A DNA stretch of 64,000 bases from an uncultured Bacteroidales bacterium (GTDB lineage: Bacteria > Bacteroidota > Bacteroidia > Bacteroidales > Muribaculaceae). The position numbers and the translations under genes were made by a program. Below the pieces are notes generated by a model. The model was given only the letters and a program-made list of their open reading frames with translations. It was not told the origin of the DNA and made no database searches. Below are positions 1 through 64,000 of the stretch, piece after piece. The stretch spans positions 62,001-126,000 of the forward strand of contig CADCFN010000005.1 of assembly GCA_902800715.1 (NCBI GenBank). Reading direction: 5' to 3'. Each line of letters begins with the position of its first letter. Positions within the stretch are counted from its first letter, which is position 1.

Positions 1-2036
1 GCAAAGCCGTTATCGGTAGTAATATAGACACGCTCGTTGATGGTATCGCACTCAATCGTGTAAACATTGTCACTGGGCACGTCACTGTTCGTTGTGGTGT
101 AGTGTGCATATACCTCAGTACCATCAGGCGATACGAAGTAAACACCATCGTTGGTAGCCAGCCACTTGTTATTGTTGCGGTCGATACCGATGTCTTGCAC
201 TGAATAACCCTCACACAAGACGCCCTTACCCTCGCTGAACTTGGTCACCAGGGGGCGGATAGCCCTAGGCTGCTCGTCAAATACCACGTCAGGGTCAAAG
301 ATAAACATACCCATCGTGTGACCTACCCAAATCATACCGTCCTTGTCTTCCTCCATGTGGTTGATGTAGTTCCAGTCGATTTTCTTACCGTTCTGGTCAA
401 CAAAGTGACCGATGTTAACGAAGCGGTAGTTGTCGTACTTGACATTCTCGCTGCCATTATCCCAGCACAGGAAATGACCGGTAGCGGTAACAGGGTAGTC
501 GCCGTCGTTGTAAATCTTGTAATTGTTCTTGGACGAAATCACGAAGCGTGAGCGCTGCATACTACCGGTGTTCAACGTGAGAAGACCGCTGGGCTGGAAC
601 CAGTCTGACTTGGAGCAAGTGGTCTTGGCAACCTTATCGGCAGGAAGCACGGCAACAGGGCAAGAAGCATTGTTGAACGAGCTGACAACCCACATGTTAC
701 CATAGTTGTCAAAAGCAGGCTGAGCCTTGTAGGTGCCAATAAGTGAATTGCTGCTGGTGTAAGTGGTCTTGAGGACATCGTTCTGTACCTTGTGGATACC
801 CTTGTTCCAGCTGGCACGGAAATACATCGTGGGATCCAAGGGATTGAACACGAATTCGTATCCTGCACCCGCAGCACTATAAGCAGTCGCATCGGCCCAG
901 TTTACACCATTATAGGTGTTGATGACATTGGCGATACTTGTACCGGTAGTGTTGCTGATTTTGTTAGGCGCCGAGTTAGCCACATAGAGCTTATTCATTG
1001 CCGCGCTATACTTCAACCAGTAAGGCACATCGGTGGTCAGTGAATTCAACTTATAATATGCCGTGGAGCCATTGACGTGAAGACCATTGGCATCATTCAC
1101 CCAAACAGTACCGTCACCCAGGGGGTCGGAAGTTGCAAAACTCTCTACCGAGAACAACTTGGTGGTTGTAGTGCCAGCCGCATCGATAGCGTAGCAGTAC
1201 TTCTTTCCCTCGAAGTTGGCGATGAAACCGGTGGTAGTCTTCTGGATATTCGTTGCCTTATAATCGAGCAGCTTGGTTGAGGTGGGTGAGCCGGCCGAGA
1301 AATCATAATTGTAGAGCGATGCCGCCATGACAAAAACCGAGTTGTCATTAATCGGATACAACTTTGCTCCACTAAAGGAGCCGCTCTTCTTGGCATAAGT
1401 GTGGATAGGATCATCAGCCTCGGGCTCACCATAGTAGATGTAACCATTGGACAGAATCAGCATTTTGTTGCCGATAACAGCCACCGAGTTGATGGTGATA
1501 CTCATGCCCAGGTCATAGCTCTTTACAATCTTCATGGTTGACTCATCAATGACCACATAGCCATAACCGAGGGCAACATAGGCCTTACCATTGGCAAAGT
1601 TGATATCGTTGATAATCTTGCTCGTGTAGGCCGTCAATGCACCATAGGAGTTGGAGGTGTCAAGCGTGTAGTTGTGAACCGGCACAACGATATCCTTGAT
1701 ACCGCTGATGTTGGTCACATTGCCTTGAGCATCAATGACATCAATATTGGAAGAGTAATAAGCCACAAAGAGCAACCTGTTCTCCCAGTCATAATAGAGC
1801 TGCCTGATACGGTCATCAGAAAGTACATTCTGCCTACTCAACGCAATCGTCTTGGTGGTAGCCTTGTCAAATTGGAACAAGCGGTAACTGTTCAGGTAAT
1901 AAACCTTGTCACCGGTGTCAAAGACATCCTGAATCTGTTTGGTAACGTAATAGTTATGAATTTTCCATGTGCCGGCACTGGCCGTGGCAACAGCCATCAC
2001 CAACAGCAACACGAAAAGAAGATGTTTTTTTAACAT
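1..2036 (-). CDS. PorZ-like two-component-propeller protein, 3' end outside window
   Basis: Open frame running off the left edge; the visible 678 residues are the N-terminal part. It begins with a signal peptide (MLKKHLLFVLLLVMAVATAS), followed by beta-propeller-type repeats. Later blades read IWVGHTMGMFIFDP and KWLATNDGVYFVSPDG, the W-x-G/A-T-x-x-G-hydrophobic signature of two-component-regulator propeller blades. This layout matches PorZ, the T9SS outer-membrane attachment-complex protein of Porphyromonas that works with the PorU sortase. The family has a C-terminal domain that would lie outside the window. The start ATG at 2034-2036 follows a TAACTTTG box about 95 nt upstream. A different propeller protein is possible; a T9SS role fits the sorting-domain protein encoded nearby at 4177-11877. 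Confidence 0.7.
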   Translation of the reverse strand, partial: MLKKHLLFVLLLVMAVATASAGTWKIHNYYVTKQIQDVFDTGDKVYYLNSYRLFQFDKATTKTIALSRQNVLSDDRIRQLYYDWENRLLFVAYYSSNIDVIDAQGNVTNISGIKDIVVPVHNYTLDTSNSYGALTAYTSKIINDINFANGKAYVALGYGYVVIDESTMKIVKSYDLGMSITINSVAVIGNKMLILSNGYIYYGEPEADDPIHTYAKKSGSFSGAKLYPINDNSVFVMAASLYNYDFSAGSPTSTKLLDYKATNIQKTTTGFIANFEGKKYCYAIDAAGTTTTKLFSVESFATSDPLGDGTVWVNDANGLHVNGSTAYYKLNSLTTDVPYWLKYSAAMNKLYVANSAPNKISNTTGTSIANVINTYNGVNWADATAYSAAGAGYEFVFNPLDPTMYFRASWNKGIHKVQNDVLKTTYTSSNSLIGTYKAQPAFDNYGNMWVVSSFNNASCPVAVLPADKVAKTTCSKSDWFQPSGLLTLNTGSMQRSRFVISSKNNYKIYNDGDYPVTATGHFLCWDNGSENVKYDNYRFVNIGHFVDQNGKKIDWNYINHMEEDKDGMIWVGHTMGMFIFDPDVVFDEQPRAIRPLVTKFSEGKGVLCEGYSVQDIGIDRNNNKWLATNDGVYFVSPDGTEVYAHYTTTNSDVPSDNVYTIECDTINERVYITTDNGF

Positions 2037-2131
2037 ATCACTTAAGTTTAATATTATATTCATTATTTATAACATAGTGATAACCAGCAAGATATGTGCA
2101 TTTAAAACACAGAACCCACTGAATCAAATGC

Positions 2132-2139
2132 CAAAGTTA
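2132..2139 (-). promoter_or_regulatory. Bacteroidetes -7 box (TAACTTTG) for the PorZ-like gene
   Basis: TAACTTTG on the minus strand fits the Bacteroidetes -7 consensus TAnnTTTG. It is about 95 nt upstream of the start. No clear -33 TTTG is visible, so this is tentative. Confidence 0.4.
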
Positions 2140-2232
2140 TAAAATAATAACGGGAATAGAGCCATTTTAATCTCAATATGATGCAAAAATTTTTCTTAAA
2201 AATTGCAAATTCCCAAAGCTTGATTCATGCCT

Positions 2233-3975
2233 TTATTGCTGGGCTGCAGCGGCTGCCTCAACCCATTTCTTGACCTCGTCAACAACGGGGACCTTATAGC
2301 CCAGTTTATACTTCTTGTTGATGTCCAGCAGGTCCTGGAAGAGCTTGCCGGGCTTCTCCAGAGCACCCAGGGCGGCAACAGTCAGGAAGCCGGCCTTCTG
2401 GATGGGAGCCACCCACTCCGCGGGGATGCCAAGGGCAGTGAATGCCTCTACCTTGTCACGGGCGGGCACCTTCTCGGGACGCATCTGCGGGAACAGCAAC
2501 ACGTCCTGGATATAGCTGTTGCCTGTCATGAGCATCACCAGACGGTCAATGCCGATGCCGATACCGCTCGTGGGAGGCATACCATACTGCAAGGCACGCA
2601 GGAAGTCGCGGTCAATGACCATGGCTTCGTCATCGCCCTTGTCGGCAAGGCGCATCTGCTCCATGAAACGCTCTTCTTGGTCAATCGGGTCGTTCAACTC
2701 GCTATAAGCGTTGGCGACCTCTTTACCGTTGACCATCAGCTCAAAGCGCTCGGTCAGACCGGGCTTGGTGCGGTGCATCTTGGTGAGCGGCGACATCTCG
2801 ACGGGATAGTCGATAATGAATGTGGGCTGGATGAACGTACCCTCGCAGAATTCGCCGAAGATTTCGTCAATCAGCTTGCCCTTGCCCATCGTGTCGTCAA
2901 TCTCGAGATTGAGTTTGTGGCACACCTCGCGGATTTCGTCCTCACTCTTGCCCTCCAGGTCATAGCCCGTTTTCTCCTTGATGGCGTCAAGGATGGGCAG
3001 ACGACGGTAGGGAGCCTTGAAGCTGATGACCTGACCGTCGATTTCGGTCTCGGGCTTGCCGTTGACGGCAATGCAGATGGTCTCCAGCAGATGCTCGGTG
3101 AACGACATCATCCAGTTATAGTCCTTGTACTGCACGTACAGCTCCATACAGGTGAACTCGGGGTTATGGTTGCGGTCCATACCCTCGTTGCGGAAGTTCT
3201 TGCCAATCTCATACACGCCTTCAAAGCCGCCCACAATCAGACGTTTGAGGTAAAGCTCGGTGGCGATGCGCATATACATGGGGATGTTCAGTGCATTGAA
3301 GTGGGTGATGAACGGGCGGGCAGTGGCACCGCCGGCAATGGCCTGCAGCGTCGGGGTCTCGACCTCGGTATAACCGGCATCGTCAAGCACCTGGCGCATG
3401 GTCTTCACCACCAGCGCGCGCTTCAAGAAAGTCTCCTTCACACCGGCATTGACCACCAGGTCAACGTAACGCTGACGGTAACGCAGCTCGGGGTCCTCAA
3501 AGGCGTCGTAGGTCACACCGTCCTTCACTTTCACCACGGGCAGCGGCTTGAGCGACTTGCTCAGCAGCTTGATGGACTGGGCATGGACGCTGATTTCGCC
3601 CGTCTGGGTGCGGAACACGAAGCCCTGCACGCCAACAAAGTCGCCCATGTCAAGCAATTTCTTGAACACGACGTTATACAGGTCCTTATTCTCATCGGGA
3701 CACAGGTCGTCGCGGCTCACATAGACCTGCACACGGCCACGCGAGTCCTGCAGTTCAAAGAACGACGCCTTACCCATGATGCGGCGGTTCATCATGCGAC
3801 CAGCGATGCTCACCTGACGCGGCTCGGCTTCGTCGCTGAAGTTAGCCAAAATATCGTCGCTATAGGCGTTTACGACATACTCATCGGCAGGATACGGATT
3901 GATGCCCATGGCCTTGAGCTGTTCCAGACTGTTACGGCGGATAATCTCTTGTTCGCTTAATTCAAGTACATTCAT
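2233..3975 (-). CDS. lysS: Lysyl-tRNA synthetase, class II
   Basis: Charges tRNA-Lys with lysine in the cytoplasm. At 580 residues it has an N-terminal OB-fold anticodon-binding domain (about residues 60-150, with [20 protein letters not shown]) and a class II catalytic core. Motif 2 is visible as [20 protein letters not shown] and motif 3 as [15 protein letters not shown]. The last ~75 residues, after the usual class II end (LLFPQMRPE), form a C-terminal extension (helical by eye) ending in an Ala-rich tail; extended C-termini are common in Bacteroidetes LysRS. The start [14 protein letters not shown] is preceded by a -7 box 39 nt upstream. It appears monocistronic. Confidence 0.96.
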
Positions 3976-4014
3976 TGTATATCAGTTTTGATGTTGTTCT
4001 TCTTATTTAAACTG

Positions 4015-4022
4015 CAAAGGTA
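4015..4022 (-). promoter_or_regulatory. -7 box (TACCTTTG) for lysS
   Basis: TACCTTTG on the minus strand, about 40 nt upstream of the lysS ATG, matches TAnnTTTG exactly. The -33 region is not well conserved. Confidence 0.6.
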
Positions 4023-4097
4023 CAAAAAGTTTTTCAGACTTTTGGCTTTAGACATCAGACTTTAGTCTTTCGAGCTGAAATACAGGTATGTTGACAG

Positions 4098-4136
4098 CAA
4101 AAAGAGGCATCCGCCCACATCAGGTGGACGGATGCC
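4098..4136 (-). terminator. Rho-independent terminator of the giant secreted-protein gene
   Basis: Inverted repeat GGCATCCGCCCAC (4106-4118) / GTGGACGGATGCC (4124-4136), 13 bp with one mismatch and a 5-nt loop. On the minus strand it is followed by TCTTTTT. It sits about 40 nt downstream of the stop codon at 4177. Confidence 0.75.
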
Positions 4137-4176
4137 AATAATCTAACTGAATAGCTGATAGCTATAGGCTAAAAGC

Positions 4177-7100
4177 TCATCGGAGCACCTTGTAGGTCGA
4201 GCTGCTGCCATCACTGTAACGGGTAACAACGATGTTCACGCCCTCGAACGGCGTTTCGCTTTCCATACCCATGATGTTATAGTAGCTGACGCTGACAACC
4301 TGCTTGGCGTCAATCACATTCTTGACAGCGGTGGGATCAGGACGACCACTGGGCAAGTCGGCAGGCGATATGCCGAAGCTGCCGTCAGGAGCGGCACCAG
4401 GACCTCTGCGAGGACCACCCACATTCCTGTCATTGCGCGTGATAATCACATGGAACAGGTAAGGCTCGCCCACCTGAAGCGCATCGGGATTCTCGGCGGT
4501 GACAGGACTGCCATAGGACGGAGTGTTCTCTTCGCCCATACCAAGCAAATTGTAATCCCAAGTATGAACAGTGAACGAACCACTCAGGTCATAACCGTTA
4601 ATCGAGGTGCCGTTAGGCTGCACATTGCACTCCAGCACGTCAAAGCGGTCATTACCCATCCAGACGCCCCATACCTGGGCAATCTCCTGAACCTTAGGAT
4701 TCATGAAGAAGATCTTCTTGCCTGCTACTGGCGATGCTGAACCGGCTTCGGCTCCGTCGCCGTAAGGAGCATTCAGATTATCTTTCATGAAGTTGGCAGG
4801 CGTGTAGTGGTTGTAGTAGTACTTGTCTTCACCGTTATTCTCGGCATAATTGCCGTCATAGCCGGGATAACCCTCGACGGGATTCTCGTCCACCTTGATG
4901 GGCGATTCGGTCAACTTGATGGTGTAGTTCAAATCGTCGGTGTAGTAACCCTTGACGGTAGCACTCATCAACTTGCGGCTCTCGTAGTCAAACGCGCTCA
5001 CATCGTTCAGGCCGCTGAAGTCGAGAACGACCCAGTTGCTCTGATCCCAGTCACGGGTCTGCAGGCCCAAGATGTCTTTCACATAGTCGGTTTGACCGTC
5101 AACGATGCTGGTCTTGTCAATCGAGACATTACCCTGGTCTTTTGCCCAGAGCTGGTTGATACCCTTCTGGGGATTGACAACAGCCCAAACACCAATCAGC
5201 TCATCGCTCACGAGTACCTGCTTATTGCCCTCAACAGGCTCAACCGGCGTCTCGTTAGACTCGATATAAGCCAGCGGGGTTGCTTCCAGACCATACAGGT
5301 AAACATCCTCGTTGAGCGAGGCATCACTATAGGTCGAGAAGACACGACCCTTGGCATAGTAGCGCAGGGTGCGGTTGGTACCGTCATAGTTGAACATGAT
5401 GGTAGCGGGATTGCCGTTATCCTGGGCGACGCTCACGCTGGCCTCGCTGTAGGTCGAGGTGGCGGCAGCAGTCTTCAGGTTGGCATTGTCGTTGGTGGTA
5501 ACTACCAGATAGCCGGTGTTGTCACCATTGATGTTCTTGAAGTAGTAGCGGCCGGCATTGGCTTTCTCCAGCACAAACTGGGCAAGCTCGTCGTTGCCGT
5601 AAACTTTCTCCTTGGTGTCATCAACAAACATCACACCGACCGAACCGCGGTTGTTCTCGTTCTGAGTAGTGCTCAGACCCATATTGGCCTGCTTGTTGAC
5701 AATGACATAGACATTGCCCTCCTGGGGCGCGGTCTTCACCAGGTCAAACACTACACTGTTCTTCTTGACGAAGGTGTAGGTGCAGGTCACGGGATTGCTC
5801 CACAGGGTCGTGATTACATTGCCCTGATCGTCCTTCACCTCCAGATAGGAGATGGCGGTGACGGTCGTGGTCTCGGTAATCGCATCGTCACCCGTCAAGG
5901 TAATCTCGCCGTCGGTGACAACGGTACCGTTCTCCAGGGTGGGAACTTCACCATTGAGCGTGTAGAGCGTTACGGTGGCAGGATCGCTCTCCTCGTTGGT
6001 CGAGATGGTCACATCCACACTCTCATCACCGGTGACAATCTCAATCACTTGGCTCTCAGGTGTGATGACGGGATCCTTGATACCAACAAACTTGTACTCG
6101 GCCTCCACGGTTTTTGAGCGCATCATGTCACCGAAAGTGGAAGGCAGCTCGGCATAAGCCTGGACATGGGTGTCGCTGTTGACGATGAACGGTCCGATAA
6201 ACTCTTCCCAATCCTCCATGTCATCAGTCTTGTAGTAGATGACGGGCGTCACACCTTCATCGACCCACTCGGGAGTCTCGACGGTGATGTCAACCACCTG
6301 CTGAGCGGTGCACTGGTCGTTGGACTCAGGCGTAATCACGGGCTTGTAAATCCACAAGAAGTCGATGGGACACATCTCAAATGCCTGATCACCATAAGGC
6401 TTATAGTAATCAATGACACCATAAACATCGAAGGTTGCACCCTTATCCTGCTTATCATCAAAGAACGCCTGATCATAGTCATCTATGCAATTGATGGCTT
6501 CAGTGTGGCCATTGTATGTGCATGAACCCGCACTCCACAAGTAGAACTTGTCGTAATACTTGTTGGAGGCGCCTGAAGCATCGGTAATGGTGCCCAAGTG
6601 CTTGGGATCATTCGCAGCATAGTCATCCACATCAGACAACTCCGAGTAAGCCAAGTGTACATAGTGACCCCACTGGTTCTCGCCGTCGGTCGTTCCGCTG
6701 GCAATGGTAGCACAATCGGTGTGTTCGGGCAGAATTTTACTCCATCCCAAAGCAGTAGTCGGCCAAGAAGTAATCTCGTGGCTGCTGGTACCCAACTGGA
6801 TATGGAAGTTGTTCTCCCAGATGTTGGTCACACCGGCAATCTCGCTACCGTCAATCCAGTCACCCATCTTGAAGATAGTGTATTCGCCGGTATTGCGCTT
6901 GCCGAAGTAAACGCAGGCATAGTCAGTATTGTCGCGTACATAGCAGAACTCGGGATATTCGCCGTTGTTGGTGTAAGTGGAGTGGTAAACCACCTGCACG
7001 GGGTTCACAAAGTGGGCAGTAACACCCGTAGGACAATTGTTATTAAAGTCCTTCAGGTTCTGATAGTAATTACCGGTCTGTGTGAACGGCTTGATGATGT

Positions 7101-10100
7101 AGTATCCCTCGCTAATGGTGCTTGCAAAGTCGCCGATATAGGCGATAGCCTTCACACGGTAGCTGTTGCCAACAGTCATTGAGATGGGACCAGCAAAGTG
7201 GGTAGAGGACTTGCTGGGATCGCTCACGCTGCTGGGCGGAGTCGTGCCACTCACTTCCTCAATCACATAGTAAATGTCGGCATTGTCGGTGTTTGTAGCA
7301 ATCTGCAAGGTCTGGTTGCCAAAGTAAATACCACTGTAACCGCCATCTTTACCCTCCAGCGGCGAGAAGAACGGTGCATTAACATTGATTACCTTCTCGG
7401 CATAGGTATAGCTGGCAACATCAACAGCACTGGGCACGTTATCATCGTTATAGGCAATGGCCTTAACGGTAACCTGGTCACCCAGACTAGCGAAGGTCAC
7501 CTCAAACGGACCTTCATACAGGGTGCCGTTCGACGAGCTGGGCTCGCTGCCATCGATGGTGTAATAAACAGTTGCATCAACAGGGTTGCAGCCGATGACA
7601 ACCGTCAGAGTGGGATTATAAACCTCACGCGATGCGGGACGAATGGTCACCTTAGGAGCAATCCAGGTGTAAACCACCTCGGCGGGTGCGCTCACGTTGC
7701 CCTCGTCATCGATGGCGACAGCCTTGATGGTCGTGGGACCGTTAGCGTCATAGTGTACCGCAAACTGACCTGTGTACTCTACTCGTGTCGAGCTGGTAGC
7801 AGGATCAGAGCCGTCGGTCGTGTAATAGACGGTGGTACCGTCCTCAGCAGTAATAGTCACATCCTGATGGCCGGTATACTCACCAGTAGCGGGAGTAATC
7901 TCCGGAGCCAAGACTGCAGGATGCAGCACGTAGAGATAGGCAGGAACGCCAGTGTTATTTGAATAAAGACGGAACGGACCACCATTAGGTATCTGAGGAT
8001 TGTATCGGAGGGTATAACTATCCCACGTCAGATAATATCCATTGGCATCACCAGGCGTTTCCCATTGATAACCACTAGTGGTGGAAGGATAGAACTTAAT
8101 ACCACTGCCAGTTGAACTGGTTGATTCAAGATAACCTTGAGTGGCTTGCAATGTCCAATCATCTTTGCTTCCTCCAAACGTGAATACAATAGCATCAGTA
8201 TTGGCGATATCAACAATCTGATTCTGAGTTCGCCAAGCAATGTTGACTCCAGAACCCCATGAAACATTATTACCCGTATAAATGCCATTGAATGCAACAG
8301 GAGTAGCGCCCTCATAGACGATGACGTACTTCTCGCCAGCTTTAATCTGGCTCTCGTCGGTCACCTTCTCATAGAGGGTCTCACCCTTGGGCTGACGGGT
8401 GTAAGTCTCAGAAACCGTCGCACTGGTATAGGTGTTGCCACCAGCGGTAAGAGTGGCACGAGCCATTACGGTAACTGCGTCGCCCACGGTAGCTACCGAT
8501 ACGCTAAAGCCACCGGTATAGGGCAACCAAGTGTTACCGCCATCGGTGCTGTACTCGATAGTGGCACCAGCCACATTTGCACTGATGGTGACTTGTTCAC
8601 CCATGGTTTGGCCCACAAAGTTGCAGCTAGCGGGGCTGATGGTCACGGTCAGCGGCTCACGGGTAGCGTTGACGGTAACGGTAACATTGGTAGCGCCAGC
8701 ACTCGACAGCGTGATGCTTGCCGTCTCGTCGGCACCCTGTCCATTATAGGTAACAGTTACCTCAACATTACCGGCAAGTGCAGCCTCTTTGCTGATGCTG
8801 TTGGTCGAGAGCGAGAAGCCCTTGGCCTGGTCCTCGGCGCTCAACGTCAGCGTCACACCCTCGCTCAAGTTGCGGCCACCCACGGTAAAGGTATTGCTAC
8901 CTTGAGCTTCACCAGCAGCCAACTCGATGGAAACAGCAGTCGGATTAGCTACAATCGCCGGAGTCGAGGACTCCTTATAGATATAGACATATTGCTGAGT
9001 GCCTTTATAGCAAGCAAAACGATGCTGGTTATTATTATTATTGAACTGAAGATACCTATCACTATTTGTATTGGACCGGATTGCAAACTTATTGCCTAAG
9101 TCATTATTGTCACCATCTTTATGACCGATCGTCCATGTGTGGGGAGTGTCGCCATAATTCAAAGCGTTACTGGTCGGTGAGGCAAGTATACCCTGGCTGG
9201 TCAACAGCGTCCAACTGCCAGATTGACCTGCAAGAGTAACAACAGCCATATCTTCGGTCGAAGTGATGAGACCGTTAGTCTCGTGAACACCTTCAACAGC
9301 AACACCATAATTACTTGCATTAACGGGACCCATGACGATGGCAGTCTCAGCATCATCATCCGACTTATATACAATCAGATAAGTTTGTCCAGGCTGCAGG
9401 TCATTGATGTTGGTCAGCATTTCGTAGTCCTTGGCAACAAAGGGCGGAGTAATCAGATACTCTGCCGAGGCGACAGAACTGGTCACGCCGTTGCTCACTG
9501 CCACAGCCTTCAAAGTAACAGACTCACTGATACTGATGGCATTGCCGTCATAGAGGGTGCCGTTGTTCGCACTGGGTTCACTGCCATCGGTGGTGTAATA
9601 GATAGCAGCGCCCGGGGTAGCGCAAGTGATGGTCACCTCCTGAGTGCCCGAATAGGTACCCGAAGCAAGAGAGATGACAGGTGCGTGTACCAGTGCCGAA
9701 ATCGTGAACGTGTTATCATTCGGGTTGACTTGGACGGTATATTCACCAGGATTCAAGTGAATCGTAGCTGCATTAGATCCCGTATCGGCAGCATCAATAT
9801 CTACAGCTTGACCAGTATAGTCGGTCTGTCCTTGCAGATACCACGGTCCATTTGAATCGGGACCGAACTTGGTTGATACAGCAGTGGATTCATCACCTTG
9901 ACTCTTAGAGAAGAACATCCAGGAATCAGAGCCGCCATTTTGACCCACGGCAGTGATATTCACCGAATAAGTCCCGTCAGTGGTGTTTCTTGTCATCGCA
10001 ACACCATTGGAGAAATCAAAATTGTTGATATGGTCAGCATCAACACCAATATTACCAAAGAGGTAGATGGGACCCGTGTACAGGTAGTTCACGTCAACAT

Positions 10101-11877
10101 TGGTGGTCACGTTACCACTGGCAAGCCTAATGACGCCACTTTCACTCAGGGCATTACCATTATAGGTCACGTACACAGTGCCGTTCACACCATTATTGTT
10201 GACAAATCCCCAGTCAGGAGTTTGGCCACCAGTTGTGGTTCTCGAGAAGTTTCCAGACATCACATCCACACCCACGTTGCTAGGCAGGTTGGCACCAGTC
10301 ACCGTAAAGTCACCAGTCCTACCGCCGCTCGTATTATCATCATTGATGTTAAGCGGGTTGGGATCTGCCGTCAACGTCGGCGCAGGCGGAGTCTCCTTCT
10401 TGGCTGTCACTGTGAACGTCTCTGTCAAGTTGTCGGCTGAGCAGGTTACGGTAACAACACCTTGCACTGCGGTAGTGCTTGTACCGTTGTAGGTTATTGT
10501 GATAGTCGTCTCACTTATCGAGCCATTGGCATCTCGCGTTAAAGTCGTAGGCGAAACGCTAAAGTCCGCTCCATTAATGCTCACAGTCACGTCACCCGTT
10601 AAGTGAGCACCTGCCACAGTAAACGTGGTAGTAGTCACAGCACCAGCTGCAGCATTGTAGGGAATGTCAGTAAGTTCCAGTGATGCCGGAGGTGTTACCG
10701 TCAACGTCGGATCTTCGCTGTCCTTCACATAAAGGATAGCTGGTTGCTGACCACTTTCGTAGCAAGCAAAACGTGGTGAACCTGTATTATATTTCAGAAC
10801 ACGACTGGTACCAGCCACATTGGTTAACGAATAACCGCTGGTCCGACTACCTGAAGCAGTCCATTTAGAATTATTAGTAATAGAATTTTCTTCATCCAAT
10901 GAATTGCCGGAACTCCATTTCAGGTAGCCCGAACCATTATGGAAAGACAGATTATTATTACCATCTTTGGTCAGGGTCAGCTCACAAATATCACTGAACC
11001 CAGCAATATCGACGGTTCCACTGTTGATTGTCGGTCCTGATATCTGATTACCATAATGAGTTGATCCAGATTTATTGATGCTACCAAGGAATCTATTTCC
11101 GTCCTCATATACGATGATATACTTTTTCCCATCTACAAGTTGGTTGTCATCTGTCACTTTCTTGTAAATATTTGCAGCACCAGTTGTAATCACATATTCG
11201 GCAGTAGCTACATCACTATTATTCATACCACTCTTGACGGCCATCGCCTTGAGGGTACAGGTCTGATCAATGGTGACCGAACCACCATTAGAAATGTAGT
11301 TGCTACTCGTTGTTGGGTTGTTACCATCGGTCGTATAATAGATGGTTGCGCCACTGGTTTCACTAGTAATAGTCACTGTCTGCTCACCAGAATAAGTGCC
11401 AGACGGTAGTGAAATCGTTGGTTGCTTACATGTTTCCATCGTACCACCAGAAGTGGTCACCACAATCTTCGTAAAACGAGTCTGAGCCGTAGCAGTAAAT
11501 GTCACACTATTAGCCGTTCCAGTCCAAGTTCCATCATAACCTGAATAAGAATAACTACCTGGTGATGCTGACAACTTCCCAGGGCCATTGTTAGAATTAT
11601 TTTGGGCTGTACAAGTAATTACAATTTTAGTAATATTACTTGAACTGGAAATTACCATTGTCGCATTCTGATATAAACGAAAATGTTCGCCAGCCCAATA
11701 AGGATTATTCGAAGCAGTGTTCTTATTAATTGTGAGAGAAACACCATTACTGCTGACTGTTTGAGTATTCGTCACAGTCAAGCCGCTCAAGTTGTTACTA
11801 TCAAACGTGACTTCTGCTGCCCAGCCGACGCCGAAGGCCAGTAGGGCAGTCAATAAAAAAGTGAGTAATTTCTTCAT
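4177..11877 (-). CDS. Giant secreted multidomain protein with chitobiase-C-terminal-like repeats and T9SS sorting domain
   Basis: 2566 residues with a signal peptide (MKKLLTFLLTALLAFGVGWA), so exported. At least seven immunoglobulin-like modules resemble the CHB_HEX_C (chitobiase C-terminal) family, with cores such as ATIYYTTDGNNPTT (near residue 180), AAIYYTTDGSEPSA (762), TTVYYTTDGSDPAT (1350) and ATVYYTIDGSEPSS (1437), and weaker copies near 1530, 1880 and 1960. A second module, marked by YIIVYEDG, YLIVYKSD, YVIVYEG and YVIVNKQ, recurs near 250, 830, 1182 and 2056. Ig-like spacers and one segment with a SusE/F-like look (about 600-730) lie between. The end (SVSYYNIMGMES...STYKVLR) is a T9SS type A sorting domain. 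No catalytic domain was recognised, so substrate binding or surface scaffolding is inference. Confidence 0.85.
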   Translation of the reverse strand: MKKLLTFLLTALLAFGVGWAAEVTFDSNNLSGLTVTNTQTVSSNGVSLTINKNTASNNPYWAGEHFRLYQNATMVISSSSNITKIVITCTAQNNSNNGPGKLSASPGSYSYSGYDGTWTGTANSVTFTATAQTRFTKIVVTTSGGTMETCKQPTISLPSGTYSGEQTVTITSETSGATIYYTTDGNNPTTSSNYISNGGSVTIDQTCTLKAMAVKSGMNNSDVATAEYVITTGAANIYKKVTDDNQLVDGKKYIIVYEDGNRFLGSINKSGSTHYGNQISGPTINSGTVDIAGFSDICELTLTKDGNNNLSFHNGSGYLKWSSGNSLDEENSITNNSKWTASGSRTSGYSLTNVAGTSRVLKYNTGSPRFACYESGQQPAILYVKDSEDPTLTVTPPASLELTDIPYNAAAGAVTTTTFTVAGAHLTGDVTVSINGADFSVSPTTLTRDANGSISETTITITYNGTSTTAVQGVVTVTCSADNLTETFTVTAKKETPPAPTLTADPNPLNINDDNTSGGRTGDFTVTGANLPSNVGVDVMSGNFSRTTTGGQTPDWGFVNNNGVNGTVYVTYNGNALSESGVIRLASGNVTTNVDVNYLYTGPIYLFGNIGVDADHINNFDFSNGVAMTRNTTDGTYSVNITAVGQNGGSDSWMFFSKSQGDESTAVSTKFGPDSNGPWYLQGQTDYTGQAVDIDAADTGSNAATIHLNPGEYTVQVNPNDNTFTISALVHAPVISLASGTYSGTQEVTITCATPGAAIYYTTDGSEPSANNGTLYDGNAISISESVTLKAVAVSNGVTSSVASAEYLITPPFVAKDYEMLTNINDLQPGQTYLIVYKSDDDAETAIVMGPVNASNYGVAVEGVHETNGLITSTEDMAVVTLAGQSGSWTLLTSQGILASPTSNALNYGDTPHTWTIGHKDGDNNDLGNKFAIRSNTNSDRYLQFNNNNNQHRFACYKGTQQYVYIYKESSTPAIVANPTAVSIELAAGEAQGSNTFTVGGRNLSEGVTLTLSAEDQAKGFSLSTNSISKEAALAGNVEVTVTYNGQGADETASITLSSAGATNVTVTVNATREPLTVTISPASCNFVGQTMGEQVTISANVAGATIEYSTDGGNTWLPYTGGFSVSVATVGDAVTVMARATLTAGGNTYTSATVSETYTRQPKGETLYEKVTDESQIKAGEKYVIVYEGATPVAFNGIYTGNNVSWGSGVNIAWRTQNQIVDIANTDAIVFTFGGSKDDWTLQATQGYLESTSSTGSGIKFYPSTTSGYQWETPGDANGYYLTWDSYTLRYNPQIPNGGPFRLYSNNTGVPAYLYVLHPAVLAPEITPATGEYTGHQDVTITAEDGTTVYYTTDGSDPATSSTRVEYTGQFAVHYDANGPTTIKAVAIDDEGNVSAPAEVVYTWIAPKVTIRPASREVYNPTLTVVIGCNPVDATVYYTIDGSEPSSSNGTLYEGPFEVTFASLGDQVTVKAIAYNDDNVPSAVDVASYTYAEKVINVNAPFFSPLEGKDGGYSGIYFGNQTLQIATNTDNADIYYVIEEVSGTTPPSSVSDPSKSSTHFAGPISMTVGNSYRVKAIAYIGDFASTISEGYYIIKPFTQTGNYYQNLKDFNNNCPTGVTAHFVNPVQVVYHSTYTNNGEYPEFCYVRDNTDYACVYFGKRNTGEYTIFKMGDWIDGSEIAGVTNIWENNFHIQLGTSSHEITSWPTTALGWSKILPEHTDCATIASGTTDGENQWGHYVHLAYSELSDVDDYAANDPKHLGTITDASGASNKYYDKFYLWSAGSCTYNGHTEAINCIDDYDQAFFDDKQDKGATFDVYGVIDYYKPYGDQAFEMCPIDFLWIYKPVITPESNDQCTAQQVVDITVETPEWVDEGVTPVIYYKTDDMEDWEEFIGPFIVNSDTHVQAYAELPSTFGDMMRSKTVEAEYKFVGIKDPVITPESQVIEIVTGDESVDVTISTNEESDPATVTLYTLNGEVPTLENGTVVTDGEITLTGDDAITETTTVTAISYLEVKDDQGNVITTLWSNPVTCTYTFVKKNSVVFDLVKTAPQEGNVYVIVNKQANMGLSTTQNENNRGSVGVMFVDDTKEKVYGNDELAQFVLEKANAGRYYFKNINGDNTGYLVVTTNDNANLKTAAATSTYSEASVSVAQDNGNPATIMFNYDGTNRTLRYYAKGRVFSTYSDASLNEDVYLYGLEATPLAYIESNETPVEPVEGNKQVLVSDELIGVWAVVNPQKGINQLWAKDQGNVSIDKTSIVDGQTDYVKDILGLQTRDWDQSNWVVLDFSGLNDVSAFDYESRKLMSATVKGYYTDDLNYTIKLTESPIKVDENPVEGYPGYDGNYAENNGEDKYYYNHYTPANFMKDNLNAPYGDGAEAGSASPVAGKKIFFMNPKVQEIAQVWGVWMGNDRFDVLECNVQPNGTSINGYDLSGSFTVHTWDYNLLGMGEENTPSYGSPVTAENPDALQVGEPYLFHVIITRNDRNVGGPRRGPGAAPDGSFGISPADLPSGRPDPTAVKNVIDAKQVVSVSYYNIMGMESETPFEGVNIVVTRYSDGSSSTYKVLR

Positions 11878-12306
11878 AAAAAAGCTGAATTAAATGTTAA
11901 TATATTAATGTTGATTCTATTGCTAGATGATTATTTCACTTGGGGATTGATGCCCCTAGTGCTTAGTTGGATTGTTAACAGCTCCACACGTGTCGCTCCC
12001 CCGATGGGAATGCTAACCGATGGACAGGTAGAGGATAGACACATAATACTATAAAAAAAGGCACTCAAAATCTCCTCACACCGCCAGGAAAACGTCTCCA
12101 AACGGCTGAAAGGGAATGAGTTCCATCCAAAAAGCTATTATGTCCATAATTTTTCACCACAGATGCCCGATTATGAGAACATCAGTAATTTGGCGACAAA
12201 ATTACTCATTATATATAATACACACAACACTTCTCAAAATATTTTTTTTAAATTGCCACAACAACCCCTAACAGCAAGAAATCCAGCCCTATTGCAACCA
12301 CAAAGC
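11878..12306. other. AT-rich intergenic region without recognised gene
   Basis: Leader region of the giant secreted-protein gene, then AT-rich sequence up to the first REPIN-like element. The stretch near 12160-12260 has short open frames with no recognisable protein character. No TAnnTTTG box was identified for the large gene, so its promoter remains unassigned. Confidence 0.5.
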
Positions 12307-12418
12307 CCGTGGCAGGAGCCACGGCACAGAATGACCCAGACACAGGGCGGTACTAAAAAAAGGGGACGGCAGGGTTGGCTATGCCGTGGCTCCCGCCACG
12401 GTCACTACCAGGCAAGGG
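12307..12418. repeat. REPIN-like element, copy 1
   Basis: About 112 bp, nearly identical to 13506-13616 in the same orientation. It contains two REP-like hairpins in inverted orientation: CCGTGGC-AGGA-GCCACGG at the left and CCGTGGC-TCCC-GCCACGG at the right, with a shared spacer containing an A-run followed by GGGGACGGCAGGG. Two inverted REPs separated by a short spacer is the REPIN architecture. It lies just beyond the 3' end of the RAYT gene. Confidence 0.85.
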
Positions 12419-12433
12419 TGACTCCCAACCGAG

Positions 12434-13414
12434 CTACTCCTGGGACTGGTTACAGATGGCAGCTGCCATATCATTGAGTTGCCAGCATTGTTGCTGCTTG
12501 ATGGTGCGGCGGTCATTGTGGTGTTCCCAAGGGGCTAACAACAGCAAGCGACCACGGGTGCAAGCGTCGAAGCGCTCGCCTCCTGGCTTCGCCAATGGAG
12601 CGAAGCCATTTTCTTGCAGAATAATGATGGGATAACCGTTTTCAAAGGCTGCCCTCATCACCGCCTTCTCTCCTGGACTTATGCTAGGCGACACAAGTAC
12701 AGCTCCATTAGCGGCACAGGACATAAAATGACGTCGCGTGTCATCAATTTCTTGGAGGGTAAGTTTGCGTGTGCATTGCACTTGCAAGAGCTGCGGTGCA
12801 TGCAATAGAAACAAGTTACCCAGCGCAGCAAAGGTAAAACCTGCCACCTGAATATCACGTTGCACCTGGAAGTACTCTGGACGGCTTCGTTTGATAGCCA
12901 AGCGACGAGGATTGTCATCGAGATAGTCCATCATGCGCTGAAGGTGATTTTTCCCCTCGAGGATGCGATCGTTATAACCTTCTTCCCACAAGATATCGTC
13001 GGAATCGCAAACCAGCCCTTGTTGCTTGAGCTGGCGATAAATCCGTGTGCATCCTCCTTTATACCCATTGATGACTTGGCTTAGATGGTGGTCAATCCTC
13101 TCCTTCACAAAGATGATGACGTGCAGGTGATCGGGCATCAACTGCTGAGAAATGACAGCAACGGCTGGATAATGGAGGGTTATGGCACCCAATTCGTCGA
13201 GAACAGCTTTGCCAAGCGGACTTGGATGCATGACAGCGGGCTCATGTTCTCCATCGCCAGTGACGCTCCCGAATAATGGACGACGCCCCTTAACAACGAG
13301 GGTTATCATGTAGATGCATCGACCGTGATAGTCGTGCCCCACACGGCGCCGCTTCATCGATGGGAGGACCTCGCTTGCCCATTGCTTCTTGCCTTTGAAC
13401 TTCTCTCTATCCAT
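12434..13414 (-). CDS. REP-associated tyrosine transposase (Y1_Tnp/HUH) with extra C-terminal domain
   Basis: 326 residues. The N-terminal half is a Y1/IS200-like HUH endonuclease: the metal-binding motif is MPDHLHVIIF (H96, H98), with candidate nucleophile tyrosines Y118 and Y125 in the following helix. Proteins of this type (RAYTs) cut and mobilise REP/REPIN hairpins, and the gene is bracketed by two such elements. Residues about 190-320 are not part of the Y1 fold. They read as an alpha/beta segment (GAVLVSPSISPGEKAVM, then YPIIILQENG, then LLLLAPW) that looks Rossmann-like and recalls DprA/SLOG nucleotide-binding domains; that assignment is inference. The start at MDREKF was chosen because a TACTTTTG box lies 13 nt upstream; a longer start at MVTIM would place that box 1 nt from the ATG. 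IS200-type transposase is the alternative name. Confidence 0.8.
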   Translation of the reverse strand: MDREKFKGKKQWASEVLPSMKRRRVGHDYHGRCIYMITLVVKGRRPLFGSVTGDGEHEPAVMHPSPLGKAVLDELGAITLHYPAVAVISQQLMPDHLHVIIFVKERIDHHLSQVINGYKGGCTRIYRQLKQQGLVCDSDDILWEEGYNDRILEGKNHLQRMMDYLDDNPRRLAIKRSRPEYFQVQRDIQVAGFTFAALGNLFLLHAPQLLQVQCTRKLTLQEIDDTRRHFMSCAANGAVLVSPSISPGEKAVMRAAFENGYPIIILQENGFAPLAKPGGERFDACTRGRLLLLAPWEHHNDRRTIKQQQCWQLNDMAAAICNQSQE

Positions 13415-13427
13415 AATGGTAACCATG

Positions 13428-13435
13428 CAAAAGTA
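13428..13435 (-). promoter_or_regulatory. -7 box (TACTTTTG) for the RAYT gene
   Basis: TACTTTTG on the minus strand, 13 nt from the chosen ATG. It lies inside the longer open frame and so argues for the shorter start. Confidence 0.5.
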
Positions 13436-13505
13436 CTGATACCACTGCAACCTTACAAGTAAAAAACGGGAAAATCAACAAAAAAGACACACGATTGCTA
13501 CCAGG

Positions 13506-13616
13506 CCGTGGCAGGAGCCACGGCACAGAATGACCCTGACACAGGGCGGTACTAAAAAAGGGGACGGCAGGGTTGACTATGCCGTGGCTCCCGCCACGGC
13601 CATTACCAGGCAAGGG
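13506..13616. repeat. REPIN-like element, copy 2
   Basis: About 111 bp, a direct repeat of 12307-12418 with a handful of substitutions and one A fewer in the A-run. It has the same paired inverted hairpins built on CCGTGGC/GCCACGG. It lies between the RAYT promoter and the 3' end of the acyltransferase gene, so the RAYT gene is bracketed by two direct copies. Confidence 0.85.
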
Positions 13617-13622
13617 CGGCGC

Positions 13623-14618
13623 CTAGCGGCGCTTGCCTAGCATCCAGGGGAGGTAGCGCTCGAACAACAGTGCGAGGGGATAGAGAACTACCATCACAAC
13701 GAGGGCGATGCCGACCTTCAAGAGGATGTTGTCGTCGAAGATGTCGGGCCCGGTGAACTTTGCCACCAGCATCTTAATGACGCCGATAAGGTAGTTTTGC
13801 AAGGCTAGATAGGTGATGCCGGTGATGGCTACCGTGCGGGCGATGCGGCTGGCACCGCAATGCGCCTCCAACCACTTGCACACGGCGGTATAGAACGGCA
13901 AAACCAGGATGACGGCCTCGGGGGCAAGGACATAGGCCACGTCAGGGTTGATAGTCAAGGGGGCAACGATGAGGAAACCGAGGCCCAAAGCTGCCAGCAG
14001 CACCCACAGGAGCGTGCGGGACGGTGAGGTAAAGGAGAACTTGTCCACCAGTAAGTGGCAGCAGTTGCCCACAGCGTATATGGGCATATACAGGAAAGCC
14101 TTGTCCAGGTTCCAATAGCGGAACCAAGGCACGTCAGGCATGATGAGGAGGGATAGGCTCAGCACCAGAGCGACCACCAACGGCCAATAGCCACTGAGCC
14201 ATTTTTTGATTGGATAATAGATGACCTGCATGGTAAACAGGGCTGCCAGGAACCAGAATGGACCTAAAACGACGCTCGGGGTGCCTTGCAGATATTGCCA
14301 CAGTGGTGTGAGCGTGTCGATGGCCTGCTCCTCGGGACCTGCCATGCGACGCCCCACGACGAGCCACAGGGCATAGAAGAGAATAAAGAAGGTGGTGTAA
14401 GGCACCAGAATCTGCGGAGCGCGATGACGCAGAAAGGAGAAGAAATTCTTAGTCCTGGCGATGTTGAACAGGTAGCCCGCAGCAAAGAAGAACACCGGTG
14501 CGCCCATATTGAAGAGCGCCACCTCATGGGCGGTGTCATAACGTGGCGGCGTGTGATAGACCACCACGAGGAACATCGCGATGAACTTGATGTAGTCGAG
14601 CCACGCTTTCCTATCCAT
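13623..14618 (-). CDS. Membrane acyltransferase, acyltransferase-3 family
   Basis: 331 residues, polytopic (about ten hydrophobic segments). The N-terminus DYIKFIAMFLVVVYHTPP carries the family histidine in the first membrane helix, followed by VFFFAAGYLFN, where acyltransferase-3 proteins have a conserved FF.SG-type stretch. Members move acetyl or other acyl groups onto surface sugars, typically exopolysaccharide, O-antigen or peptidoglycan. The closest style is the short fucose-4-O-acetylase-like group. The start at MDRKAWLDYIK is preferred over an upstream one because acyltransferase-3 proteins begin with a [RK]...D..[RK] segment. Substrate unknown. Its 3' end abuts the REPIN copy 2. Confidence 0.8.
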   Translation of the reverse strand: MDRKAWLDYIKFIAMFLVVVYHTPPRYDTAHEVALFNMGAPVFFFAAGYLFNIARTKNFFSFLRHRAPQILVPYTTFFILFYALWLVVGRRMAGPEEQAIDTLTPLWQYLQGTPSVVLGPFWFLAALFTMQVIYYPIKKWLSGYWPLVVALVLSLSLLIMPDVPWFRYWNLDKAFLYMPIYAVGNCCHLLVDKFSFTSPSRTLLWVLLAALGLGFLIVAPLTINPDVAYVLAPEAVILVLPFYTAVCKWLEAHCGASRIARTVAITGITYLALQNYLIGVIKMLVAKFTGPDIFDDNILLKVGIALVVMVVLYPLALLFERYLPWMLGKRR

Positions 14619-14728
14619 ATATCCCAAATAAAAAGAAAACAATAAGTACAATAAAAACAATTATCGTGTTGCGGTCAACAAATTGTCATTATTGTATTTA
14701 TTGTTTTCTTACGTTGACTATTTACTTA

Positions 14729-16000
14729 TCAGTCAATGATATCAAAGCCAGTGTAACGCTGCAGGGCGGCGGGGATGCGGATGCCCTCGGGCGTCTGGTT
14801 GTTCTCGAGCAATGCGGCTACGATGCGCGGCAGAGCGAGTGCCGAGCCGTTAAGGGTGTGGCACAGGTGGGTTTTCTTGTCGTCGCCACGGTAGCGGCAC
14901 TTGAGGCGGTTGGCCTGATAGGTCTCGAAGTTGGAGACGCTGCTCACCTCGAGCCAGCGTTGCTGGGCTGCCGACCACACCTCGAAGTCGAAGGTAATGG
15001 CACTGGTGAAGCTCATGTCACCACCGCACAGGCGCAGGATGTGCCACGGCAGTTCAAGCTTTTCGAGCAGTCCCTGCACATGGTCCTTCATCTCCTCGAG
15101 AGCGGCATAAGAGTCCTCAGGCTTCTCGATGCGGACGATTTCGACCTTGTCGAACTGGTGCAGGCGGTTCAAGCCACGCACGTCCTTGCCGTAGGAGCCA
15201 GCCTCGCGGCGGAAACATGCCGAGTAAGCACAATTCTTCTTGGGCAATTCCTCCTGGGGGATGATGACGTCACGGTACATGTTGGTCACGGGCACCTCGG
15301 CAGTGGGGATGAGGTAGAATTCGTCAAACTGGCAGTAGTACATCTGGCCCTCCTTGTCAGGGAGCTGTCCCGTACCCAGTCCAGAGGCCTCGTTAACCAC
15401 GAGGGGCGGTTCTATCTCGGTATAGCCAGCCTTGCCAGCCTCGTCGAGGAAGAACTGGATGAGGGCACGCTGCAAGCGCGCACCCTTGCCCACATACACG
15501 GGGAAACCTGCACCAGTAATCTTGACACCGAGGTCAAAGTCGATGAGGTTATACTTCTTGGCCAAGTCCCAATGGGGCAGTGCATCCTCGGGCAATTCGG
15601 GCATCTTGCCACCGGTCTTCTCAACCACGTTATCCTCGGCGGTCTTGCCCTCGGGCACACCGCTGTAGGGGACGTTGGGAATGCCCAGCAGGAGCTTTGT
15701 GATTTCGTCCTGGGCGGCGCTGAGGTCATCGTCAATCTTCTTGTTGGCGGTCTTGAGTTCTGCCACTTGGGCCTTGACGTTTTCGGCCTCGTCACGGTTA
15801 CCCTGCTTCATGAGGGCACCGATTTGGGCAGCCATTTTATTGAGCACAGCGGCGTTGTCGTCGCGTTGTTTCTGCAGTGCACGGCGCTGCTTATCCAGTT
15901 CCACGATGCGCATGATGTCCTCACGAGCGTCAAAACACTTGACAGCAAGGCGGCGAATCACATCCTCGGGGTCCTGGTTAATGAGTTGTAATGTCAGCAT
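14729..16000 (-). CDS. serS: Seryl-tRNA synthetase
   Basis: Charges tRNA-Ser (and tRNA-Sec where present). 423 residues: N-terminal antiparallel coiled-coil arm (about 25-105, rich in K/Q/E/A) that holds the tRNA variable arm, then a class II core. Motif 2 region: ACFRREAGSYGKDVRGLNRL. Motif 3 region: LNGSALALPRIVAALLENNQ followed by GIRIPAALQRYTGF. The start MLTLQLINQDPEDVIRR is the usual family start. It is 48 nt downstream of the GatB/YqeY gene and may be co-transcribed with it. Confidence 0.96.
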   Translation of the reverse strand: MLTLQLINQDPEDVIRRLAVKCFDAREDIMRIVELDKQRRALQKQRDDNAAVLNKMAAQIGALMKQGNRDEAENVKAQVAELKTANKKIDDDLSAAQDEITKLLLGIPNVPYSGVPEGKTAEDNVVEKTGGKMPELPEDALPHWDLAKKYNLIDFDLGVKITGAGFPVYVGKGARLQRALIQFFLDEAGKAGYTEIEPPLVVNEASGLGTGQLPDKEGQMYYCQFDEFYLIPTAEVPVTNMYRDVIIPQEELPKKNCAYSACFRREAGSYGKDVRGLNRLHQFDKVEIVRIEKPEDSYAALEEMKDHVQGLLEKLELPWHILRLCGGDMSFTSAITFDFEVWSAAQQRWLEVSSVSNFETYQANRLKCRYRGDDKKTHLCHTLNGSALALPRIVAALLENNQTPEGIRIPAALQRYTGFDIID

Positions 16001-16009
16001 TTTTTATTT

Positions 16010-16038
16010 TCTGGTTTCTAGTCCCTAGTTTCTGGTTG
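16010..16038. repeat. Degenerate CTAGTCC/CTAGTTTC word repeat
   Basis: The short gap between serS and the GatB/YqeY gene holds TTTCTAGTCCCTAGTTTCTGG. Its complement resembles the words at 46486-46527. No coding or hairpin function seen. Confidence 0.4.
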
Positions 16039-16048
16039 GTGTTTTGTT

Positions 16049-16504
16049 TTAGTTTGCAGATAGCAGTTCTTTTACCTTGGCGCTGATGGCACGGCCCTCG
16101 GCACGTCCGGCAAGCTGCTTGGTGGCGATGCCCATGACTTTGCCCATGTCCTTCATGCTGGTGGCACCCGTCTGCTCGATGATAGACTTGATGTGAGCGG
16201 TCAGTTCCTCGTCATTCATCTGCTTGGGCAGGAATTCCTCGATGACGGCAGCCTGCAAGAGCTCCACATCGGCCAGATCCTGACGGTTCTGGTCGATGTA
16301 AATCTGAGCACTCTCTTTGCGCTGCTTAGCCATGCGTACGAGCACCTTCAAGGCATTCTCATCGGTCACCTCACCGTTATTGCCCGGTGCGGTCTTGATA
16401 ATCAAGAACTCGGCTTTGATGCCACGCAAAGCCTCCAGACGGCCTTTGTCGTGAGCCTTCATCGCCTCCTTGATGCCATTATTCACTTGATCAAAGATAC
16501 TCAT
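16049..16504 (-). CDS. GatB/YqeY domain protein
   Basis: 151 residues, the normal size of stand-alone YqeY proteins, which match the tail domain of the amidotransferase subunit GatB and are thought to touch tRNA. Family features: MSIFDQVNNGIKEAMKAHDKGRLEALRGIKA at the start (helical, L..LR.L), ESAQIYIDQNRQDLADVE in the middle and the terminal MGKVMGIATKQLAGRAEGR segment. It lies 26 nt behind ftsZ and ahead of serS, a common Bacteroidetes arrangement. Biochemical role is not established. Confidence 0.9.
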   Translation of the reverse strand: MSIFDQVNNGIKEAMKAHDKGRLEALRGIKAEFLIIKTAPGNNGEVTDENALKVLVRMAKQRKESAQIYIDQNRQDLADVELLQAAVIEEFLPKQMNDEELTAHIKSIIEQTGATSMKDMGKVMGIATKQLAGRAEGRAISAKVKELLSAN

Positions 16505-16530
16505 GTCTTAACTTACTTGTTTATAGCGTT

Positions 16531-17916
16531 TTACTCACCGAAATTAATAGTCGGTTTGTCGCCACCGCTGCGCTTGGACGTCTTGGGCACCTCGACGGGC
16601 CTCTCCTGGCTCGCTGCCTGTTGAGCAGCCTGAATCTGGTTGCGGAAGTCGGGTTTGCGCTTGTAAGTGGGTGACTTTTCCAACATGTCGATCACGTAGT
16701 CATCGTCCATCTGCTCGGGAGTGAGCACGAAGTAACGAGCGCGATTCTGGGCCAAGGCCTGCTCGGTAATGGCTTTCTCACCATATTCTTTCTTGAGGCG
16801 ATCAGCGTCAGACATACTGTTATGGGTGGTGACGGGTTCGCGACGCTGCGGAACGGTCTGCACGGGAGCCTCCTTGTCAAGCGACACATTGAAACCGGCA
16901 GCCAGCACGGTCACCTTGATCTGCTCCTCCAGGTTCAGGTCGTGGGCAGTACCCCAGATGACATCAACCTCCTGGTCGAAGTTGGCCATAAATTCCTGAA
17001 TCTCGTTCAACTCCTTCATCAGCAGCGGTGAGCCACTGTTGGGATTGAAATAGACGTTCATCAAAATCTTGCGGGAACCATAGACGTCACGGTTCTTGAG
17101 CAGCGGCGACTCCAGGGCATCCTCGATGGCCTTGGTCACACGGCGCTCACCCGTACCATAACCCGAGCTGATGATGGCGGCGCCACCATTGCGCAGGGTG
17201 GTATTCACATCGTTGAAGTCGAGGTTGATGACACCACGCACGGTAATCAGGTCACTGATGCTGCGGGCAGCGGTGGTCAAGGTATCATCGGCCTTACCGA
17301 AGGCGTTGGTGAAGTCCAGGTCGCTATAAATCTCGGTCAAGCGCTGGTTGTTGATGATGAGCAGGGCGTCAACATACTTGCCCATTTCATCGGCACCGGC
17401 AAGCGCCTTGAGAATCTTCTTGGGACCCTCGAACAGGAACGGGATGGTCACAATACCGATGGTGAGCACGCCCTTCTCATGGGCAATGCGAGCCACAACA
17501 GGCGCAGCACCCGTACCGGTACCACCACCCATACCAGCGGTGATGAAGACCATCTTGGTGTCATCGTCAAAGAGGGCAGCGATTTCGCTCTCACTCTCCT
17601 CGGCGGCACGCTTGGCCGTCTCGGGAATGTTACCGGCGCCCAGGCCATGGGTCGTGTTGGGGCCCAGCAGCACGCGGTTGGGAACCGGCGACTCGTTGAG
17701 CTGCTGGCGGTCGGTATTGAGGACGACAAACGAGACGCCCTCGATGTTCTGCATGTACATGTGATTGATAGCGTTGTTACCACCGCCACCGACGCCCATC
17801 ACCTTGATGATGGTGCGGGTATTCTCCTTATCCTGGAATCCCGAGTCCTTATCCAGCGTGGACATGATGTCGTGACCACGGTCGCGCGACTCATTAAATG
17901 AAATCTTTTCTTCCAT
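16531..17916 (-). CDS. ftsZ: Cell division protein FtsZ
   Basis: Tubulin-like GTPase that forms the Z ring at midcell. 461 residues: a 33-residue N-terminal extension, then IIKVMGVGGGGNNAINHM (nucleotide-binding loop), the tubulin signature GMGGGTGTGAAPV (about 128-140), and the T7 loop LDFNDVNTTL. After residue about 340 comes a flexible linker, and the C-terminus ends PTINFGE. It is the last division gene of the dcw cluster, about 90 nt behind ftsA, with no separate promoter recognised in that gap. Confidence 0.98.
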   Translation of the reverse strand: MEEKISFNESRDRGHDIMSTLDKDSGFQDKENTRTIIKVMGVGGGGNNAINHMYMQNIEGVSFVVLNTDRQQLNESPVPNRVLLGPNTTHGLGAGNIPETAKRAAEESESEIAALFDDDTKMVFITAGMGGGTGTGAAPVVARIAHEKGVLTIGIVTIPFLFEGPKKILKALAGADEMGKYVDALLIINNQRLTEIYSDLDFTNAFGKADDTLTTAARSISDLITVRGVINLDFNDVNTTLRNGGAAIISSGYGTGERRVTKAIEDALESPLLKNRDVYGSRKILMNVYFNPNSGSPLLMKELNEIQEFMANFDQEVDVIWGTAHDLNLEEQIKVTVLAAGFNVSLDKEAPVQTVPQRREPVTTHNSMSDADRLKKEYGEKAITEQALAQNRARYFVLTPEQMDDDYVIDMLEKSPTYKRKPDFRNQIQAAQQAASQERPVEVPKTSKRSGGDKPTINFGE

Positions 17917-18009
17917 ATATCTTATCGTTTTGTTTTTGTTCTTAATAATTGGGATGATAGCTTTATTGTTCTAATCATTAACGATGAATGAATTCTAACG
18001 AGCCGGTTA

Positions 18010-19341
18010 CTAGTCATCGTTATCAGGTTCATCCTCAGTCATCAAACTCGAGAGTTTATTCCTCAACTTATCCCAACGACTGGGACCTTTCTTCTTAGGT
18101 TTCTCGGGTTTCTCGGATTCCTCACGCTCTCTTGTCTGTTCGGCCCTTGCCACAGCAGCAGCTGCATTGCCACCCTCAAAGACAAGATCATCCTCATACT
18201 TGTTGAGTTCAACACAGGTCTCCCTGTCCTCAATCATCTCGGCAGCCTGAGCGAGCAGGGCGAACACCTCGATATACTCCATCCTGTTGATGTTGGAATT
18301 GAGGATGTTGATTGAGAGGGGATTCTGTCCCATGCGCACTTTAATCTTGATGGTTTCTTCCATCTTCTGCTGCAAACCGCCCAGGTGTGCACCGCCACCG
18401 ATAAGGACGATGCTCTGGATATCGTTGGACGTCACGCCTGCATCAGCCAGCTGCTGGTTGATGTTGGCGATGATTTCACCCGTACGCGCGCTGATGTAGT
18501 TGGCGGCCTCACGGGCATCAACACCCTCGATTCTCACGTTGCTCACGTTGCTGGGATCGAGCGGGTTGTTGATGTTCTTCTTTACGTTCTCGGCAGTCTC
18601 CTCGAGCACATTCATACCGTTCATCACGTCACGGGTGAGGTTGCGGCCGCCCAGGGGCAAGGTGTTCAGGAAAATGAGCGCCTTGTTCTTGTAGATGGAG
18701 ACGGTCGTCGTCTCGGCACCCATGTCCACGAGCATACAGCCCAGTTCACGGTCGCTCTCGCTCAAAATCTGCTCGGCGACAGCCAGCGGAGTGACGATAT
18801 AATCCTTGGCGGGAATGCCAAAAGTCATCAGGCGGTTCAAGTTGAGTTTGAGGGCAGGTTTTGCCACAATCAGATTGACCTTGATTTTTATGGAAGAACC
18901 AAACTGTCCCACGGGGTTGGGAGTCTCCACCTTATCGACATAATAGGCTCGGGGTACAATGTCCACAGTATCGTGGTTCTTAATTGGGGTACTGGTTGCC
19001 TCGTGGATAATGCGGTCTATCAATTCCCTTGTGATGGACTCGGTGGTGCCGACGCTGCGGTTCACCTCGCTGACGATGCTGTGGAGCGATCGTCCGCTGA
19101 CGCCCAGATAGACCTGCGTGATACGGCCATCGACCATGCCCTCAAGCGTATGGAGGATATGGTTGATGCTGCTCTTGATATTCTCTACGTTCTGCACGAT
19201 GCCATATCTCACGCTGTTGAGATGCTTTTCTTCTTGCAGGTGTTTTACGCTCAAGTATCCAGCCGAAGTCTTTTCGGCGATTGCTCCAACGATTTTGGAG
19301 CTTCCGATTTCAAGTGCTACAATATATTGGTTCTTTTCCAT
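18010..19341 (-). CDS. ftsA: Cell division protein FtsA
   Basis: Actin-like ATPase that tethers FtsZ to the membrane. 443 residues. Phosphate 1 motif: YIVALEIGSSKIVGAI; phosphate 2: CMLVDMGAETTTVSIY; adenosine motif: SIVLIGGGAHLGGLQ. The 1C subdomain follows residue about 80. Near the C-terminus a basic amphipathic stretch (RWDKLRNKLSSLM) resembles the membrane-targeting helix and is followed by an acidic tail EDEPDNDD, which is not typical of proteobacterial FtsA. It lies 21 nt behind ftsQ. Confidence 0.97.
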   Translation of the reverse strand: MEKNQYIVALEIGSSKIVGAIAEKTSAGYLSVKHLQEEKHLNSVRYGIVQNVENIKSSINHILHTLEGMVDGRITQVYLGVSGRSLHSIVSEVNRSVGTTESITRELIDRIIHEATSTPIKNHDTVDIVPRAYYVDKVETPNPVGQFGSSIKIKVNLIVAKPALKLNLNRLMTFGIPAKDYIVTPLAVAEQILSESDRELGCMLVDMGAETTTVSIYKNKALIFLNTLPLGGRNLTRDVMNGMNVLEETAENVKKNINNPLDPSNVSNVRIEGVDAREAANYISARTGEIIANINQQLADAGVTSNDIQSIVLIGGGAHLGGLQQKMEETIKIKVRMGQNPLSINILNSNINRMEYIEVFALLAQAAEMIEDRETCVELNKYEDDLVFEGGNAAAAVARAEQTREREESEKPEKPKKKGPSRWDKLRNKLSSLMTEDEPDNDD

Positions 19342-19362
19342 AAAACTGATGAAATATATTAT

Positions 19363-20280
19363 TTAGTTGTTATTATTCTTTTTGTTCTCTTTCTTGTCTT
19401 GTTCACTCTTGTTTTGGTTATCCTGCTTGGATTTGGAATCATTCTGCTGGTCGCGGTTGGCATCGGCAGCAGTACCAACGGTCATGGTCTCAAGGTCGGG
19501 TGCCTGCTCGTCATCGTCGGGATTGCTCGGGACGGACTGCTGCACAGCCTTGACGCGACGGGTAGCCACAATCTGGTGGTTCCACTTCACCGAAATGGTG
19601 TCATAGGTCTCCCACCCTTTCTTGGGCATCACCTGTCGATAAAACTGCATGAGTTTGGCAAACTTGTTCTCAAAACCGTCGGCATTGCCAATATTGATGA
19701 CATGACCGCTGATGTTGGGCACAATGATGATGTTGTTGGTGTCCTTGACACTATACATCGCCACCAGCGAGTGCAACAGCGAGTCGCTCTCGACATATCG
19801 GATGAGCGGCAGCAGCCGTGTGGCGGGATACTTGCGGGTGAAGTGTCCCTGCACGACGGGCACATCGCTGTGATAGTACATATTGGCCGACATGTGCTTG
19901 CCAGCACGGTTCACATAGTAGGAGCTCTCACCGTCAAAGACGCGGAAGATGGGTACCAGCTGGCTCACGCGGATGAGCAGCCTACCATCCTGGCACTTGA
20001 CGATATCGGCACTCTCGAGATAAGGCGAGAGTTTCAAGGCCTCCTCAATCTCACTGGCATCGATGCTGCCCATACGCTTGCCCACAAGTTTAATGCCTTG
20101 CCCCTTTAATTCATCGAGCACGCCCTGTGGAGTCACAAACGAGGTGCTGTCGGCGTTGATGATTTCAACGTCAATTCTACTGCACACCTCGCCCTGCGAC
20201 TTGTTGCGCGCCCAGATTGTGCCAACGATGAGCGCCACCGCCAGCACAACCAAAATGATATTCTGAATCAGTCGTTTCAA
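19363..20280 (-). CDS. ftsQ: Cell division protein FtsQ
   Basis: Bitopic divisome scaffold. 305 residues with one N-terminal transmembrane helix (IILVVLAVALIVGTIWA) and a periplasmic part whose POTRA-like region follows (about 35-110). The start codon is TTG, overlapping the murC stop as TTGA; no good ATG exists nearby. The last ~55 residues are hydrophilic and low-complexity (D/Q/N/K, ending ENKKNNNN), a longer tail than E. coli FtsQ. Identification rests on size, topology and position between murC and ftsA as much as on sequence. Confidence 0.92.
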   Translation of the reverse strand: MKRLIQNIILVVLAVALIVGTIWARNKSQGEVCSRIDVEIINADSTSFVTPQGVLDELKGQGIKLVGKRMGSIDASEIEEALKLSPYLESADIVKCQDGRLLIRVSQLVPIFRVFDGESSYYVNRAGKHMSANMYYHSDVPVVQGHFTRKYPATRLLPLIRYVESDSLLHSLVAMYSVKDTNNIIIVPNISGHVINIGNADGFENKFAKLMQFYRQVMPKKGWETYDTISVKWNHQIVATRRVKAVQQSVPSNPDDDEQAPDLETMTVGTAADANRDQQNDSKSKQDNQNKSEQDKKENKKNNNN

Positions 20281-21659
20281 GGCTCTTGTTTCTTGAATTC
20301 ATCGCGTATTTCAGGCAGCAGATTAGCGATGTCGCCAGCACCTGCCGTCAATAAGACGTCAAAATTACTCAAATGTATTGACTTAATCAAATTTTCTTTA
20401 GAGTAAATGATTTTTTTTGCACTTGTTACCTTTTCGAGAATGATTTCGCTGGTCACTCCAGGGATAGGATCCTCGCGTGCGGGGTAAATGGGGAGCAGAA
20501 TCACCTCATCGGCAAGCGACAAGGCTGCAGCAAAGCCGGGAGCAAAGTCACGGGTGCGTGTGTAAAGGTGGGGTTGGAAAATCACTGTCAAACGACGATT
20601 GGGGTATAAATCGCGCACCGACGAAATGCTAGCCTGCAGTTCTCCGGGATGGTGGGCATAGTCATCAATCATTACCTTGCCGTGGTCGCCCGGCTCCTTG
20701 AGCCAGAACTCAAAACGGCGCTTCGGACCCATAAACGTGCCGATGGCATCGCGCATGGCATCGCCCGGAATCTCCACCAGGCGACAAGCCGCCATGGCGG
20801 CAATCGCGTTCTCGATGTTGATGGCGACAGGCACACCCAGGCTGATGTCGCTGATTGTCTCCCACGGCGTCACCAGGTCAAAGACAATCGTGCCGTTACC
20901 CTTGCGGATGTTGGCAGCATGGAAATCGCCCTCATCGCGGCTATAGGTGTAGGTCTTCACCTGCTCTCCCACCCTAGGTTTCAGGGCCAGTCCCGTGTGG
21001 ATAATCAGTGCTCCACCAGGCTGGATAAGTTCGGTGAAATGGGCAAAACTCTCCAGATAATTCTCGGCGGTGCCATAGATGTCCAGGTGGTCAGGGTCGG
21101 TCGAAGTCACCACAGCGATATAGGGGCTCAGGTGATGGAACGAGCGATCAAACTCATCGGCTTCGATGACCGAATATGGGCTCGTCAGCGACAACAGGAA
21201 GTTGCTGTCATAATTGCGCAGCACGCCTCCCAAAAAGGCATTACACCCTACTCCCGAAGTCTGCAGGATGTGGGCCGCCATGCTCGATGTCGTGGTTTTT
21301 CCATGGGTACCTGCGAAGCACAAAGCCTTGCTGTGGGCAGTCACTACTCCCAACAATGCGGCACGTTTCACCACTTCAAAGCCATTGGCGCGGAAGTAGG
21401 TCAGACCCTGATGGCTGTCGGGCACGGCAGGGGTGTAGACCACCAGCGTGCGCTGCGGATCGCGGCAATAATCGGGAATCAGGTCGGGGTTCTCGTCAAA
21501 ATCGATGTGGGCGCCCTCTTGCTGGAGCGCCTTGGTGAGGTCACTGGGCGTGCGGTCATAGCCTGCAACGCGTTTTCCCTTTGCCAAAAAATAGCGTTCA
21601 AGGGCGGCCATACCGATGCCGCCAGCGCCTACAAAATACAATGAATCAAAATCTTTCAT
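20277..21659 (-). CDS. murC: UDP-N-acetylmuramate--L-alanine ligase
   Basis: Adds L-Ala to UDP-MurNAc, the first step of stem peptide assembly in the cytoplasm. 460 residues. N-terminal Rossmann domain with FVGAGGIGMAALERYF; central ATPase domain with the P-loop CFAGTHGKTTTSSM (near residue 118); C-terminal ligase domain including DDYAHHPGELQASI and FQPHLYTRTRDF. The ligase motifs are intact. Stop codon overlaps the ftsQ start by 3 nt. Confidence 0.97.
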   Translation of the reverse strand: MKDFDSLYFVGAGGIGMAALERYFLAKGKRVAGYDRTPSDLTKALQQEGAHIDFDENPDLIPDYCRDPQRTLVVYTPAVPDSHQGLTYFRANGFEVVKRAALLGVVTAHSKALCFAGTHGKTTTSSMAAHILQTSGVGCNAFLGGVLRNYDSNFLLSLTSPYSVIEADEFDRSFHHLSPYIAVVTSTDPDHLDIYGTAENYLESFAHFTELIQPGGALIIHTGLALKPRVGEQVKTYTYSRDEGDFHAANIRKGNGTIVFDLVTPWETISDISLGVPVAINIENAIAAMAACRLVEIPGDAMRDAIGTFMGPKRRFEFWLKEPGDHGKVMIDDYAHHPGELQASISSVRDLYPNRRLTVIFQPHLYTRTRDFAPGFAAALSLADEVILLPIYPAREDPIPGVTSEIILEKVTSAKKIIYSKENLIKSIHLSNFDVLLTAGAGDIANLLPEIRDEFKKQEP

Positions 21660-21707
21660 TCCTCTATTTGTTATCCTATTCGTTTGTGTGATTAAAATAC
21701 TTACACG

Positions 21708-22829
21708 TTAGCGCCTGTTGATGATTTTTTCCACCTCATCGACAATGCGCTCGGCAGCGTCGCGCAGGGCCATCTCTTTCACATTGCGGCCCAAGATGCC
21801 AGTCTGCTGGTCGTCCTGGACGGTTTCGAGCATCGTGTTGACAAGGTTGGCCGATGCATCGGCATCAGTCACCATAATGGCGGCACCACGCTTGACAAGG
21901 GCCAAGGCGTTCTTGGTCTGATGGTCCTCGGCAACATTGGGCGAAGGCACCAGAATTACGGGCTTGCCCAGCAGCTGCAGCTCGCTGATGGAGCTGGCTC
22001 CAGCTCGCGAAACGACGAGGTCGGCAGCGCGATAGGCCATGTCCATGTTGCTGATGAACGGCATCTGGTAGACGTTTTTCACACCCGAGGCTTCCAGAGC
22101 CTCACGGCATGGCTGGTCATAGTTCTTGCCGGTCTGCCAGATGACCTGCACGCCATAGGTGTCACCAATCTGCTTCAACCCCTGGATAATGGCGTTATTG
22201 ATGGTGCGTGCGCCCAAACTGCCGCCAATGATGAGTATCGTCTTCTTGACAGGGTCGGCTCCCATCGCCTGACGTGCCTGTTCGGGCGTGGCACCACACT
22301 CGAGCAGGTTGCGCCTCACGGGATTGCCCGTGAGCACAATCTTGTCCTGGGGAAAGAAGCGCTCCATGCCCTCATAGGCGACACAGATGCAGTCGGCCTT
22401 GGCAGCGAGCAGCTTATTGGTCACGCCGGCATAGGAGTTCTGCTCCTGCAGCAAGGTGGGAACGCCTTGTTTCTGGGCCTCCTTGAGCATGGGACCACTG
22501 GCATAACCGCCCACGCCGATGGCGATATCGGGCTTGAAATCCTTGAGGATTTTCTTGGCAAGTTGCATACTCTTGAACAGTCGTGCCACAACCTTGAAAT
22601 TGCGCAACAGGTTCTTGCGGTCAAAGCCGCTCACCGGCAAACCGATGATGTTATAGCCCGCAGCGGGCACTTTCTCCATTTCCATACGGCCCTCGGCTCC
22701 GACAAACAGGATTCTGGCATCGGGATAACGACGGCGCACTTCGTTGGCGATGGACAAGGCGGGGAAAATGTGTCCGCCGGTGCCACCACCACTGACCAAG
22801 ATGTTGAGTTGTTGTTTATTTCCAGACAT
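21708..22829 (-). CDS. murG: UDP-GlcNAc transferase MurG (lipid II synthesis)
   Basis: GT28 enzyme at the inner face of the membrane that converts lipid I to lipid II. 373 residues. Glycine-rich loop 1: ILVSGGGTGGHIFPALSIA; second loop: IGGSLGARTIN; sugar-nucleotide site: VAEDHQTKNALAL. I chose the ATG of MSGNKQQLN, overlapping the ftsW end by 14 nt, rather than a start 51 nt further upstream, because the family begins just before the GGGTGGH loop. Translational coupling with ftsW is likely. Confidence 0.96.
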   Translation of the reverse strand: MSGNKQQLNILVSGGGTGGHIFPALSIANEVRRRYPDARILFVGAEGRMEMEKVPAAGYNIIGLPVSGFDRKNLLRNFKVVARLFKSMQLAKKILKDFKPDIAIGVGGYASGPMLKEAQKQGVPTLLQEQNSYAGVTNKLLAAKADCICVAYEGMERFFPQDKIVLTGNPVRRNLLECGATPEQARQAMGADPVKKTILIIGGSLGARTINNAIIQGLKQIGDTYGVQVIWQTGKNYDQPCREALEASGVKNVYQMPFISNMDMAYRAADLVVSRAGASSISELQLLGKPVILVPSPNVAEDHQTKNALALVKRGAAIMVTDADASANLVNTMLETVQDDQQTGILGRNVKEMALRDAAERIVDEVEKIINRR

Positions 22830-24180
22830 TTTTAGGTGGTATTTCGGTTGGATTTTCGGCGTCAAGACCCTCAATGACAAGGGCCTCCTCTGCCTTGTTG
22901 TTTTTCTTGTTTCCGTAGTTGGCGATGGTGCGACTCACGCTCAACATCACGCCAAAAGCGATACTAATCACGATAATCGATGTACCGCCCTTGGAAATGA
23001 GCGGCAGGGGCTGTCCCGAAACAGGGAACACGCCCACATTGATGGCCATGTGGAACAGCGCCTGGAACGTGATGAACGACGCCATACCGATGACCAGCAA
23101 CGATGGCAGCACACGCTTGCTGCGGCGCACAATCATCGCGGCACGCCCCAGCAGTGAGAGGTACAGCAGCAGCACCAATAAGCCACCCAAGAAGAATCCC
23201 AGTTCCTCGACGATAATCGAGTAGATGTAGTCACTGAAAGCCAGCGGCAGGCGGCTGCACTCACGCGACTTGCCCACACCTACGCCAATCAAACCGCCGT
23301 GGGCCTGAGCCATGCGTGAGAACATCTCCTGCTGGTTTTTGGTCGTGATGGGACGATACACTAGCGAATCGCGGTGCAGCCATTCATTCACGCGGTTTTT
23401 CCATGTACCCGAACGAAGGCGGTTATGGTTATCGTCGGCTCCTGCAGCAGGTTCTTCTACAACAACCACTCCGTCCAGTGAGGAGTTTGACTGCATCTCG
23501 CTGAGTACCTCATCCTTCTTGTCGTTGCTGCTCTTGATGATGAAAAAGACACCGAACATGATGCCGAAGAAAACCATCAGGATGCCAATCTTCTTCAGTT
23601 TGGCACCGCCAATAAGCAGCATCGAGCCGCTGATGGAAATCAACAGCAGCGTATTGGTCAAACCGCTCTGAATCATCAGGGCACCATACAATGCGACAGC
23701 ACATGCCGCAACAATCATGCCCGCGTTGCTGATATCATGATTCTTCTGCGACTTGGCGAAAATATAAGACAACAGGGTGACTATCGACAACTTCGCCAAC
23801 TCGGCTGGCTGCAATGTCAGCAATCCGGGAATGAGGGTCATAGCACGGCGAGCACCGTTGATGGTCTGTCCGAAGAACATGACATAGACCAAGGTCACTA
23901 CCGTGAACATGGCAAGCCCCGGCACCATGGCGTACAGGAACGAGGGTTTGTTGTAATCGACGCGCTGGAGCAGGAGGACGCACGCCAGACCAATGCCCAA
24001 GAAGACGCACTGCTTGATGATGGGCATATAGATGCCTTGGGTGGCGATTTCACGGCTCGAAGCGCTGTAACTCTCAACAATCGAGATGAGGAGCAGCATG
24101 ATATAGATGCCCCAAATCCAAGGGTCACCGTATTTCTGTGACAATTCGTTGTATCTATTTACTTTCTCGGCGGGTGACAT
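22816..24180 (-). CDS. ftsW: SEDS-family peptidoglycan polymerase FtsW
   Basis: Multi-pass membrane glycosyltransferase that polymerises lipid II at the septum with FtsI. 454 residues with about ten hydrophobic helices. SEDS features: LQPAELAKLSIVTLLSYIFA, GVGVGKSRECSRLPLAFSDY with SIIVEELGF, and SGQPLPLISKGGTSIIVI near the end. A long soluble loop (about residues 210-290) rich in D/N/S/K precedes the LPLAFSDYIYS segment. It lies between murG and murD in the usual order. Confidence 0.96.
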   Translation of the reverse strand: MSPAEKVNRYNELSQKYGDPWIWGIYIMLLLISIVESYSASSREIATQGIYMPIIKQCVFLGIGLACVLLLQRVDYNKPSFLYAMVPGLAMFTVVTLVYVMFFGQTINGARRAMTLIPGLLTLQPAELAKLSIVTLLSYIFAKSQKNHDISNAGMIVAACAVALYGALMIQSGLTNTLLLISISGSMLLIGGAKLKKIGILMVFFGIMFGVFFIIKSSNDKKDEVLSEMQSNSSLDGVVVVEEPAAGADDNHNRLRSGTWKNRVNEWLHRDSLVYRPITTKNQQEMFSRMAQAHGGLIGVGVGKSRECSRLPLAFSDYIYSIIVEELGFFLGGLLVLLLYLSLLGRAAMIVRRSKRVLPSLLVIGMASFITFQALFHMAINVGVFPVSGQPLPLISKGGTSIIVISIAFGVMLSVSRTIANYGNKKNNKAEEALVIEGLDAENPTEIPPKNVWK

Positions 24181-24241
24181 AATAGTATAGTTCTCTTTTC
24201 AAATCTTTAAATGGGGTTATAGTTCTCTTAAATAATTTTCA

Positions 24242-25585
24242 TCAGCCTTTCATCTTCTTGACGCACTCCTTGAACTGGTTGCCGCGGTCGGCCATACCAT
24301 TGAACAGGTCAAAGCTGGCACAGCAGGGCGAGAGTAGCACAGTGTGACCTGGCTGGGCAAGCTGGCGGCACTTTTCCATGCACTCGGGCATACTGGAGGC
24401 ATCGGTCACCACGGGCACCTTGCCGTCAAAGAAGGCATGCAGCTTGGCGTTGTCCACACCCAGGCAGACGATAGCGGTCACCTTCTCCTTGACCAGCGGC
24501 TCAATCTGGCTGTAGTCATTGCCTTTGTCAATACCGCCCAGGATGAGCACACACGGCTCATTGACGCTCTCAAGGGCATACCAGCAGGCATCGACATTGG
24601 TCGCCTTGCTGTCGTTGATGTAGCGCACGCCGTCCACCGTATCGACATACTCCAGACGATGGGGCACGGCCTCGAAATCGGCCAACGCCTCACGGATAAC
24701 GTCCTTGCGAATGTCGAACACCTGGGCCGACAGTCCGGCAGCCATCGTGTTATAGACGTTGTGCAGACCCTTGAGCGACAAGTCGTTGCGAGCAATGTCC
24801 CAACGGTCGCCATTGACATTGAAGTTGAGCACACCCTCATGCACCCAAGCCGCATTGCTGTCGTCATCGTCGGCGGTGAAGCTCAGCTGCCTTGACTCGA
24901 GGTGATGCTGGCGCAACTGCGACGCTATAATGGGGTCGTTCTTCCAGAAGATGAAAGAGTCTTCTACGGTCTGGTTGCGGGTGATGCGGAACTTGGCAGC
25001 GGCATAGTTCTCCATCTTGTAGTCATAGCGGTCAAGATGGTCGGGCGTGATGTTGAGCAGCACCGCTACATTGGCCTTGAATTCATACATGTTGTCGAGC
25101 TGGAAACTGCTCAACTCGATGATATACACATCGTGGTGTTCGGTTGCCACCTGCAAGGCCAGGCTGCGGCCCACGTTGCCAGCCAGACCCACATTCAAGC
25201 CAGCCTTCTTGAAGATATGGTAGGTCAGCTTGGTGGTCGTGGTCTTGCCGTTGCTGCCAGTGATGCACACCATCTTGGCATCGGTGTAACGGCCGGCGAA
25301 CTCAATCTCACTCACGATGGGTATACCTTTCTCGATGGCTTGGGCGACCATGGGTGCCGTGTCGGGGATGCCGGGGCTCTTGACAATCTCGTCGGCATTG
25401 AGGATTTTCTCAGGGGTGTGGCCACCTTCCTCCCATGCGATGCCATACTTGTCAAGCAGGTCCTTGTAGTCCTGCCCAATTTTTCCGGCATCACTCAGCC
25501 ACACGTCCATACCTTTGACCTTAGCGAGCACCGCAGCACCTGCACCGCTCTCGCCTCCGCCTAACACTACTAATCGTTTAGTCAT
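24242..25585 (-). CDS. murD: UDP-N-acetylmuramoyl-L-alanine--D-glutamate ligase
   Basis: Adds D-Glu to UDP-MurNAc-L-Ala. 447 residues. N-terminal VVLGGGESGAGAAVLA, P-loop CITGSNGKTTTTKLTYH (near residue 113), NITPDHLDRYDYKMENYAAAK, and C-terminal INDSKATNVDACWYAL with LILGGIDKGNDYSQIEPL. All are typical MurD motifs. It sits between mraY and ftsW; the 61-nt gap to ftsW holds a small imperfect repeat of TATAGTTCTCTT. Confidence 0.97.
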   Translation of the reverse strand: MTKRLVVLGGGESGAGAAVLAKVKGMDVWLSDAGKIGQDYKDLLDKYGIAWEEGGHTPEKILNADEIVKSPGIPDTAPMVAQAIEKGIPIVSEIEFAGRYTDAKMVCITGSNGKTTTTKLTYHIFKKAGLNVGLAGNVGRSLALQVATEHHDVYIIELSSFQLDNMYEFKANVAVLLNITPDHLDRYDYKMENYAAAKFRITRNQTVEDSFIFWKNDPIIASQLRQHHLESRQLSFTADDDDSNAAWVHEGVLNFNVNGDRWDIARNDLSLKGLHNVYNTMAAGLSAQVFDIRKDVIREALADFEAVPHRLEYVDTVDGVRYINDSKATNVDACWYALESVNEPCVLILGGIDKGNDYSQIEPLVKEKVTAIVCLGVDNAKLHAFFDGKVPVVTDASSMPECMEKCRQLAQPGHTVLLSPCCASFDLFNGMADRGNQFKECVKKMKG

Positions 25586-25612
25586 ATCGTTATTAACCTT
25601 TTATTCTTGTGT

Positions 25613-26872
25613 TTAACGTATTTTAAGCGTCACAAATGTCAATGCCGCCAACAGAATGCTCACCAGGAAGAAACGCATCACAATCTTCGCCTCCGGGATG
25701 CGATGGTCGGGCGTTTTAATCTTGTAGTCCCAGGTGATTTTCGCTGGGTCGGCAGTAAAATGATGATGCAATGGCGTCATCTTGAACAGGCGCATATTCT
25801 TACCCTTATGGCGCTTGACATACCATACCTGCATGATAACCGACAACTCCTCGATGAGGAAGATACCGCACAGCAGGGGGATGAGCCACTCCTTGCGTAT
25901 GAGCACGGCAAACACCGCGATGATGCCACCCAGACACAGACTGCCCGTATCACCCATGAACACCTGGGCAGGGAATGAGTTGTACCACAGGAAGCCGATG
26001 GTTGCGCCAATGAATGCCGCGGCATACACTACCAGTTCACTGCTATCCGGGATATACATGATATTCAGGTAGGACGAATAGATGACGTTACCTCCCAGAT
26101 AGCACATGATGGCTAGGGCGACACCGATGATTGCCGATGTGCCGGTAGCCAAACCATCCACACCATCGGTCAAGTTTGCACCATTGCTCACGGCAGTGAT
26201 GACAAAGATGGTCATCAGGATGAACAGTATCCAACCGCCAGCCTGCTTGTATTTGCCCATCCAGCCCGTGAAGTAAGCATAGTCAAAGTTGTGGTTCTTG
26301 ACAAAGGGCAAGGTGGTCTTGGTGGCCTTCACGGCCTGTGACTTGTGGATTTCCACCAGTTCAGGCGTCTCGTTACGGTTGGTGACATGCACTTGCTCGT
26401 TCATTACGATGGCAGGACTCAGATACATGGTGAGGCCCACAATCAGTCCCAGACCCACCTGACCGACAATTTTGAATTTGCCTTTCAGACCTTCCTTGTT
26501 GTGGTGGAAGACCTTGATGTAGTCATCGGCAAAACCCAGAGCGCCGCACCACACGGTAGAGACAATCATGAGCAGCATATAGATGTTGTTGAGTTTGCCC
26601 AACAACAGGATAGGCACCAGAATCGAGATGATAATGATGAGACCTCCCATGGTGGGCGTGCCCTGCTTGGCTGAGTTGCCTCCCAGTTTCTCCTCGCGTT
26701 CCTTGTCACACATCTGGCGCTCCTTGAGCTTGAAGATAATGCGACGGCCGATAACAATGCCTATAAACAGCGACAGGATGAACGCAAATCCCGACCTGAA
26801 CGTGATGTACTCGAACAGGCGTGAGCCTGGCACATGATACTGTTGGAGGAAGTGAAAAAGATGATATAACAT
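25613..26872 (-). CDS. mraY: Phospho-N-acetylmuramoyl-pentapeptide-transferase
   Basis: Integral membrane enzyme that makes lipid I from UDP-MurNAc-pentapeptide and undecaprenyl phosphate. 419 residues, longer than the roughly 360 of E. coli because of a periplasmic insert (about 155-205, with NRNETPELVEIHKSQAVKAT) as known in Bacteroidetes. Catalytic motifs: GFADDYIKVFHHNKEG, LTDGVDGLATGTS and FMGDTGSLCLGG; the C-terminal MTPLHHHFT is the MraY histidine motif. Ten hydrophobic helices expected. Confidence 0.97.
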   Translation of the reverse strand: MLYHLFHFLQQYHVPGSRLFEYITFRSGFAFILSLFIGIVIGRRIIFKLKERQMCDKEREEKLGGNSAKQGTPTMGGLIIIISILVPILLLGKLNNIYMLLMIVSTVWCGALGFADDYIKVFHHNKEGLKGKFKIVGQVGLGLIVGLTMYLSPAIVMNEQVHVTNRNETPELVEIHKSQAVKATKTTLPFVKNHNFDYAYFTGWMGKYKQAGGWILFILMTIFVITAVSNGANLTDGVDGLATGTSAIIGVALAIMCYLGGNVIYSSYLNIMYIPDSSELVVYAAAFIGATIGFLWYNSFPAQVFMGDTGSLCLGGIIAVFAVLIRKEWLIPLLCGIFLIEELSVIMQVWYVKRHKGKNMRLFKMTPLHHHFTADPAKITWDYKIKTPDHRIPEAKIVMRFFLVSILLAALTFVTLKIR

Positions 26873-26904
26873 AACCTGTATCTTGTTAAGTTATTAATAT
26901 TCAG

Positions 26905-28365
26905 TTATTTTTCTGTCGAGAAGAACTCGGCAATCTGCTCACGGTCATCAAAATGATGCTTCACGTGGTTAATTTCCTGATAATCCTCGTGACCCTTGCC
27001 TGCTACAAGTACCACGTCGCCGGGCTGAGCGAGCTGGCAAGCAGTGCGGATAGCCTGGCGCCTGTCGGTGATGATAAGCGTGCGGGGACGTGCATCCTCA
27101 GGCAGACCGGTCTCCATCTCGCGCAGGATGGCGTCAGGGTCCTCGGTGCGGGGGTTATCACTCGTGAGCACAACACGGTCGCTGCGCACTGCGGCTTCAC
27201 GCGCCATGATAGGACGCTTGCCGCGGTCACGGTCGCCACCACACCCGCACACGGTGATGATGTTGCCGTTGGTGCCCACCACCTCGCGGATGGTATCAAG
27301 CACGTTGACCAGGGCGTCAGGGGTGTGAGCGTAGTCCACGATGGCGGTATAGCCGCGAGGGGAACGCATCGTCTGGAAACGTCCGGCAACCGGCTCGAGC
27401 AGACTCATTTTCACGAGCACCTCCTGGGGGTCAAAGCCAAGCAGCAGCGAGGCGCCATAGACCGACAGCAGGTTATAGGCGTTGAAACGTCCTGTGAACA
27501 ACACCTCCACCTGATTACCGTTCAGTTCCAGGGTGGTACCATCAAGACGTGATTCCACGATGCGACCCTTAAAGTCGGTGAGTGTACGCAGGGAATAGCG
27601 GTACTTGTCGGCACGGGTGTTCTGCAACATCACCTCGCCCACCTTATCGTCGGCATTGACCAGCGCAAAGGCACCGGCAGGCAATGCGTCAAAGAACATC
27701 TTCTTGGCAGCAATATAGTTGTCCACGGTCTTATGGAAGTCCATGTGGTCACGGGTAAGGTTGGTGAAGATGGCACCAGCAAAGGTGATACCCTCGATGC
27801 GGTGCTGGACGCACGCATGGGAACTCACCTCCATGAAGGCATACTCACAACCTGCCTCGACCATGTCATGCAACAGGCGGTTGAGGGTCAGATGGTCAGG
27901 CGTCGTTTGCTTCGCCTCCACGGCCTCTTTGTCAACGATATTCCTGACGGTGGACATCAGTCCTGCCTTGTGGCCCAGGAGTTGTGCCATCTCATAAAGC
28001 AGGGTAGCAGTCGTTGTCTTGCCGTTGGTGCCCGTCACACCCACCAGACGCAGTGAGCGCGAGGGGTGGTCAAACCACTCGTCGGCAAGATGAGCCAGGG
28101 CGATGATGGCATCATCGACTTGGATATAGGTAACCTTATCGCTTAACGTCTCGGGCAGGTCTTCGCACACGATGGCGCTGGCACCGGCAGCCACTACATC
28201 GGGAATGAAACGATGGGAGTCCACCGCAACGCCTTTCACGGCGACAAACATCACGCCTGGCGCTGCTTTGCGGGAGTCGTTAATCAAATCAGTGATTTCG
28301 ACATCAGTGTTACCCACCACCTTCAGTGGCTTAATAGACATGAGCAATTGTGACAGATTCTTCAT
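26905..28365 (-). CDS. murE: UDP-MurNAc-tripeptide ligase (meso-DAP adding)
   Basis: Adds the third stem-peptide residue. 486 residues. P-loop LVGVTGTNGKTTTATLLYE (near residue 110), the MurE HACVQHRIEG and FTNLTRDHMDFHKTVDNY segments, VDYAHTPDALVNVL, and the specificity loop SDNPRTEDPDAI, whose DNPR sequence is the meso-diaminopimelate signature. So the organism should have DAP-type peptidoglycan. It lies 15 nt behind ftsI in the cluster. Confidence 0.97.
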   Translation of the reverse strand: MKNLSQLLMSIKPLKVVGNTDVEITDLINDSRKAAPGVMFVAVKGVAVDSHRFIPDVVAAGASAIVCEDLPETLSDKVTYIQVDDAIIALAHLADEWFDHPSRSLRLVGVTGTNGKTTTATLLYEMAQLLGHKAGLMSTVRNIVDKEAVEAKQTTPDHLTLNRLLHDMVEAGCEYAFMEVSSHACVQHRIEGITFAGAIFTNLTRDHMDFHKTVDNYIAAKKMFFDALPAGAFALVNADDKVGEVMLQNTRADKYRYSLRTLTDFKGRIVESRLDGTTLELNGNQVEVLFTGRFNAYNLLSVYGASLLLGFDPQEVLVKMSLLEPVAGRFQTMRSPRGYTAIVDYAHTPDALVNVLDTIREVVGTNGNIITVCGCGGDRDRGKRPIMAREAAVRSDRVVLTSDNPRTEDPDAILREMETGLPEDARPRTLIITDRRQAIRTACQLAQPGDVVLVAGKGHEDYQEINHVKHHFDDREQIAEFFSTEK

Positions 28366-28380
28366 GATAGTTATTTAGCT

Positions 28381-30510
28381 TTAGGAATTCTTTAATCTCA
28401 AATTAACACGTTGCCCCCGGTTATAGGCCGAGCCGGCAGCGGGATTCTGGCTGGTCACCATGCCACTGCCCGTGAAGTTCACGATAAGGCCGGCACTCTC
28501 CAGCACATTGATGGCATCGCGCACGTTCAGGCCGATGACATTGGGGACACCCTTCTCAACCTTGGACGGGCTGGCATAACGATGTGCGGACTTGATGTTG
28601 AAAGCATGCTGGATATACTTCACCGCTTTTTCGTTCTTCGAGGCGAACAGCGTGGGATAGGGCTTGGCTCCGGCTTTAGGCTTTTCCAGGGCAAAGTCGG
28701 GCTCATTACCCAACAGGCCGCGGGCATACATCTTGCGGGCGATGTTCCTCATGACCATGCCGCTGCAGGCACCGGCTCCACGGTCGGCACCCAACATGAG
28801 CACGATGCAGGAGTACTTGGGTTTCTCAAAGGGGAAGAAACCACAGAAAGCCAAACGCTTCTGCGTACCGTACTGTCCCTTGGCATTAATGTAGGCAGTA
28901 CCTGTTTTTCCGGCAATCTTCACCACCGAGTCCCGTACCCAATGGCGAGCGGTGCCGTGTGAGCCCCACACCACATCATAGAGCATGGTGCGCAACTTGC
29001 GGGCATTCTCGGGAGAGCACACCTGATCGCGGATGTAGGTCACGGGAATGATGGAATCGGGCTCTCCTTCCCGTGAGAGTTTCTTGAACAGGTGGGGGCG
29101 AACAAACTTGCCGTCATTGGCGATGGCGTTGTACATAGCCAGCGTGTACAATGGCGGAATCGTTGTTGCATATCCGTAGGCCTGACGCGTGAGCGACAGT
29201 TTGTCCCAGTTCTTGTTTCCCAACTTGGGGTAGTTGGGCGGTGTCTCACCCGCGATACCAGAGTGGAAAGGCTCAAAGAAGCCCATCTGCTCCAAGCGCT
29301 GGCGGAAACCGCCAGGGTTATGGCCATAATCCTTGACGATGAGTTTGGCCATACCGATGTTGGATGACGTCTCAATGATTTCGCGAGGGGTTCGCGTGGC
29401 AGCACCGTGGGGACGGTCGCTGATGTTGCGTCCGGCATACATCCAGTCCGAACCGGTCTGAATCGGTGCATTGATGTCGGTAACGATGCCGTCTTCTAGA
29501 GCCACCATCATCGAGATGGTCTTGACCACCGAACCTGGCTCGTAGGCCAGCACAGCATGGTTGCGGCCCTCGACATACAGACCGGACTCCTCATCGAGCT
29601 CCAGGTTGCTGATGGCTTTGATTTCACCCGTCGCCACCTCCATGAGCACACAGGTGCCCCACCTGGCGCCTGTCTCGATGCACATGTTATTGAGCTCGTT
29701 CTCCACGATGTCCTGCAACTGCACATTGATGGTCGTGGTGATGTCATAGCCCTTGACAGCAGGCACACTTTCAGCCTTGATGATGCTGTTGGTGAGCTGC
29801 AGGCTCTGGGCGATACCGGGCTTGCCATAGAGCAGCGAGTCGAGCGCCATCTCAAGGCCCGAGCGGCCGTGTTCGCTGGAACTGATGGAGTCCTGACCCA
29901 CGCTGCCGATGCTTCGTCCCGCCATGTTGCCATAGGGCTTGATGCGGCGGTTGTGCTTCTCGGTCACCAGGCCGTTCTTGTTCTTGGGTAGGCACAAGAA
30001 CGGGAACTGGCGTATGCGCTTGTACTCATTGTGGGTGAGCATACGGGGGAACAGCTTGTAGGCACGGTTCATGCGCCCTTTCTTTCCGGTAGAATCGGTC
30101 TTCTCGGCAGCGTCAAGAATATTCTTGCGGTCTTCAAGGATTTTCTTCCTCCACTGCTGGGCTGTCATGGAATCATCAAATTTGGCGAGGCTGTCGCACA
30201 AAGGGCCGATTTCCTTCATAAAAACAGAGTCCTTGATTCCTTCGGTGAACCAGTCGATGCGCACCACATAGAACTGCAGGTTGGCGGCAAGCACCGACCC
30301 GTCATCGGCGAGCAACTGTCCACGTTCGGGTTCAATGGGCACGTTCTTCATCAGCACCTCATTGGCCTTAGCGTTCCACAAATTGGCTTGAACGGCGGTC
30401 GTCTTGAACAGATTCCAGACAATCATCGTCGAAAAAGCAAGCATAAAGCCCACTACGATAGCGTAGCGGACAAGGATATGCCTCTTGTTGGTATGTTGTT
30501 TCATTGCCAT
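28381..30510 (-). CDS. ftsI: Penicillin-binding protein FtsI (PBP3) with PASTA domain
   Basis: Septal transpeptidase. 709 residues: short cytoplasmic N-terminus, one transmembrane helix (ILVRYAIVVGFMLAFSTMIVW), PBP dimerisation domain, then the transpeptidase with SVVK (in YEPGSVVKTISMM, near residue 327), SSN (TSSNIGMAK) and KTG (IAGKTGTAY). The last 60 residues are a PASTA domain (VPNVIGLNVRDAINVLESAG). PASTA on FtsI is usual in Bacteroidetes and absent from E. coli. An alternative start two codons later (MKQHTNKR) is equally good. Confidence 0.96.
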   Translation of the reverse strand: MAMKQHTNKRHILVRYAIVVGFMLAFSTMIVWNLFKTTAVQANLWNAKANEVLMKNVPIEPERGQLLADDGSVLAANLQFYVVRIDWFTEGIKDSVFMKEIGPLCDSLAKFDDSMTAQQWRKKILEDRKNILDAAEKTDSTGKKGRMNRAYKLFPRMLTHNEYKRIRQFPFLCLPKNKNGLVTEKHNRRIKPYGNMAGRSIGSVGQDSISSSEHGRSGLEMALDSLLYGKPGIAQSLQLTNSIIKAESVPAVKGYDITTTINVQLQDIVENELNNMCIETGARWGTCVLMEVATGEIKAISNLELDEESGLYVEGRNHAVLAYEPGSVVKTISMMVALEDGIVTDINAPIQTGSDWMYAGRNISDRPHGAATRTPREIIETSSNIGMAKLIVKDYGHNPGGFRQRLEQMGFFEPFHSGIAGETPPNYPKLGNKNWDKLSLTRQAYGYATTIPPLYTLAMYNAIANDGKFVRPHLFKKLSREGEPDSIIPVTYIRDQVCSPENARKLRTMLYDVVWGSHGTARHWVRDSVVKIAGKTGTAYINAKGQYGTQKRLAFCGFFPFEKPKYSCIVLMLGADRGAGACSGMVMRNIARKMYARGLLGNEPDFALEKPKAGAKPYPTLFASKNEKAVKYIQHAFNIKSAHRYASPSKVEKGVPNVIGLNVRDAINVLESAGLIVNFTGSGMVTSQNPAAGSAYNRGQRVNLRLKNS

Positions 30511-30547
30511 GCTGGGGATAGGTAATTTTCGGTTGTCGTAAAATGAA

Positions 30548-30898
30548 TTAATTCTCTTCAGTCAACTTGTAAGGGGGGTCCATCGGAGCGCTCAGGTCGA
30601 TGTGCCTCTCGCGCATCAGTTTGGTCATCTCACTCTCGAGAATCATCGAGTTGTACTTCGCACTTGAGTTGACCAGGTCGGTTTGGGCGTCTGCGAGCTC
30701 GGTCTTTAAGGTAATCAGTTCCTGAATGCCGCTCTGATACATGAACTTGTTGGCAATGTAGGCGAGCGCCATGAGAACCACAAAAATGATGTACTTGGCA
30801 TTGCGCTTGAAGAAGTCAAGCGAGAACAAACGGCCCTGGAAGAAGTTCTTTCCAGCCTTCTTCCTCTGAGATGACATACTGTTTTTCTTTTCGTCCAT
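30548..30898 (-). CDS. FtsL-like cell division protein
   Basis: 116 residues; a basic N-terminal cytoplasmic part, one transmembrane helix (YIIFVVLMALAYIANKFM) and a short coiled-coil-like segment (ITLKTELADAQTDLVNSSAKYN). It sits between rsmH and ftsI, exactly where FtsL is found in other bacteria, and fits the Bacteroidetes FtsL-like family. FtsL forms a complex with FtsB and FtsQ that activates FtsWI. Assignment is by topology and context, since these proteins show little sequence conservation. Confidence 0.85.
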   Translation of the reverse strand: MDEKKNSMSSQRKKAGKNFFQGRLFSLDFFKRNAKYIIFVVLMALAYIANKFMYQSGIQELITLKTELADAQTDLVNSSAKYNSMILESEMTKLMRERHIDLSAPMDPPYKLTEEN

Positions 30899-30942
30899 CT
30901 TGTTGTAATGCTTTGATAGTTAATCTGTTGGGGTTAATATTG

Positions 30943-31869
30943 TTATTTCATACTATGGGCTGTGGGTGAGGCAATCAGCTCGGCGACACGCAACTTGGCA
31001 CTGCGGGAGCGGGGATTACGCGCCACTTCATCGGCACTGGGGACAACCACTTTGCCGGTGATAACACGCCACGGCGTGTTCACACGGCCAAAGAAATCCT
31101 TCTCCTGCTTGCCCTCAACATTGCCGGTGCGCATGAAGTTCTTCACCAGACGGTCCTCAAGGGAATGGTAGGTGATAATGGCAAGCCTGCCACCGGGGTT
31201 CAGCACCTGGAGCGACTGGTCAAGCAGTCGGCGCAGGACATCCAGCTCTCCATTGACCTCAATGCGCAATGCCTGAAAAACCATCGACAGCTCTTTCTTC
31301 TCTTGAGCCGGTTTCAGCAACGGCCTCACGGCATTGACTAGGTCACCAGTCGTCGATAAGGGACGGGCCTTGACAATAGCGGCTGCCAAACGACGGGACT
31401 GGCGCAGTTCACCATACAGGTAAAGCACATCGGCAAGACGCTCCTCGCTGTAGGTGTTGACCAGTTCACTCGCGGTGAAAACGGCACCGCGGTTCATACG
31501 CATGTCCAGTGGCGCATCGGCACGGAACGTGAAACCACGCTCCACATCGTCAAAATGATGGAACGACACACCCAAGTCGGCAAGAATCCCGTCAACCCCC
31601 GACACGCCATAATAGCGCATAAAGTTGCTGAGATAGGTAAAATTCCCGTGAACAAACGTGAAACGATCATCCTGCAGGCGGTTCGAGTAAGCGTCAATGT
31701 CCTGGTCCATACCCAGGAGATGCCCTTCGGGACCCAGACAATTGAGGATAGCACGACTGTGGCCACCACCACCAAAGGTGGTGTCCACATAGGTGCCCGC
31801 AGCTTTAACCGCAAGCCCGTCAATTGTCTCCTGCAAGAGCGCAGGTACATGATACACAGGTTGTTCCAT
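30943..31869 (-). CDS. rsmH: 16S rRNA (cytosine-1402-N4)-methyltransferase RsmH
   Basis: SAM-dependent methyltransferase (MraW) acting on the ribosomal P site. 308 residues. SAM motif: YVDTTFGGGGHSRAILN; further family motifs DGILADLGVSFHHFDDVERG, RADAPLDMRMN and TYHSLEDRLVKNFM. I chose the ATG of MEQPVYHVPALLQE because the family begins with HxPVLL-type sequence and because the TACCTTTG box lies inside the longer open frame. It is the first gene of the dcw operon here; no mraZ precedes it. Confidence 0.96.
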   Translation of the reverse strand: MEQPVYHVPALLQETIDGLAVKAAGTYVDTTFGGGGHSRAILNCLGPEGHLLGMDQDIDAYSNRLQDDRFTFVHGNFTYLSNFMRYYGVSGVDGILADLGVSFHHFDDVERGFTFRADAPLDMRMNRGAVFTASELVNTYSEERLADVLYLYGELRQSRRLAAAIVKARPLSTTGDLVNAVRPLLKPAQEKKELSMVFQALRIEVNGELDVLRRLLDQSLQVLNPGGRLAIITYHSLEDRLVKNFMRTGNVEGKQEKDFFGRVNTPWRVITGKVVVPSADEVARNPRSRSAKLRVAELIASPTAHSMK

Positions 31870-31922
31870 AACTTCGACTATGCCGTTGCGTGTGTTGTTT
31901 TTACCTCGTTTTTTCGGGACTT

Positions 31923-31930
31923 CAAAGGTA
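31923..31930 (-). promoter_or_regulatory. -7 box (TACCTTTG), dcw operon promoter
   Basis: TACCTTTG on the minus strand, 53 nt before the rsmH ATG. A TTG is found about 22 nt further upstream, in GATTGCAAA. Probably drives rsmH through ftsZ. Confidence 0.65.
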
Positions 31931-31991
31931 CAACAAATATTTGAAAAATTTGCAATCTTAAACCAAAAATTTACAATCAAAAAGATAAATT

Positions 31992-32014
31992 TTATTAACA
32001 GGCCTTGTTAATAA
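31992..32014. repeat. Perfect inverted repeat TTATTAACA-GGCCT-TGTTAATAA
   Basis: Nine-bp arms and a 5-nt loop, located upstream of the dcw promoter. No T-tract follows on either strand, so it looks more like an operator or protein-binding site than a terminator. Inference only. Confidence 0.5.
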
Positions 32015-32142
32015 CTTTATGGTAGCTGATTTTCAGTCGCTTAAATAATTTGCTAAAGATTTACAAGTCGAAATTTTTGATTTGATTTTCAATACAAGAA
32101 AAAGCCGCTTACAATGTCCAACATGCCTATTATCGGTTCCTG

Positions 32143-32156
32143 AAAATCGCGATTTT
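32143..32156. promoter_or_regulatory. Palindrome AAAATCGCGATTTT, possible operator
   Basis: A perfect 14-bp palindrome about 110 bp upstream of the Lrp -7 box. It could be a site for the adjacent Lrp/AsnC regulator or another dimeric protein; no direct evidence. Confidence 0.35.
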
Positions 32157-32267
32157 TACGGCAACAGAATGGCATCAGACAGCTCGATGATAATCCGTTA
32201 AATGGTTCCCACCAAAAAAAAGCAAAAAATTATTACTGAAACCTATAGCAACATGAAAAAAAAGATA

Positions 32268-32275
32268 TACATTTG
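32268..32275 (+). promoter_or_regulatory. -7 box (TACATTTG) for the Lrp/AsnC gene
   Basis: TACATTTG, 27 nt before the ATG at 32303. It lies just upstream of a possible earlier start at 32273 and thereby supports the later one. Confidence 0.6.
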
Positions 32276-32302
32276 CAATATGATAAGAAAAAACTGATTT
32301 TT

Positions 32303-32767
32303 ATGGAAAAAATCGACACTCTTGACAAGAAAATTCTGGAAATCATCATGAACAATGCGCGCATCCCCAGCAAGGATGTCGCACAAGTGTGTGGCGTATC
32401 TCGCGCTGCCGTTCATCAGCGCATCCAGCGTCTCATCGACGATGGTGTCATCACCGGATCGGGCTACAACGTCAATCCCAAGCTGCTGGGATACTCCACC
32501 TGCACCTTTATCGGCTTGACGCTCGAGCGTGGCTCCATGTACCGAACTGTTGTCCCCGAGCTCCTGAAAATCAAGGAAGTAGTGGAGTGCCACTTCACCA
32601 CTGGACACTACACGATGATGATCAAGGTCTATGCCCGTGACAACGAGCACCTGATGTCACTGGTCAATGACCGCATCCAGCACATCGAAGGCGTGGCAGC
32701 AACCGAGACGCTCATTTCGCTAGAACAGAGCATCAGCCGCACCCTGCCCATCTATTTCGATGAGTAA
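32303..32767 (+). CDS. Lrp/AsnC family transcriptional regulator
   Basis: 154 residues, the family size. N-terminal winged helix (about 1-50): LDKKILEIIMNNARIPSKDV and VSRAAVHQRIQRLIDDGVI. C-terminal RAM/ligand-binding ferredoxin-like domain with VVECHFTTGHYTMMIKVYA. Such proteins sense amino acids and bind DNA as dimers to octamers. It is transcribed away from rsmH. The start MEKIDTL was chosen from the promoter position. Target genes unknown. Confidence 0.92.
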   Translation: MEKIDTLDKKILEIIMNNARIPSKDVAQVCGVSRAAVHQRIQRLIDDGVITGSGYNVNPKLLGYSTCTFIGLTLERGSMYRTVVPELLKIKEVVECHFTTGHYTMMIKVYARDNEHLMSLVNDRIQHIEGVAATETLISLEQSISRTLPIYFDE

Positions 32768-32795
32768 ATCACACCTGAAATCACTCTATCTCACC

Positions 32796-32817
32796 CACGA
32801 TAATCATTAGTATCGTG
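32796..32817 (+). terminator. Possible weak terminator after the Lrp/AsnC gene
   Basis: Stem CACGATA (32796-32802) / TATCGTG (32811-32817) 28 nt after the stop. The downstream sequence is only moderately T-rich. Confidence 0.35.
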
Positions 32818-32871
32818 ACGTGGGGTGTCTTATTACATTTCTTTTTACACGCTGATTCTGTTTTTTATTTG

Positions 32872-32879
32872 TACATTTG
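32872..32879 (+). promoter_or_regulatory. -7 box (TACATTTG) for manC
   Basis: TACATTTG, 56 nt before the chosen ATG. It falls inside a longer open frame, showing that the upstream start at 32825 is unlikely. Confidence 0.6.
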
Positions 32880-32935
32880 CACCAAATAAAGAATCCATTG
32901 TGGAAAACTGCATTTCAAACGACAGACTATCAATC

Positions 32936-34015
32936 ATGAACAATAACCGATACTGTGTCATCATGTGCGGGGGCGTGGGTAGCCGTTTTTGGCCCTTCAG
33001 CAAAGCCGCCAAGCCCAAACAATTCATTGACTTCTTCGGCACAGGCCGAAGCCTGTTGCAGATGGCATTCGACCGCCTCCAGGGCATCGTTCCCGTTGAC
33101 AACATCATCCTGATCACCAACGAGAGCTACGAGCCCCTCATCAAGGAGCAACTGCCTGAAATCAAGAGCGAACAGATACTGTTGGAGCCCGCAAGACGCA
33201 ACACGGCGCCCTGTATTGCATGGGCAGCCCACCACATCAAGGCAATCAACCCCGATGCCAAGATGATGGTTGCCCCCAGCGACCATCTGATTATCAACGT
33301 GCAGCAATTCCAGCAGAGCGTTATCAAGGCGTTTGAATTCATCGAGTCGCGCGATGCCCTCGTGACCATGGGCATCAAGCCATCACGTCCCGAAACGGGT
33401 TACGGATACATACAGGTGGGTGAGCATATCGAGGGAGATTTCTCGGCAGTGAAAACATTTACCGAGAAACCCGACGAGGACCTTGCCCGCGTATTCCTGA
33501 AATCAGGTGAGTTCTTCTGGAACTCGGGAATGTTCTTCTGGAGCGCCGACAGCATCCTCAATGCACTCAATGCATGCGCACCCGAGGTGAACGCCGTCTT
33601 TGAGCGTGGCATCCAGTACTTTGGCACTCCACAAGAGAGAGAATATATCGACAGCAACTTTGAGGCCTGCCCAAGTATCAGCATCGATTTTGCAGTGATG
33701 GAAAAAGCGCCCAACGTCTATGTCGAGACGGTCGATTTCGGCTGGAACGACCTGGGCACCTGGCGGTCACTGTATGAGTATTCACCCAAGAACAAGGATG
33801 GCAATGTCACCCAGAACTGTAAAGCGCTGATGTTCAACAGCCACAACAACATCGTCGCCATCAAGGGTGACAAACTCATTGTGGCATCAGGTCTTGACGG
33901 ATACATCGTCGCCGATGTTGATGACGCCCTGCTCATCGTCCCCCTGGAAGAAGAGCAGAGAATCAAGCAATATGTCAACGATGTGAAATCCAAGTTCGGC
34001 GACAAATACTTGTAA
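32936..34015 (+). CDS. manC: Mannose-1-phosphate guanylyltransferase
   Basis: Makes GDP-mannose from mannose-1-phosphate and GTP for glycan synthesis. 359 residues. Nucleotidyltransferase signature: VIMCGGVGSRFWPFSKAAKPKQF; mid motifs ILLEPARRNTAPCIAWAA, MVAPSDHLI and GYGYIQVG; FTEKPD and FWNSGMFFW follow. Lacks the C-terminal isomerase domain of bifunctional ManC/AlgA enzymes, so it is the monofunctional type. Start chosen at MNNNRYCVIM for the promoter position and family alignment. It stands alone with its own terminator. Confidence 0.95.
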   Translation: MNNNRYCVIMCGGVGSRFWPFSKAAKPKQFIDFFGTGRSLLQMAFDRLQGIVPVDNIILITNESYEPLIKEQLPEIKSEQILLEPARRNTAPCIAWAAHHIKAINPDAKMMVAPSDHLIINVQQFQQSVIKAFEFIESRDALVTMGIKPSRPETGYGYIQVGEHIEGDFSAVKTFTEKPDEDLARVFLKSGEFFWNSGMFFWSADSILNALNACAPEVNAVFERGIQYFGTPQEREYIDSNFEACPSISIDFAVMEKAPNVYVETVDFGWNDLGTWRSLYEYSPKNKDGNVTQNCKALMFNSHNNIVAIKGDKLIVASGLDGYIVADVDDALLIVPLEEEQRIKQYVNDVKSKFGDKYL

Positions 34016-34050
34016 GAATCCATAGCCACAACAGGATATGCACCAACACA

Positions 34051-34086
34051 CTGACGGGGCTCCAGGCATGCCAGGAGTCCCGTCAG
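34051..34086. terminator. Bidirectional hairpin between manC and ssb
   Basis: CTGACGGGGCTCC (34051-34063) pairs with GGAGTCCCGTCAG (34074-34086) with one G-T wobble; loop AGGCATGCCA can fold further. Followed by TATTAA on the plus strand. It lies between two convergent genes. Confidence 0.6.
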
Positions 34087-34112
34087 TATTAATCGTAATA
34101 ATGTGTGCGCGC

Positions 34113-34490
34113 TTACTGGGCTGGCTGTTGAGGCTGCTGCGGTGCCACCGACTCACGAGGACGTGCCAGCAGTTCAAACGAATCAACGTAAATCTCCGTA
34201 ATATAGCGCTTTACCTTATTGGCATCTTCCCATGAACGGGTGCGCAAACGGCCTTCCAAATAAATCTGAGTACCCTTGCGGATAAAACGCTCGGCTACCT
34301 CGGCATTCTTGCCCCACATGACAATGTTGTGCCACTCGGTGCGTTCGGGCACCTGCATACCATTGGCATTGGTGTAAGCACGGTCTGTAGTAGCTAGTGT
34401 GAACGATGCAACGGGCTGATTCTGCGCAACATAGCGCACATCCGGGTCTCGGCCCACACGGCCCAGCAGAATGACTTTATTCACTGACAT
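34113..34490 (-). CDS. ssb: Single-stranded DNA-binding protein lacking an acidic tip
   Basis: OB-fold protein binding ssDNA. 125 residues: SVNKVILLGRVGRDPDVRYV, VASFTLATTDRA and ERTEWHNIVMWGKNAEVAE, then LEGRLRTRSWED and ITEIYVDSFELL are standard SSB sequences. After the OB fold only PRESVAPQQPQQPAQ remains; the acidic tip that recruits partner proteins in canonical SSB (DDDIPF-like) is absent. It may be a second, accessory SSB rather than the replication SSB; that is inference. Convergent with manC. Confidence 0.93.
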   Translation of the reverse strand: MSVNKVILLGRVGRDPDVRYVAQNQPVASFTLATTDRAYTNANGMQVPERTEWHNIVMWGKNAEVAERFIRKGTQIYLEGRLRTRSWEDANKVKRYITEIYVDSFELLARPRESVAPQQPQQPAQ

Positions 34491-34553
34491 GATTTAATCG
34501 TATTTATTTGTTGATGTTTATATATTATATTGTTAACGTCTGAATTGTTCGTA

Positions 34554-35513
34554 TTAACACCCGGTACCCTTCAAGGCAAGTCCTGCCCGCTCATGGAGAC
34601 CGAATATCAGGTTCATTGCGTGTACAGCATTGCCGGCACTGCCCTTGAGCAGGACGTCCATCACGGCACGCACCGTTAGGTAACCGCTTTGGTCATCCTT
34701 GTCAATGTTGATGAGGCACTTGTTGGTATTCTCGACATCGGCAGCAACAACAGGACGGTCAACCATGAACACAAAGTTGTGGTCATCGTAGTATTGCTCG
34801 TAGAGCTGATGCACCACCTCGTCTTCGACACCGCACTTGAAACGTGCTTCGACTGCGAGTGTACGGCGCTCGGCCAGCGGTGCAACCGTCAAGGTCACGG
34901 GTTGGTCAAAGCTCGATTGGCAGTGAAGCAGAGCGCTGACGATTTCCTGTTGTTGGTCATCAGCCCAAGCGGCGGCAGTCAAGCCATCCACTGTCTTTCC
35001 CTCGTTGGACAAGGCGCTAGCGCCCAATGCCACTTTCAGCTCAATCGGGCTGTTCAACAGCAAGTTGCGCGCCATCGGCATCAGTGCGAGCAACGATACC
35101 GTTGCGACATCGCCAGGCACAGTCACCAACCGTGTGTCGTGTACGAGCAGGCGGCGCTGCATCTCGGACAATCCATATTTCCAGGACGCTTCGGTGTCAC
35201 CATAATCCAGGTTGTGAATGCCGCTCATGTCGATGACAGCCAATTTGTCGGGCAAATCCACCGATTTCAACCATGAGAGGGCATCAATGCGCTTGCCGCA
35301 CAAGTAAACCAAATTAACCTCATCGAGAGGTCCCTGACCCACAACCCTAAGGTCACATTCGCCCACGATGCCTGGCACGATGCTATCAAGCCGCGTACCA
35401 ACTGTGACGGTGCCTGTCACCCATTTCAACTCCACATCGGGATGGTTGATGAGGACACGCACCAACTCAGCAGCACGCGGGTTGTCACACCCGATAACGC
35501 CTACTTTAATCAT
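34554..35513 (-). CDS. ArgC-like protein lacking catalytic Cys and His
   Basis: 319 residues, similar throughout to Bacteroidetes N-acetyl-gamma-glutamyl-phosphate reductase. The C-terminus is well conserved (VENTNKCLINIDKDDQSGYL, then LLKGSAGNAVHAMNLIFGL), as is the N-terminal MIKVGVIGCDNPRAAEL. But the catalytic cysteine of the family PGC motif is replaced: the sequence reads TVPGDVATVS, with Asp at 135. The histidine-containing HxHxPEI segment is also missing (WADDQQQEI instead), and the dinucleotide loop is altered (GCDNPRAAE rather than GGAGYTAGE). It therefore cannot carry out the normal thiohemiacetal mechanism. It overlaps argR by 8 nt, so it is co-translated with the repressor. It could be a regulatory pseudoenzyme or a dehydrogenase with another role. 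Confidence 0.85.
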   Translation of the reverse strand: MIKVGVIGCDNPRAAELVRVLINHPDVELKWVTGTVTVGTRLDSIVPGIVGECDLRVVGQGPLDEVNLVYLCGKRIDALSWLKSVDLPDKLAVIDMSGIHNLDYGDTEASWKYGLSEMQRRLLVHDTRLVTVPGDVATVSLLALMPMARNLLLNSPIELKVALGASALSNEGKTVDGLTAAAWADDQQQEIVSALLHCQSSFDQPVTLTVAPLAERRTLAVEARFKCGVEDEVVHQLYEQYYDDHNFVFMVDRPVVAADVENTNKCLINIDKDDQSGYLTVRAVMDVLLKGSAGNAVHAMNLIFGLHERAGLALKGTGC

Positions 35514-36078
35514 CAACAGGAGGCGTTTGCACCGGGCCGAAGACGCTGGGCGAGTTCTTGGGCATGAATTGCTCAAACACGGCCCTGGCTTCGTCGTGAG
35601 TCACTCCCTCGGCAAGGATAGCGACCACTGTATCGGCACCGGCAATAGTTCCCAGCACCTCGGGTGGACGGCTCATATCAATATCATACGCCAAACCGGG
35701 AGCATAGCCATTGCGCGTTTTAATAACCGCCAGGTTGCCCGAGAAGGTCACCGACACGAGTCCTACCTGCTTGGCGGCGTTCGCATCAGTCTGACGCATG
35801 CTCAACAATCTGTCTTGCAATTGGTTGCTATCCGGAATGATGTACATGTAAGTATTGCGGTCGGTAGCAACTTTTGAAATCTTCAATGCCTTCAAGTCGC
35901 GCGATAATGTGGCCTGAGTCACATTGATATTGTGCTCACGCAACATGTCAGCCAGCTCACTTTGGCTACCGATGCAATTCGTCTTGATCAGATCGGTGAT
36001 CAACTGTAAACGGTCACGTTTTCTTTTCACGAGTGCTTTCTTTTTTCTAGGTTTTTTTGTTAATGTTGTTGTTTCCAT
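35506..36078 (-). CDS. argR: Arginine repressor ArgR
   Basis: 190 residues. A very basic N-terminal extension (KKPRKKKALVKRKRDR), then a winged helix with IGSQSELADMLREHNINVTQATLSRDLKAL, which is the ArgR signature, and a C-terminal hexamerisation/arginine-binding domain ending GTIAGADTVVAILAEG. Represses arginine biosynthesis genes when arginine is plentiful. Start at METTTLTKK chosen because the -7 box at 36112-36119 overlaps the further upstream ATG. In Bacteroides argR is usually followed by argG and argC; here it is followed only by an ArgC-like protein. Confidence 0.93.
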   Translation of the reverse strand: METTTLTKKPRKKKALVKRKRDRLQLITDLIKTNCIGSQSELADMLREHNINVTQATLSRDLKALKISKVATDRNTYMYIIPDSNQLQDRLLSMRQTDANAAKQVGLVSVTFSGNLAVIKTRNGYAPGLAYDIDMSRPPEVLGTIAGADTVVAILAEGVTHDEARAVFEQFMPKNSPSVFGPVQTPPVDD

Positions 36079-36111
36079 TTGAACTATATACTTAAAAGTT
36101 GGTTTGAGTTG

Positions 36112-36119
36112 CAAAGATA
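36112..36119 (-). promoter_or_regulatory. -7 box (TATCTTTG) for argR
   Basis: TATCTTTG on the minus strand, 33 nt before the argR ATG, with a TTG about 20 nt further upstream. Confidence 0.65.
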
Positions 36120-36164
36120 ATGAGACTTTGCAAATATGACAACATATTTATTGACTTTTTTCGA

Positions 36165-36203
36165 TGAAAATTCAATATTCTACAATTATTCATCATATTC
36201 AGT
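36165..36203. promoter_or_regulatory. ARG-box-like repeats upstream of argR
   Basis: TGAAAATTCA at 36165-36174 followed by two further ATTCA words (TTATTCA and ATATTCA). These resemble ARG box halves (TGAATWWWWATTCA), which would allow autoregulation. Tentative; the region is AT-rich and such words occur by chance. Confidence 0.3.
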
Positions 36204-36331
36204 AAGTTTACCACACACTACACATTATATATTTATATATATGAATACGCCATTAAACCGCAAACGCCCCTTCCCGTATGCAACATGACTAGGGGAATTG
36301 GTAGCTGAAAAACATGTTTTTGTCTATTATA

Positions 36332-36363
36332 TTTGCTAGGGCTGGAATAGTTGATTATCTTTG
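36332..36363 (+). promoter_or_regulatory. Full Bacteroidetes promoter (TTTG-N20-TATCTTTG) of the LytS kinase gene
   Basis: -33 TTTG at 36332-36335, 20 nt, then -7 TATCTTTG at 36356-36363, 29 nt before the ATG. One of the best promoter matches in the window. Confidence 0.75.
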
Positions 36364-36392
36364 CATTATCAATGATATAACCGATTTCAGCT

Positions 36393-37472
36393 ATGAGTGT
36401 TCCCATCGAAAAAAACAAGCCCCAATACCGCTACCTGCTGCTGCACATCCTGTGTTGGTCGGTGGTCATCATCGCGCCACTGTTCTTCCATAGTTCTGAG
36501 AATTCTTGGTCTCAGGCATGGGCACGATATGCACGCGCGCTCGGTGCGCCTCTCTCATGCATGATTGTTTTCTACGTGAACTTTTTATGGCTTGTTCCGC
36601 GTTACCTAGTCAAGAATAAAGACTGGAAGATATTCATCGCCCTCAATATACTGGTACTGATTTTGGGAGTATTCTTTAGTGACTTGTGGCGTTGGACCAA
36701 TCACCAGTTACTGTCCGATTTAATTGATTTCGGCAACAGGGGGCCGAAGAATCATCCTCCACGCATTCAAGGTTACTTCTATCTGTTATTGTGGCACATC
36801 CTGTTTATCGCGCTTTCGGTGGCGGTACGCATGTATCAGCGATGGCAACACCTGGAAGAGGTGCGCAAGGAAGTCGAAACAGCGCGGACCGAGGCCGAAC
36901 TGAGCAACCTGCGCAACCAGTTGAATCCACATTTCTTGCTGAACACGCTCAACAACATCTATGCCCTCATTGCCTTTGATCAGGACAAGGCACAAACAGC
37001 AGTAGGTGAACTGAGCAAACTGCTGCATCATGTACTCTATTTGAACCAGCAGGACTTTGTGCCACTTTCCAAAGAGGCCGACTTCATGAAGAATTACATT
37101 GAACTGATGAAGATACGAGTAACCGACAATGTAAAAATCATCAACAACATCAATGTACAGCCCAATGACTCCACACCGGTTGCTCCTCTCATCTTCATCT
37201 CACTTCTTGAGAACGCATTCAAGCATGGCATCTCACCTCAAGGTAAAGGCGAAATCAAGATAGACTTGAATCAGGCCGATGGTGAAATCTTTTGTGAGAT
37301 TCGCAACTCCTATTATCCCAAACGAGAAAACGACAAGAGCGGCTCGGGCATCGGGCTGGAACAGGTAAGCCGTCGCTTGGAACTCATGTACCCTGACCGT
37401 TACACCTGGGAGAAAGGGCTGACTGACGATGGCAAGGAATATTACTCTAAAATTATTGTTAAGACCAGATGA
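36393..37472 (+). CDS. LytS/YesM-type sensor histidine kinase
   Basis: 359 residues: four N-terminal membrane helices (for example LLHILCWSVVIIAPLFF and IFIALNILVLILGVFF), a short coiled coil (150-172), then a His_kinase domain of the LytS group: NQLNPHFLLNTLNNIYALI (phospho-acceptor H180). The ATP-binding half contains ISLLENAFKHGISP and SGSGIGLEQVSRRLELMY. No periplasmic sensor domain, so the signal is probably sensed in the membrane. The gene overlaps its response regulator by 4 nt (ATGA). Confidence 0.93.
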   Translation: MSVPIEKNKPQYRYLLLHILCWSVVIIAPLFFHSSENSWSQAWARYARALGAPLSCMIVFYVNFLWLVPRYLVKNKDWKIFIALNILVLILGVFFSDLWRWTNHQLLSDLIDFGNRGPKNHPPRIQGYFYLLLWHILFIALSVAVRMYQRWQHLEEVRKEVETARTEAELSNLRNQLNPHFLLNTLNNIYALIAFDQDKAQTAVGELSKLLHHVLYLNQQDFVPLSKEADFMKNYIELMKIRVTDNVKIINNINVQPNDSTPVAPLIFISLLENAFKHGISPQGKGEIKIDLNQADGEIFCEIRNSYYPKRENDKSGSGIGLEQVSRRLELMYPDRYTWEKGLTDDGKEYYSKIIVKTR

Positions 37473-38188
37473 TTATCAAGTGTGCTATAGTTGACGATGA
37501 GCCGCTGGCCGTGGAGCTGCTGGCAAGTTATGTGAAGAAAATACCGTTCCTCGAACTCTGCGGGAAATACAACAACGCTACCGATGCCCTGCACGGTATC
37601 GGCAATGAACCTGTGGACCTGCTGTTTCTGGACATCCAGATGCCGGAGTTAAACGGATTGGAACTGAGTAAAATGATTCCCGAGAGCACCCGCATCGTTT
37701 TCACCACCGCTTTCAACCAGTATGCAGTGGACGGGTTCAGGGTCAATGCGCTCGATTACCTGTTGAAGCCAATCAGCTATGCCGACTTCCTGGAGGCCTG
37801 CAACAAAGCGCTGCAATGGTTCCAACTCGTACAGCAGAATGAGCAATCCTCGACGCCTGCCCAGGAGGAGCCGACCAGCATCTTTGTCAAGAGCGAGTAC
37901 AAACTGCTGCAAATCCAACTTGACGATATCAAATATATTGAGGGGCTGAAAGACTATGTGAAAATCTACACCGAGCAATCGCAGCACCCCATCCTCACGC
38001 TGATGAACATGAAGGCAATCGAGCAGATGCTGCCCCCATCGCGATTCATCAGGGTTCACCGCTCATTCATTGTGCAGAAAAGCAAAATACGCGAGATTGA
38101 GCGCAACCGCATCGTCTTTGGCGACGTGTACATCCCCATCGGCGACAGCTACAAACAGGCGTTCCAGGATTTCATCAACTCCAAGTAG
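37469..38188 (+). CDS. LytTR-family response regulator
   Basis: 239 residues. Receiver domain (1-120) with CAIVDDEPLA and the phospho-acceptor D55 in LLFLDIQMPELNGLE, followed by a LytTR DNA-binding domain (about 140-239; IKYIEGLKDYVKIYTE and RFIRVHRSFIVQKSKI). Together with the upstream kinase it forms a complete two-component system. No adjacent target is evident; LytTR direct-repeat sites were not searched. Confidence 0.94.
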   Translation: MIIKCAIVDDEPLAVELLASYVKKIPFLELCGKYNNATDALHGIGNEPVDLLFLDIQMPELNGLELSKMIPESTRIVFTTAFNQYAVDGFRVNALDYLLKPISYADFLEACNKALQWFQLVQQNEQSSTPAQEEPTSIFVKSEYKLLQIQLDDIKYIEGLKDYVKIYTEQSQHPILTLMNMKAIEQMLPPSRFIRVHRSFIVQKSKIREIERNRIVFGDVYIPIGDSYKQAFQDFINSK

Positions 38189-38246
38189 GCCCATGCCCCG
38201 CAGGGGCTAACGTGAGCCTTTATCTCGACGAAATTACGTTTAACAT

Positions 38247-38328
38247 GTAGAGACGCAAAATCTTGCGTCTCAAGGGGGGTATGTGGATAGCGCCTCATGA
38301 TTGGAAACGCAAAATTTTGCGTCTCTAC
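38247..38328. repeat. MITE-like palindromic element
   Basis: 82 bp with near-perfect terminal inverted repeats: GTAGAGACGCAAAATCTTGC at the left and GCAAAATTTTGCGTCTCTAC at the right. Each end is itself a palindrome (GAGACGCAA/TTGCGTCTC). No coding sequence; length and structure suit a small non-autonomous element or REP pair. Located in the gap between convergent genes. Confidence 0.7.
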
Positions 38329-38356
38329 ACCAAACTCTCTAGCTCAACTTTTTCTT

Positions 38357-38779
38357 TTACGGCTGTTTCACGAGATGATAGGCATAGGCTGTGCCTGTCT
38401 TGTCGCTTTTGGTAAAAGTCACTTCCCTTGATGACTTGGAAGTAATGGTGAAATCGTTGTAGTCCTCCAAACCAGGCATCACGATATAATACACCGTGGG
38501 GTCAGGGAAAGATACGGTCATTTTGCTACCGCCATCGCTCTCCTCCCATGTGCCGTAACTTGCCACCATTTGCTCGTGGCCATACACCTGCGACACCCTG
38601 AACACCTTGCTCTGGAACTGGAAGAAGTAGTCGCCTTCGACGTTGACGGGCGTGCCGTTGGCAGTAATCTGCTCGACGTGCCATGTGCCGAACCAGATGC
38701 CGATGTCGCCGTGGTTGCGGGTGCAAGAGCACAGCACCAGCACCGACAGGATGGATATTATAAATAATGTCTTTTTCAT
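38357..38779 (-). CDS. Lipocalin-like lipoprotein
   Basis: 140 residues with a lipoprotein signal peptide (MKKTLFIISILSVLVLCSC, lipobox LCSC), so lipid-anchored. The rest looks like a lipocalin-type beta-barrel: the GTWHVEQITANG start is the typical GxW motif, and the order of short strands continues to the C-terminal YAYHLVKQ. Its start overlaps the wzi stop by 4 nt, so the genes are translationally coupled. Ligand unknown. Confidence 0.75.
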   Translation of the reverse strand: MKKTLFIISILSVLVLCSCTRNHGDIGIWFGTWHVEQITANGTPVNVEGDYFFQFQSKVFRVSQVYGHEQMVASYGTWEESDGGSKMTVSFPDPTVYYIVMPGLEDYNDFTITSKSSREVTFTKSDKTGTAYAYHLVKQP

Positions 38780-40560
38780 CGTTTCTTGAAGTTAAAAGTA
38801 CCGCAGTAGGTAATTCCCAGCATAGCGCCCCAGTTGTTGCCGTAGAGCTTGCCGCGGTCCATGGCCAGGGTGGCATTGAACATCCACCCCAAGTACTTAT
38901 ACCCTGGGTGATATTGGATACTGAGCGCCATCGAGAAGTCATCGACGCTGCCAGCGCGCGGAATGATGGGAGTACCCCATGCCTTGCGATAGGAACCTAA
39001 CAGGCGGTATCGCCAGTCCTCATGCAGCCAACCGGTAATTGCAGCATGGAAACCGCGTATCACGTTGTCGCGATAGCGCATATAGCCGTCATAGTTGTAA
39101 AGCGGAGACTTAACAAAGGGCGAGCCGATGGACATGCCGCGGCTCTGGTAACCGTTGTAGATGTAGTTGTTGTAGTAATCGTCGGCACCCGATGAGTGGC
39201 TGGTAATGGGCGTGCCAGGATTGTCATTGGGTGTCCAGTGGATGGGACCACTCTGGTTGGTGAAGTCGATATACTCAATGACAGCGCCTTCAATCAAGGG
39301 GAACCATACACCATTGCGGTATTCCAGTCCCCACAGGCCGTCAAAGCCGTTCATCTTGCCGATGCCAGAGCCGTCTTCCCACAACCACTGGGTGTAAGCA
39401 CGCAACGTCCTGCCGTCTTTCAGCTTGTACTCGAGTGCTATGTCCCAGGTGCCCAGGTGGTTGCCCTCGACGAACGAGTCTCCGGCACTCTTTCCACCAC
39501 TACCGGCAATAAACGTGCGGAAGAAGGCCTTCGCATCAGTTTTCATTTTGACGGTGTTAGTTACCTGCCCATCCTCATAGTAAGTGGCGTTACCGCCGAA
39601 CTGGCACGCCGACTGGGCGCCGATGGTGAACACAACAGGCTGATTGGGGTCGGTGCGAAAGTGCAGGCTCTTGTAATGAAGCCAAAAGTCCGTGGTGATG
39701 AAGTGGTTGTAGTAGTTGTAGTGATTCTCAAGCCACTTGTCGTCAAACTGGCGGAAGTAGCCGAACTCGCCCTTGATTTGCACCCAGCCCTTAGTGAACG
39801 GGATGTTCTGGAAATTGATGAAACCGGCGCGCAGGCCCACGGGCGGGCGGAAATTGATGCTCCACACGAGGTCACCGCTACTTAATTCGGTGACGATGGG
39901 TGAGTATTTATACGCTTGTCCTGCCATAGCAAAGATGCTGCGATACTTGGCTGTCAGGTAGGCTTGTTGGACCCATACCCGTGCAGGATGTTGTTTCTGC
40001 ACATTGAATTGACCGTTGCCCACATAACGCTGATAGCCTGCACTGGACGCATAACCGCCCCAAACTTCGACGCCCGCTCCCCAAGCAAAACGCTTGGAGG
40101 GATTTGTATTGTGAACCAGGCTGACGTTCATCAGGGCAGAATATTGCTGGGTGATGTTGCCGCCGTTGTTGGAGGAAATGTAGTAAGGGGCCAACTTGCT
40201 GTTGCCAGCGTTAGCAATCATGCCTACAGAGTAATAAGTTCTGTAAATGCAGGTCTCAGCAAGCGGCTCATGGAGCGTACTTGGATAGGGAACAGAGTAA
40301 AAAGTGCTGGAAATGCGGGGCAATAAAACCGGGTCAGCAATACTACCTTCAAATGGATGTGAATCTGGGCAGACACCAGAGATGCGGAACACAGCACTTG
40401 GAGAGGGAACAGAGGGAAAAGTTCTGGAAATGCGGAGCTCAACAGGATCGAATGTGGAATATTTAGCGCTATCTGTTTGAACACTGTCCACGGGAGCCTG
40501 ACCCACCACACCCAGGGCAGCGGTGAGCATGATGAGTAATGATATGGTGTATCTTATCAT
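38776..40560 (-). CDS. Wzi-family outer-membrane capsule assembly protein
   Basis: 594 residues with a signal peptide (MIRYTISLLIMLTAALGVVGQ). From about residue 115 the protein shows Wzi-type features: long amphipathic strands with many Tyr/Trp (AWGAGVEVWGGYAS, GYMRYRDNVIRGFHAAITGW) that would form an outer-membrane barrel. Wzi in E. coli anchors group 1 capsule. The Bacteroidetes members are only loosely tied to capsule. Residues about 35-90 are low-complexity and contain an internal duplication (see repeats). It is 14 nt behind glsB in an apparent operon. Confidence 0.8.
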   Translation of the reverse strand: MIRYTISLLIMLTAALGVVGQAPVDSVQTDSAKYSTFDPVELRISRTFPSVPSPSAVFRISGVCPDSHPFEGSIADPVLLPRISSTFYSVPYPSTLHEPLAETCIYRTYYSVGMIANAGNSKLAPYYISSNNGGNITQQYSALMNVSLVHNTNPSKRFAWGAGVEVWGGYASSAGYQRYVGNGQFNVQKQHPARVWVQQAYLTAKYRSIFAMAGQAYKYSPIVTELSSGDLVWSINFRPPVGLRAGFINFQNIPFTKGWVQIKGEFGYFRQFDDKWLENHYNYYNHFITTDFWLHYKSLHFRTDPNQPVVFTIGAQSACQFGGNATYYEDGQVTNTVKMKTDAKAFFRTFIAGSGGKSAGDSFVEGNHLGTWDIALEYKLKDGRTLRAYTQWLWEDGSGIGKMNGFDGLWGLEYRNGVWFPLIEGAVIEYIDFTNQSGPIHWTPNDNPGTPITSHSSGADDYYNNYIYNGYQSRGMSIGSPFVKSPLYNYDGYMRYRDNVIRGFHAAITGWLHEDWRYRLLGSYRKAWGTPIIPRAGSVDDFSMALSIQYHPGYKYLGWMFNATLAMDRGKLYGNNWGAMLGITYCGTFNFKKR

Positions 40561-40574
40561 GATGTATTGGAGTG

Positions 40575-41513
40575 TTATCGTTCGATATTTGCCAGATAGG
40601 AGTCGATGTGACGGCGCTTCTTCTCGTCGGCAATCTCGTCGAGGTTGATGAGAATGCCCGTTTCCTCCACGTCGCCAAATTCGCGGTTGATGGCGGTGCC
40701 CAACAGCAGCATCTTGGGCGACAGTCCCATATAGGCATTGACCAGCGGCGGGATGTTGATGCCGTGCTGGCGGATGAACGCGTTCGCCCGCTTGTAGTCC
40801 TCGCGGAAGTCGTTGCCCACAAAGTGCGCCATCAGCACGGGGTCGTCGTTACGGGTGTCGGGCAGCGGGTCGATGGGCACTACCAGGCCTTCCTTGTCCT
40901 TGAAGTAGAGGTTGAGGAAGCACAACAGCATGTCGCGGCAGTCGCGCACGTAACTCGGGTACATCGTCATCTTGCCGAACATGTACTTGACCTTTGGGTA
41001 GATGATGGTCAATGCACCCAGGCCGTCCCACAGGTTGTCGAGTGCGAACAGAGCTCGCACGCCCTCGCGCGTCGATTGGTACTCGGGACGCACAAACGAG
41101 CGTCCCAACTCGATGGTGACGGGCAGGATTTCATTCAGGAACCTGTCGCTGAACTTGAACATGTGCCCAGTGGCGATGCGCGGCACACCGTTTTCCACCT
41201 TCACGTCCCAACCGCAGATAAAACGGTAGGCTCCGATGATTTCCTTTTTATCGGGATTCCACACGAGCAACTGCTGGCACGGCGGTTCCATCAGGTCAAA
41301 CTCGTCGATATCACACGCCTTGCCAGTGCCGCCTCCTGCAGCGCGGAAAGTAATCTCGCGCAGGCGTCCAATCTCGCGCATCGTGTTGGGCGCATTGTGA
41401 GCGGTGACCACATAGATGTCGTTCTCGGCCTTGTTGGTGTGACGCAACAAACGCTCGGGCGTGAGTTCCTGCTCGATGAGTTCAACGGGGATGGGATCAA
41501 TAATCTGTTCCAT
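40575..41513 (-). CDS. glsB: GlsB-like N-acyltransferase (glycine lipid synthesis)
   Basis: 312 residues of the hemolysin-like GNAT/OlsB family: NTMREIGRLREITFRAAGGG, EFDLMEPPCQQLLVWNPDK and ELGRSFVRPEYQ are characteristic. In Bacteroides GlsB N-acylates glycine with an acyl-ACP to start glycine lipid synthesis, and GlsA adds the second acyl chain; the two are adjacent there and here. Start at ATG 41513; an upstream TTG is possible. The assignment follows from family and synteny, not a sequence comparison. Confidence 0.85.
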   Translation of the reverse strand: MEQIIDPIPVELIEQELTPERLLRHTNKAENDIYVVTAHNAPNTMREIGRLREITFRAAGGGTGKACDIDEFDLMEPPCQQLLVWNPDKKEIIGAYRFICGWDVKVENGVPRIATGHMFKFSDRFLNEILPVTIELGRSFVRPEYQSTREGVRALFALDNLWDGLGALTIIYPKVKYMFGKMTMYPSYVRDCRDMLLCFLNLYFKDKEGLVVPIDPLPDTRNDDPVLMAHFVGNDFREDYKRANAFIRQHGINIPPLVNAYMGLSPKMLLLGTAINREFGDVEETGILINLDEIADEKKRRHIDSYLANIER

Positions 41514-41522
41514 AGGCAATTC

Positions 41523-42356
41523 TTACGGTTTATTTGCACTAGGTGCCATTGCATAGACAATATCACGCAATCGCGCCGCCTCCTGTTTGGGCTTGGAGAT
41601 ATCAAGCTCAGACCAGGGGATAGGATTTCCAATTAACACATGCAGGGTAGCGCCACGCTGCTTGAACATCTCCTTGGGAAGGAATATCAGTTCAATGTTG
41701 AACTTGATGCCCAAACGCTTGCGCCACTTGGCAAAACGGTAGAAGAACTTCGAATTGCGGGCATCAAAAAATACAGGCACAATGTCCCTTTGGTAGTTCA
41801 CTGCCTGCACTACGGCAGCCTTTTGCCAAGTCAAATCGGCGATGCTCCCGTCGGGCTGCATACGTGAGCACAATCCCGCCGGGAATGTGATAAACTGGTT
41901 GTCACTGTTCAGCGCCTCTTCAATCTGGGAGGCATTGACACGCGACTGCTTGCCATATTTGTTCACGGGAAGGAAGACGTCACGCAGTGGTTCCACCGCC
42001 ATCAACAGGTCATTGACCAGGAACTTGATGCGACGGTCATACCGGTGTCCCAGTAGCGAAATCAGCGCCAAGCCGTCAAGCCCGCCCAGCGGGTGGTTGG
42101 ACACAAACATGAAGCGTCCCTCGGGCAAGCGGTCCAGTCCTGTGGCATCGACCTTGACATCCATCTCGTTAAGGGCAGCAGTAGCAGCATCAACACCGTT
42201 TTTACCCGCCATTTTCGAGAGAACGACATTGAGTTGGTCCTGGCAGATTGTGCGCTCCAGCCACCGCACCACCCAGCGCGGTATATATCGGTAGCGCGAG
42301 GACAGTCTAGCCCTGAGCACGCTATCTACATCTATTTTCATTGACTGGTTTGCCAT
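41523..42356 (-). CDS. glsA: GlsA-like O-acyltransferase
   Basis: 277 residues, PlsC-type acyltransferase. The catalytic histidine-aspartate pair is in SNHPLGGLDG (H88, D94; H-x5-D spacing), with FPAGLCSRM and IVPVFFDARNS further on. In Bacteroides this enzyme acylates N-acyl-3-hydroxyacyl-glycine to the di-acylated glycine lipid. First gene of the minus-strand operon, with a -7 box 32 nt upstream. The alternative start MKIDVDSV five codons later is possible. Confidence 0.85.
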   Translation of the reverse strand: MANQSMKIDVDSVLRARLSSRYRYIPRWVVRWLERTICQDQLNVVLSKMAGKNGVDAATAALNEMDVKVDATGLDRLPEGRFMFVSNHPLGGLDGLALISLLGHRYDRRIKFLVNDLLMAVEPLRDVFLPVNKYGKQSRVNASQIEEALNSDNQFITFPAGLCSRMQPDGSIADLTWQKAAVVQAVNYQRDIVPVFFDARNSKFFYRFAKWRKRLGIKFNIELIFLPKEMFKQRGATLHVLIGNPIPWSELDISKPKQEAARLRDIVYAMAPSANKP

Positions 42357-42387
42357 GAGACTGTGTTTTCAAACCGAATAAAACATA

Positions 42388-42395
42388 CAAAATTA
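42388..42395 (-). promoter_or_regulatory. -7 box (TAATTTTG) for the glsA operon
   Basis: TAATTTTG on the minus strand, about 32 nt upstream of glsA. Likely drives glsA-glsB-wzi-lipocalin. Confidence 0.6.
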
Positions 42396-42433
42396 GACAT
42401 TTTGCCCGAAAAATGAAAGCATGGGGAAAAAAA

Positions 42434-42465
42434 TTTGTTTTTGAATATTAAAAGTTCTACTTTTG
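42434..42465 (+). promoter_or_regulatory. Promoter TTTG-N20-TACTTTTG of the membrane protein gene
   Basis: -33 TTTG at 42434-42437, -7 TACTTTTG at 42458-42465. The leader to the ATG at 42539 is about 70 nt. Confidence 0.7.
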
Positions 42466-42538
42466 CAATAAATATTCAAACCATTTATAAGTGCATTACC
42501 CTCAGTAACGCATGTGATTAATTGGACCAAGTAGAGCA

Positions 42539-44002
42539 ATGACCAAGGAAAACAGATTGACCATGCCACGATTAGTGTTGATGCTTGCCGAGCTGACAGC
42601 ATTTGCTGTGCTCGCCGTGATAGCATCGCACCATTTCGGCTATGCTGACGGGGCACGCATCACCGTTGCCAATGCCATTGCCTATATCATACCTCGCACC
42701 ATTCTCTCACGCGCCCGCGGTAGCAACCTGACAGCACACGTCTTGCTGTTTGTTCTCACGTTTTTCCTGATTGCTGTTGACTTCAGTCGCATGCTGCTGT
42801 GGACATCTTATGAGGAATTTTCCCTGGAAATCCCTAACGTGCAAAACGATGCACGCCTCTATTACGGATGGGCACTCCAGAGCTATTACGGCAATACAAG
42901 ACTGGGCGAAATCCCCTTTCCGGGCTTCCCTTTGATGATGGTTGGCATGTGGAAAGTGTTAGGCGTCAGTGTCGTTTGGCCTGCTGCCATGAACATGATG
43001 TTCACGCTCACGTCGGTAGTTCTCACCGGCATGACTACACGCCGCCTGCTGCTCGGACGCGTCGCGGCACCTGCCACCGCGCTGCTGAACGGCGGCATGC
43101 TGCTGACATCCATCCTCTTCTACTACCTGATGATTGGCACCGGAATCCTGAAGGAGGGCTCCGTCTACCTGTCGATGTCTATGGCGGGATATGCTTTGGC
43201 ATCGATGACGGCATGTGACGAGGAGCGGCACCGGCCATGGCTCGACTTGCTGCTCTTTGTGCTCGCTTGTGTACTCATGGCGGGCGTGCGCACCACCTAT
43301 CTGTATTTTATTGCCTTGGGCGTCGCCATCATGTCATTGCCCAACTGGCGCCGCGACTGGATCATGTCACTGGCGATGATGGCCATCTTCCTTATCACGC
43401 TGTTCGTGGGGGACTATTTCTCGTCCTATTCATTTGAACGCCATGCCGAGATTGTCGGCGGCGGATGGAACATGCAACGGTTTTACATCAAGGGAGAGTC
43501 ACAGCTTCTCTACCGCGAAATACTTGACTACTATTTCCTGTACACGCCATGGCACCGCTTGCTCATGCTGCCCCTCACGATGTCCGTCCAATTCATCATT
43601 CCAATTCCGTGGGTTTACTATGAGCATCTTTCTGTCCTGAACATACTCAGCAGGCTCACATGGGGATGGTATCTGGTGGGTGGAACGGCAGCTTTCTACT
43701 ACCTCTTCATCTGCTGGCGACGTCACCAGGGTATGGGTTTCTGGGCATGGTGGCCCGCCGCCTCATTCATCGTCATGGCTTATATCATGGCGGGCTCAAC
43801 GGCACGCTATGTCCTGCCCATCGAGCCGTTGTTTGTCCCGGTTGCCATGTTTGTATTCTGTCGGTTGGCCGAGGGGCAATGGCGACGCCAGTACAAGCTG
43901 TGGTGCGTGGCTTTCGTCGTGATGCTCGCCGCTGCACTTGTCGTCTGCTACCTGTTCCAGCGCGGCATCCTCTCGGGACTCTTGGCGGCCCCTGCTGCCT
44001 GA
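42539..44002 (+). CDS. Polytopic membrane protein, possibly GT-C-like
   Basis: 487 residues with around ten hydrophobic helices and no signal peptide. The first loop after two helices has VQNDARLYYGWALQSYYGN, and a further external-looking segment is GGGWNMQRFYIKGESQLLYR. The general plan, with an Asp-rich first loop followed by many helices, is reminiscent of GT-C glycosyltransferases that use lipid-linked sugars, but no family motif is certain. Positioned divergently from glsA. Function not recognised. Confidence 0.6.
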   Translation: MTKENRLTMPRLVLMLAELTAFAVLAVIASHHFGYADGARITVANAIAYIIPRTILSRARGSNLTAHVLLFVLTFFLIAVDFSRMLLWTSYEEFSLEIPNVQNDARLYYGWALQSYYGNTRLGEIPFPGFPLMMVGMWKVLGVSVVWPAAMNMMFTLTSVVLTGMTTRRLLLGRVAAPATALLNGGMLLTSILFYYLMIGTGILKEGSVYLSMSMAGYALASMTACDEERHRPWLDLLLFVLACVLMAGVRTTYLYFIALGVAIMSLPNWRRDWIMSLAMMAIFLITLFVGDYFSSYSFERHAEIVGGGWNMQRFYIKGESQLLYREILDYYFLYTPWHRLLMLPLTMSVQFIIPIPWVYYEHLSVLNILSRLTWGWYLVGGTAAFYYLFICWRRHQGMGFWAWWPAASFIVMAYIMAGSTARYVLPIEPLFVPVAMFVFCRLAEGQWRRQYKLWCVAFVVMLAAALVVCYLFQRGILSGLLAAPAA

Positions 44003-44189
44003 CATTAAGGGCATTTTTCCAGGTATTCTCTCTTTTTTCGAGTATTTTTTTACCGCTTTGTCGGCGGATTTGCGTCATTGGTCGGCAATGTGGCGCCACT
44101 CATCGTTTTTGGTAATGTAATGCCTTAAACTTCGAGTGTGGGTTGGCGTCTAAAGGACAAGAAAACAAACAATTTAAAACTTGACGACA

Positions 44190-44867
44190 ATGAAAAAGAC
44201 TCTACTTCTCACCCTGATGTGCATGGCGCTTGCACTGCCCGCCATCGCACAATATGGATACCCCTACGGGGGACGCCCCCGCGTACAGACGGTGGGACGC
44301 CACGGCAACGAATATATCGCCTGGCACCGATACTACTTCGGACTGCGAGTGGGCATGAATGTCTCCCACGTCAATAGCGAGAGTCCTCTGTTAGACGGCA
44401 GCAGCCCCAAGACCGGACTGAACATCGGATTGGCAGCCGGCACACAGCTCACCTATCGCGCTCCGCTGTTTCTCGAAACGGGACTGTACTATACCCAGAA
44501 GGGCGGCAAGAGCGGCTCGGGACACGACAAGTTCACCTACGACCTCAACTATCTCGAGGTGCCCCTGCTCATCAAGTACAAGCACTTCATCGGCAACCAG
44601 ACGAGCATCCAGCCCTATGCAGGCGGTTATCTCGCCATCGGCACCGACGGCAACATCAAGAACTACGGCACGAGGACAGCATTCAGCTCATTTGAGAACG
44701 ACTATTTCAACCGCTTTGACGGTGGACTCAAAATCGGATGTGGAGTGGGATACAATATGCTCTATCTGGATGCTAGCTACGACATCGGCCTGGCAAACAT
44801 CGGACAAGACAACTTTGACGACACCCATGGCGGGTGCTTCACGATAAATCTGGGTGTGAATTTCTAA
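44190..44867 (+). CDS. Outer-membrane beta-barrel protein (OmpX/PorT-like)
   Basis: 225 residues with a signal peptide (MKKTLLLTLMCMALALPAIA). The mature part alternates short amphipathic strands (FGLRVGMNVSHV, GLAAGTQLTYR, FLETGLYYTQKGGKSG, YLEVPLLIKYKHFIG and a terminal CFTINLGVNF), a pattern of the small eight-stranded outer membrane barrel families. The terminal Phe is typical of barrel assembly. The start is the ATG at 44190; a TTG nine nt upstream is less likely. Followed by a strong terminator. Confidence 0.8.
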   Translation: MKKTLLLTLMCMALALPAIAQYGYPYGGRPRVQTVGRHGNEYIAWHRYYFGLRVGMNVSHVNSESPLLDGSSPKTGLNIGLAAGTQLTYRAPLFLETGLYYTQKGGKSGSGHDKFTYDLNYLEVPLLIKYKHFIGNQTSIQPYAGGYLAIGTDGNIKNYGTRTAFSSFENDYFNRFDGGLKIGCGVGYNMLYLDASYDIGLANIGQDNFDDTHGGCFTINLGVNF

Positions 44868-44886
44868 ATCACGTAATTTCTGGGTG

Positions 44887-44927
44887 GCGCGTGCCGCTCT
44901 ATCACACCGGTGGCACGCGCATTTTTT
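44887..44927 (+). terminator. Rho-independent terminator after the OMP gene
   Basis: Perfect stem GCGCGTGCC (44887-44895) / GGCACGCGC (44912-44920), followed by ATTTTTT. Confidence 0.8.
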
Positions 44928-44960
44928 CAAGCTATTGAGACTTTTCCCAAATAAAATCAG

Positions 44961-44968
44961 TATATTTG
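44961..44968 (+). promoter_or_regulatory. -7 box (TATATTTG) of the Tyr-rich lipoprotein gene
   Basis: TATATTTG, 33 nt upstream of the ATG at 45002. A TTG is found about 23 nt upstream of the box. Confidence 0.55.
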
Positions 44969-45001
44969 CAACAATTATCAATCTATTAAACTTCAAGCGC
45001 T

Positions 45002-45532
45002 ATGAAAAAGATATACTACATGCTGCTTCTTGCAGCGCTGTCGATGACAATGTTCTCATGCGACGACAATTGGGATTCCCCCTACTATGTTGATGACATC
45101 GTGGGCAGCTGGGTTTCCTATTACGGACACGACATGAGAGGTGAATACGATATTATCGGACGTGACCAGGTGCGTTACGACTTCTACAGCAACTACACCG
45201 GCCGCTACACCTACTACACCTACTACGGTGGTATGGATTTTGTGGATTTCGACTGGCAAATCCGTGGCGACCGCCTTATCATCTACTACTACGACGGTGA
45301 CAGCGAGTACCTGTACTACGGATATGACCGCAACGGAGACCTGATTATGGCAACCGACCCCCACTTCTACCAGTACACCGCCTATTGTCCCGCTGGATAC
45401 TATTACTACAGTCCGGCCAAGGATGTCGTGACAGACTCCACCACTGCCACCACCAAGGCCAAGGAGAGCACCTCAACCGCTCCCAAGGGCCCTCGAGCCA
45501 CTAAGGCACGCGAAGCCCTCGTGGAAAAGTAA
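45002..45532 (+). CDS. Tyr/Asp-rich lipoprotein
   Basis: 176 residues with a lipoprotein signal (MKKIYYMLLLAALSMTMFSC, lipobox MFSC). The body is extremely rich in Tyr and Asp, for example GRYTYYTYYGGMDFVDFDW and LIIYYYDGDSEYLYYGYD, and looks like a small beta-sheet (lipocalin-like) domain. The last 35 residues form a Thr/Ser/Lys/Ala-rich low-complexity tail. Function not recognised. Own promoter and terminator. Confidence 0.7.
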   Translation: MKKIYYMLLLAALSMTMFSCDDNWDSPYYVDDIVGSWVSYYGHDMRGEYDIIGRDQVRYDFYSNYTGRYTYYTYYGGMDFVDFDWQIRGDRLIIYYYDGDSEYLYYGYDRNGDLIMATDPHFYQYTAYCPAGYYYYSPAKDVVTDSTTATTKAKESTSTAPKGPRATKAREALVEK

Positions 45533-45558
45533 GCAACAATCAAAACACAACGCTTTAT

Positions 45559-45600
45559 AAAGGCACGCCAAACATCCAAAACGGCGTGCCTTTCCTTTTC
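45559..45600 (+). terminator. Rho-independent terminator after the Tyr-rich lipoprotein
   Basis: Stem AAAGGCACGCC (45559-45569) / GGCGTGCCTTT (45583-45593), then a T-rich run. Confidence 0.75.
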
Positions 45601-45607
45601 TCACATT

Positions 45608-45805
45608 TAAACCCGAAACCGCGAGCAACGCGAGCATCATTGCCTGGCGTGACCGTCAACGCCCCCCCCACGCCAAGACGCTAAGGCGCAAAGTATAGAA
45701 AACTTAGCGGCTTTGCGCCTTGGCGTGAGGCAAATCGGGTGCGAAGCCTCTCTAAACTCTAAACTGCGAGCAACGCGAGCATCACGCGTCTTAGCGTGAG
45801 GCAAA
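45608..45805. repeat. Intergenic repeat cluster with large hairpin
   Basis: GCGAGCAACGCGAGCATCA occurs twice (around 45620 and 45768), followed by variants of CGTGAGGCAAATCGG at the ends. In between is a long imperfect hairpin at 45669-45727: outer arms CACGCCAA / TTGGCGTG and inner arms GGCGCAAAG / CTTTGCGCC. TCTCTAAACTCTAAACT words next to the GCGAGC motif match those in the 61-bp array at 63 kb. No gene. Confidence 0.65.
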
Positions 45806-45819
45806 TCGGTGCTTATTGT

Positions 45820-46461
45820 TTAGTTATGGGAAGATGGGTTGAGGAGGTGGCGCGCGTTGGCGGTGACGGTGCGAATGAGTTCTTCAACGGTGAGGTGGAG
45901 GGATTGGGCAATCTGGGTGGCGACGTCGCAGATGGGAACGGAAGTGTCATCGGTCTCGATGAGCAAGCGGTCGAGCGGGGTGACCTGCAGAGCGGCGGGA
46001 TTGAAACGAGCGCCGAAGGAGAGGTAGCAACCCGCATCGATCCATGTGCGTGCCACATGGGCATTGCCACGCATACCGTGGATGGCAAGCGGCACATCGG
46101 TCAAGCCAGCACGCCGACGCGCATCAAGCATCTGTCGAGACGTTCTCACGCTATGCACCACGACGGGCTTTCCCAAGTCATGCGCCAACTGAAGATGACG
46201 CACGAACAGCGCTTCCTGAAGTGCCATGTCACCGCCACGCAGAGCGTCCAGTCCCGTCTCTCCGATGGCGAGCGCCTGGGGATGACGGGCACACTGCTCC
46301 AGCAGGTCAAAATCGGCATCGGTGATACCATCGGCAGTGTCCCACGGATGAAAACCCACCGAATACCACAAACCGGGCTGCGGGTCAAACCGTTGCGGGT
46401 CCACCGAGATGAGAGCAGCGGTGGCGTCAAGCCTATGGGTATGGAAGTCGAGGATATCCAT
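45820..46461 (-). CDS. TatD-family metal-dependent hydrolase
   Basis: 213 residues. TIM-barrel metal ligands: DFHTHR (HxH at the start), IGETGLD, VVVHSVRTSR, AIHGMRG and LLIETDDTS. TatD enzymes are metal-dependent nucleases/hydrolases in quality control and DNA repair. The start is the ATG of MDILDFHTH; an upstream TTG is less likely. Somewhat shorter than TatD (~260) because of fewer loops. Located downstream of yidD, from which it is separated by CTAGGGA-type words. Confidence 0.88.
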   Translation of the reverse strand: MDILDFHTHRLDATAALISVDPQRFDPQPGLWYSVGFHPWDTADGITDADFDLLEQCARHPQALAIGETGLDALRGGDMALQEALFVRHLQLAHDLGKPVVVHSVRTSRQMLDARRRAGLTDVPLAIHGMRGNAHVARTWIDAGCYLSFGARFNPAALQVTPLDRLLIETDDTSVPICDVATQIAQSLHLTVEELIRTVTANARHLLNPSSHN

Positions 46462-46485
46462 TTTAGACGTCAAGAATCATGGACT

Positions 46486-46527
46486 ACTAAAACTAATAAC
46501 TAAAAACTAGGGACTAGGGACTAGAAA
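46486..46527. repeat. Degenerate CTAGGGA/CTAAAA word repeat
   Basis: ACTAGGGACTAGGGACTAG with flanking ACTAAAACTAATAACTAAA words in the gap between TatD and yidD. Similar, inverted words lie at 16010-16038. No function seen. Confidence 0.45.
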
Positions 46528-46788
46528 CTAAGGCACCGGGTCATAGCCACTGCCCCCCCAGGGATTACAGCGCAGGATGCGCCACACGGCAAGCGCCAAG
46601 CCCTTGAAGGGACCATGCTTGCGTATCGCCTCGATGGCATACTGGCTGCAGGTGGGCGTGAAACGGCATGTGGGAGGCTTGAGCGGAGAGATAAACTTCT
46701 GATAAAAGCGGATTGGCAGTATCAACAGCCAGCCGATGAAGTGCAACACCTCACGACAAAAATGCCCGATTTCATCGAAGATTTTCAT
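46528..46788 (-). CDS. yidD: Membrane protein insertion efficiency factor YidD
   Basis: 86 residues, the usual size. Family signature: [42 protein letters not shown] with the conserved cysteines, ending [13 protein letters not shown]. YidD sits at the membrane near YidC and helps membrane protein insertion. It overlaps the rnpA stop by 4 nt (ATGA), the near-universal rnpA-yidD linkage. Confidence 0.95.
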
Positions 46789-47201
46789 GATTGCGGCGTT
46801 TCTTCGGTGGGTGGTTGCTGCTCGGTTGCTGCCTGGGCGATGCGGTTGAGCAGGTTGACCATTTTCTCGTTGATGACACTATAGGTGGCTGGCGTGTTGT
46901 CCAGATAGACAAAGGCGATATCCACCCCCCACCCTTGCTGTTCAAGCACCGGCACCAGCAACTGGCGGCGATTCAGGCGGTAGGCTTCACGCACGCGACG
47001 ACGCAGGGCGACACGCCCCACAGCCTTGCGGATGCGCTTCTTGGGGATGGAGATGAGGAACTGCACGGGATGCTCGCCACGTGGCCGCAACCTGTAGGCG
47101 GCACGCAGCGGGAACGCCATCAGTGACCGTCCCTCGTCAAAGAGGCGGTTGACAGCAGTGCGGCTGCACAGTTTCTCGTCTTTGCTTAACTTGTAATCCA
47201 T
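46785..47201 (-). CDS. rnpA: Ribonuclease P protein component
   Basis: 138 residues, binds RNase P RNA and helps 5' maturation of tRNA. Recognisable: [20 protein letters not shown], and the RNR-type motif as [21 protein letters not shown]. The N-terminal MDYKLSK start has a TAATTTTG box only 8 nt upstream, so the mRNA may be nearly leaderless. rpmH is not adjacent, unlike in most bacteria. No RNase P RNA gene was seen here. Confidence 0.94.
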
Positions 47202-47209
47202 TCCGGATG

Positions 47210-47217
47210 CAAAATTA
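47210..47217 (-). promoter_or_regulatory. -7 box (TAATTTTG) immediately upstream of rnpA
   Basis: Minus-strand TAATTTTG followed by 8 nt and the ATG. If this is the promoter, transcription starts only a few nt before the start codon. Confidence 0.5.
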
Positions 47218-47344
47218 CCAAAACTTTAGCAAACCCAATGCCATGAAAGCGCACTTTCGATAGCAGAGGCGCTGCAAAGTTCAGCTAAAAAGATGGGGCA
47301 CGCTCTCGTCATGCCCCATCAATTATCGTCCCGTTACAACGGGA

Positions 47345-48331
47345 TTACTTCTTCTCTGATTTGGTTTGAGCCTTGGCCTTGCGGGTAGCAGCGGCCTTCT
47401 TGGCAGCAGCCGAACGCTTGGCAGCGGCGGCAGCGGCAGCCTCAGCTTTAGCCTTGCGGGTAGCAGCAGCCTTCTTGGCAGCAGCCGAGCGCTTGGCAAA
47501 CTCCTCGTCAACAACAGGCTTGGCAGGAGCAACGGGCTCCTCGACAACAACCTTGGGCGCTGGTGCAACCTTGACGGGCTCTTTCTCCCCCGGAGACTTG
47601 ACGTTCTTGAGGTAGTACTCAATGGCACTTGCCATCGATGGGGTCTTGGGAGTGATGGTCACATCCACAGTAAGACCTGCATTGGCAGCAGCCTCGAGCG
47701 TGGTGGAACCCATAGCGGCGATAACCACCTTGCGGTCCATGTAGTCGGGGAAGTTGGTCGTGTAGGACTTGATACCAGCAGGCGTGAAGAACACCAGCAT
47801 GTCGTAGTCAAACACCTCGCCAGGTTTGAAGTCATTGCTCACCGTACGGTACATCACCGCCTTGACATACTTCACCTTGTTGTTATCCAGGACGACGGCC
47901 TTATCGTTGTGGACGTCGCTCACGGGCATGAGGTAAGTTTCTTTGTTATGCTTGGCGATAATGGGAATGAGGTCCTCCATCCTGCCCGATTCGCTATAGA
48001 ATATCTTGCGCTTACGGTAGATGACATACTTCTGCAGATAGTGGGCTACTGTCTCGCTCACACAGAAGTATTTCAATGTATCGGGAACATTGTAACGCAA
48101 TTCCTTACACAGGCGGAAGAAGTGATCAATCGCAGTTCGTGCCGTCAATATAATGGCACTAAAATCAGGCACATTAACCTTGGACTGCCTGAATTCCTTA
48201 GATGTAAGTCCTTCTACCTTGATGAAAGGCCTGAAAACAATCTCTACACCGAACTTCTTCTCTAAGTCAAAATAAGGAGATTTCTCAGAGGTTGGTCTAG
48301 GTTGAGAAACCAAAATCTTCTTAATGCTCAT
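47345..48331 (-). CDS. hemD: Uroporphyrinogen-III synthase-like protein with basic Ala/Lys tail
   Basis: 328 residues. The first ~245 are HemD-like: ILVSQPRPTSEKSPYFDLEK at the start and the SYTTNFPDYMDRKVVIAAMGSTTLEAAANAG stretch near 200-230. HemD cyclises hydroxymethylbilane on the way to heme/sirohaem. A Pro/Val/Glu linker follows, then a basic low-complexity tail: KRSAAAKKAAATRKAKA occurs twice (about residues 280-296 and 305-321), reminiscent of histone H1-like DNA-binding tails. The tail is unusual for the enzyme. The gene starts 7 nt behind DUF4271. HemD proteins diverge strongly, so the assignment leans on synteny. Confidence 0.82.
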   Translation of the reverse strand: MSIKKILVSQPRPTSEKSPYFDLEKKFGVEIVFRPFIKVEGLTSKEFRQSKVNVPDFSAIILTARTAIDHFFRLCKELRYNVPDTLKYFCVSETVAHYLQKYVIYRKRKIFYSESGRMEDLIPIIAKHNKETYLMPVSDVHNDKAVVLDNNKVKYVKAVMYRTVSNDFKPGEVFDYDMLVFFTPAGIKSYTTNFPDYMDRKVVIAAMGSTTLEAAANAGLTVDVTITPKTPSMASAIEYYLKNVKSPGEKEPVKVAPAPKVVVEEPVAPAKPVVDEEFAKRSAAAKKAAATRKAKAEAAAAAAAKRSAAAKKAAATRKAKAQTKSEKK

Positions 48332-48338
48332 GTAGTTA

Positions 48339-49220
48339 TTATGTATGTAAAATACCTGTAATCCAATACGTTACACCCGCCAAAATGGCAAGGGGTACGA
48401 TTTCGACGGCGCAAAGGTACAAAATAAAATAGATAATCGATGACAAATTGCTATAAAAAATTCTAAAACCCTTATAAACAAAGAACAAGCGGGCTACCAA
48501 ATACAGTGATGCAGCAACGCCCAATAGAAATTTGCCATGAGTGGGATACAGCATGAGCAGGAACAGGACAGGTAGCAGTGTAAGCCCAAGGAAAGCCTGA
48601 GTGGACTTGAAACCGTCAATCCACAACTTGGCACCCACCTTATCGGTAAAAGCATAGCCTAACAGCTTGTAAACAACCCATTGAACGGCATAGAAGCCAA
48701 GTGTCAAGCCGCAATAGGCAGCAATGTGCGGGAACACGCTCGACTGCAGTGACGGCGCCAGTGAGGGTTCCAGCAGTTGCACGGCAAGATAAATCAGGAA
48801 ACCGCCGACGATGCAAGTGTTGGCAATGAGGGCAGCCAGAATGCTTGTCTCGTTGACAGTGTGGTCTTCAAACAAATTCTCGCGGCGCCGCGTCGAGAAC
48901 ATGTAATGGAAAAAATTCTCGATGTATTTGTAGCCCGTGTGGTAACTCAACGCCACAGCCAGCAGTCCTGCCAGCAGCAGCACCATCGACGGGGTGTCGT
49001 GCAAGGGTGAACGGGCAAAAGGCTGTGCCTGACCCGTGTCGGGCAATTCCATCATGGGCAACGTGTTGATGCTCCCCAACGTCGAGTCACCCGCTGCTGC
49101 CGTAGGGAAACCGTCAAGGTACTGCGGAGCGTAGTACGGCTCTACAGTATCGGCAGGGTGCTGCATGACTTGTGTCACGGCAGCCTGAACGGTATCGGCA
49201 GGATGGGTTGCGACGGGCAT
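48339..49220 (-). CDS. DUF4271 membrane protein
   Basis: 293 residues. N-terminal ~85 residues hydrophilic and Pro/Thr-rich, with a duplicated HPADTV element; then six or so transmembrane helices (for example SMVLLLAGLLAVALSY and GLTLLPVLFLLMLY). DUF4271 proteins are Bacteroidetes-specific and regularly precede hemD, as here. Function unknown. Starts 8 nt behind the LOG gene, so co-transcribed. A TACCTTTG sequence near the gene's 3' end (48412-48421 area) could be an internal hemD promoter but may be chance. Confidence 0.8.
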   Translation of the reverse strand: MPVATHPADTVQAAVTQVMQHPADTVEPYYAPQYLDGFPTAAAGDSTLGSINTLPMMELPDTGQAQPFARSPLHDTPSMVLLLAGLLAVALSYHTGYKYIENFFHYMFSTRRRENLFEDHTVNETSILAALIANTCIVGGFLIYLAVQLLEPSLAPSLQSSVFPHIAAYCGLTLGFYAVQWVVYKLLGYAFTDKVGAKLWIDGFKSTQAFLGLTLLPVLFLLMLYPTHGKFLLGVAASLYLVARLFFVYKGFRIFYSNLSSIIYFILYLCAVEIVPLAILAGVTYWITGILHT

Positions 49221-49228
49221 GGCATCTA

Positions 49229-49810
49229 TCAGTACTTGGATTCAAACTCCACCGACTCGCCGTCAGCAAGCATAGCGACGGCCTCGGCGGGAGTGGCGGC
49301 CACGCGCCACAGGCGGGCATGGGATTCCTTCATGAAACCCTCATCGATGGCATGGCCCAGCATAGCCAGCAGCGGGTCATAGTAACCCATGGTGTTCAGG
49401 ATGATAACCGGCACCTTGACCAGTCCCAACTGGCGCCAGGTGAGTGTTTCGAGCAGTTCCTCAAGCGTGCCTACGCCACCAGGCAAGGCGATGACGGCAT
49501 CAGCCATCTCGCTCATCATTTGCTTGCGCTGGTGCATATCGGCAGTAATGATGACGTCGTCAAGACGGTCATAGCACCAGCCGTTGTCAACCATAAACTT
49601 GGGGATGACCCCTGTCACCTCGCCGCCAGCATCAAGAGCGCCGTCGGTCAAGGCGCCCATCAGTCCGACGGCACCGCCGCCGTTCACACAACGCCATCCC
49701 TCGCGGGCGAGCAAACCGCCCAACTCACGCGCTGCATCCAGGTAGCGCGAATCAATGTTGGCACTAGATGCACAAAACACGCAGATGTTACCTCTAATTT
49801 CTTCTTTCAT
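49229..49810 (-). CDS. LOG-family nucleotide hydrolase (TIGR00730)
   Basis: 193 residues. LOG (lysine-decarboxylase-like) motif PGGVGTLEELLE with upstream GGGAVGLMGALTDGAL and VFCASSANIDSRY. Enzymes of this family hydrolyse nucleoside 5'-monophosphates (cytokinin-activating in plants); the bacterial role varies. The start is MKEEIRG, since the family begins at this point; a longer frame exists but crosses a TAATTTTG box. Only 5 nt separate that box from the ATG. Confidence 0.9.
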   Translation of the reverse strand: MKEEIRGNICVFCASSANIDSRYLDAARELGGLLAREGWRCVNGGGAVGLMGALTDGALDAGGEVTGVIPKFMVDNGWCYDRLDDVIITADMHQRKQMMSEMADAVIALPGGVGTLEELLETLTWRQLGLVKVPVIILNTMGYYDPLLAMLGHAIDEGFMKESHARLWRVAATPAEAVAMLADGESVEFESKY

Positions 49811-49815
49811 GGCTG

Positions 49816-49823
49816 CAAAATTA
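49816..49823 (-). promoter_or_regulatory. -7 box (TAATTTTG) for the LOG-DUF4271-hemD operon
   Basis: TAATTTTG on the minus strand with 5 nt to the ATG, suggesting a leaderless or very short-leader transcript. Confidence 0.5.
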
Positions 49824-49949
49824 CATAGAAAAACTCGATTATGACGTTCTTCACATGAAGAAATCGGATTACGCTTTACTATGCCGCAAAAATATTGCCC
49901 GCTATCACAGGGTGACAACGGGCAATCGATATTTCAGCTAAACTATAGA

Positions 49950-51143
49950 TTAAGCAAGCTTGGCAAGAGCGGCAGCAATGCGCTTGGCAGCCTCGCACAG
50001 GTTCTCGTCACTGGTGGCGTAACTCAGACGGATGTAGCCCGGGCAGCAGAAGGCACTACCTGCCACAGTGGCAACATGGGCCTCGTTGAGCAGATAGAGT
50101 GCCAGGTCGTTATCGTCGTTGATAACGGTATCACCGTAGCGCTTGCCGTAGTAATATTCCACCTTGGGGAAGGCATAGAAAGCGCCATCGGGCATGTTCA
50201 GCTCGAAACCGGGGATTTCCTGCAGCAGACCCACAATCAGGTTGCGGCGGCGCTCAAAGGCGACGCGCATTTCCTCGACGCAGTCCTGGGAGCTGTTATA
50301 GGCGGCCTCGGCAGCCTTCTGGGCAATCGAGGAAACGCCGCTGGTGTATTGGCCCTGCAGCTTGGTCACAGCCTTGGCAACCCATAATGGAGCGGCAATG
50401 TAACCGATGCGGTAACCGGTCATGGCATAGGACTTGGAAACACCGTTGACGATGACCACCTGATCCTTGATGGCATCGAACTGGGCCAATGACTCGTGCT
50501 TGCCCACATAGTTGATGTGCTCATAAATTTCATCGGCGATAACCATCACCTGAGGATGGCGCTCGAGCATCTCGGCGATAGCCTTCAGCTCATCGTAAGT
50601 ATAGATGGCACCACTGGGATTGCTGGGGGAGCAGATGATGATGAGGCGGGTCTTGTCGGTCATGACGGCCTCAAGTTCATCGGCAGTTACCTTGAAGTTC
50701 TTCTCCATGCTGGAGGGCAGCAGCACATTCTTGCCTCCGGTAAGGTTGACCATCTGCATATAGCTTACCCATGCGGGAGTGGGGATGATGACCTCATCGC
50801 CGGGGTTGACAAGTGCCATAACGGCATTGCACAGCTCGTGCTTGGCACCGTTACCGATGACAATCTGGTCAGGGGTGTATTCCAAGCCATTCTCGCGGCG
50901 CAGTTTCTCACTCACGGCCTGACGCAGCGACAGATAGCCGGGAACGGGTGAATAGAATGAGAAGTTGTCATCGACAGCCTGTTTGGCAGCGGCCTTGATG
51001 TGGTCGGGGGTGAAAAAGTCGGGCTCACCTACCGAGAGGTTGATAACGTCCACACCCTGAGCGCGCAGCTCGCTACTTTTCTGTGACATGGCAAGAGTGG
51101 CACTCGGTGCCAGTGCGTTGATACGGTCCGAAAGTCGGTTCAT
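49950..51143 (-). CDS. aspC: Aspartate/aromatic aminotransferase (class I, PLP)
   Basis: 397 residues, a type I aminotransferase. Features: INLSVGEPDFFTPDHIK (N-terminal substrate lid), IVIGNGAKHELCNAVMAL, ICSPSNPSGAIYTYDEL, VIADEIYEHI and the PLP-binding lysine in GVSKSYAMTGYRIGY (about residue 236), with FCCPGYIRLSYATS near the end. It probably interconverts aspartate and glutamate with their oxo acids. The 1-alpha type aminotransferases of this group sometimes also accept aromatic residues or prephenate, so specificity is inferred. Confidence 0.92.
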   Translation of the reverse strand: MNRLSDRINALAPSATLAMSQKSSELRAQGVDVINLSVGEPDFFTPDHIKAAAKQAVDDNFSFYSPVPGYLSLRQAVSEKLRRENGLEYTPDQIVIGNGAKHELCNAVMALVNPGDEVIIPTPAWVSYMQMVNLTGGKNVLLPSSMEKNFKVTADELEAVMTDKTRLIIICSPSNPSGAIYTYDELKAIAEMLERHPQVMVIADEIYEHINYVGKHESLAQFDAIKDQVVIVNGVSKSYAMTGYRIGYIAAPLWVAKAVTKLQGQYTSGVSSIAQKAAEAAYNSSQDCVEEMRVAFERRRNLIVGLLQEIPGFELNMPDGAFYAFPKVEYYYGKRYGDTVINDDNDLALYLLNEAHVATVAGSAFCCPGYIRLSYATSDENLCEAAKRIAAALAKLA

Positions 51144-51188
51144 GAGTTTAATGTTTTTAGTTTTAAGTCAATTAGTTTCTTGGTGGTG

Positions 51189-51196
51189 CAAAGGTA
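51189..51196 (-). promoter_or_regulatory. -7 box (TACCTTTG) for aspC
   Basis: TACCTTTG on the minus strand, about 45 nt upstream of the ATG. Confidence 0.6.
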
Positions 51197-51226
51197 AGAC
51201 TTTTTGCTCGAATGGACAAGAATTTT

Positions 51227-52189
51227 TCAATTATCGTGGCTTTTCTCCACCACCCTGCCATTGACGACCTTGAAACGGCGGTCAAATTCCTCACGCGTCC
51301 TTTTCCAGCGGTTGTGGCTCCACAGCCAATACTGTGGCGCACGGTTGATGGTCTGCTCCATAAGTTTGAAATAGATGTCAGTCAGTTCAAACTTGCCCAT
51401 CGTCGACGGGTCGCGGGTGATTACCTGGTACTCGCACTCATAGCGTCCGCGTCCCACGCGCTTGACATCCAGATAGACAACAGCCTGGTTCTGAGAATGG
51501 ACTATGCGTTCGATGCCAGTGAAGACAGGGGTGTTCTCATGGTTGAGGAACGTGAGCCAGTGGTGGATGTTTTCCCACTTGGGCACCTGGTCATTGATGT
51601 AGCCCAGCATCGAGGGGTTTCCGGCTTGCTTATGTCCAATGAGCCAGCGCAGGGTGTCGTTCTTGGGCACACAGACAGGTCCCATGCGGTTGCGCATCTT
51701 CAACACCACACGGTCCATCACTTTGTTCTCCAACGGATGATAAAGTTGACCCAAAGCCACACCATCCCGCATGGGCGGCAGCCATAATGCCAATGATGTC
51801 ACCCACTCCCAGTTGCCATAATGTCCCAGCAAGAGGGCTATGGACTGGCCGCTGTTCAAAATCTCGCCCACCTGCTCACTGCCCTTGAATGTCATGCGGC
51901 GCATGATGTGCTTGTGGCTGATGGTTGAGTATTTGATGGTCTCGGCAATCAGGTCGCACATGTGGTGGTAAACCTGCCGTTGCAACCGTTTGAGTTCCGA
52001 TTCGCTCTTGTCGGGATAGGAATCCTTAAGGTTCTTCCAGATGACACGATGGCGATACCGCAGCACATAGGCGACCAGCAGAAAGAGGACATCGCTGAAC
52101 AGGTAATGCACCCACAAGGGCAGCAGCGATAACGCGTACCACGTCCCGCAAACCGCCCAATACGCTATGTTGTCAAGCACTTTCTTCAT
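51227..52189 (-). CDS. Lipid A acyltransferase (LpxL/HtrB family)
   Basis: 320 residues of the lysophospholipid acyltransferase superfamily. N-terminal hydrophobic segment, then the catalytic H-x4-E motif as LLLGHYGNWEW (H123, E128), and further QAVVYLDVKRVGRG. Members add secondary acyl chains to lipid A from acyl-ACP; Bacteroides lipid A is penta-acylated, so one such enzyme fits. It shares its lipid A role with lpxB 3.4 kb away. Confidence 0.85.
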   Translation of the reverse strand: MKKVLDNIAYWAVCGTWYALSLLPLWVHYLFSDVLFLLVAYVLRYRHRVIWKNLKDSYPDKSESELKRLQRQVYHHMCDLIAETIKYSTISHKHIMRRMTFKGSEQVGEILNSGQSIALLLGHYGNWEWVTSLALWLPPMRDGVALGQLYHPLENKVMDRVVLKMRNRMGPVCVPKNDTLRWLIGHKQAGNPSMLGYINDQVPKWENIHHWLTFLNHENTPVFTGIERIVHSQNQAVVYLDVKRVGRGRYECEYQVITRDPSTMGKFELTDIYFKLMEQTINRAPQYWLWSHNRWKRTREEFDRRFKVVNGRVVEKSHDN

Positions 52190-52198
52190 TTGCGACTG

Positions 52199-52206
52199 CG
52201 AAAGTA
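52199..52206 (-). promoter_or_regulatory. Imperfect -7 box (TACTTTCG) for the LpxL-like gene
   Basis: TACTTTCG on the minus strand (one mismatch to TAnnTTTG), 9 nt from the ATG. Tentative. Confidence 0.3.
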
Positions 52207-52365
52207 CAACTTTTAATCGGTATAGGCAAATCCAACCCGCTTTGACAGGCCTAACATTTTCGGGATTCCCACAAAATCAGCCAAAAAACACTCGGAATCA
52301 CGACAAAAACAAACTTTGTTTCATCCAATTACCATCGGTCAAGCCCGCATCTACAGATTTTATTG

Positions 52366-52373
52366 TAATTTTG
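52366..52373 (+). promoter_or_regulatory. -7 box (TAATTTTG) for the BASS transporter
   Basis: TAATTTTG, 8 nt before the ATG. It falls inside a longer open frame beginning at 52316 and so argues for the start at 52382. Confidence 0.5.
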
Positions 52374-52381
52374 CCAGCGCT

Positions 52382-53362
52382 ATGAAGACCATCATCACTT
52401 TTTTGAAGAATTGGACGTTGCCCAGCGCCATTGTGTCGGGCACGGTCATCTATCTCATATTCTATTGGATTCCCGCCCTTGACCCGGTGAGCGAAGTGAT
52501 GGAGCCGATATTCGACACCATTCTGCCGCTGTTCATGAGCCTGATTCTGTTCACTACGTTCCTGAGAGTGGATTTCCACAAGATGCGCCCTGCGATGTGG
52601 CACCTTTGGGTGTCGGTATTCCAAGTGGCTCTAGTCATACTGTTGGTGGCTCTGATTTTGGGCTTCGAGATGGAAGGTAAGGACCTGATTCTGATGGAGG
52701 GCATCCTGACGTGCGTCATTTGTCCTGGAGCCAGTGCTGCACCCGTGGTAACGGGCAAACTGGGCGGCAACCTGGAAACAATGACCAGCTATGTGTTCTT
52801 GTCCAACATCGTCACGGTGTTTGCCGTTCCTGTGGTGTTCCCGCTCATCGACAACGATGTAGATATCAGCTTCTGGACAGCTTTCTGGATGATTATGTAC
52901 AAGGTGTTCCTTGTACTGGTGCTGCCGTTGATTGCCGCCTATCTGGTCAAGCACTACCTGCCGCGCGTGCAGCAGCGGCTGGTCGCCATCCAGGACCTGT
53001 CGTTCTACATGTGGGGCATCTCGCTGACCATTGTCACGGGCTGCACGGTGAAGAACATCATCAATAGCGGGGCACCCCTGTTGTTCCTCATCACGATTGC
53101 ACTGGTGTCGCTGCTCATCTGCCTGGCTCAGTTCGCTGTGGGACGCTACATCGGGCACTTCTTCGGCACCGTCATCGAGAGCGGTCAGGGACTCGGACAG
53201 AAGAACACGGCATTTGCCGTATGGATTGCTTACACCTACCTCAGTCCCCTGTCGGTGGCTGGTCCAGGCTGCTACATCCTGTGGCAGAACGCCATCAACA
53301 GTCTTGAGATTTGGCACCACCGAAAACAACAAGAACGACTACAGATAACAGAAAAACAATAA
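52382..53362 (+). CDS. Bile acid:sodium symporter-family transporter
   Basis: 326 residues with ten or so hydrophobic helices and no signal peptide. BASS-type motifs: PLFMSLILFTTFLRVDFHKM, CVICPGASAAPVVTGKLGGN and a C-terminal helix pair with ESGQGLGQKNTAFAVWIA. Members transport organic anions with Na+. The substrate cannot be inferred; arsenite (ACR3) is less likely since the ACR3 cysteine context is not evident. Stands alone upstream of a thioesterase gene. Confidence 0.8.
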   Translation: MKTIITFLKNWTLPSAIVSGTVIYLIFYWIPALDPVSEVMEPIFDTILPLFMSLILFTTFLRVDFHKMRPAMWHLWVSVFQVALVILLVALILGFEMEGKDLILMEGILTCVICPGASAAPVVTGKLGGNLETMTSYVFLSNIVTVFAVPVVFPLIDNDVDISFWTAFWMIMYKVFLVLVLPLIAAYLVKHYLPRVQQRLVAIQDLSFYMWGISLTIVTGCTVKNIINSGAPLLFLITIALVSLLICLAQFAVGRYIGHFFGTVIESGQGLGQKNTAFAVWIAYTYLSPLSVAGPGCYILWQNAINSLEIWHHRKQQERLQITEKQ

Positions 53363-53432
53363 ATACAATGGCATCTGCATCCATTGTAAATAGCACAACT
53401 TAATCAATTAAGACAACATTTCTTTCCTCAAG

Positions 53433-53927
53433 ATGAATAAACTGATTAATCCATACCTCAATAAAGAGGGTTACAACTGCTTCGGCTGCAGCCCGAATAA
53501 TCCAATCGGCCTACATCTGGAATTTTGGGAAGACGGTGAGGACGTCGTCACCACCTGGTCGCCCAGCATCAACTACGACGGCTGGGTAGAAACCCTGCAC
53601 GGCGGCATCATCAGTACGCTCATTGACGAACTAGCCAACTGGGTCCTCTCGCGACGCCTTCAGGCAGCCGGAGTCACCACCAAACTGGAAGTGAAATTCC
53701 GTCGCCCAGTTTCCACCCGAGACCCGCAGATTACCCTGCGCGGCCGCATCACTGGCAACGTGAAGAATTTCTACACTGTGCACGTCACCCTGCATGACAG
53801 CGAGGGGCGCCTTTGCGACGAGGGCTTTGTCACCTACTGCATGTTCGATAATGACCGTTCGCGCGATATGGGCTTCACTGCCTGTATCACCGAGGACGAG
53901 GCTGAGGGGAATCACCTAAAAAAGTAG
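53433..53927 (+). CDS. PaaI-type hotdog thioesterase
   Basis: 164 residues, hotdog fold. The core TLHGGIISTLIDELANWVL is the PaaI-type catalytic helix (HGG-x-hydrophobic..D/E), followed by VKFRRPVSTRDPQITLRGRI. N-terminal CFGCSPNNPIGLHLEF is a Cys-rich start common in this subfamily. Hydrolyses an acyl-CoA of unknown chain. About 70 nt behind the transporter; co-transcription possible. Confidence 0.85.
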   Translation: MNKLINPYLNKEGYNCFGCSPNNPIGLHLEFWEDGEDVVTTWSPSINYDGWVETLHGGIISTLIDELANWVLSRRLQAAGVTTKLEVKFRRPVSTRDPQITLRGRITGNVKNFYTVHVTLHDSEGRLCDEGFVTYCMFDNDRSRDMGFTACITEDEAEGNHLKK

Positions 53928-53989
53928 TTTAATGCGGCTATCATAAAACTATAAGAATCCCCTATTGCCGCAAACAGAGAAAAAAACGC

Positions 53990-53997
53990 TACTTTTG
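53990..53997 (+). promoter_or_regulatory. -7 box (TACTTTTG) for the AT-rich orphan gene
   Basis: TACTTTTG ends one base before an ATG at 53999. Because that ATG would lie upstream of the expected start of transcription, the next in-frame ATG at 54026 is preferred for the protein. Confidence 0.5.
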
Positions 53998-54025
53998 CAT
54001 GAAATTAACAAAAACATTCAAGTCT

Positions 54026-54799
54026 ATGAACGTCAAACTACATACACCCAAAACCCTAAAATCCGGTAGCGGCTTGTCATCGGTCAAACAATTTGTTCTC
54101 TCAATCATCGCCACCAGCATATCAATTGCACTCACCTTTGGAACGGCGGCCTTCTTGGATCACCAGAAAAAAGAATCAGCCAAGAAGGAAATGGTGATGA
54201 TGATTATCAACGACTTTGATCAGTCTATAAAACTGCTGGAGAAAGCAGACACACTGTTGCACAACGCCAGCAGCTTACAGCAGGAACTTGCAGTTCATCC
54301 TGAAAAATTCGACAGTCTGGGTATTAATGGATTTATGGATGTGACATCGTTCATGCTTAGTGAGTTGGAATTTCCTGAAACAACCGAGAAGATTTTTACT
54401 TCAAGTATTGAGACTTTCAATACGATTGGCAACGCCAACTTCGTCAATGAGGTTTCTTCGTTCTATATTAGCCGCCACAGATACAAGGATTTGATACAAA
54501 GCAAGTTAAAGGAAGAAATTGAAGAAACAGGAGTCCTCCAATCAATAAATACACTGTTCAATGCCAACTTTCCCTTATATTCGTACACAAATTGGGCTTT
54601 TTTGCAAGATATGAAAGAAATCCGCGATAGGTGTGTGATGATGATGAACGTTAATGAAAAGGAGTTGGCTGAATTCAACCAGCAGCATACGACTGAACAC
54701 ATCAATCCTGAGAGAAAAGCCCAAGAACAGAAGATGCAGGAAGAAATGTTAGAAGCAATGATGCTGATTAATGAGGCTCAGGAGAAATTAAAGTATTAA
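54026..54799 (+). CDS. Hypothetical membrane-anchored helical protein
   Basis: 257 residues; basic N-terminal ~20 residues, one transmembrane segment (FVLSIIATSISIALTFGTAAFL), then a mainly helical part with heptad-like Leu/Glu/Lys (for example IINDFDQSIKLLEKADTLLHNASSL) and a C-terminal coiled-coil-like QEEMLEAMMLINEAQEKLKY. Not recognised. The sequence is AT-rich compared with neighbours, and the reading frame uses AT-ending codons, hinting at recent acquisition. Confidence 0.65.
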   Translation: MNVKLHTPKTLKSGSGLSSVKQFVLSIIATSISIALTFGTAAFLDHQKKESAKKEMVMMIINDFDQSIKLLEKADTLLHNASSLQQELAVHPEKFDSLGINGFMDVTSFMLSELEFPETTEKIFTSSIETFNTIGNANFVNEVSSFYISRHRYKDLIQSKLKEEIEETGVLQSINTLFNANFPLYSYTNWAFLQDMKEIRDRCVMMMNVNEKELAEFNQQHTTEHINPERKAQEQKMQEEMLEAMMLINEAQEKLKY

Positions 54800-54997
54800 G
54801 CATTTTTTCAATAACACCCATCGTTTTTAAGACAAAGCGGTTGAAGTACTTAATACCAGAATGATAAAACTCTGGATAAGCACTAGCACTAGCGCCTCAT
54901 GAACAATGAATCACCAAAAAATGAACACAAGTAAAATAATAATCGCATTTATCCTACGTTAATCAGTAGTATTGAATATGTAAACAAGAGTAATGAA

Positions 54998-55435
54998 ATG
55001 AAAAAATTAAAGTTTTTAGGTTTTATCCTAATACTGTTCACATTGTTCTCCTTGGCATCATGCGGTGACGATGATGTCAAGAGTATTGACTCAAGTAAAC
55101 TTGAGGGCATTTGGACACAAGTATTCGATAGTAGAATACAAGATGCGAGTGTCGTTAAATATGTGTTCTATCCCGAAACTTCTTATTCTGGGCGAATTGA
55201 GCTTTATAAATCAAATTGGCCTGATGAAGGATGGACGGTTACTGACCTTCATTACCGAGTTGGTGAAACAGCACACATGAACATCTTCACTGGCAAGGAA
55301 CATGATGGGAAAACCAGGATTTATATCGAGTGTGACATCCACAAACTCACAAAAACCGAGATGGTTTGGTATAAAACTGATTCCAAAGAGGAAATGGCCC
55401 GTTTCAAGAAAGACAGCAAAATAGACAATAACTGA
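54998..55435 (+). CDS. Hypothetical lipoprotein
   Basis: 145 residues with a lipoprotein signal peptide (MKKLKFLGFILILFTLFSLASC, lipobox LASC) followed by an acidic GDDD. The rest looks like a small lipocalin-like beta fold (KLEGIWTQVFDSRIQ: a GxW start) with a Lys-rich C-terminus. Not recognised. AT-rich like the gene before it; about 200 nt intergenic gap, no shared promoter evident. Confidence 0.65.
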   Translation: MKKLKFLGFILILFTLFSLASCGDDDVKSIDSSKLEGIWTQVFDSRIQDASVVKYVFYPETSYSGRIELYKSNWPDEGWTVTDLHYRVGETAHMNIFTGKEHDGKTRIYIECDIHKLTKTEMVWYKTDSKEEMARFKKDSKIDNN

Positions 55436-55461
55436 TATAACAACGTCTTTTAAGGCTTCCT

Positions 55462-55499
55462 GCGGTTGATTCACCACAATAGTGAATCAACCGCTTTTT
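55462..55499 (+). terminator. Rho-independent terminator after the lipoprotein gene
   Basis: Perfect 13-bp stem GCGGTTGATTCAC (55462-55474) / GTGAATCAACCGC (55482-55494), 7-nt loop, then TTTTT. Confidence 0.9.
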
Positions 55500-55541
55500 A
55501 TTCTCATGGTCAACGAGCTGCAGACCTTAATTAGACTTGCG

Positions 55542-56672
55542 TTAAACAGCGAGGGAGGCAGTAATGAGCCGGGCTGCGGTGGTGGTGCACACGTCGGTGC
55601 CGAGACGCTGTGAGAGACGGTTATAGCCGTCGAGCATAGCGGCGCGCTCAGATGTATCACCGAGCAACTGCGTCAATTGACTATCGATGGAATCCACGGT
55701 GCAGAGGTGCATCAGCAACTCGGGAATGACAGGTTCATCGGTGATGAGGTTGGGCAGGGTAACGTATTTCCCCTTTAACAATCGGCGATAGAAATTATAA
55801 GACCACTTGCTGCCGTTGAAGCGGTAACAGGCGACTTGCGGTGCGCCCAGCAGCGCGGTTTCAAGGGTAGCAGTACCCGAGGTGACCAACGCAGCACGGG
55901 CATGATACACAAGCGGATAGGTGGCATCACGCAGCACAGGCACGGCTTTGCTGCCCATGACTTCACGATAGAGGTCGTCTGCAATGCTCGGTGCTCCGGC
56001 GATGACAGCCTGGTACTCAGGATGACGAGAAGCCGCCTCAAGCATGAGTGGCAGATTGTCGCGGATTTCCCTCACGCGGGAACCTGGCACAAGAGCTATA
56101 ATGGGCTTGTCCGAAAGGCTGTTTTGTTCGATGAAATGGGCAAAATCGGGGAAATCCTTGCTGGCTTGAGCGACTTCCTGAACAGTGGGATTTCCTACAT
56201 AAATCGCCTTATAACCATGCTCCTTATACCAATCAGGTTCAAAGGGCAGAATGCAGTACATGTAGTTAACGTAACGCCGGATGTCCTTGACGCGCCATTC
56301 TTTCCACACCCACACCTTGGGCGAAATGAAATAATGCACGGGGATGCCCAAATTGTGGGCATATTTCGCCACTTTGAGATTGAACGATGGATAGTCCACC
56401 AATATCAGCGCTGACGGCTGCCACTCATCGATGGCACGGCGGGCAGTGCCCAAGAAACCGAGAATTTTTCCCAAGTGCTTGACAACATCGGCAAAACCCA
56501 TATAAGCCATGTCGCGGTAATGAATGATGGGCTCGACGCCAGCCTGAGCGGCCATGAGGTCACCACCCAGGAAACGGAATTCGGCAGACGAATCCAATTG
56601 TTTGAGCGATGCTATCAGGTGGGCGGCATGCAGGTCGCCCGATGCTTCACCAGCGATAAGGAAATACTTCAT
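55542..56672 (-). CDS. lpxB: Lipid-A-disaccharide synthase
   Basis: GT19 enzyme joining UDP-2,3-diacyl-GlcN and lipid X to make the lipid A disaccharide. 376 residues. MKYFLIAGEASGDLHAAHLIASL, ALILVDYPSFNLKVAKYAH, YFISPKVWVWKEWRVKDI, ALVPGSRVREIRDNLPLML and ALVTSGTATLETALLGAP are all LpxB motifs. It overlaps the folA stop by 4 nt, so it is coupled to folA; a thyA-folA-lpxB order is unusual compared with the surE-lpxB pairing of many Bacteroidetes. Confidence 0.96.
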   Translation of the reverse strand: MKYFLIAGEASGDLHAAHLIASLKQLDSSAEFRFLGGDLMAAQAGVEPIIHYRDMAYMGFADVVKHLGKILGFLGTARRAIDEWQPSALILVDYPSFNLKVAKYAHNLGIPVHYFISPKVWVWKEWRVKDIRRYVNYMYCILPFEPDWYKEHGYKAIYVGNPTVQEVAQASKDFPDFAHFIEQNSLSDKPIIALVPGSRVREIRDNLPLMLEAASRHPEYQAVIAGAPSIADDLYREVMGSKAVPVLRDATYPLVYHARAALVTSGTATLETALLGAPQVACYRFNGSKWSYNFYRRLLKGKYVTLPNLITDEPVIPELLMHLCTVDSIDSQLTQLLGDTSERAAMLDGYNRLSQRLGTDVCTTTAARLITASLAV

Positions 56673-57166
56673 GGTTCACGGCGTTTTAAGGTGATGAAAT
56701 CAAACTCGTAGGCATTGCGGTGGTCGCTCGCATGGTGCTCGCGGCTCACCTCCTGCCACTCGTCCATAATGAGTGCGGGGAAATAGACATCGGCATCAGC
56801 CCAACGGGCATGAATCTGCGTCAGGTGCAACACATCCACCAGCGGCAATGCCTGCTCATAGACCTGCGCTCCTCCGATGATAAAGACGGTATCAGTCTCG
56901 GCAGCAGCAATGGCATCCTCCAAACTATGTACCACCGTCACCCCAGGGTATTGCCAATCAGCATTGCGGGTGATGACGATGTTCTGGCGTCCAGGCAACG
57001 GACGACGGGGAAATGACTCAAATGTCTTGCGTCCCATCACAATGCTGTTGCCCATCGTCACCTCCTTGAAGTGTTTCATGTCGGCGGGCAGGTGGCACAA
57101 CAAGTCGCCCTGGCGTCCGATGGCCCAGTCGCTGGCAACAGCCACTATAGCGTGAATGGATTTCAT
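56669..57166 (-). CDS. folA: Dihydrofolate reductase
   Basis: 165 residues. HAIVAVASDWAIGRQGDLLCHLPADMKHFK carries the Asp of the folate site; further IVMGRKTFESF and VFIIGGAQVYEQALPL are DHFR motifs. Reduces dihydrofolate with NADPH, regenerating cofactor for ThyA. Start at ATG 57166 (MKSIHAIV); the upstream in-frame codon is TTG. Directly behind thyA, whose product makes the substrate dihydrofolate. Confidence 0.96.
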   Translation of the reverse strand: MKSIHAIVAVASDWAIGRQGDLLCHLPADMKHFKEVTMGNSIVMGRKTFESFPRRPLPGRQNIVITRNADWQYPGVTVVHSLEDAIAAAETDTVFIIGGAQVYEQALPLVDVLHLTQIHARWADADVYFPALIMDEWQEVSREHHASDHRNAYEFDFITLKRREP

Positions 57167-57198
57167 TTTCAATTGTTGTTACTGATTTGCATCTAGAG

Positions 57199-57993
57199 TT
57201 AGACCGAGACGACGCCCTTAATTGCGGGCCACGGATCGTAGCCCTCAAGGGTAAAGTCCTCATACTTATAGTCATCGATGCTCTTGACCTCGGGATTCAG
57301 CACCATGCGGGGCAACGGGCGTGGCTCGCGAGACAATTGCTCCTTAATCTGGTCAAAGTGGTTGCGGTAGATGTGCGCGTCGCCGAAGGTGTGGATAAAC
57401 TCGCCCGGTTCCAGTCCAGTCACATGGGCGACCATCATGAGCAACAGGGCATAGGACGCGATGTTGAACGGCACGCCCAGGAACAGGTCGGCACTGCGCT
57501 GATACAGTTGCAAGCTCAATTTGCCCTGAGCCACATAGAACTGGAACAACGAGTGGCAAGGCGGCAGCTTCATCGTGGGCACCTCAGCGACATTCCACGC
57601 GCTGACCATGATGCGGCGGCTGTCGGGCGTGTTTTTTATCTGGTCGATGACCTGGGCTATCTGGTCGATGGTGCCGCCATTGCCGTCGGGCCACGCGCGC
57701 CACTGACTGCCATAGACGGGACCCAAGTCTCCGTTCTCGTCGGCCCATTCATTCCAGATGCGCACACCGTGCTCCTGCAGCCAGCGCACATTGGTGTCGC
57801 CACGCAGGAACCACAGCAATTCGTAGATGATGGACTTGAGATGCACCTTCTTGGTCGTGAGCAGAGGGAAACCGTCGGCAAGGTTGCAGCGCAACTGATA
57901 GCCGAACACGCTGCGCGTGCCAGTCCCGGTGCGGTCCTCCTTGTCCACACCATTTTCCATCACATGCTTGATTAGGTCAAGATATTGTTTCAT
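57199..57993 (-). CDS. thyA: Thymidylate synthase
   Basis: Makes dTMP from dUMP using methylene-tetrahydrofolate. 264 residues, identical in length to E. coli ThyA. Catalytic Cys146 in [12 protein letters not shown], with [38 protein letters not shown] and [20 protein letters not shown] elsewhere. The organism therefore uses the classical ThyA rather than ThyX. Downstream of DUF2752 by 21 nt. Confidence 0.98.
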
Positions 57994-58014
57994 CGGGTTA
58001 TGTTTATGTCGTTG

Positions 58015-58401
58015 TTACCAGTTGAAGATGTTGCGCAGCACCCACCAGAGCAATACCATGATGAGAAAGAGCCAGATGAGCAACTGCGAATTGAGCCGAA
58101 GATACAATTTCGGATTGCGAACACGCTGCGACTCGGCATAGATGCACACGGCAATCCAGGGAATCGAGATAAAAAGCAGCGCATTGTACTTGAACGCTGC
58201 CACCACATCGCCATTGAGCAGAGCATGGATAGCGCGCTGACTGCCGCAGCCAGGACATTTATATCCTGTGAATTCCAGGAACGCACACTTAGGGAACAAT
58301 CGCGACGAAGACGGGTCAAGTGCATAATACACCACGCCCATCACCATTACAACGACTATCGCGACAAGCAGCAAAAGTCCGCGCCGCATCGTCCTCGTCA
58401 T
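58015..58401 (-). CDS. DUF2752 membrane protein
   Basis: 128 residues, two or three membrane helices (RGLLLLVAIVVVMVMGVVYYA and LLIWLFLIMVLLWWVL). Between them is the family motif GYKCPGCGSQRAIHALL. DUF2752 proteins are small and of unknown function. Starts 1 nt past the stop of the GYF/CD225 gene; in one operon with thyA. Confidence 0.8.
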   Translation of the reverse strand: MTRTMRRGLLLLVAIVVVMVMGVVYYALDPSSSRLFPKCAFLEFTGYKCPGCGSQRAIHALLNGDVVAAFKYNALLFISIPWIAVCIYAESQRVRNPKLYLRLNSQLLIWLFLIMVLLWWVLRNIFNW

Positions 58402-58402
58402 G

Positions 58403-58942
58403 TTATGCGCAGATTAGAGTGTACAGGAGCGGCCTCCAAACGACACCCACCACGATGGCTGCAATCGTCCACCACATCGAGGTCTCGCTCGCACTCTTGG
58501 CACCATAGAGGTCACCTGCCTTATAGAGTTTTGTCACCTTGTTGGCGTAGACAATAGCCACAATGCCAAAGGGCACGCAGCACAGCACGGTCGCCACGAT
58601 GGCCCACACCAGGTTAGTGGAGGGACATGGCTCGTCGATGAGTGGCTCCTCACTGCATTGCGGCTGCAAAGGGCTGCCGATTTGGGCTTGGGTGGTTTCC
58701 TCGATGGGAGTTCCTTGGATGGTTTCCTCGATGGGAGTTCCTGTAGTCACAGCCTGTGGCTCAGGTACCGGCTCACCGACCATTTCATACAAACCCTGCA
58801 ACTCGGGCAACTGGGTAATCTTCACCCAGTCACTAAGGCCCTCATGCCACACATAGGCTGCTGACGTGAGCCCCATCTCCTTGAGCGCATCAAGGTCCAC
58901 AGGCCCCGACTGCACTCCATTATGGTTAATCCAGTACTGCAT
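58403..58942 (-). CDS. GYF_2-CD225 (dispanin-like) protein
   Basis: 179 residues. N-terminal GYF_2 domain (about 2-52): YWINHNGVQSGPVDLDALKE with VWHEGLSDWVKI. A linker with a duplicated GTPIEET element follows (DNA repeat around 58695-58745). The C-terminal third (about 110-178) is CD225-like with two membrane helices: LVWAIVATVLCCVPFGIVAIVYA and MWWTIAAIVVGVVW, separated by VTKLYKAGDLYGAKSAS. This combination is common in Bacteroidetes; biological role unknown. First gene of the operon leading to lpxB. Confidence 0.85.
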   Translation of the reverse strand: MQYWINHNGVQSGPVDLDALKEMGLTSAAYVWHEGLSDWVKITQLPELQGLYEMVGEPVPEPQAVTTGTPIEETIQGTPIEETTQAQIGSPLQPQCSEEPLIDEPCPSTNLVWAIVATVLCCVPFGIVAIVYANKVTKLYKAGDLYGAKSASETSMWWTIAAIVVGVVWRPLLYTLICA

Positions 58943-58971
58943 ATCACATCTGTGTTAATTTCTTGATTTTG

Positions 58972-58979
58972 CAAAGATA
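58972..58979 (-). promoter_or_regulatory. -7 box (TATCTTTG) for the GYF/CD225-thyA-lpxB operon
   Basis: TATCTTTG on the minus strand, about 29 nt upstream of the ATG. Genes downstream are 1-32 nt apart or overlapping, so it may serve all five. Confidence 0.6.
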
Positions 58980-59056
58980 ATGTTTTTTTTGCAATTAGCT
59001 TTATGCTTTAAGCAATTTGCTTTTAGCCAAATGTAAAAGCTATTTTCGATAGCAGA

Positions 59057-59902
59057 TTAAAAATCGCTGAAGAACTCTGGTCTGATGAGTATACCGATGC
59101 GAATTCTGGAGTGATACTGGTCATAATCCAGCATGTGTTCGCCGTAGCCGTTGTAATACTGAATCATGATAAACTGGTTGGAATTGTGATTGATGCGGTA
59201 ACCCAGTTGCACAATCGTATTGAAATTCAAGTTCCAGCCCTTACGCTTGACCAGCGTCATGTCGAGTACCCATTTGTCATCAAGGCTCCTGGCTTGGAAA
59301 CCGGCCTGATAGAGTCCCATATACTTGAGGATATCACGGTTATATTTTCCGTCAACGATAGGAATCCAATACTTGGCATGCGCCATCAGGAAAGGCGATA
59401 TATAGGCCTCTCCTGCCAACGAAATCTTGTTCCAGCTGCGCGAAGCGATGCCGTCACGGCCGTTGGACTCGTGCTCGGCCATCAGCGTGAGTTTACCCAA
59501 CAGACGGTTTTTCATAATGATATGCCTAGATATACCGATACCCGGATTAAAGTTCAAATCATGGAAGGGCAACGAATTGCGGAACACGTGCCATATCGCC
59601 TTTTGGGTATAAAACAGATACAGGTAGGTGTGTCCCGGCAGCACACTCTTGGTGAGGCGCTGCTGGAAACTGATTTGGAATTTCACATCGCTATTGTATC
59701 CGTCGGGTTTACCACCCAACACGGTGCCTCCCACAAAATAAGTATCCTTATACAGGCTGAAGTACGGTCTGTTGTCAAGTTCGGAACGGATACTGTCTGC
59801 AATTTCAGCACTACTCTTCTCGGTAGTAACAATTTGCCCCATTGCGGGCATAAGTGCCGCCACAAACAAAGAGGCGAACACCAATAAGGAACGTCTGATC
59901 AT
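59057..59902 (-). CDS. pldA: Outer-membrane phospholipase A
   Basis: 281 residues with a signal peptide (MIRRSLLVFASLFVAALMPAMG). Family motif: AEHESNGRDG with H144 and S146 and, further on, SRSWNK with N158, matching the His-Ser-Asn triad of OMPLA. The FNPGIGISRHI and YTQKAIW segments are also typical. It would hydrolyse phospholipids in the outer leaflet as part of envelope maintenance. Own promoter; not in an obvious operon. Confidence 0.9.
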   Translation of the reverse strand: MIRRSLLVFASLFVAALMPAMGQIVTTEKSSAEIADSIRSELDNRPYFSLYKDTYFVGGTVLGGKPDGYNSDVKFQISFQQRLTKSVLPGHTYLYLFYTQKAIWHVFRNSLPFHDLNFNPGIGISRHIIMKNRLLGKLTLMAEHESNGRDGIASRSWNKISLAGEAYISPFLMAHAKYWIPIVDGKYNRDILKYMGLYQAGFQARSLDDKWVLDMTLVKRKGWNLNFNTIVQLGYRINHNSNQFIMIQYYNGYGEHMLDYDQYHSRIRIGILIRPEFFSDF

Positions 59903-59931
59903 CGTAGTAGTTATGTAATGGTTTGTGAAGA

Positions 59932-59939
59932 CAAAAGTA
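59932..59939 (-). promoter_or_regulatory. -7 box (TACTTTTG) for pldA
   Basis: TACTTTTG on the minus strand, 29 nt upstream of the ATG. Confidence 0.6.
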
Positions 59940-60008
59940 GTTAAAAAGATTGAAAACAGACTTCAATCCTCACGCATTTTTTGTATTTCGATTCAGAATC
60001 TTGACCTT

Positions 60009-60701
60009 TTAACCCAGCAGCCACATCAGGAAATACCAAATGGGAGGTACAGCCAGGGCGGGCAACATGTTGAGCACATGGCAATTTTTGATGCGTAACA
60101 GCGACAAACCCGAACCAGTGATGAGCAGCCCACCCACGATGAGCAATTCGGCCATCAGCGCCTCGCTCACTGCGGTGCTAGACAGCATTGCAACGACGTA
60201 GAACATACCCTGCCACAAAAATAGCACAGGCGCAGCCAGCAGCATCCCGACACCATAGGTAGAGCCAAAAATGGTCGCCGTCACAAAGTCAAGCGTGGCA
60301 TTGGTGAACAGAAAAGTATGGTCGCCCTGCAACGCACTGATGACGGGACCCAGCATTGACAAGGGGCCGATGCAATAGACCAACGTCGCTGTTGCCAGCC
60401 CGTCGGCAAGCCTCGTCTCACTGCCGCTTTTGCTCCGGCGCTCCACCAGCCGATGGAAACGTCCGTCGATGTCGAGCGCCACGCCCACCACACTGCCGAT
60501 GGCCATGGCGGCAATAAACAGCACGGGGTACTGGCTCTTGGGCAGATTGGTGACCACGGCGTTCAGCCCGATGGCAAAGCATGCCAGTCCCAATGCGTCA
60601 TAGAGCACATTCTTATATTTCTCCTTGATTCCCTTGTGCAATGCCACTCCGATGAGTGTTCCTGCCACAATCGTACAAGTATTGACAATCGTTCCAATCA
60701 T
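60009..60701 (-). CDS. DUF554 membrane protein
   Basis: 230 residues with about seven hydrophobic helices. MIGTIVNTCTIVAGTLIGVAL is the family N-terminus, followed by a middle with GDHTFLFTNATLDFVTATIFGST. DUF554 proteins (YdfK/YqgA-like) have unknown function; transport is often guessed. The start at 60701 rather than 15 residues upstream is chosen because a TATTTTTG box lies within the longer frame. Confidence 0.88.
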   Translation of the reverse strand: MIGTIVNTCTIVAGTLIGVALHKGIKEKYKNVLYDALGLACFAIGLNAVVTNLPKSQYPVLFIAAMAIGSVVGVALDIDGRFHRLVERRSKSGSETRLADGLATATLVYCIGPLSMLGPVISALQGDHTFLFTNATLDFVTATIFGSTYGVGMLLAAPVLFLWQGMFYVVAMLSSTAVSEALMAELLIVGGLLITGSGLSLLRIKNCHVLNMLPALAVPPIWYFLMWLLG

Positions 60702-60720
60702 CGCAAATTCATTTTTGCTG

Positions 60721-60728
60721 CAAAAATA
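60721..60728 (-). promoter_or_regulatory. -7 box (TATTTTTG) for the DUF554 gene
   Basis: TATTTTTG on the minus strand, 19 nt upstream of the ATG. Confidence 0.55.
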
Positions 60729-60782
60729 CACAAAAAAAACGAGCAATTATCTCATCTACAACCCTCATTCGATATTTTGCAT

Positions 60783-60790
60783 TACCTTTG
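60783..60790 (+). promoter_or_regulatory. -7 box (TACCTTTG) for the GH89 gene
   Basis: TACCTTTG, 7 nt upstream of the ATG. It falls inside a longer open frame starting at 60453 and argues for the short start. Confidence 0.6.
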
Positions 60791-60797
60791 CGCTAAG

Positions 60798-62981
60798 ATG
60801 AAAAAGATAATGTTTTTAATGGTGGCGATACTGATGGCGGTAGCTGTCAACGCCAATGGAAACGATGACGTGGAGCAAGCCACGGCGCTTGCAGGGCGAC
60901 TGTCAGCGCGGTTGGCAGACAAGGTGGAGTTCCGCAAGATGGAGGCTGAACAGGGGCATGACGCCTTTACGCTCGAGAGCCGCGGTGGCAAAGTCATCAT
61001 CGGCGGCAATAATGCCAACTCGATGGCGGTGGGACTGAACCGCTACCTGAACCGCTATTGTCAGGTGACGGTATCGTGGTATGCCGGCGTGCCGATGGAA
61101 TTACCCGACGTGCTGCCCGACGTGCCTGCCCCCGAACGGATAACTGCACGGGTGCCGCAACGCTTTTTCCTCAACTACTGCACTTGGGGCTACACGATGC
61201 CTTTCTGGCAATGGCGAGACTGGGAGCGCTTTATCGACTGGATGGCGCTCAATGGCGTGAACCTGCCGTTGGCAATCACGGGGCAGGAAGCGGTATGGTA
61301 CAACGTGTGGACCAAACTGGGTATGACCGACAAGCAGGTGCGCTCCTATTTCACCGGACCCGCTTACCTGCCGTGGCACCGCATGGCCAACATCGATGGC
61401 TGGTGCGGCCCGTTGCCCAAGGAGTGGCTTGAGAATCAGACCGCCTTGCAGCAGCGCATCGTGGAACGTGAACGCGCGCTGAATATGCGTCCCGTGCTGC
61501 CCGCCTTTGCGGGTCACGTCCCTGGAGCATTGCGCGAGCTATTCCCTGATGCCGACATCCAGGCTTTGGGTGGTTGGGCTGGCTTCGATGAACAATACCG
61601 CACCTATTTCCTCAACAGCGAGGATCCGCTGTACACCCGCATCCAGCGTCTGTTCCTCGAGGAGCAGACACGCTTGTTCGGGACAGACCACATCTATGGC
61701 ATCGACCCCTTTAACGAGGTCGACCCGCCCAGTTTTGAGCCCGACTACCTCAACAAAGTGTCACGACACATCTACGAGAGTCTGACGGCGGTTGACCCCG
61801 ACGCCGAGTGGCTGCAGATGGCGTGGTTCCTCTATTACCAGCGCAAGGACTACACCCCCGAACGCACTCGCGCCATGCTCACGGGCGTGCCTCAGGGCAA
61901 GATGACGATGCTTGACTACTACTGCGAGTACAAGGAGATGTGGCGTGAACACGAGGGCTTTTACGGTCAGCCGTTCATCTGGTGCTACCTGGGCAACTTC
62001 GGCGGCAACACCAACGTGCAGGGCCGCGTCAAGGAGGCGGGTGAGCGCATCGAACGGGCATTGGCCGAGTGTGGCGACAACCTCGTGGGCATCGGCTCGA
62101 CGCTCGAGGGACTTGATGTGCAGCAGTTCCCCTACGAGTACATCCTCGAGAAGGCATGGGACTTTGCCAAGACCGACGAGCAGGTGGTGAACGAACTCGC
62201 CGACCGCCATGCAGGTCATCAGGATTCCCACGCACGCGAGGCGTGGCGATTGCTCTATGACAACGTGCTGGATATCACCCCAAGCAACTTTGCAGCCCCC
62301 CTACCCTGCTCCTATCCCGCCATGGACAAGGAAAGCCGCACAGTGAAGTATAATCCGCGTGACCTGCTCGCCGTGTGGGACGCCCTGTTGGCACAGGACC
62401 GCGCCACCACCGATGCTATGACCATCGACCTCGTTTGGGTGGGAAGGCAACTGCTGGGCGACCTGTTCCTCGTCGAGAAGCAGGCACTTGACAAGGCCTA
62501 TCGTCAGCGTGACAAGGAGGGTGTCTTCACCCACAGTGGCCTCATGATAGAACTGCTGTCCGACCTGGATGACCTGAACAGCCATCACCCGCATGCCACG
62601 CTGGCACACTGGCTGCGACAGGCGCGCAAGATGGGCAAGACCACCGAAGTTAAAGACTATTACGAGATGAACGCCAAACGCCTCATCACCACATGGGGAG
62701 GCAGTCTCAACGACTACGCCTGCCGCAATTGGAACGGCTTGATGTGGAACTACTATGCCAAGCGATGGGAAATCTATATCAGGAACATCACCGCCGCAAT
62801 ATTGGGCAATGCGGATTTTGACAACGACTCATTCCGTGCAGCGGCCGACAAGTTGCAGGAAAAATGGGTCACCACGAAAGACGATGACATCGTACAGACA
62901 GAAATCGACAGCGATGTGCTGACCCATAGCCGCGAATTGCGCGAGAAATACCGCCAGCAACTTGAGTCTTTTAGTGAATAG
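60798..62981 (+). CDS. Secreted alpha-N-acetylglucosaminidase (GH89)
   Basis: 727 residues with a signal peptide (MKKIMFLMVAILMAVAVNA). NAGLU-type: N-terminal domain with GGNNANSMAVGLNRYL, then the catalytic barrel with RFFLNYCTWGYTMPFW, MALNGVNLPLAITGQEAVWY and GIDPFNEVDPPS (Glu near residue 307, candidate acid/base), and STLEGLDVQQFPYEYIL (Glu near 437, candidate nucleophile); a helical C-terminal domain follows. GH89 releases terminal alpha-GlcNAc from mucin glycans or heparan sulphate. The start is MKKIMFLM, since the longer frame lacks a signal. No SusC/D genes are next to it. Confidence 0.93.
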   Translation: MKKIMFLMVAILMAVAVNANGNDDVEQATALAGRLSARLADKVEFRKMEAEQGHDAFTLESRGGKVIIGGNNANSMAVGLNRYLNRYCQVTVSWYAGVPMELPDVLPDVPAPERITARVPQRFFLNYCTWGYTMPFWQWRDWERFIDWMALNGVNLPLAITGQEAVWYNVWTKLGMTDKQVRSYFTGPAYLPWHRMANIDGWCGPLPKEWLENQTALQQRIVERERALNMRPVLPAFAGHVPGALRELFPDADIQALGGWAGFDEQYRTYFLNSEDPLYTRIQRLFLEEQTRLFGTDHIYGIDPFNEVDPPSFEPDYLNKVSRHIYESLTAVDPDAEWLQMAWFLYYQRKDYTPERTRAMLTGVPQGKMTMLDYYCEYKEMWREHEGFYGQPFIWCYLGNFGGNTNVQGRVKEAGERIERALAECGDNLVGIGSTLEGLDVQQFPYEYILEKAWDFAKTDEQVVNELADRHAGHQDSHAREAWRLLYDNVLDITPSNFAAPLPCSYPAMDKESRTVKYNPRDLLAVWDALLAQDRATTDAMTIDLVWVGRQLLGDLFLVEKQALDKAYRQRDKEGVFTHSGLMIELLSDLDDLNSHHPHATLAHWLRQARKMGKTTEVKDYYEMNAKRLITTWGGSLNDYACRNWNGLMWNYYAKRWEIYIRNITAAILGNADFDNDSFRAAADKLQEKWVTTKDDDIVQTEIDSDVLTHSRELREKYRQQLESFSE

Positions 62982-63035
62982 TTAATAGAGAATAGTTAAT
63001 AGTTGTTTTAGGGCATCAAGCCATAGGCTACGGGC

Positions 63036-63320
63036 CCTAAACCCTAAACTCTAAACTGCGAGCAAAGCGAGCATCACCGAGGATGCCTCTCTAAACTCTA
63101 AACACTAAACTCTAAACTGCGAGCAAAGCGAGCATCACCGAGGATGCCTCTCTAAACTCTAAACACTAAACTCTAAACTGCGAGCGTAGCGAGCATCACT
63201 GCGGATGCCTCTCTAAACTCTAAACCCTAAACTCTAAACTGCGAGCAGAGCGAGCATCACTGCGGATGCCTCTCTAAACTCTAAACACTAAACTCTAAAC
63301 TGCGAGCGCAGCGAGCATCT
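63036..63320. repeat. 61-bp tandem repeat array (about five copies)
   Basis: Period 61 bp; each unit contains CTAAACTCTAAACNCTAAAC, then CTGCGAGC-NNN-GCGAGCATC and a GCCTCT end. The three variable bases (AAA, AAA, GTA, AGA, GCA) differ between copies. The array lies between the GH89 gene and the aminotransferase, and its last copy includes the aminotransferase stop and its C-terminal codons (63281-63320). No spacers as in CRISPR; related words occur at 45.6 kb. Confidence 0.85.
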
Positions 63321-64000
63321 CTGACTGCTGCCGCTAGCTGTTCCATGCCCTGCATGAGTACGCTGCGGGGAACGGCAACATTGAGACGCATGAAGCCGCT
63401 GCCAGCCTTGCCGAACATCGCACCGTCATTCAAGCCGATGTGCGCCTTGTTGACAAACAGGTCGATAAGGGCGTCATGCTCCAGTCCCAATCCCGTGCAG
63501 TCGAGCCACACGAGGAACGAGGCCTGAGGCTTGATGGCAGTGATGCCTGGGATAAGTTCACGACAGTAATCCACCACCGCATCGATATTGCCCTCGATAT
63601 ACTCCAGGCACTGACGCAGCCACTCGCCACCATGGCGATAGGCTGCCCGCGTGGCGGTCATCGACAGGAAGTTGGGGGAACACTGCTCGTTGGCTTCCAA
63701 GTGATGGAAGAAGGGCTTGCGCAAGTCAGGATTCTTAATCACGCACCACGAACTCACAATGCCGGCTATGTTGAACGTCTTGCTGGGAGCACCCATCACC
63801 ACGCCCACGGCACGGGCATCGTCGCTCACGGTGAGGAACGATGTGTGTCGGTGCCCGCTCAGTACCAGGTCGCCATGAATCTCGTCGCTGAAGACCACCA
63901 CGTCATACTTCCTTGCCAGCGCTGCCACCTGGCGCTGCACGTCGGCGGGCCAGGCGATGCCGATGGGGTTATGCGGGTTGCACAGCACCATCATGCGGGG
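63281..64000 (-). CDS. MalY/PatB-type aminotransferase / C-S lyase, 5' part outside window
   Basis: Frame open at the right edge; the visible 239 residues are the C-terminal part. NPHNPIGIAW, VVFSDEIHGDLVL and the PLP lysine in APSKTFNIAGIVSSW are typical of the class II MalY/PatB group (cystathionine beta-lyase-like). Also CLEYIEGNIDAVVDYC and MRLNVAVPRSVLMQGM. The last nine or so residues (CARSLEFSV) are encoded by the tandem repeat, replacing whatever original C-terminus existed. Exact substrate unknown. Confidence 0.88.
   Translation of the reverse strand, partial: PRMMVLCNPHNPIGIAWPADVQRQVAALARKYDVVVFSDEIHGDLVLSGHRHTSFLTVSDDARAVGVVMGAPSKTFNIAGIVSSWCVIKNPDLRKPFFHHLEANEQCSPNFLSMTATRAAYRHGGEWLRQCLEYIEGNIDAVVDYCRELIPGITAIKPQASFLVWLDCTGLGLEHDALIDLFVNKAHIGLNDGAMFGKAGSGFMRLNVAVPRSVLMQGMEQLAAAVRDARCARSLEFSV

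Follow-up and report, generated by a model that had tools for sequence, protein, structure and literature searches.

To our knowledge, the role that RAYTs (TnpA-REP proteins) play for their hosts is an open question. REPIN populations reportedly last for millions of years (PMC8049555), and the closest described systems are the class 2 RAYT/TnpA-REP proteins covered by Quentin et al. in 2018 (PMC6006769), for which the Y---NP motif serves as the class signature. According to the abstract of this article, it is the TnpA-Y1 subclasses lacking an association with REPs that possess a large C-terminal domain; the extensions of subclasses 2.1 and 2.3 consist of a C-terminal HTH or Bac_DnaA_C domain, or of a distal domain of 61 amino acids. 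Table 1 of the same article contains neither a REP-bearing subclass with a distal C-terminal domain nor a subclass that combines the DHLH motif, a length near 326 amino acids, and REPs.

The window analyzed here, a stretch of 64,000 nucleotides from an uncultured Bacteroidales bacterium of the Muribaculaceae (contig CADCFN010000005.1), carries on its minus strand a RAYT gene (12434..13414) whose product unites a nuclease with a predicted mini-DprA tail. This protein shares the DHLH, W-E and Y---NP motifs and the flanking REP hairpins with the class 2 RAYT/TnpA-REP proteins (PMC6006769), but differs from them by some 145 C-terminal amino acids that form a DprA-type domain; its motifs bring it closest to subclass 2.2, which includes the E. 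coli protein. Subclasses 2.1 and 2.3 likewise possess a RAYT core followed by a C-terminal extension (the median length of subclass 2.3 is 325 amino acids), but they carry NHVH or NHYH instead of DHLH, their extension is HTH-like or unassigned, and they lack REPs and come from other main taxa. The window RAYT thus combines a large C-terminal domain with REPs, unlike the pattern given in PMC6006769. A search of the open-licence literature found no description of a RAYT-DprA fusion among the titles and abstract openings listed.

The RAYT gene, which is supported by its open frame, a Y1_Tnp match, and its paralogues and relatives, spans 326 codons from an ATG at position 13414 to a TAG at 12434-12436; an alternative TTG start at 13450 would yield a frame of 338. 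Residues 1-181 (12872..13414, minus strand) form the Y1/HUH nuclease half, as judged by Pfam PF01797 (Y1_Tnp; residues 84-167, E = 8.7e-6, above the cut-off) and by the NCBIfam model REP_Tyr_transpos (residues 91-171, E = 2.5e-12). With 46.9 bits, the latter match stays below the 80-bit cut-off of what is an equivalog model, a shortfall that weakens a claim of equivalence but not one of kinship. The Pfam scan of the protein left its last 137 residues without any match, and the PHROGs collection gave just a weak transposase match for the RAYT (E = 0.007) and none for the tail. The preliminary description of this DNA had placed a Y1/HUH nuclease with MPDHLHVII in the N-terminal half and a C-terminal part outside the Y1 fold; both assignments agree with the position of that motif at residues 93-101 and with the end of the Pfam domain at residue 167.

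Conservation was assessed in an alignment of 48 fusion proteins, 23 of them from genus-level searches and 25 from a search with the tail; as the latter were chosen by an MP[DE]HxH motif, the counts for the HUH motif are partly preselected. Within this motif (MPDHLH, residues 93-98; 13121..13138, minus strand), H96 and H98 are found in 48/48 proteins. The catalytic tyrosine motif Y---NP (residues 164-169; 12908..12925, minus strand), assigned from this alignment and the class 2 signature, is represented by Y164 (48/48), N168 (48/48) and P169 (47/48). With its HxH and Y---NP motifs, the Y1 HUH core has the hallmarks of a RAYT/class 2 TnpA-Y1 protein and, by sequence, keeps the predicted catalytic residues H96, H98 and Y164. 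We infer that Y164 would cleave REP sequences in their single-stranded form.

The tail, residues 182-326 (12437..12871, minus strand), is almost certainly homologous to DprA, through a family of stand-alone short DprA-like proteins for which we coined the name mini-DprA in this analysis. In a comparison by hhalign, the profile of the 48 tails aligned with that of 13 stand-alone mini-DprA proteins over 129 columns (E = 7e-15, score 91.9), while none of 60 column shuffles scored above 23.5 and the reversed profile gave 12.6. The mini-DprA profile was built from 13 (plus L128) of 22 loci, with fragments, longer DprA-like proteins and the RAYT excluded; L128, the protein that had led to this family, was left out of the 13-protein set used in the comparison. 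The direct comparison of the 48 tails with 19 DprA proteins (19 of 28 frames, picked from 29 loci by a DprA motif) is much weaker, with a score of 28.6 and an E-value of 0.0018 against at most 22.4 for 60 shuffles and 17.0 for the reversed profile. When 24-row alignments were compared with the 19 DprA proteins, E-values of 0.01 and 0.009 and probabilities of 4 to 5% resulted, and the hhalign probability of direct comparisons between tail and DprA ranged between 4 and 15% overall. Hence, the case rests on the bridging family, whose profile in turn aligns with that of DprA at E = 1.6e-6.

Individual proteins connect the tail to DprA as well. L128 (L128:1501-1968, plus strand) is a stand-alone frame of 156 amino acids that the tail profile matched at E = 2e-7 (for one genome) and that matches PF02481 (DNA_processg_A) below the cut-off (E = 7.4e-5). 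Used alone as the query against 395 genomes, L128 found matches in 20 of them, mostly related short proteins or pieces, in addition to DprA-like proteins of 311-380 amino acids; in the reverse direction, it also finds the tail of the RAYT on contig C12 of the genome under study (E = 8e-5). L140 is a tandem protein of 675 amino acids from another class of the phylum that contains two DNA_processg_A stretches; its second half is matched by the tail profile (E = 4e-7, for one genome) and, taken alone, matches PF02481 at E = 3.8e-16. Of six mini-DprA proteins scanned, all match DNA_processg_A, two above and four below its cut-off, and TIGR00732 matches proteins of this family below its own cut-off. 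Stand-alone mini-DprA frames are scattered over the phylum (L128, L144-L153, L155, L156, L159), and the L140 frame (L140:118-2142, plus strand) matches the PADLOC model PsyrA in two stretches at E = 1e-149.

Searches of the PDB point in the same direction. With E-values up to 10 allowed, the hits of the full-length RAYT profile were limited to eight sequences, five from Y1 transposases and three from DprA (E-values of about 0.1 for DprA), and the tail profile placed the DprA structures 5mll, 4ljr and 4ljk first at E = 0.03, followed by the next entry at 0.74. The aligned region extends from the G-N/G-D..LL..P..V....R..T stretch up to the strand that precedes the SG loop. PF02481 itself matched none of 24 tails and none of 10 divergent full-length fusions in Pfam scans, so that the tails stay short of the gathering score that defines DprA proper; of these 10 fusions, seven match Y1_Tnp at E-values up to 1, none of them above the cut-off. 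From profile comparison alone, the tail is predicted to adopt a DprA/SLOG-type Rossmann fold. The resemblance to DprA/SLOG proteins that the preliminary description had judged by eye is therefore borne out by the alignment with mini-DprA, by DprA as the best PDB match, and by the L140 bridge. Its further idea of a ligand-sensing or DNA-binding partner domain needs qualifying: the nearest kin of the tail is the mini-DprA branch and not a known ligand-sensing SLOG family.

In a merged motif alignment of 14 sequences (tails, mini-DprA and DprA), the elements of the three groups can be followed side by side. The tail loop SPSISPGEK (residues 242-250; 12665..12691, minus strand), which had been singled out at the outset, aligns with SGFHSQIEK of mini-DprA and SGFAKGVDK of DprA and is the counterpart of their SGFHSxxEK and SGxAxGxD motifs, respectively; among the 48 fusions, S246 is kept in 47, E249 in 48 and K250 in 40. 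Likewise, the alignments identify CTR (residues 214-216; 12767..12775, minus strand), which reads CTR or CSR among the tails, as the counterpart of CSR in mini-DprA and of GSR/GTR in DprA, with R216 present in 37/48 proteins. The tail strand GRLLLLAPW aligns with GRLLIITPF and GELLILSTF of mini-DprA and DprA, and N314 with the asparagine of the RN motif. Invariant in all 48 tails are L204, E249, I264, P277, L291 and N314, while G199 and N200 are found in 47/48 proteins each, and K276 and G288 in 46/48 each. The profile homology across the domain, the S-x-x-EK loop, the GRLL strand and the asparagine of the RN motif all tie the tail to the mini-DprA branch, whose stand-alone members show GN..LL, CSR, S-x-x-EK, GRLLxxSPF and RN in the order found in the tail. 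These proteins, however, lack a nuclease and keep the strand with the GG motif that follows RN, an element that is also kept in DprA and is absent from the tails in the 14-sequence alignment. From DprA/Smf proteins (PF02481, TIGR00732), the tail differs, despite aligned elements that are in register, by the loss of SGxAxGxD, in place of which it has SPxISPGEK, and of the GG motif, and by its invisibility to Pfam. Since the tails stop before this strand, the domain can be described, from these alignments, as a DprA-type domain without its last unit in which both loops are kept in changed form.

The fusion is old, dense in the genus and scattered in the order. A homologue search at E = 0.001 in 101 genomes (the genome under study, 60 of the same genus and 40 of the order) gave matches, counted among the matches listed, in 53 genomes: the genome under study, 46/60 of the genus and 6/40 of the order. 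By match ranges, only one of these six order genomes among the matches listed (G078) carries the tail; the other five match over nuclease residues, save for a weak match in G077 at residues 139-236. When a profile of 24 tails was searched against 393 genomes of the order, 19 matched, the genome under study included; in 16 of the 18 others, which represent nine genera, an HUH motif and the tail lie in one frame, and the remaining two contain a tail fragment (L127) and the stand-alone protein L128. The same profile matched four of 395 genomes of the phylum, namely the genome under study, L140 and two weak cases (L141, L142) that look glycosyltransferase-like by eye and were taken as chance matches. 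Viral contigs and phages contained no homologue of the tail, nor did plasmids, in which the sole match (Leptolinea) concerned residues 23-176 at 26.5% identity; with L128 as the query, plasmids and phages gave no match. The fusions L139, L134 and L131 are longer (440-523 amino acids from the first ATG of the frame), and in L139 inserted residues separate the nuclease from the tail.

Nuclease and tail are conserved to the same degree. Pairwise distances of nuclease and tail in the 48-protein alignment are correlated (r = 0.80; at most 0.26 in 1000 permutations) and similar in size, with means of 0.61 and 0.60, respectively. Of four pairs used to estimate dN/dS, only that with the sister species L036 was unsaturated for both halves; in this one comparison, the tail (0.048; nuclease 0.087) is under purifying selection. 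A conserved tail under purifying selection speaks against chance or read-through; a frame or assembly artefact was rejected as the explanation of the fusion, as was a chance resemblance of the tail to DprA. Conservation of the tail along with the nuclease, proposed as a check at the outset, is seen in these data, and the tail-less homologues that would have spoken against it did not come to light: among eight partial copies of the genus, no clean one was found, with L170, which matches up to residue 207 with 278 bases of its contig remaining, counted neither way. A break into two frames falls inside the tail in two copies (L167, L168) and between residues 129-142 in two others (L172, L173), all four of which retain the tail; L166 is truncated by the end of its contig, and L169 stops no more than 80 bases before its own contig does. 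The other matches listed by the search of 101 genomes were judged for the tail by match ranges alone. In L171 (G018:C12:58200-59500), the match at 731-1180 covers the tail alone, the preceding 730 bases being free of a nuclease match; it is either a solo tail or a decayed copy.

REP hairpins flank the gene on both sides. Repeats and exact REP sites define a REPIN 5' of the gene (13503..13615), with inverted hairpins at 13506-13525 (plus) and 13580-13599 (minus), and another 3' of it (12304..12416), with inverted hairpins at 12307-12326 (plus) and 12382-12401 (minus); the two REPINs are 95% identical over 112 bases. Each hairpin reads CCGTGGC-RGGA-GCCACGG and is followed by CAYAG. This 20-base pattern is sparse in the whole genome, with 12 exact sites, four of them flanking the RAYT gene, and 44 sites with up to three mismatches (one of which overlaps another on the opposite strand) versus nine for the reversed pattern. 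A CCGCGGC variant on contig C3 accounts for 25 of these 44 sites; the 24 hairpins of this type at about 89,680-148,280 of G000 contig C3, often closely spaced and on one strand, are related to the REP of the window RAYT, yet distinct from it. The paralogue on contig C1 has its own REP, GCGAGCC-NNN-GGCTCGC-AATACC, with nine sites at up to three mismatches (none for the control), four of which flank the C1 gene.

Across the genus, direct repeats in the flanks were found at 19/33 RAYT loci and were lacking at 14/33, versus 0/23 dprA loci. The 33 loci exclude the duplicates L039 and L040, the short-flanked L063 and the out-of-genus L068, and include L001 and L036, which are orthologues; of the 25 dprA loci given, two were dropped for short flanks. 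Outside the genus, a flank repeat of any kind was present at 5/25 loci, two of them direct. Hence, with 14/33 genus loci and 20/25 loci outside the genus being devoid of the respective repeats, the association of the tail with REPINs does not hold throughout. A hairpin pattern requiring six of seven pairs and a CA[CT][AG]G foot detected 49 hairpins near the 33 genus genes; after six had been dropped, 43 hairpins from 15 loci remained, all with the same GC end of the stem. Pair 4 of these 43 is T-A in 16, C-G in 12, A-T in three, G-C in two and mismatched in 10, pair 1 contains 10 C-A mismatches, and foot position 11 is C in 37/43, positions 1-5 being mostly fixed by the pattern. The REP stem thus varies with compensating changes as is expected of REPs, pairing having been part of the selection.

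The genome under study contains three further copies with nuclease and tail, on contigs C12, C1 and C7, the last of which was matched as two pieces of one frame. These four copies, at an identity of 45-55% by segment between the window RAYT and the others, show the low copy number and divergence of RAYTs, and near-identical intragenomic copies as in IS200/IS605 elements were not found. One could still regard the gene as an ordinary IS200-type insertion sequence with terminal hairpins in which the tail is incidental, given the near-identical repeats on both of its flanks, but this would be very surprising in view of the divergent own-genome copies, the Y---NP signature, and a neighborhood that, by eye, contains no tnpB beside the gene. 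Furthermore, in the sister species L036, whose protein is 93% identical, the gene is embedded in a collinear block of 4 kb (window 12390-16390) at 89.7% identity, and more matching pieces are found on the other side; this is more in line with a domesticated gene than with an active insertion sequence. A plain IS200 element was rejected on account of the divergent copies, Y---NP and this block. It is just as improbable that the tail is DprA-like by convergence alone or is a structural remnant without a function of its own; the silence of Pfam on the tail would fit this notion, but the profile alignment at E = 7e-15 with its shuffled controls, the bridges that run both ways (L128 and L140 from the tail, and from L128 to the C12 tail) and selection on the tail at least as strong as that on the nuclease, in one unsaturated comparison, all count against it.

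We favor, with somewhat better than even confidence, the reading that the window RAYT is a class 2 TnpA-REP protein fused to a truncated Rossmann domain of the mini-DprA branch that would dimerize the protein and hold the DNA strand. The Rossmann domain of DprA binds single-stranded DNA and dimerizes (PMC4489622), DprA dimers help in loading RecA on single-stranded DNA (PMC12386762, PMC4489622), and the TnpA-REP of E. coli appears to be monomeric, whereas the IS200 TnpA works as a dimer (PMC6006769). By analogy, single-strand binding and dimerization would most likely be the functions of the tail and, in the simplest reading, it would restore dimerization and strand-holding to a REP nuclease. 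The nuclease might recognize the REP hairpin as single-stranded DNA, for instance on the lagging strand, and Y164 might cleave it; the DprA-type tail would dimerize the protein and hold on to single-stranded DNA adjacent to the hairpin. The pair of inverted REPs in a REPIN could then be processed jointly by two nuclease heads, with the cut strand kept in place until it is re-joined. With SGxAxGxD changed and the GG strand missing, the DNA binding or the dimer interface of DprA may, however, have been lost.

The tail might instead act as a sensor or regulator akin to the DprA-type antitoxins PsyrA and ShosA, restraining the nuclease or releasing it once a nucleotide ligand, or single-stranded DNA that is foreign or abnormal, has been bound. 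In favor of such a role, the PADLOC model PsyrA recognizes each of the three mini-DprA proteins examined with it (E = 2.6e-11 to 8.6e-14), and S246 and E249 within the SPxISxxEK loop hardly vary. The literature lists relatives of DprA as the antitoxins of shosTA, syrTA and rqlHI and suggests that DprA may sense phage DNA (PMC9122126). We nevertheless consider this role rather unlikely, since PADLOC models find no match in the RAYT itself, inspection by eye shows neither a toxin nor a defence gene next to it, and the copies in the genus are multiple and often REP-flanked. More doubtful still is a RecA/SSB-handling module that would hand the nicked REP strand to RecA for recombination between REPINs. 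The presence of a DprA-related domain in the RAYT and the aid that DprA dimers give in RecA loading would suit such a module, but the similarity between the tail and ordinary DprA is remote (E = 0.0018), and the genome under study possesses a separate dprA gene, as do, above the Pfam cut-off, 29 of the 31 genomes searched. A bolder reading is that of a machine in one chain that cuts and then holds or hands over the DNA: the HUH head would nick REP hairpins, and the DprA-type half would dimerize, bind the released strand, and link the processing of REPINs with recombination or with the sensing of foreign single-stranded DNA; we put this forward as a tentative and rather improbable proposal. If true, DprA-type antitoxins would have a module in common with domesticated transposases.

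The retention of a DprA-type domain in one lineage of RAYTs gives rise to the testable idea of a nuclease working with a single-strand-binding, dimerizing or RecA-linked partner, and the fusion suggests how REP nucleases might hold or hand over cut DNA. It also brings into a domesticated transposase the mini-DprA domain, which has stand-alone kin similar to PsyrA, an antiphage protein. Two observations concern the neighborhoods of these genes. Beside the window RAYT lies a repetitive protein of 2566 amino acids (4177-11877, minus strand) with a signal-like start that, by eye, is probably surface-exposed or secreted. In four genomes (G000:C12, G002:C116, G017:C84 and G007:C48), a RAYT paralogue is located about 7.6-7.8 kb from the chromosomal dprA gene, an arrangement that, by eye, looks like conserved synteny.
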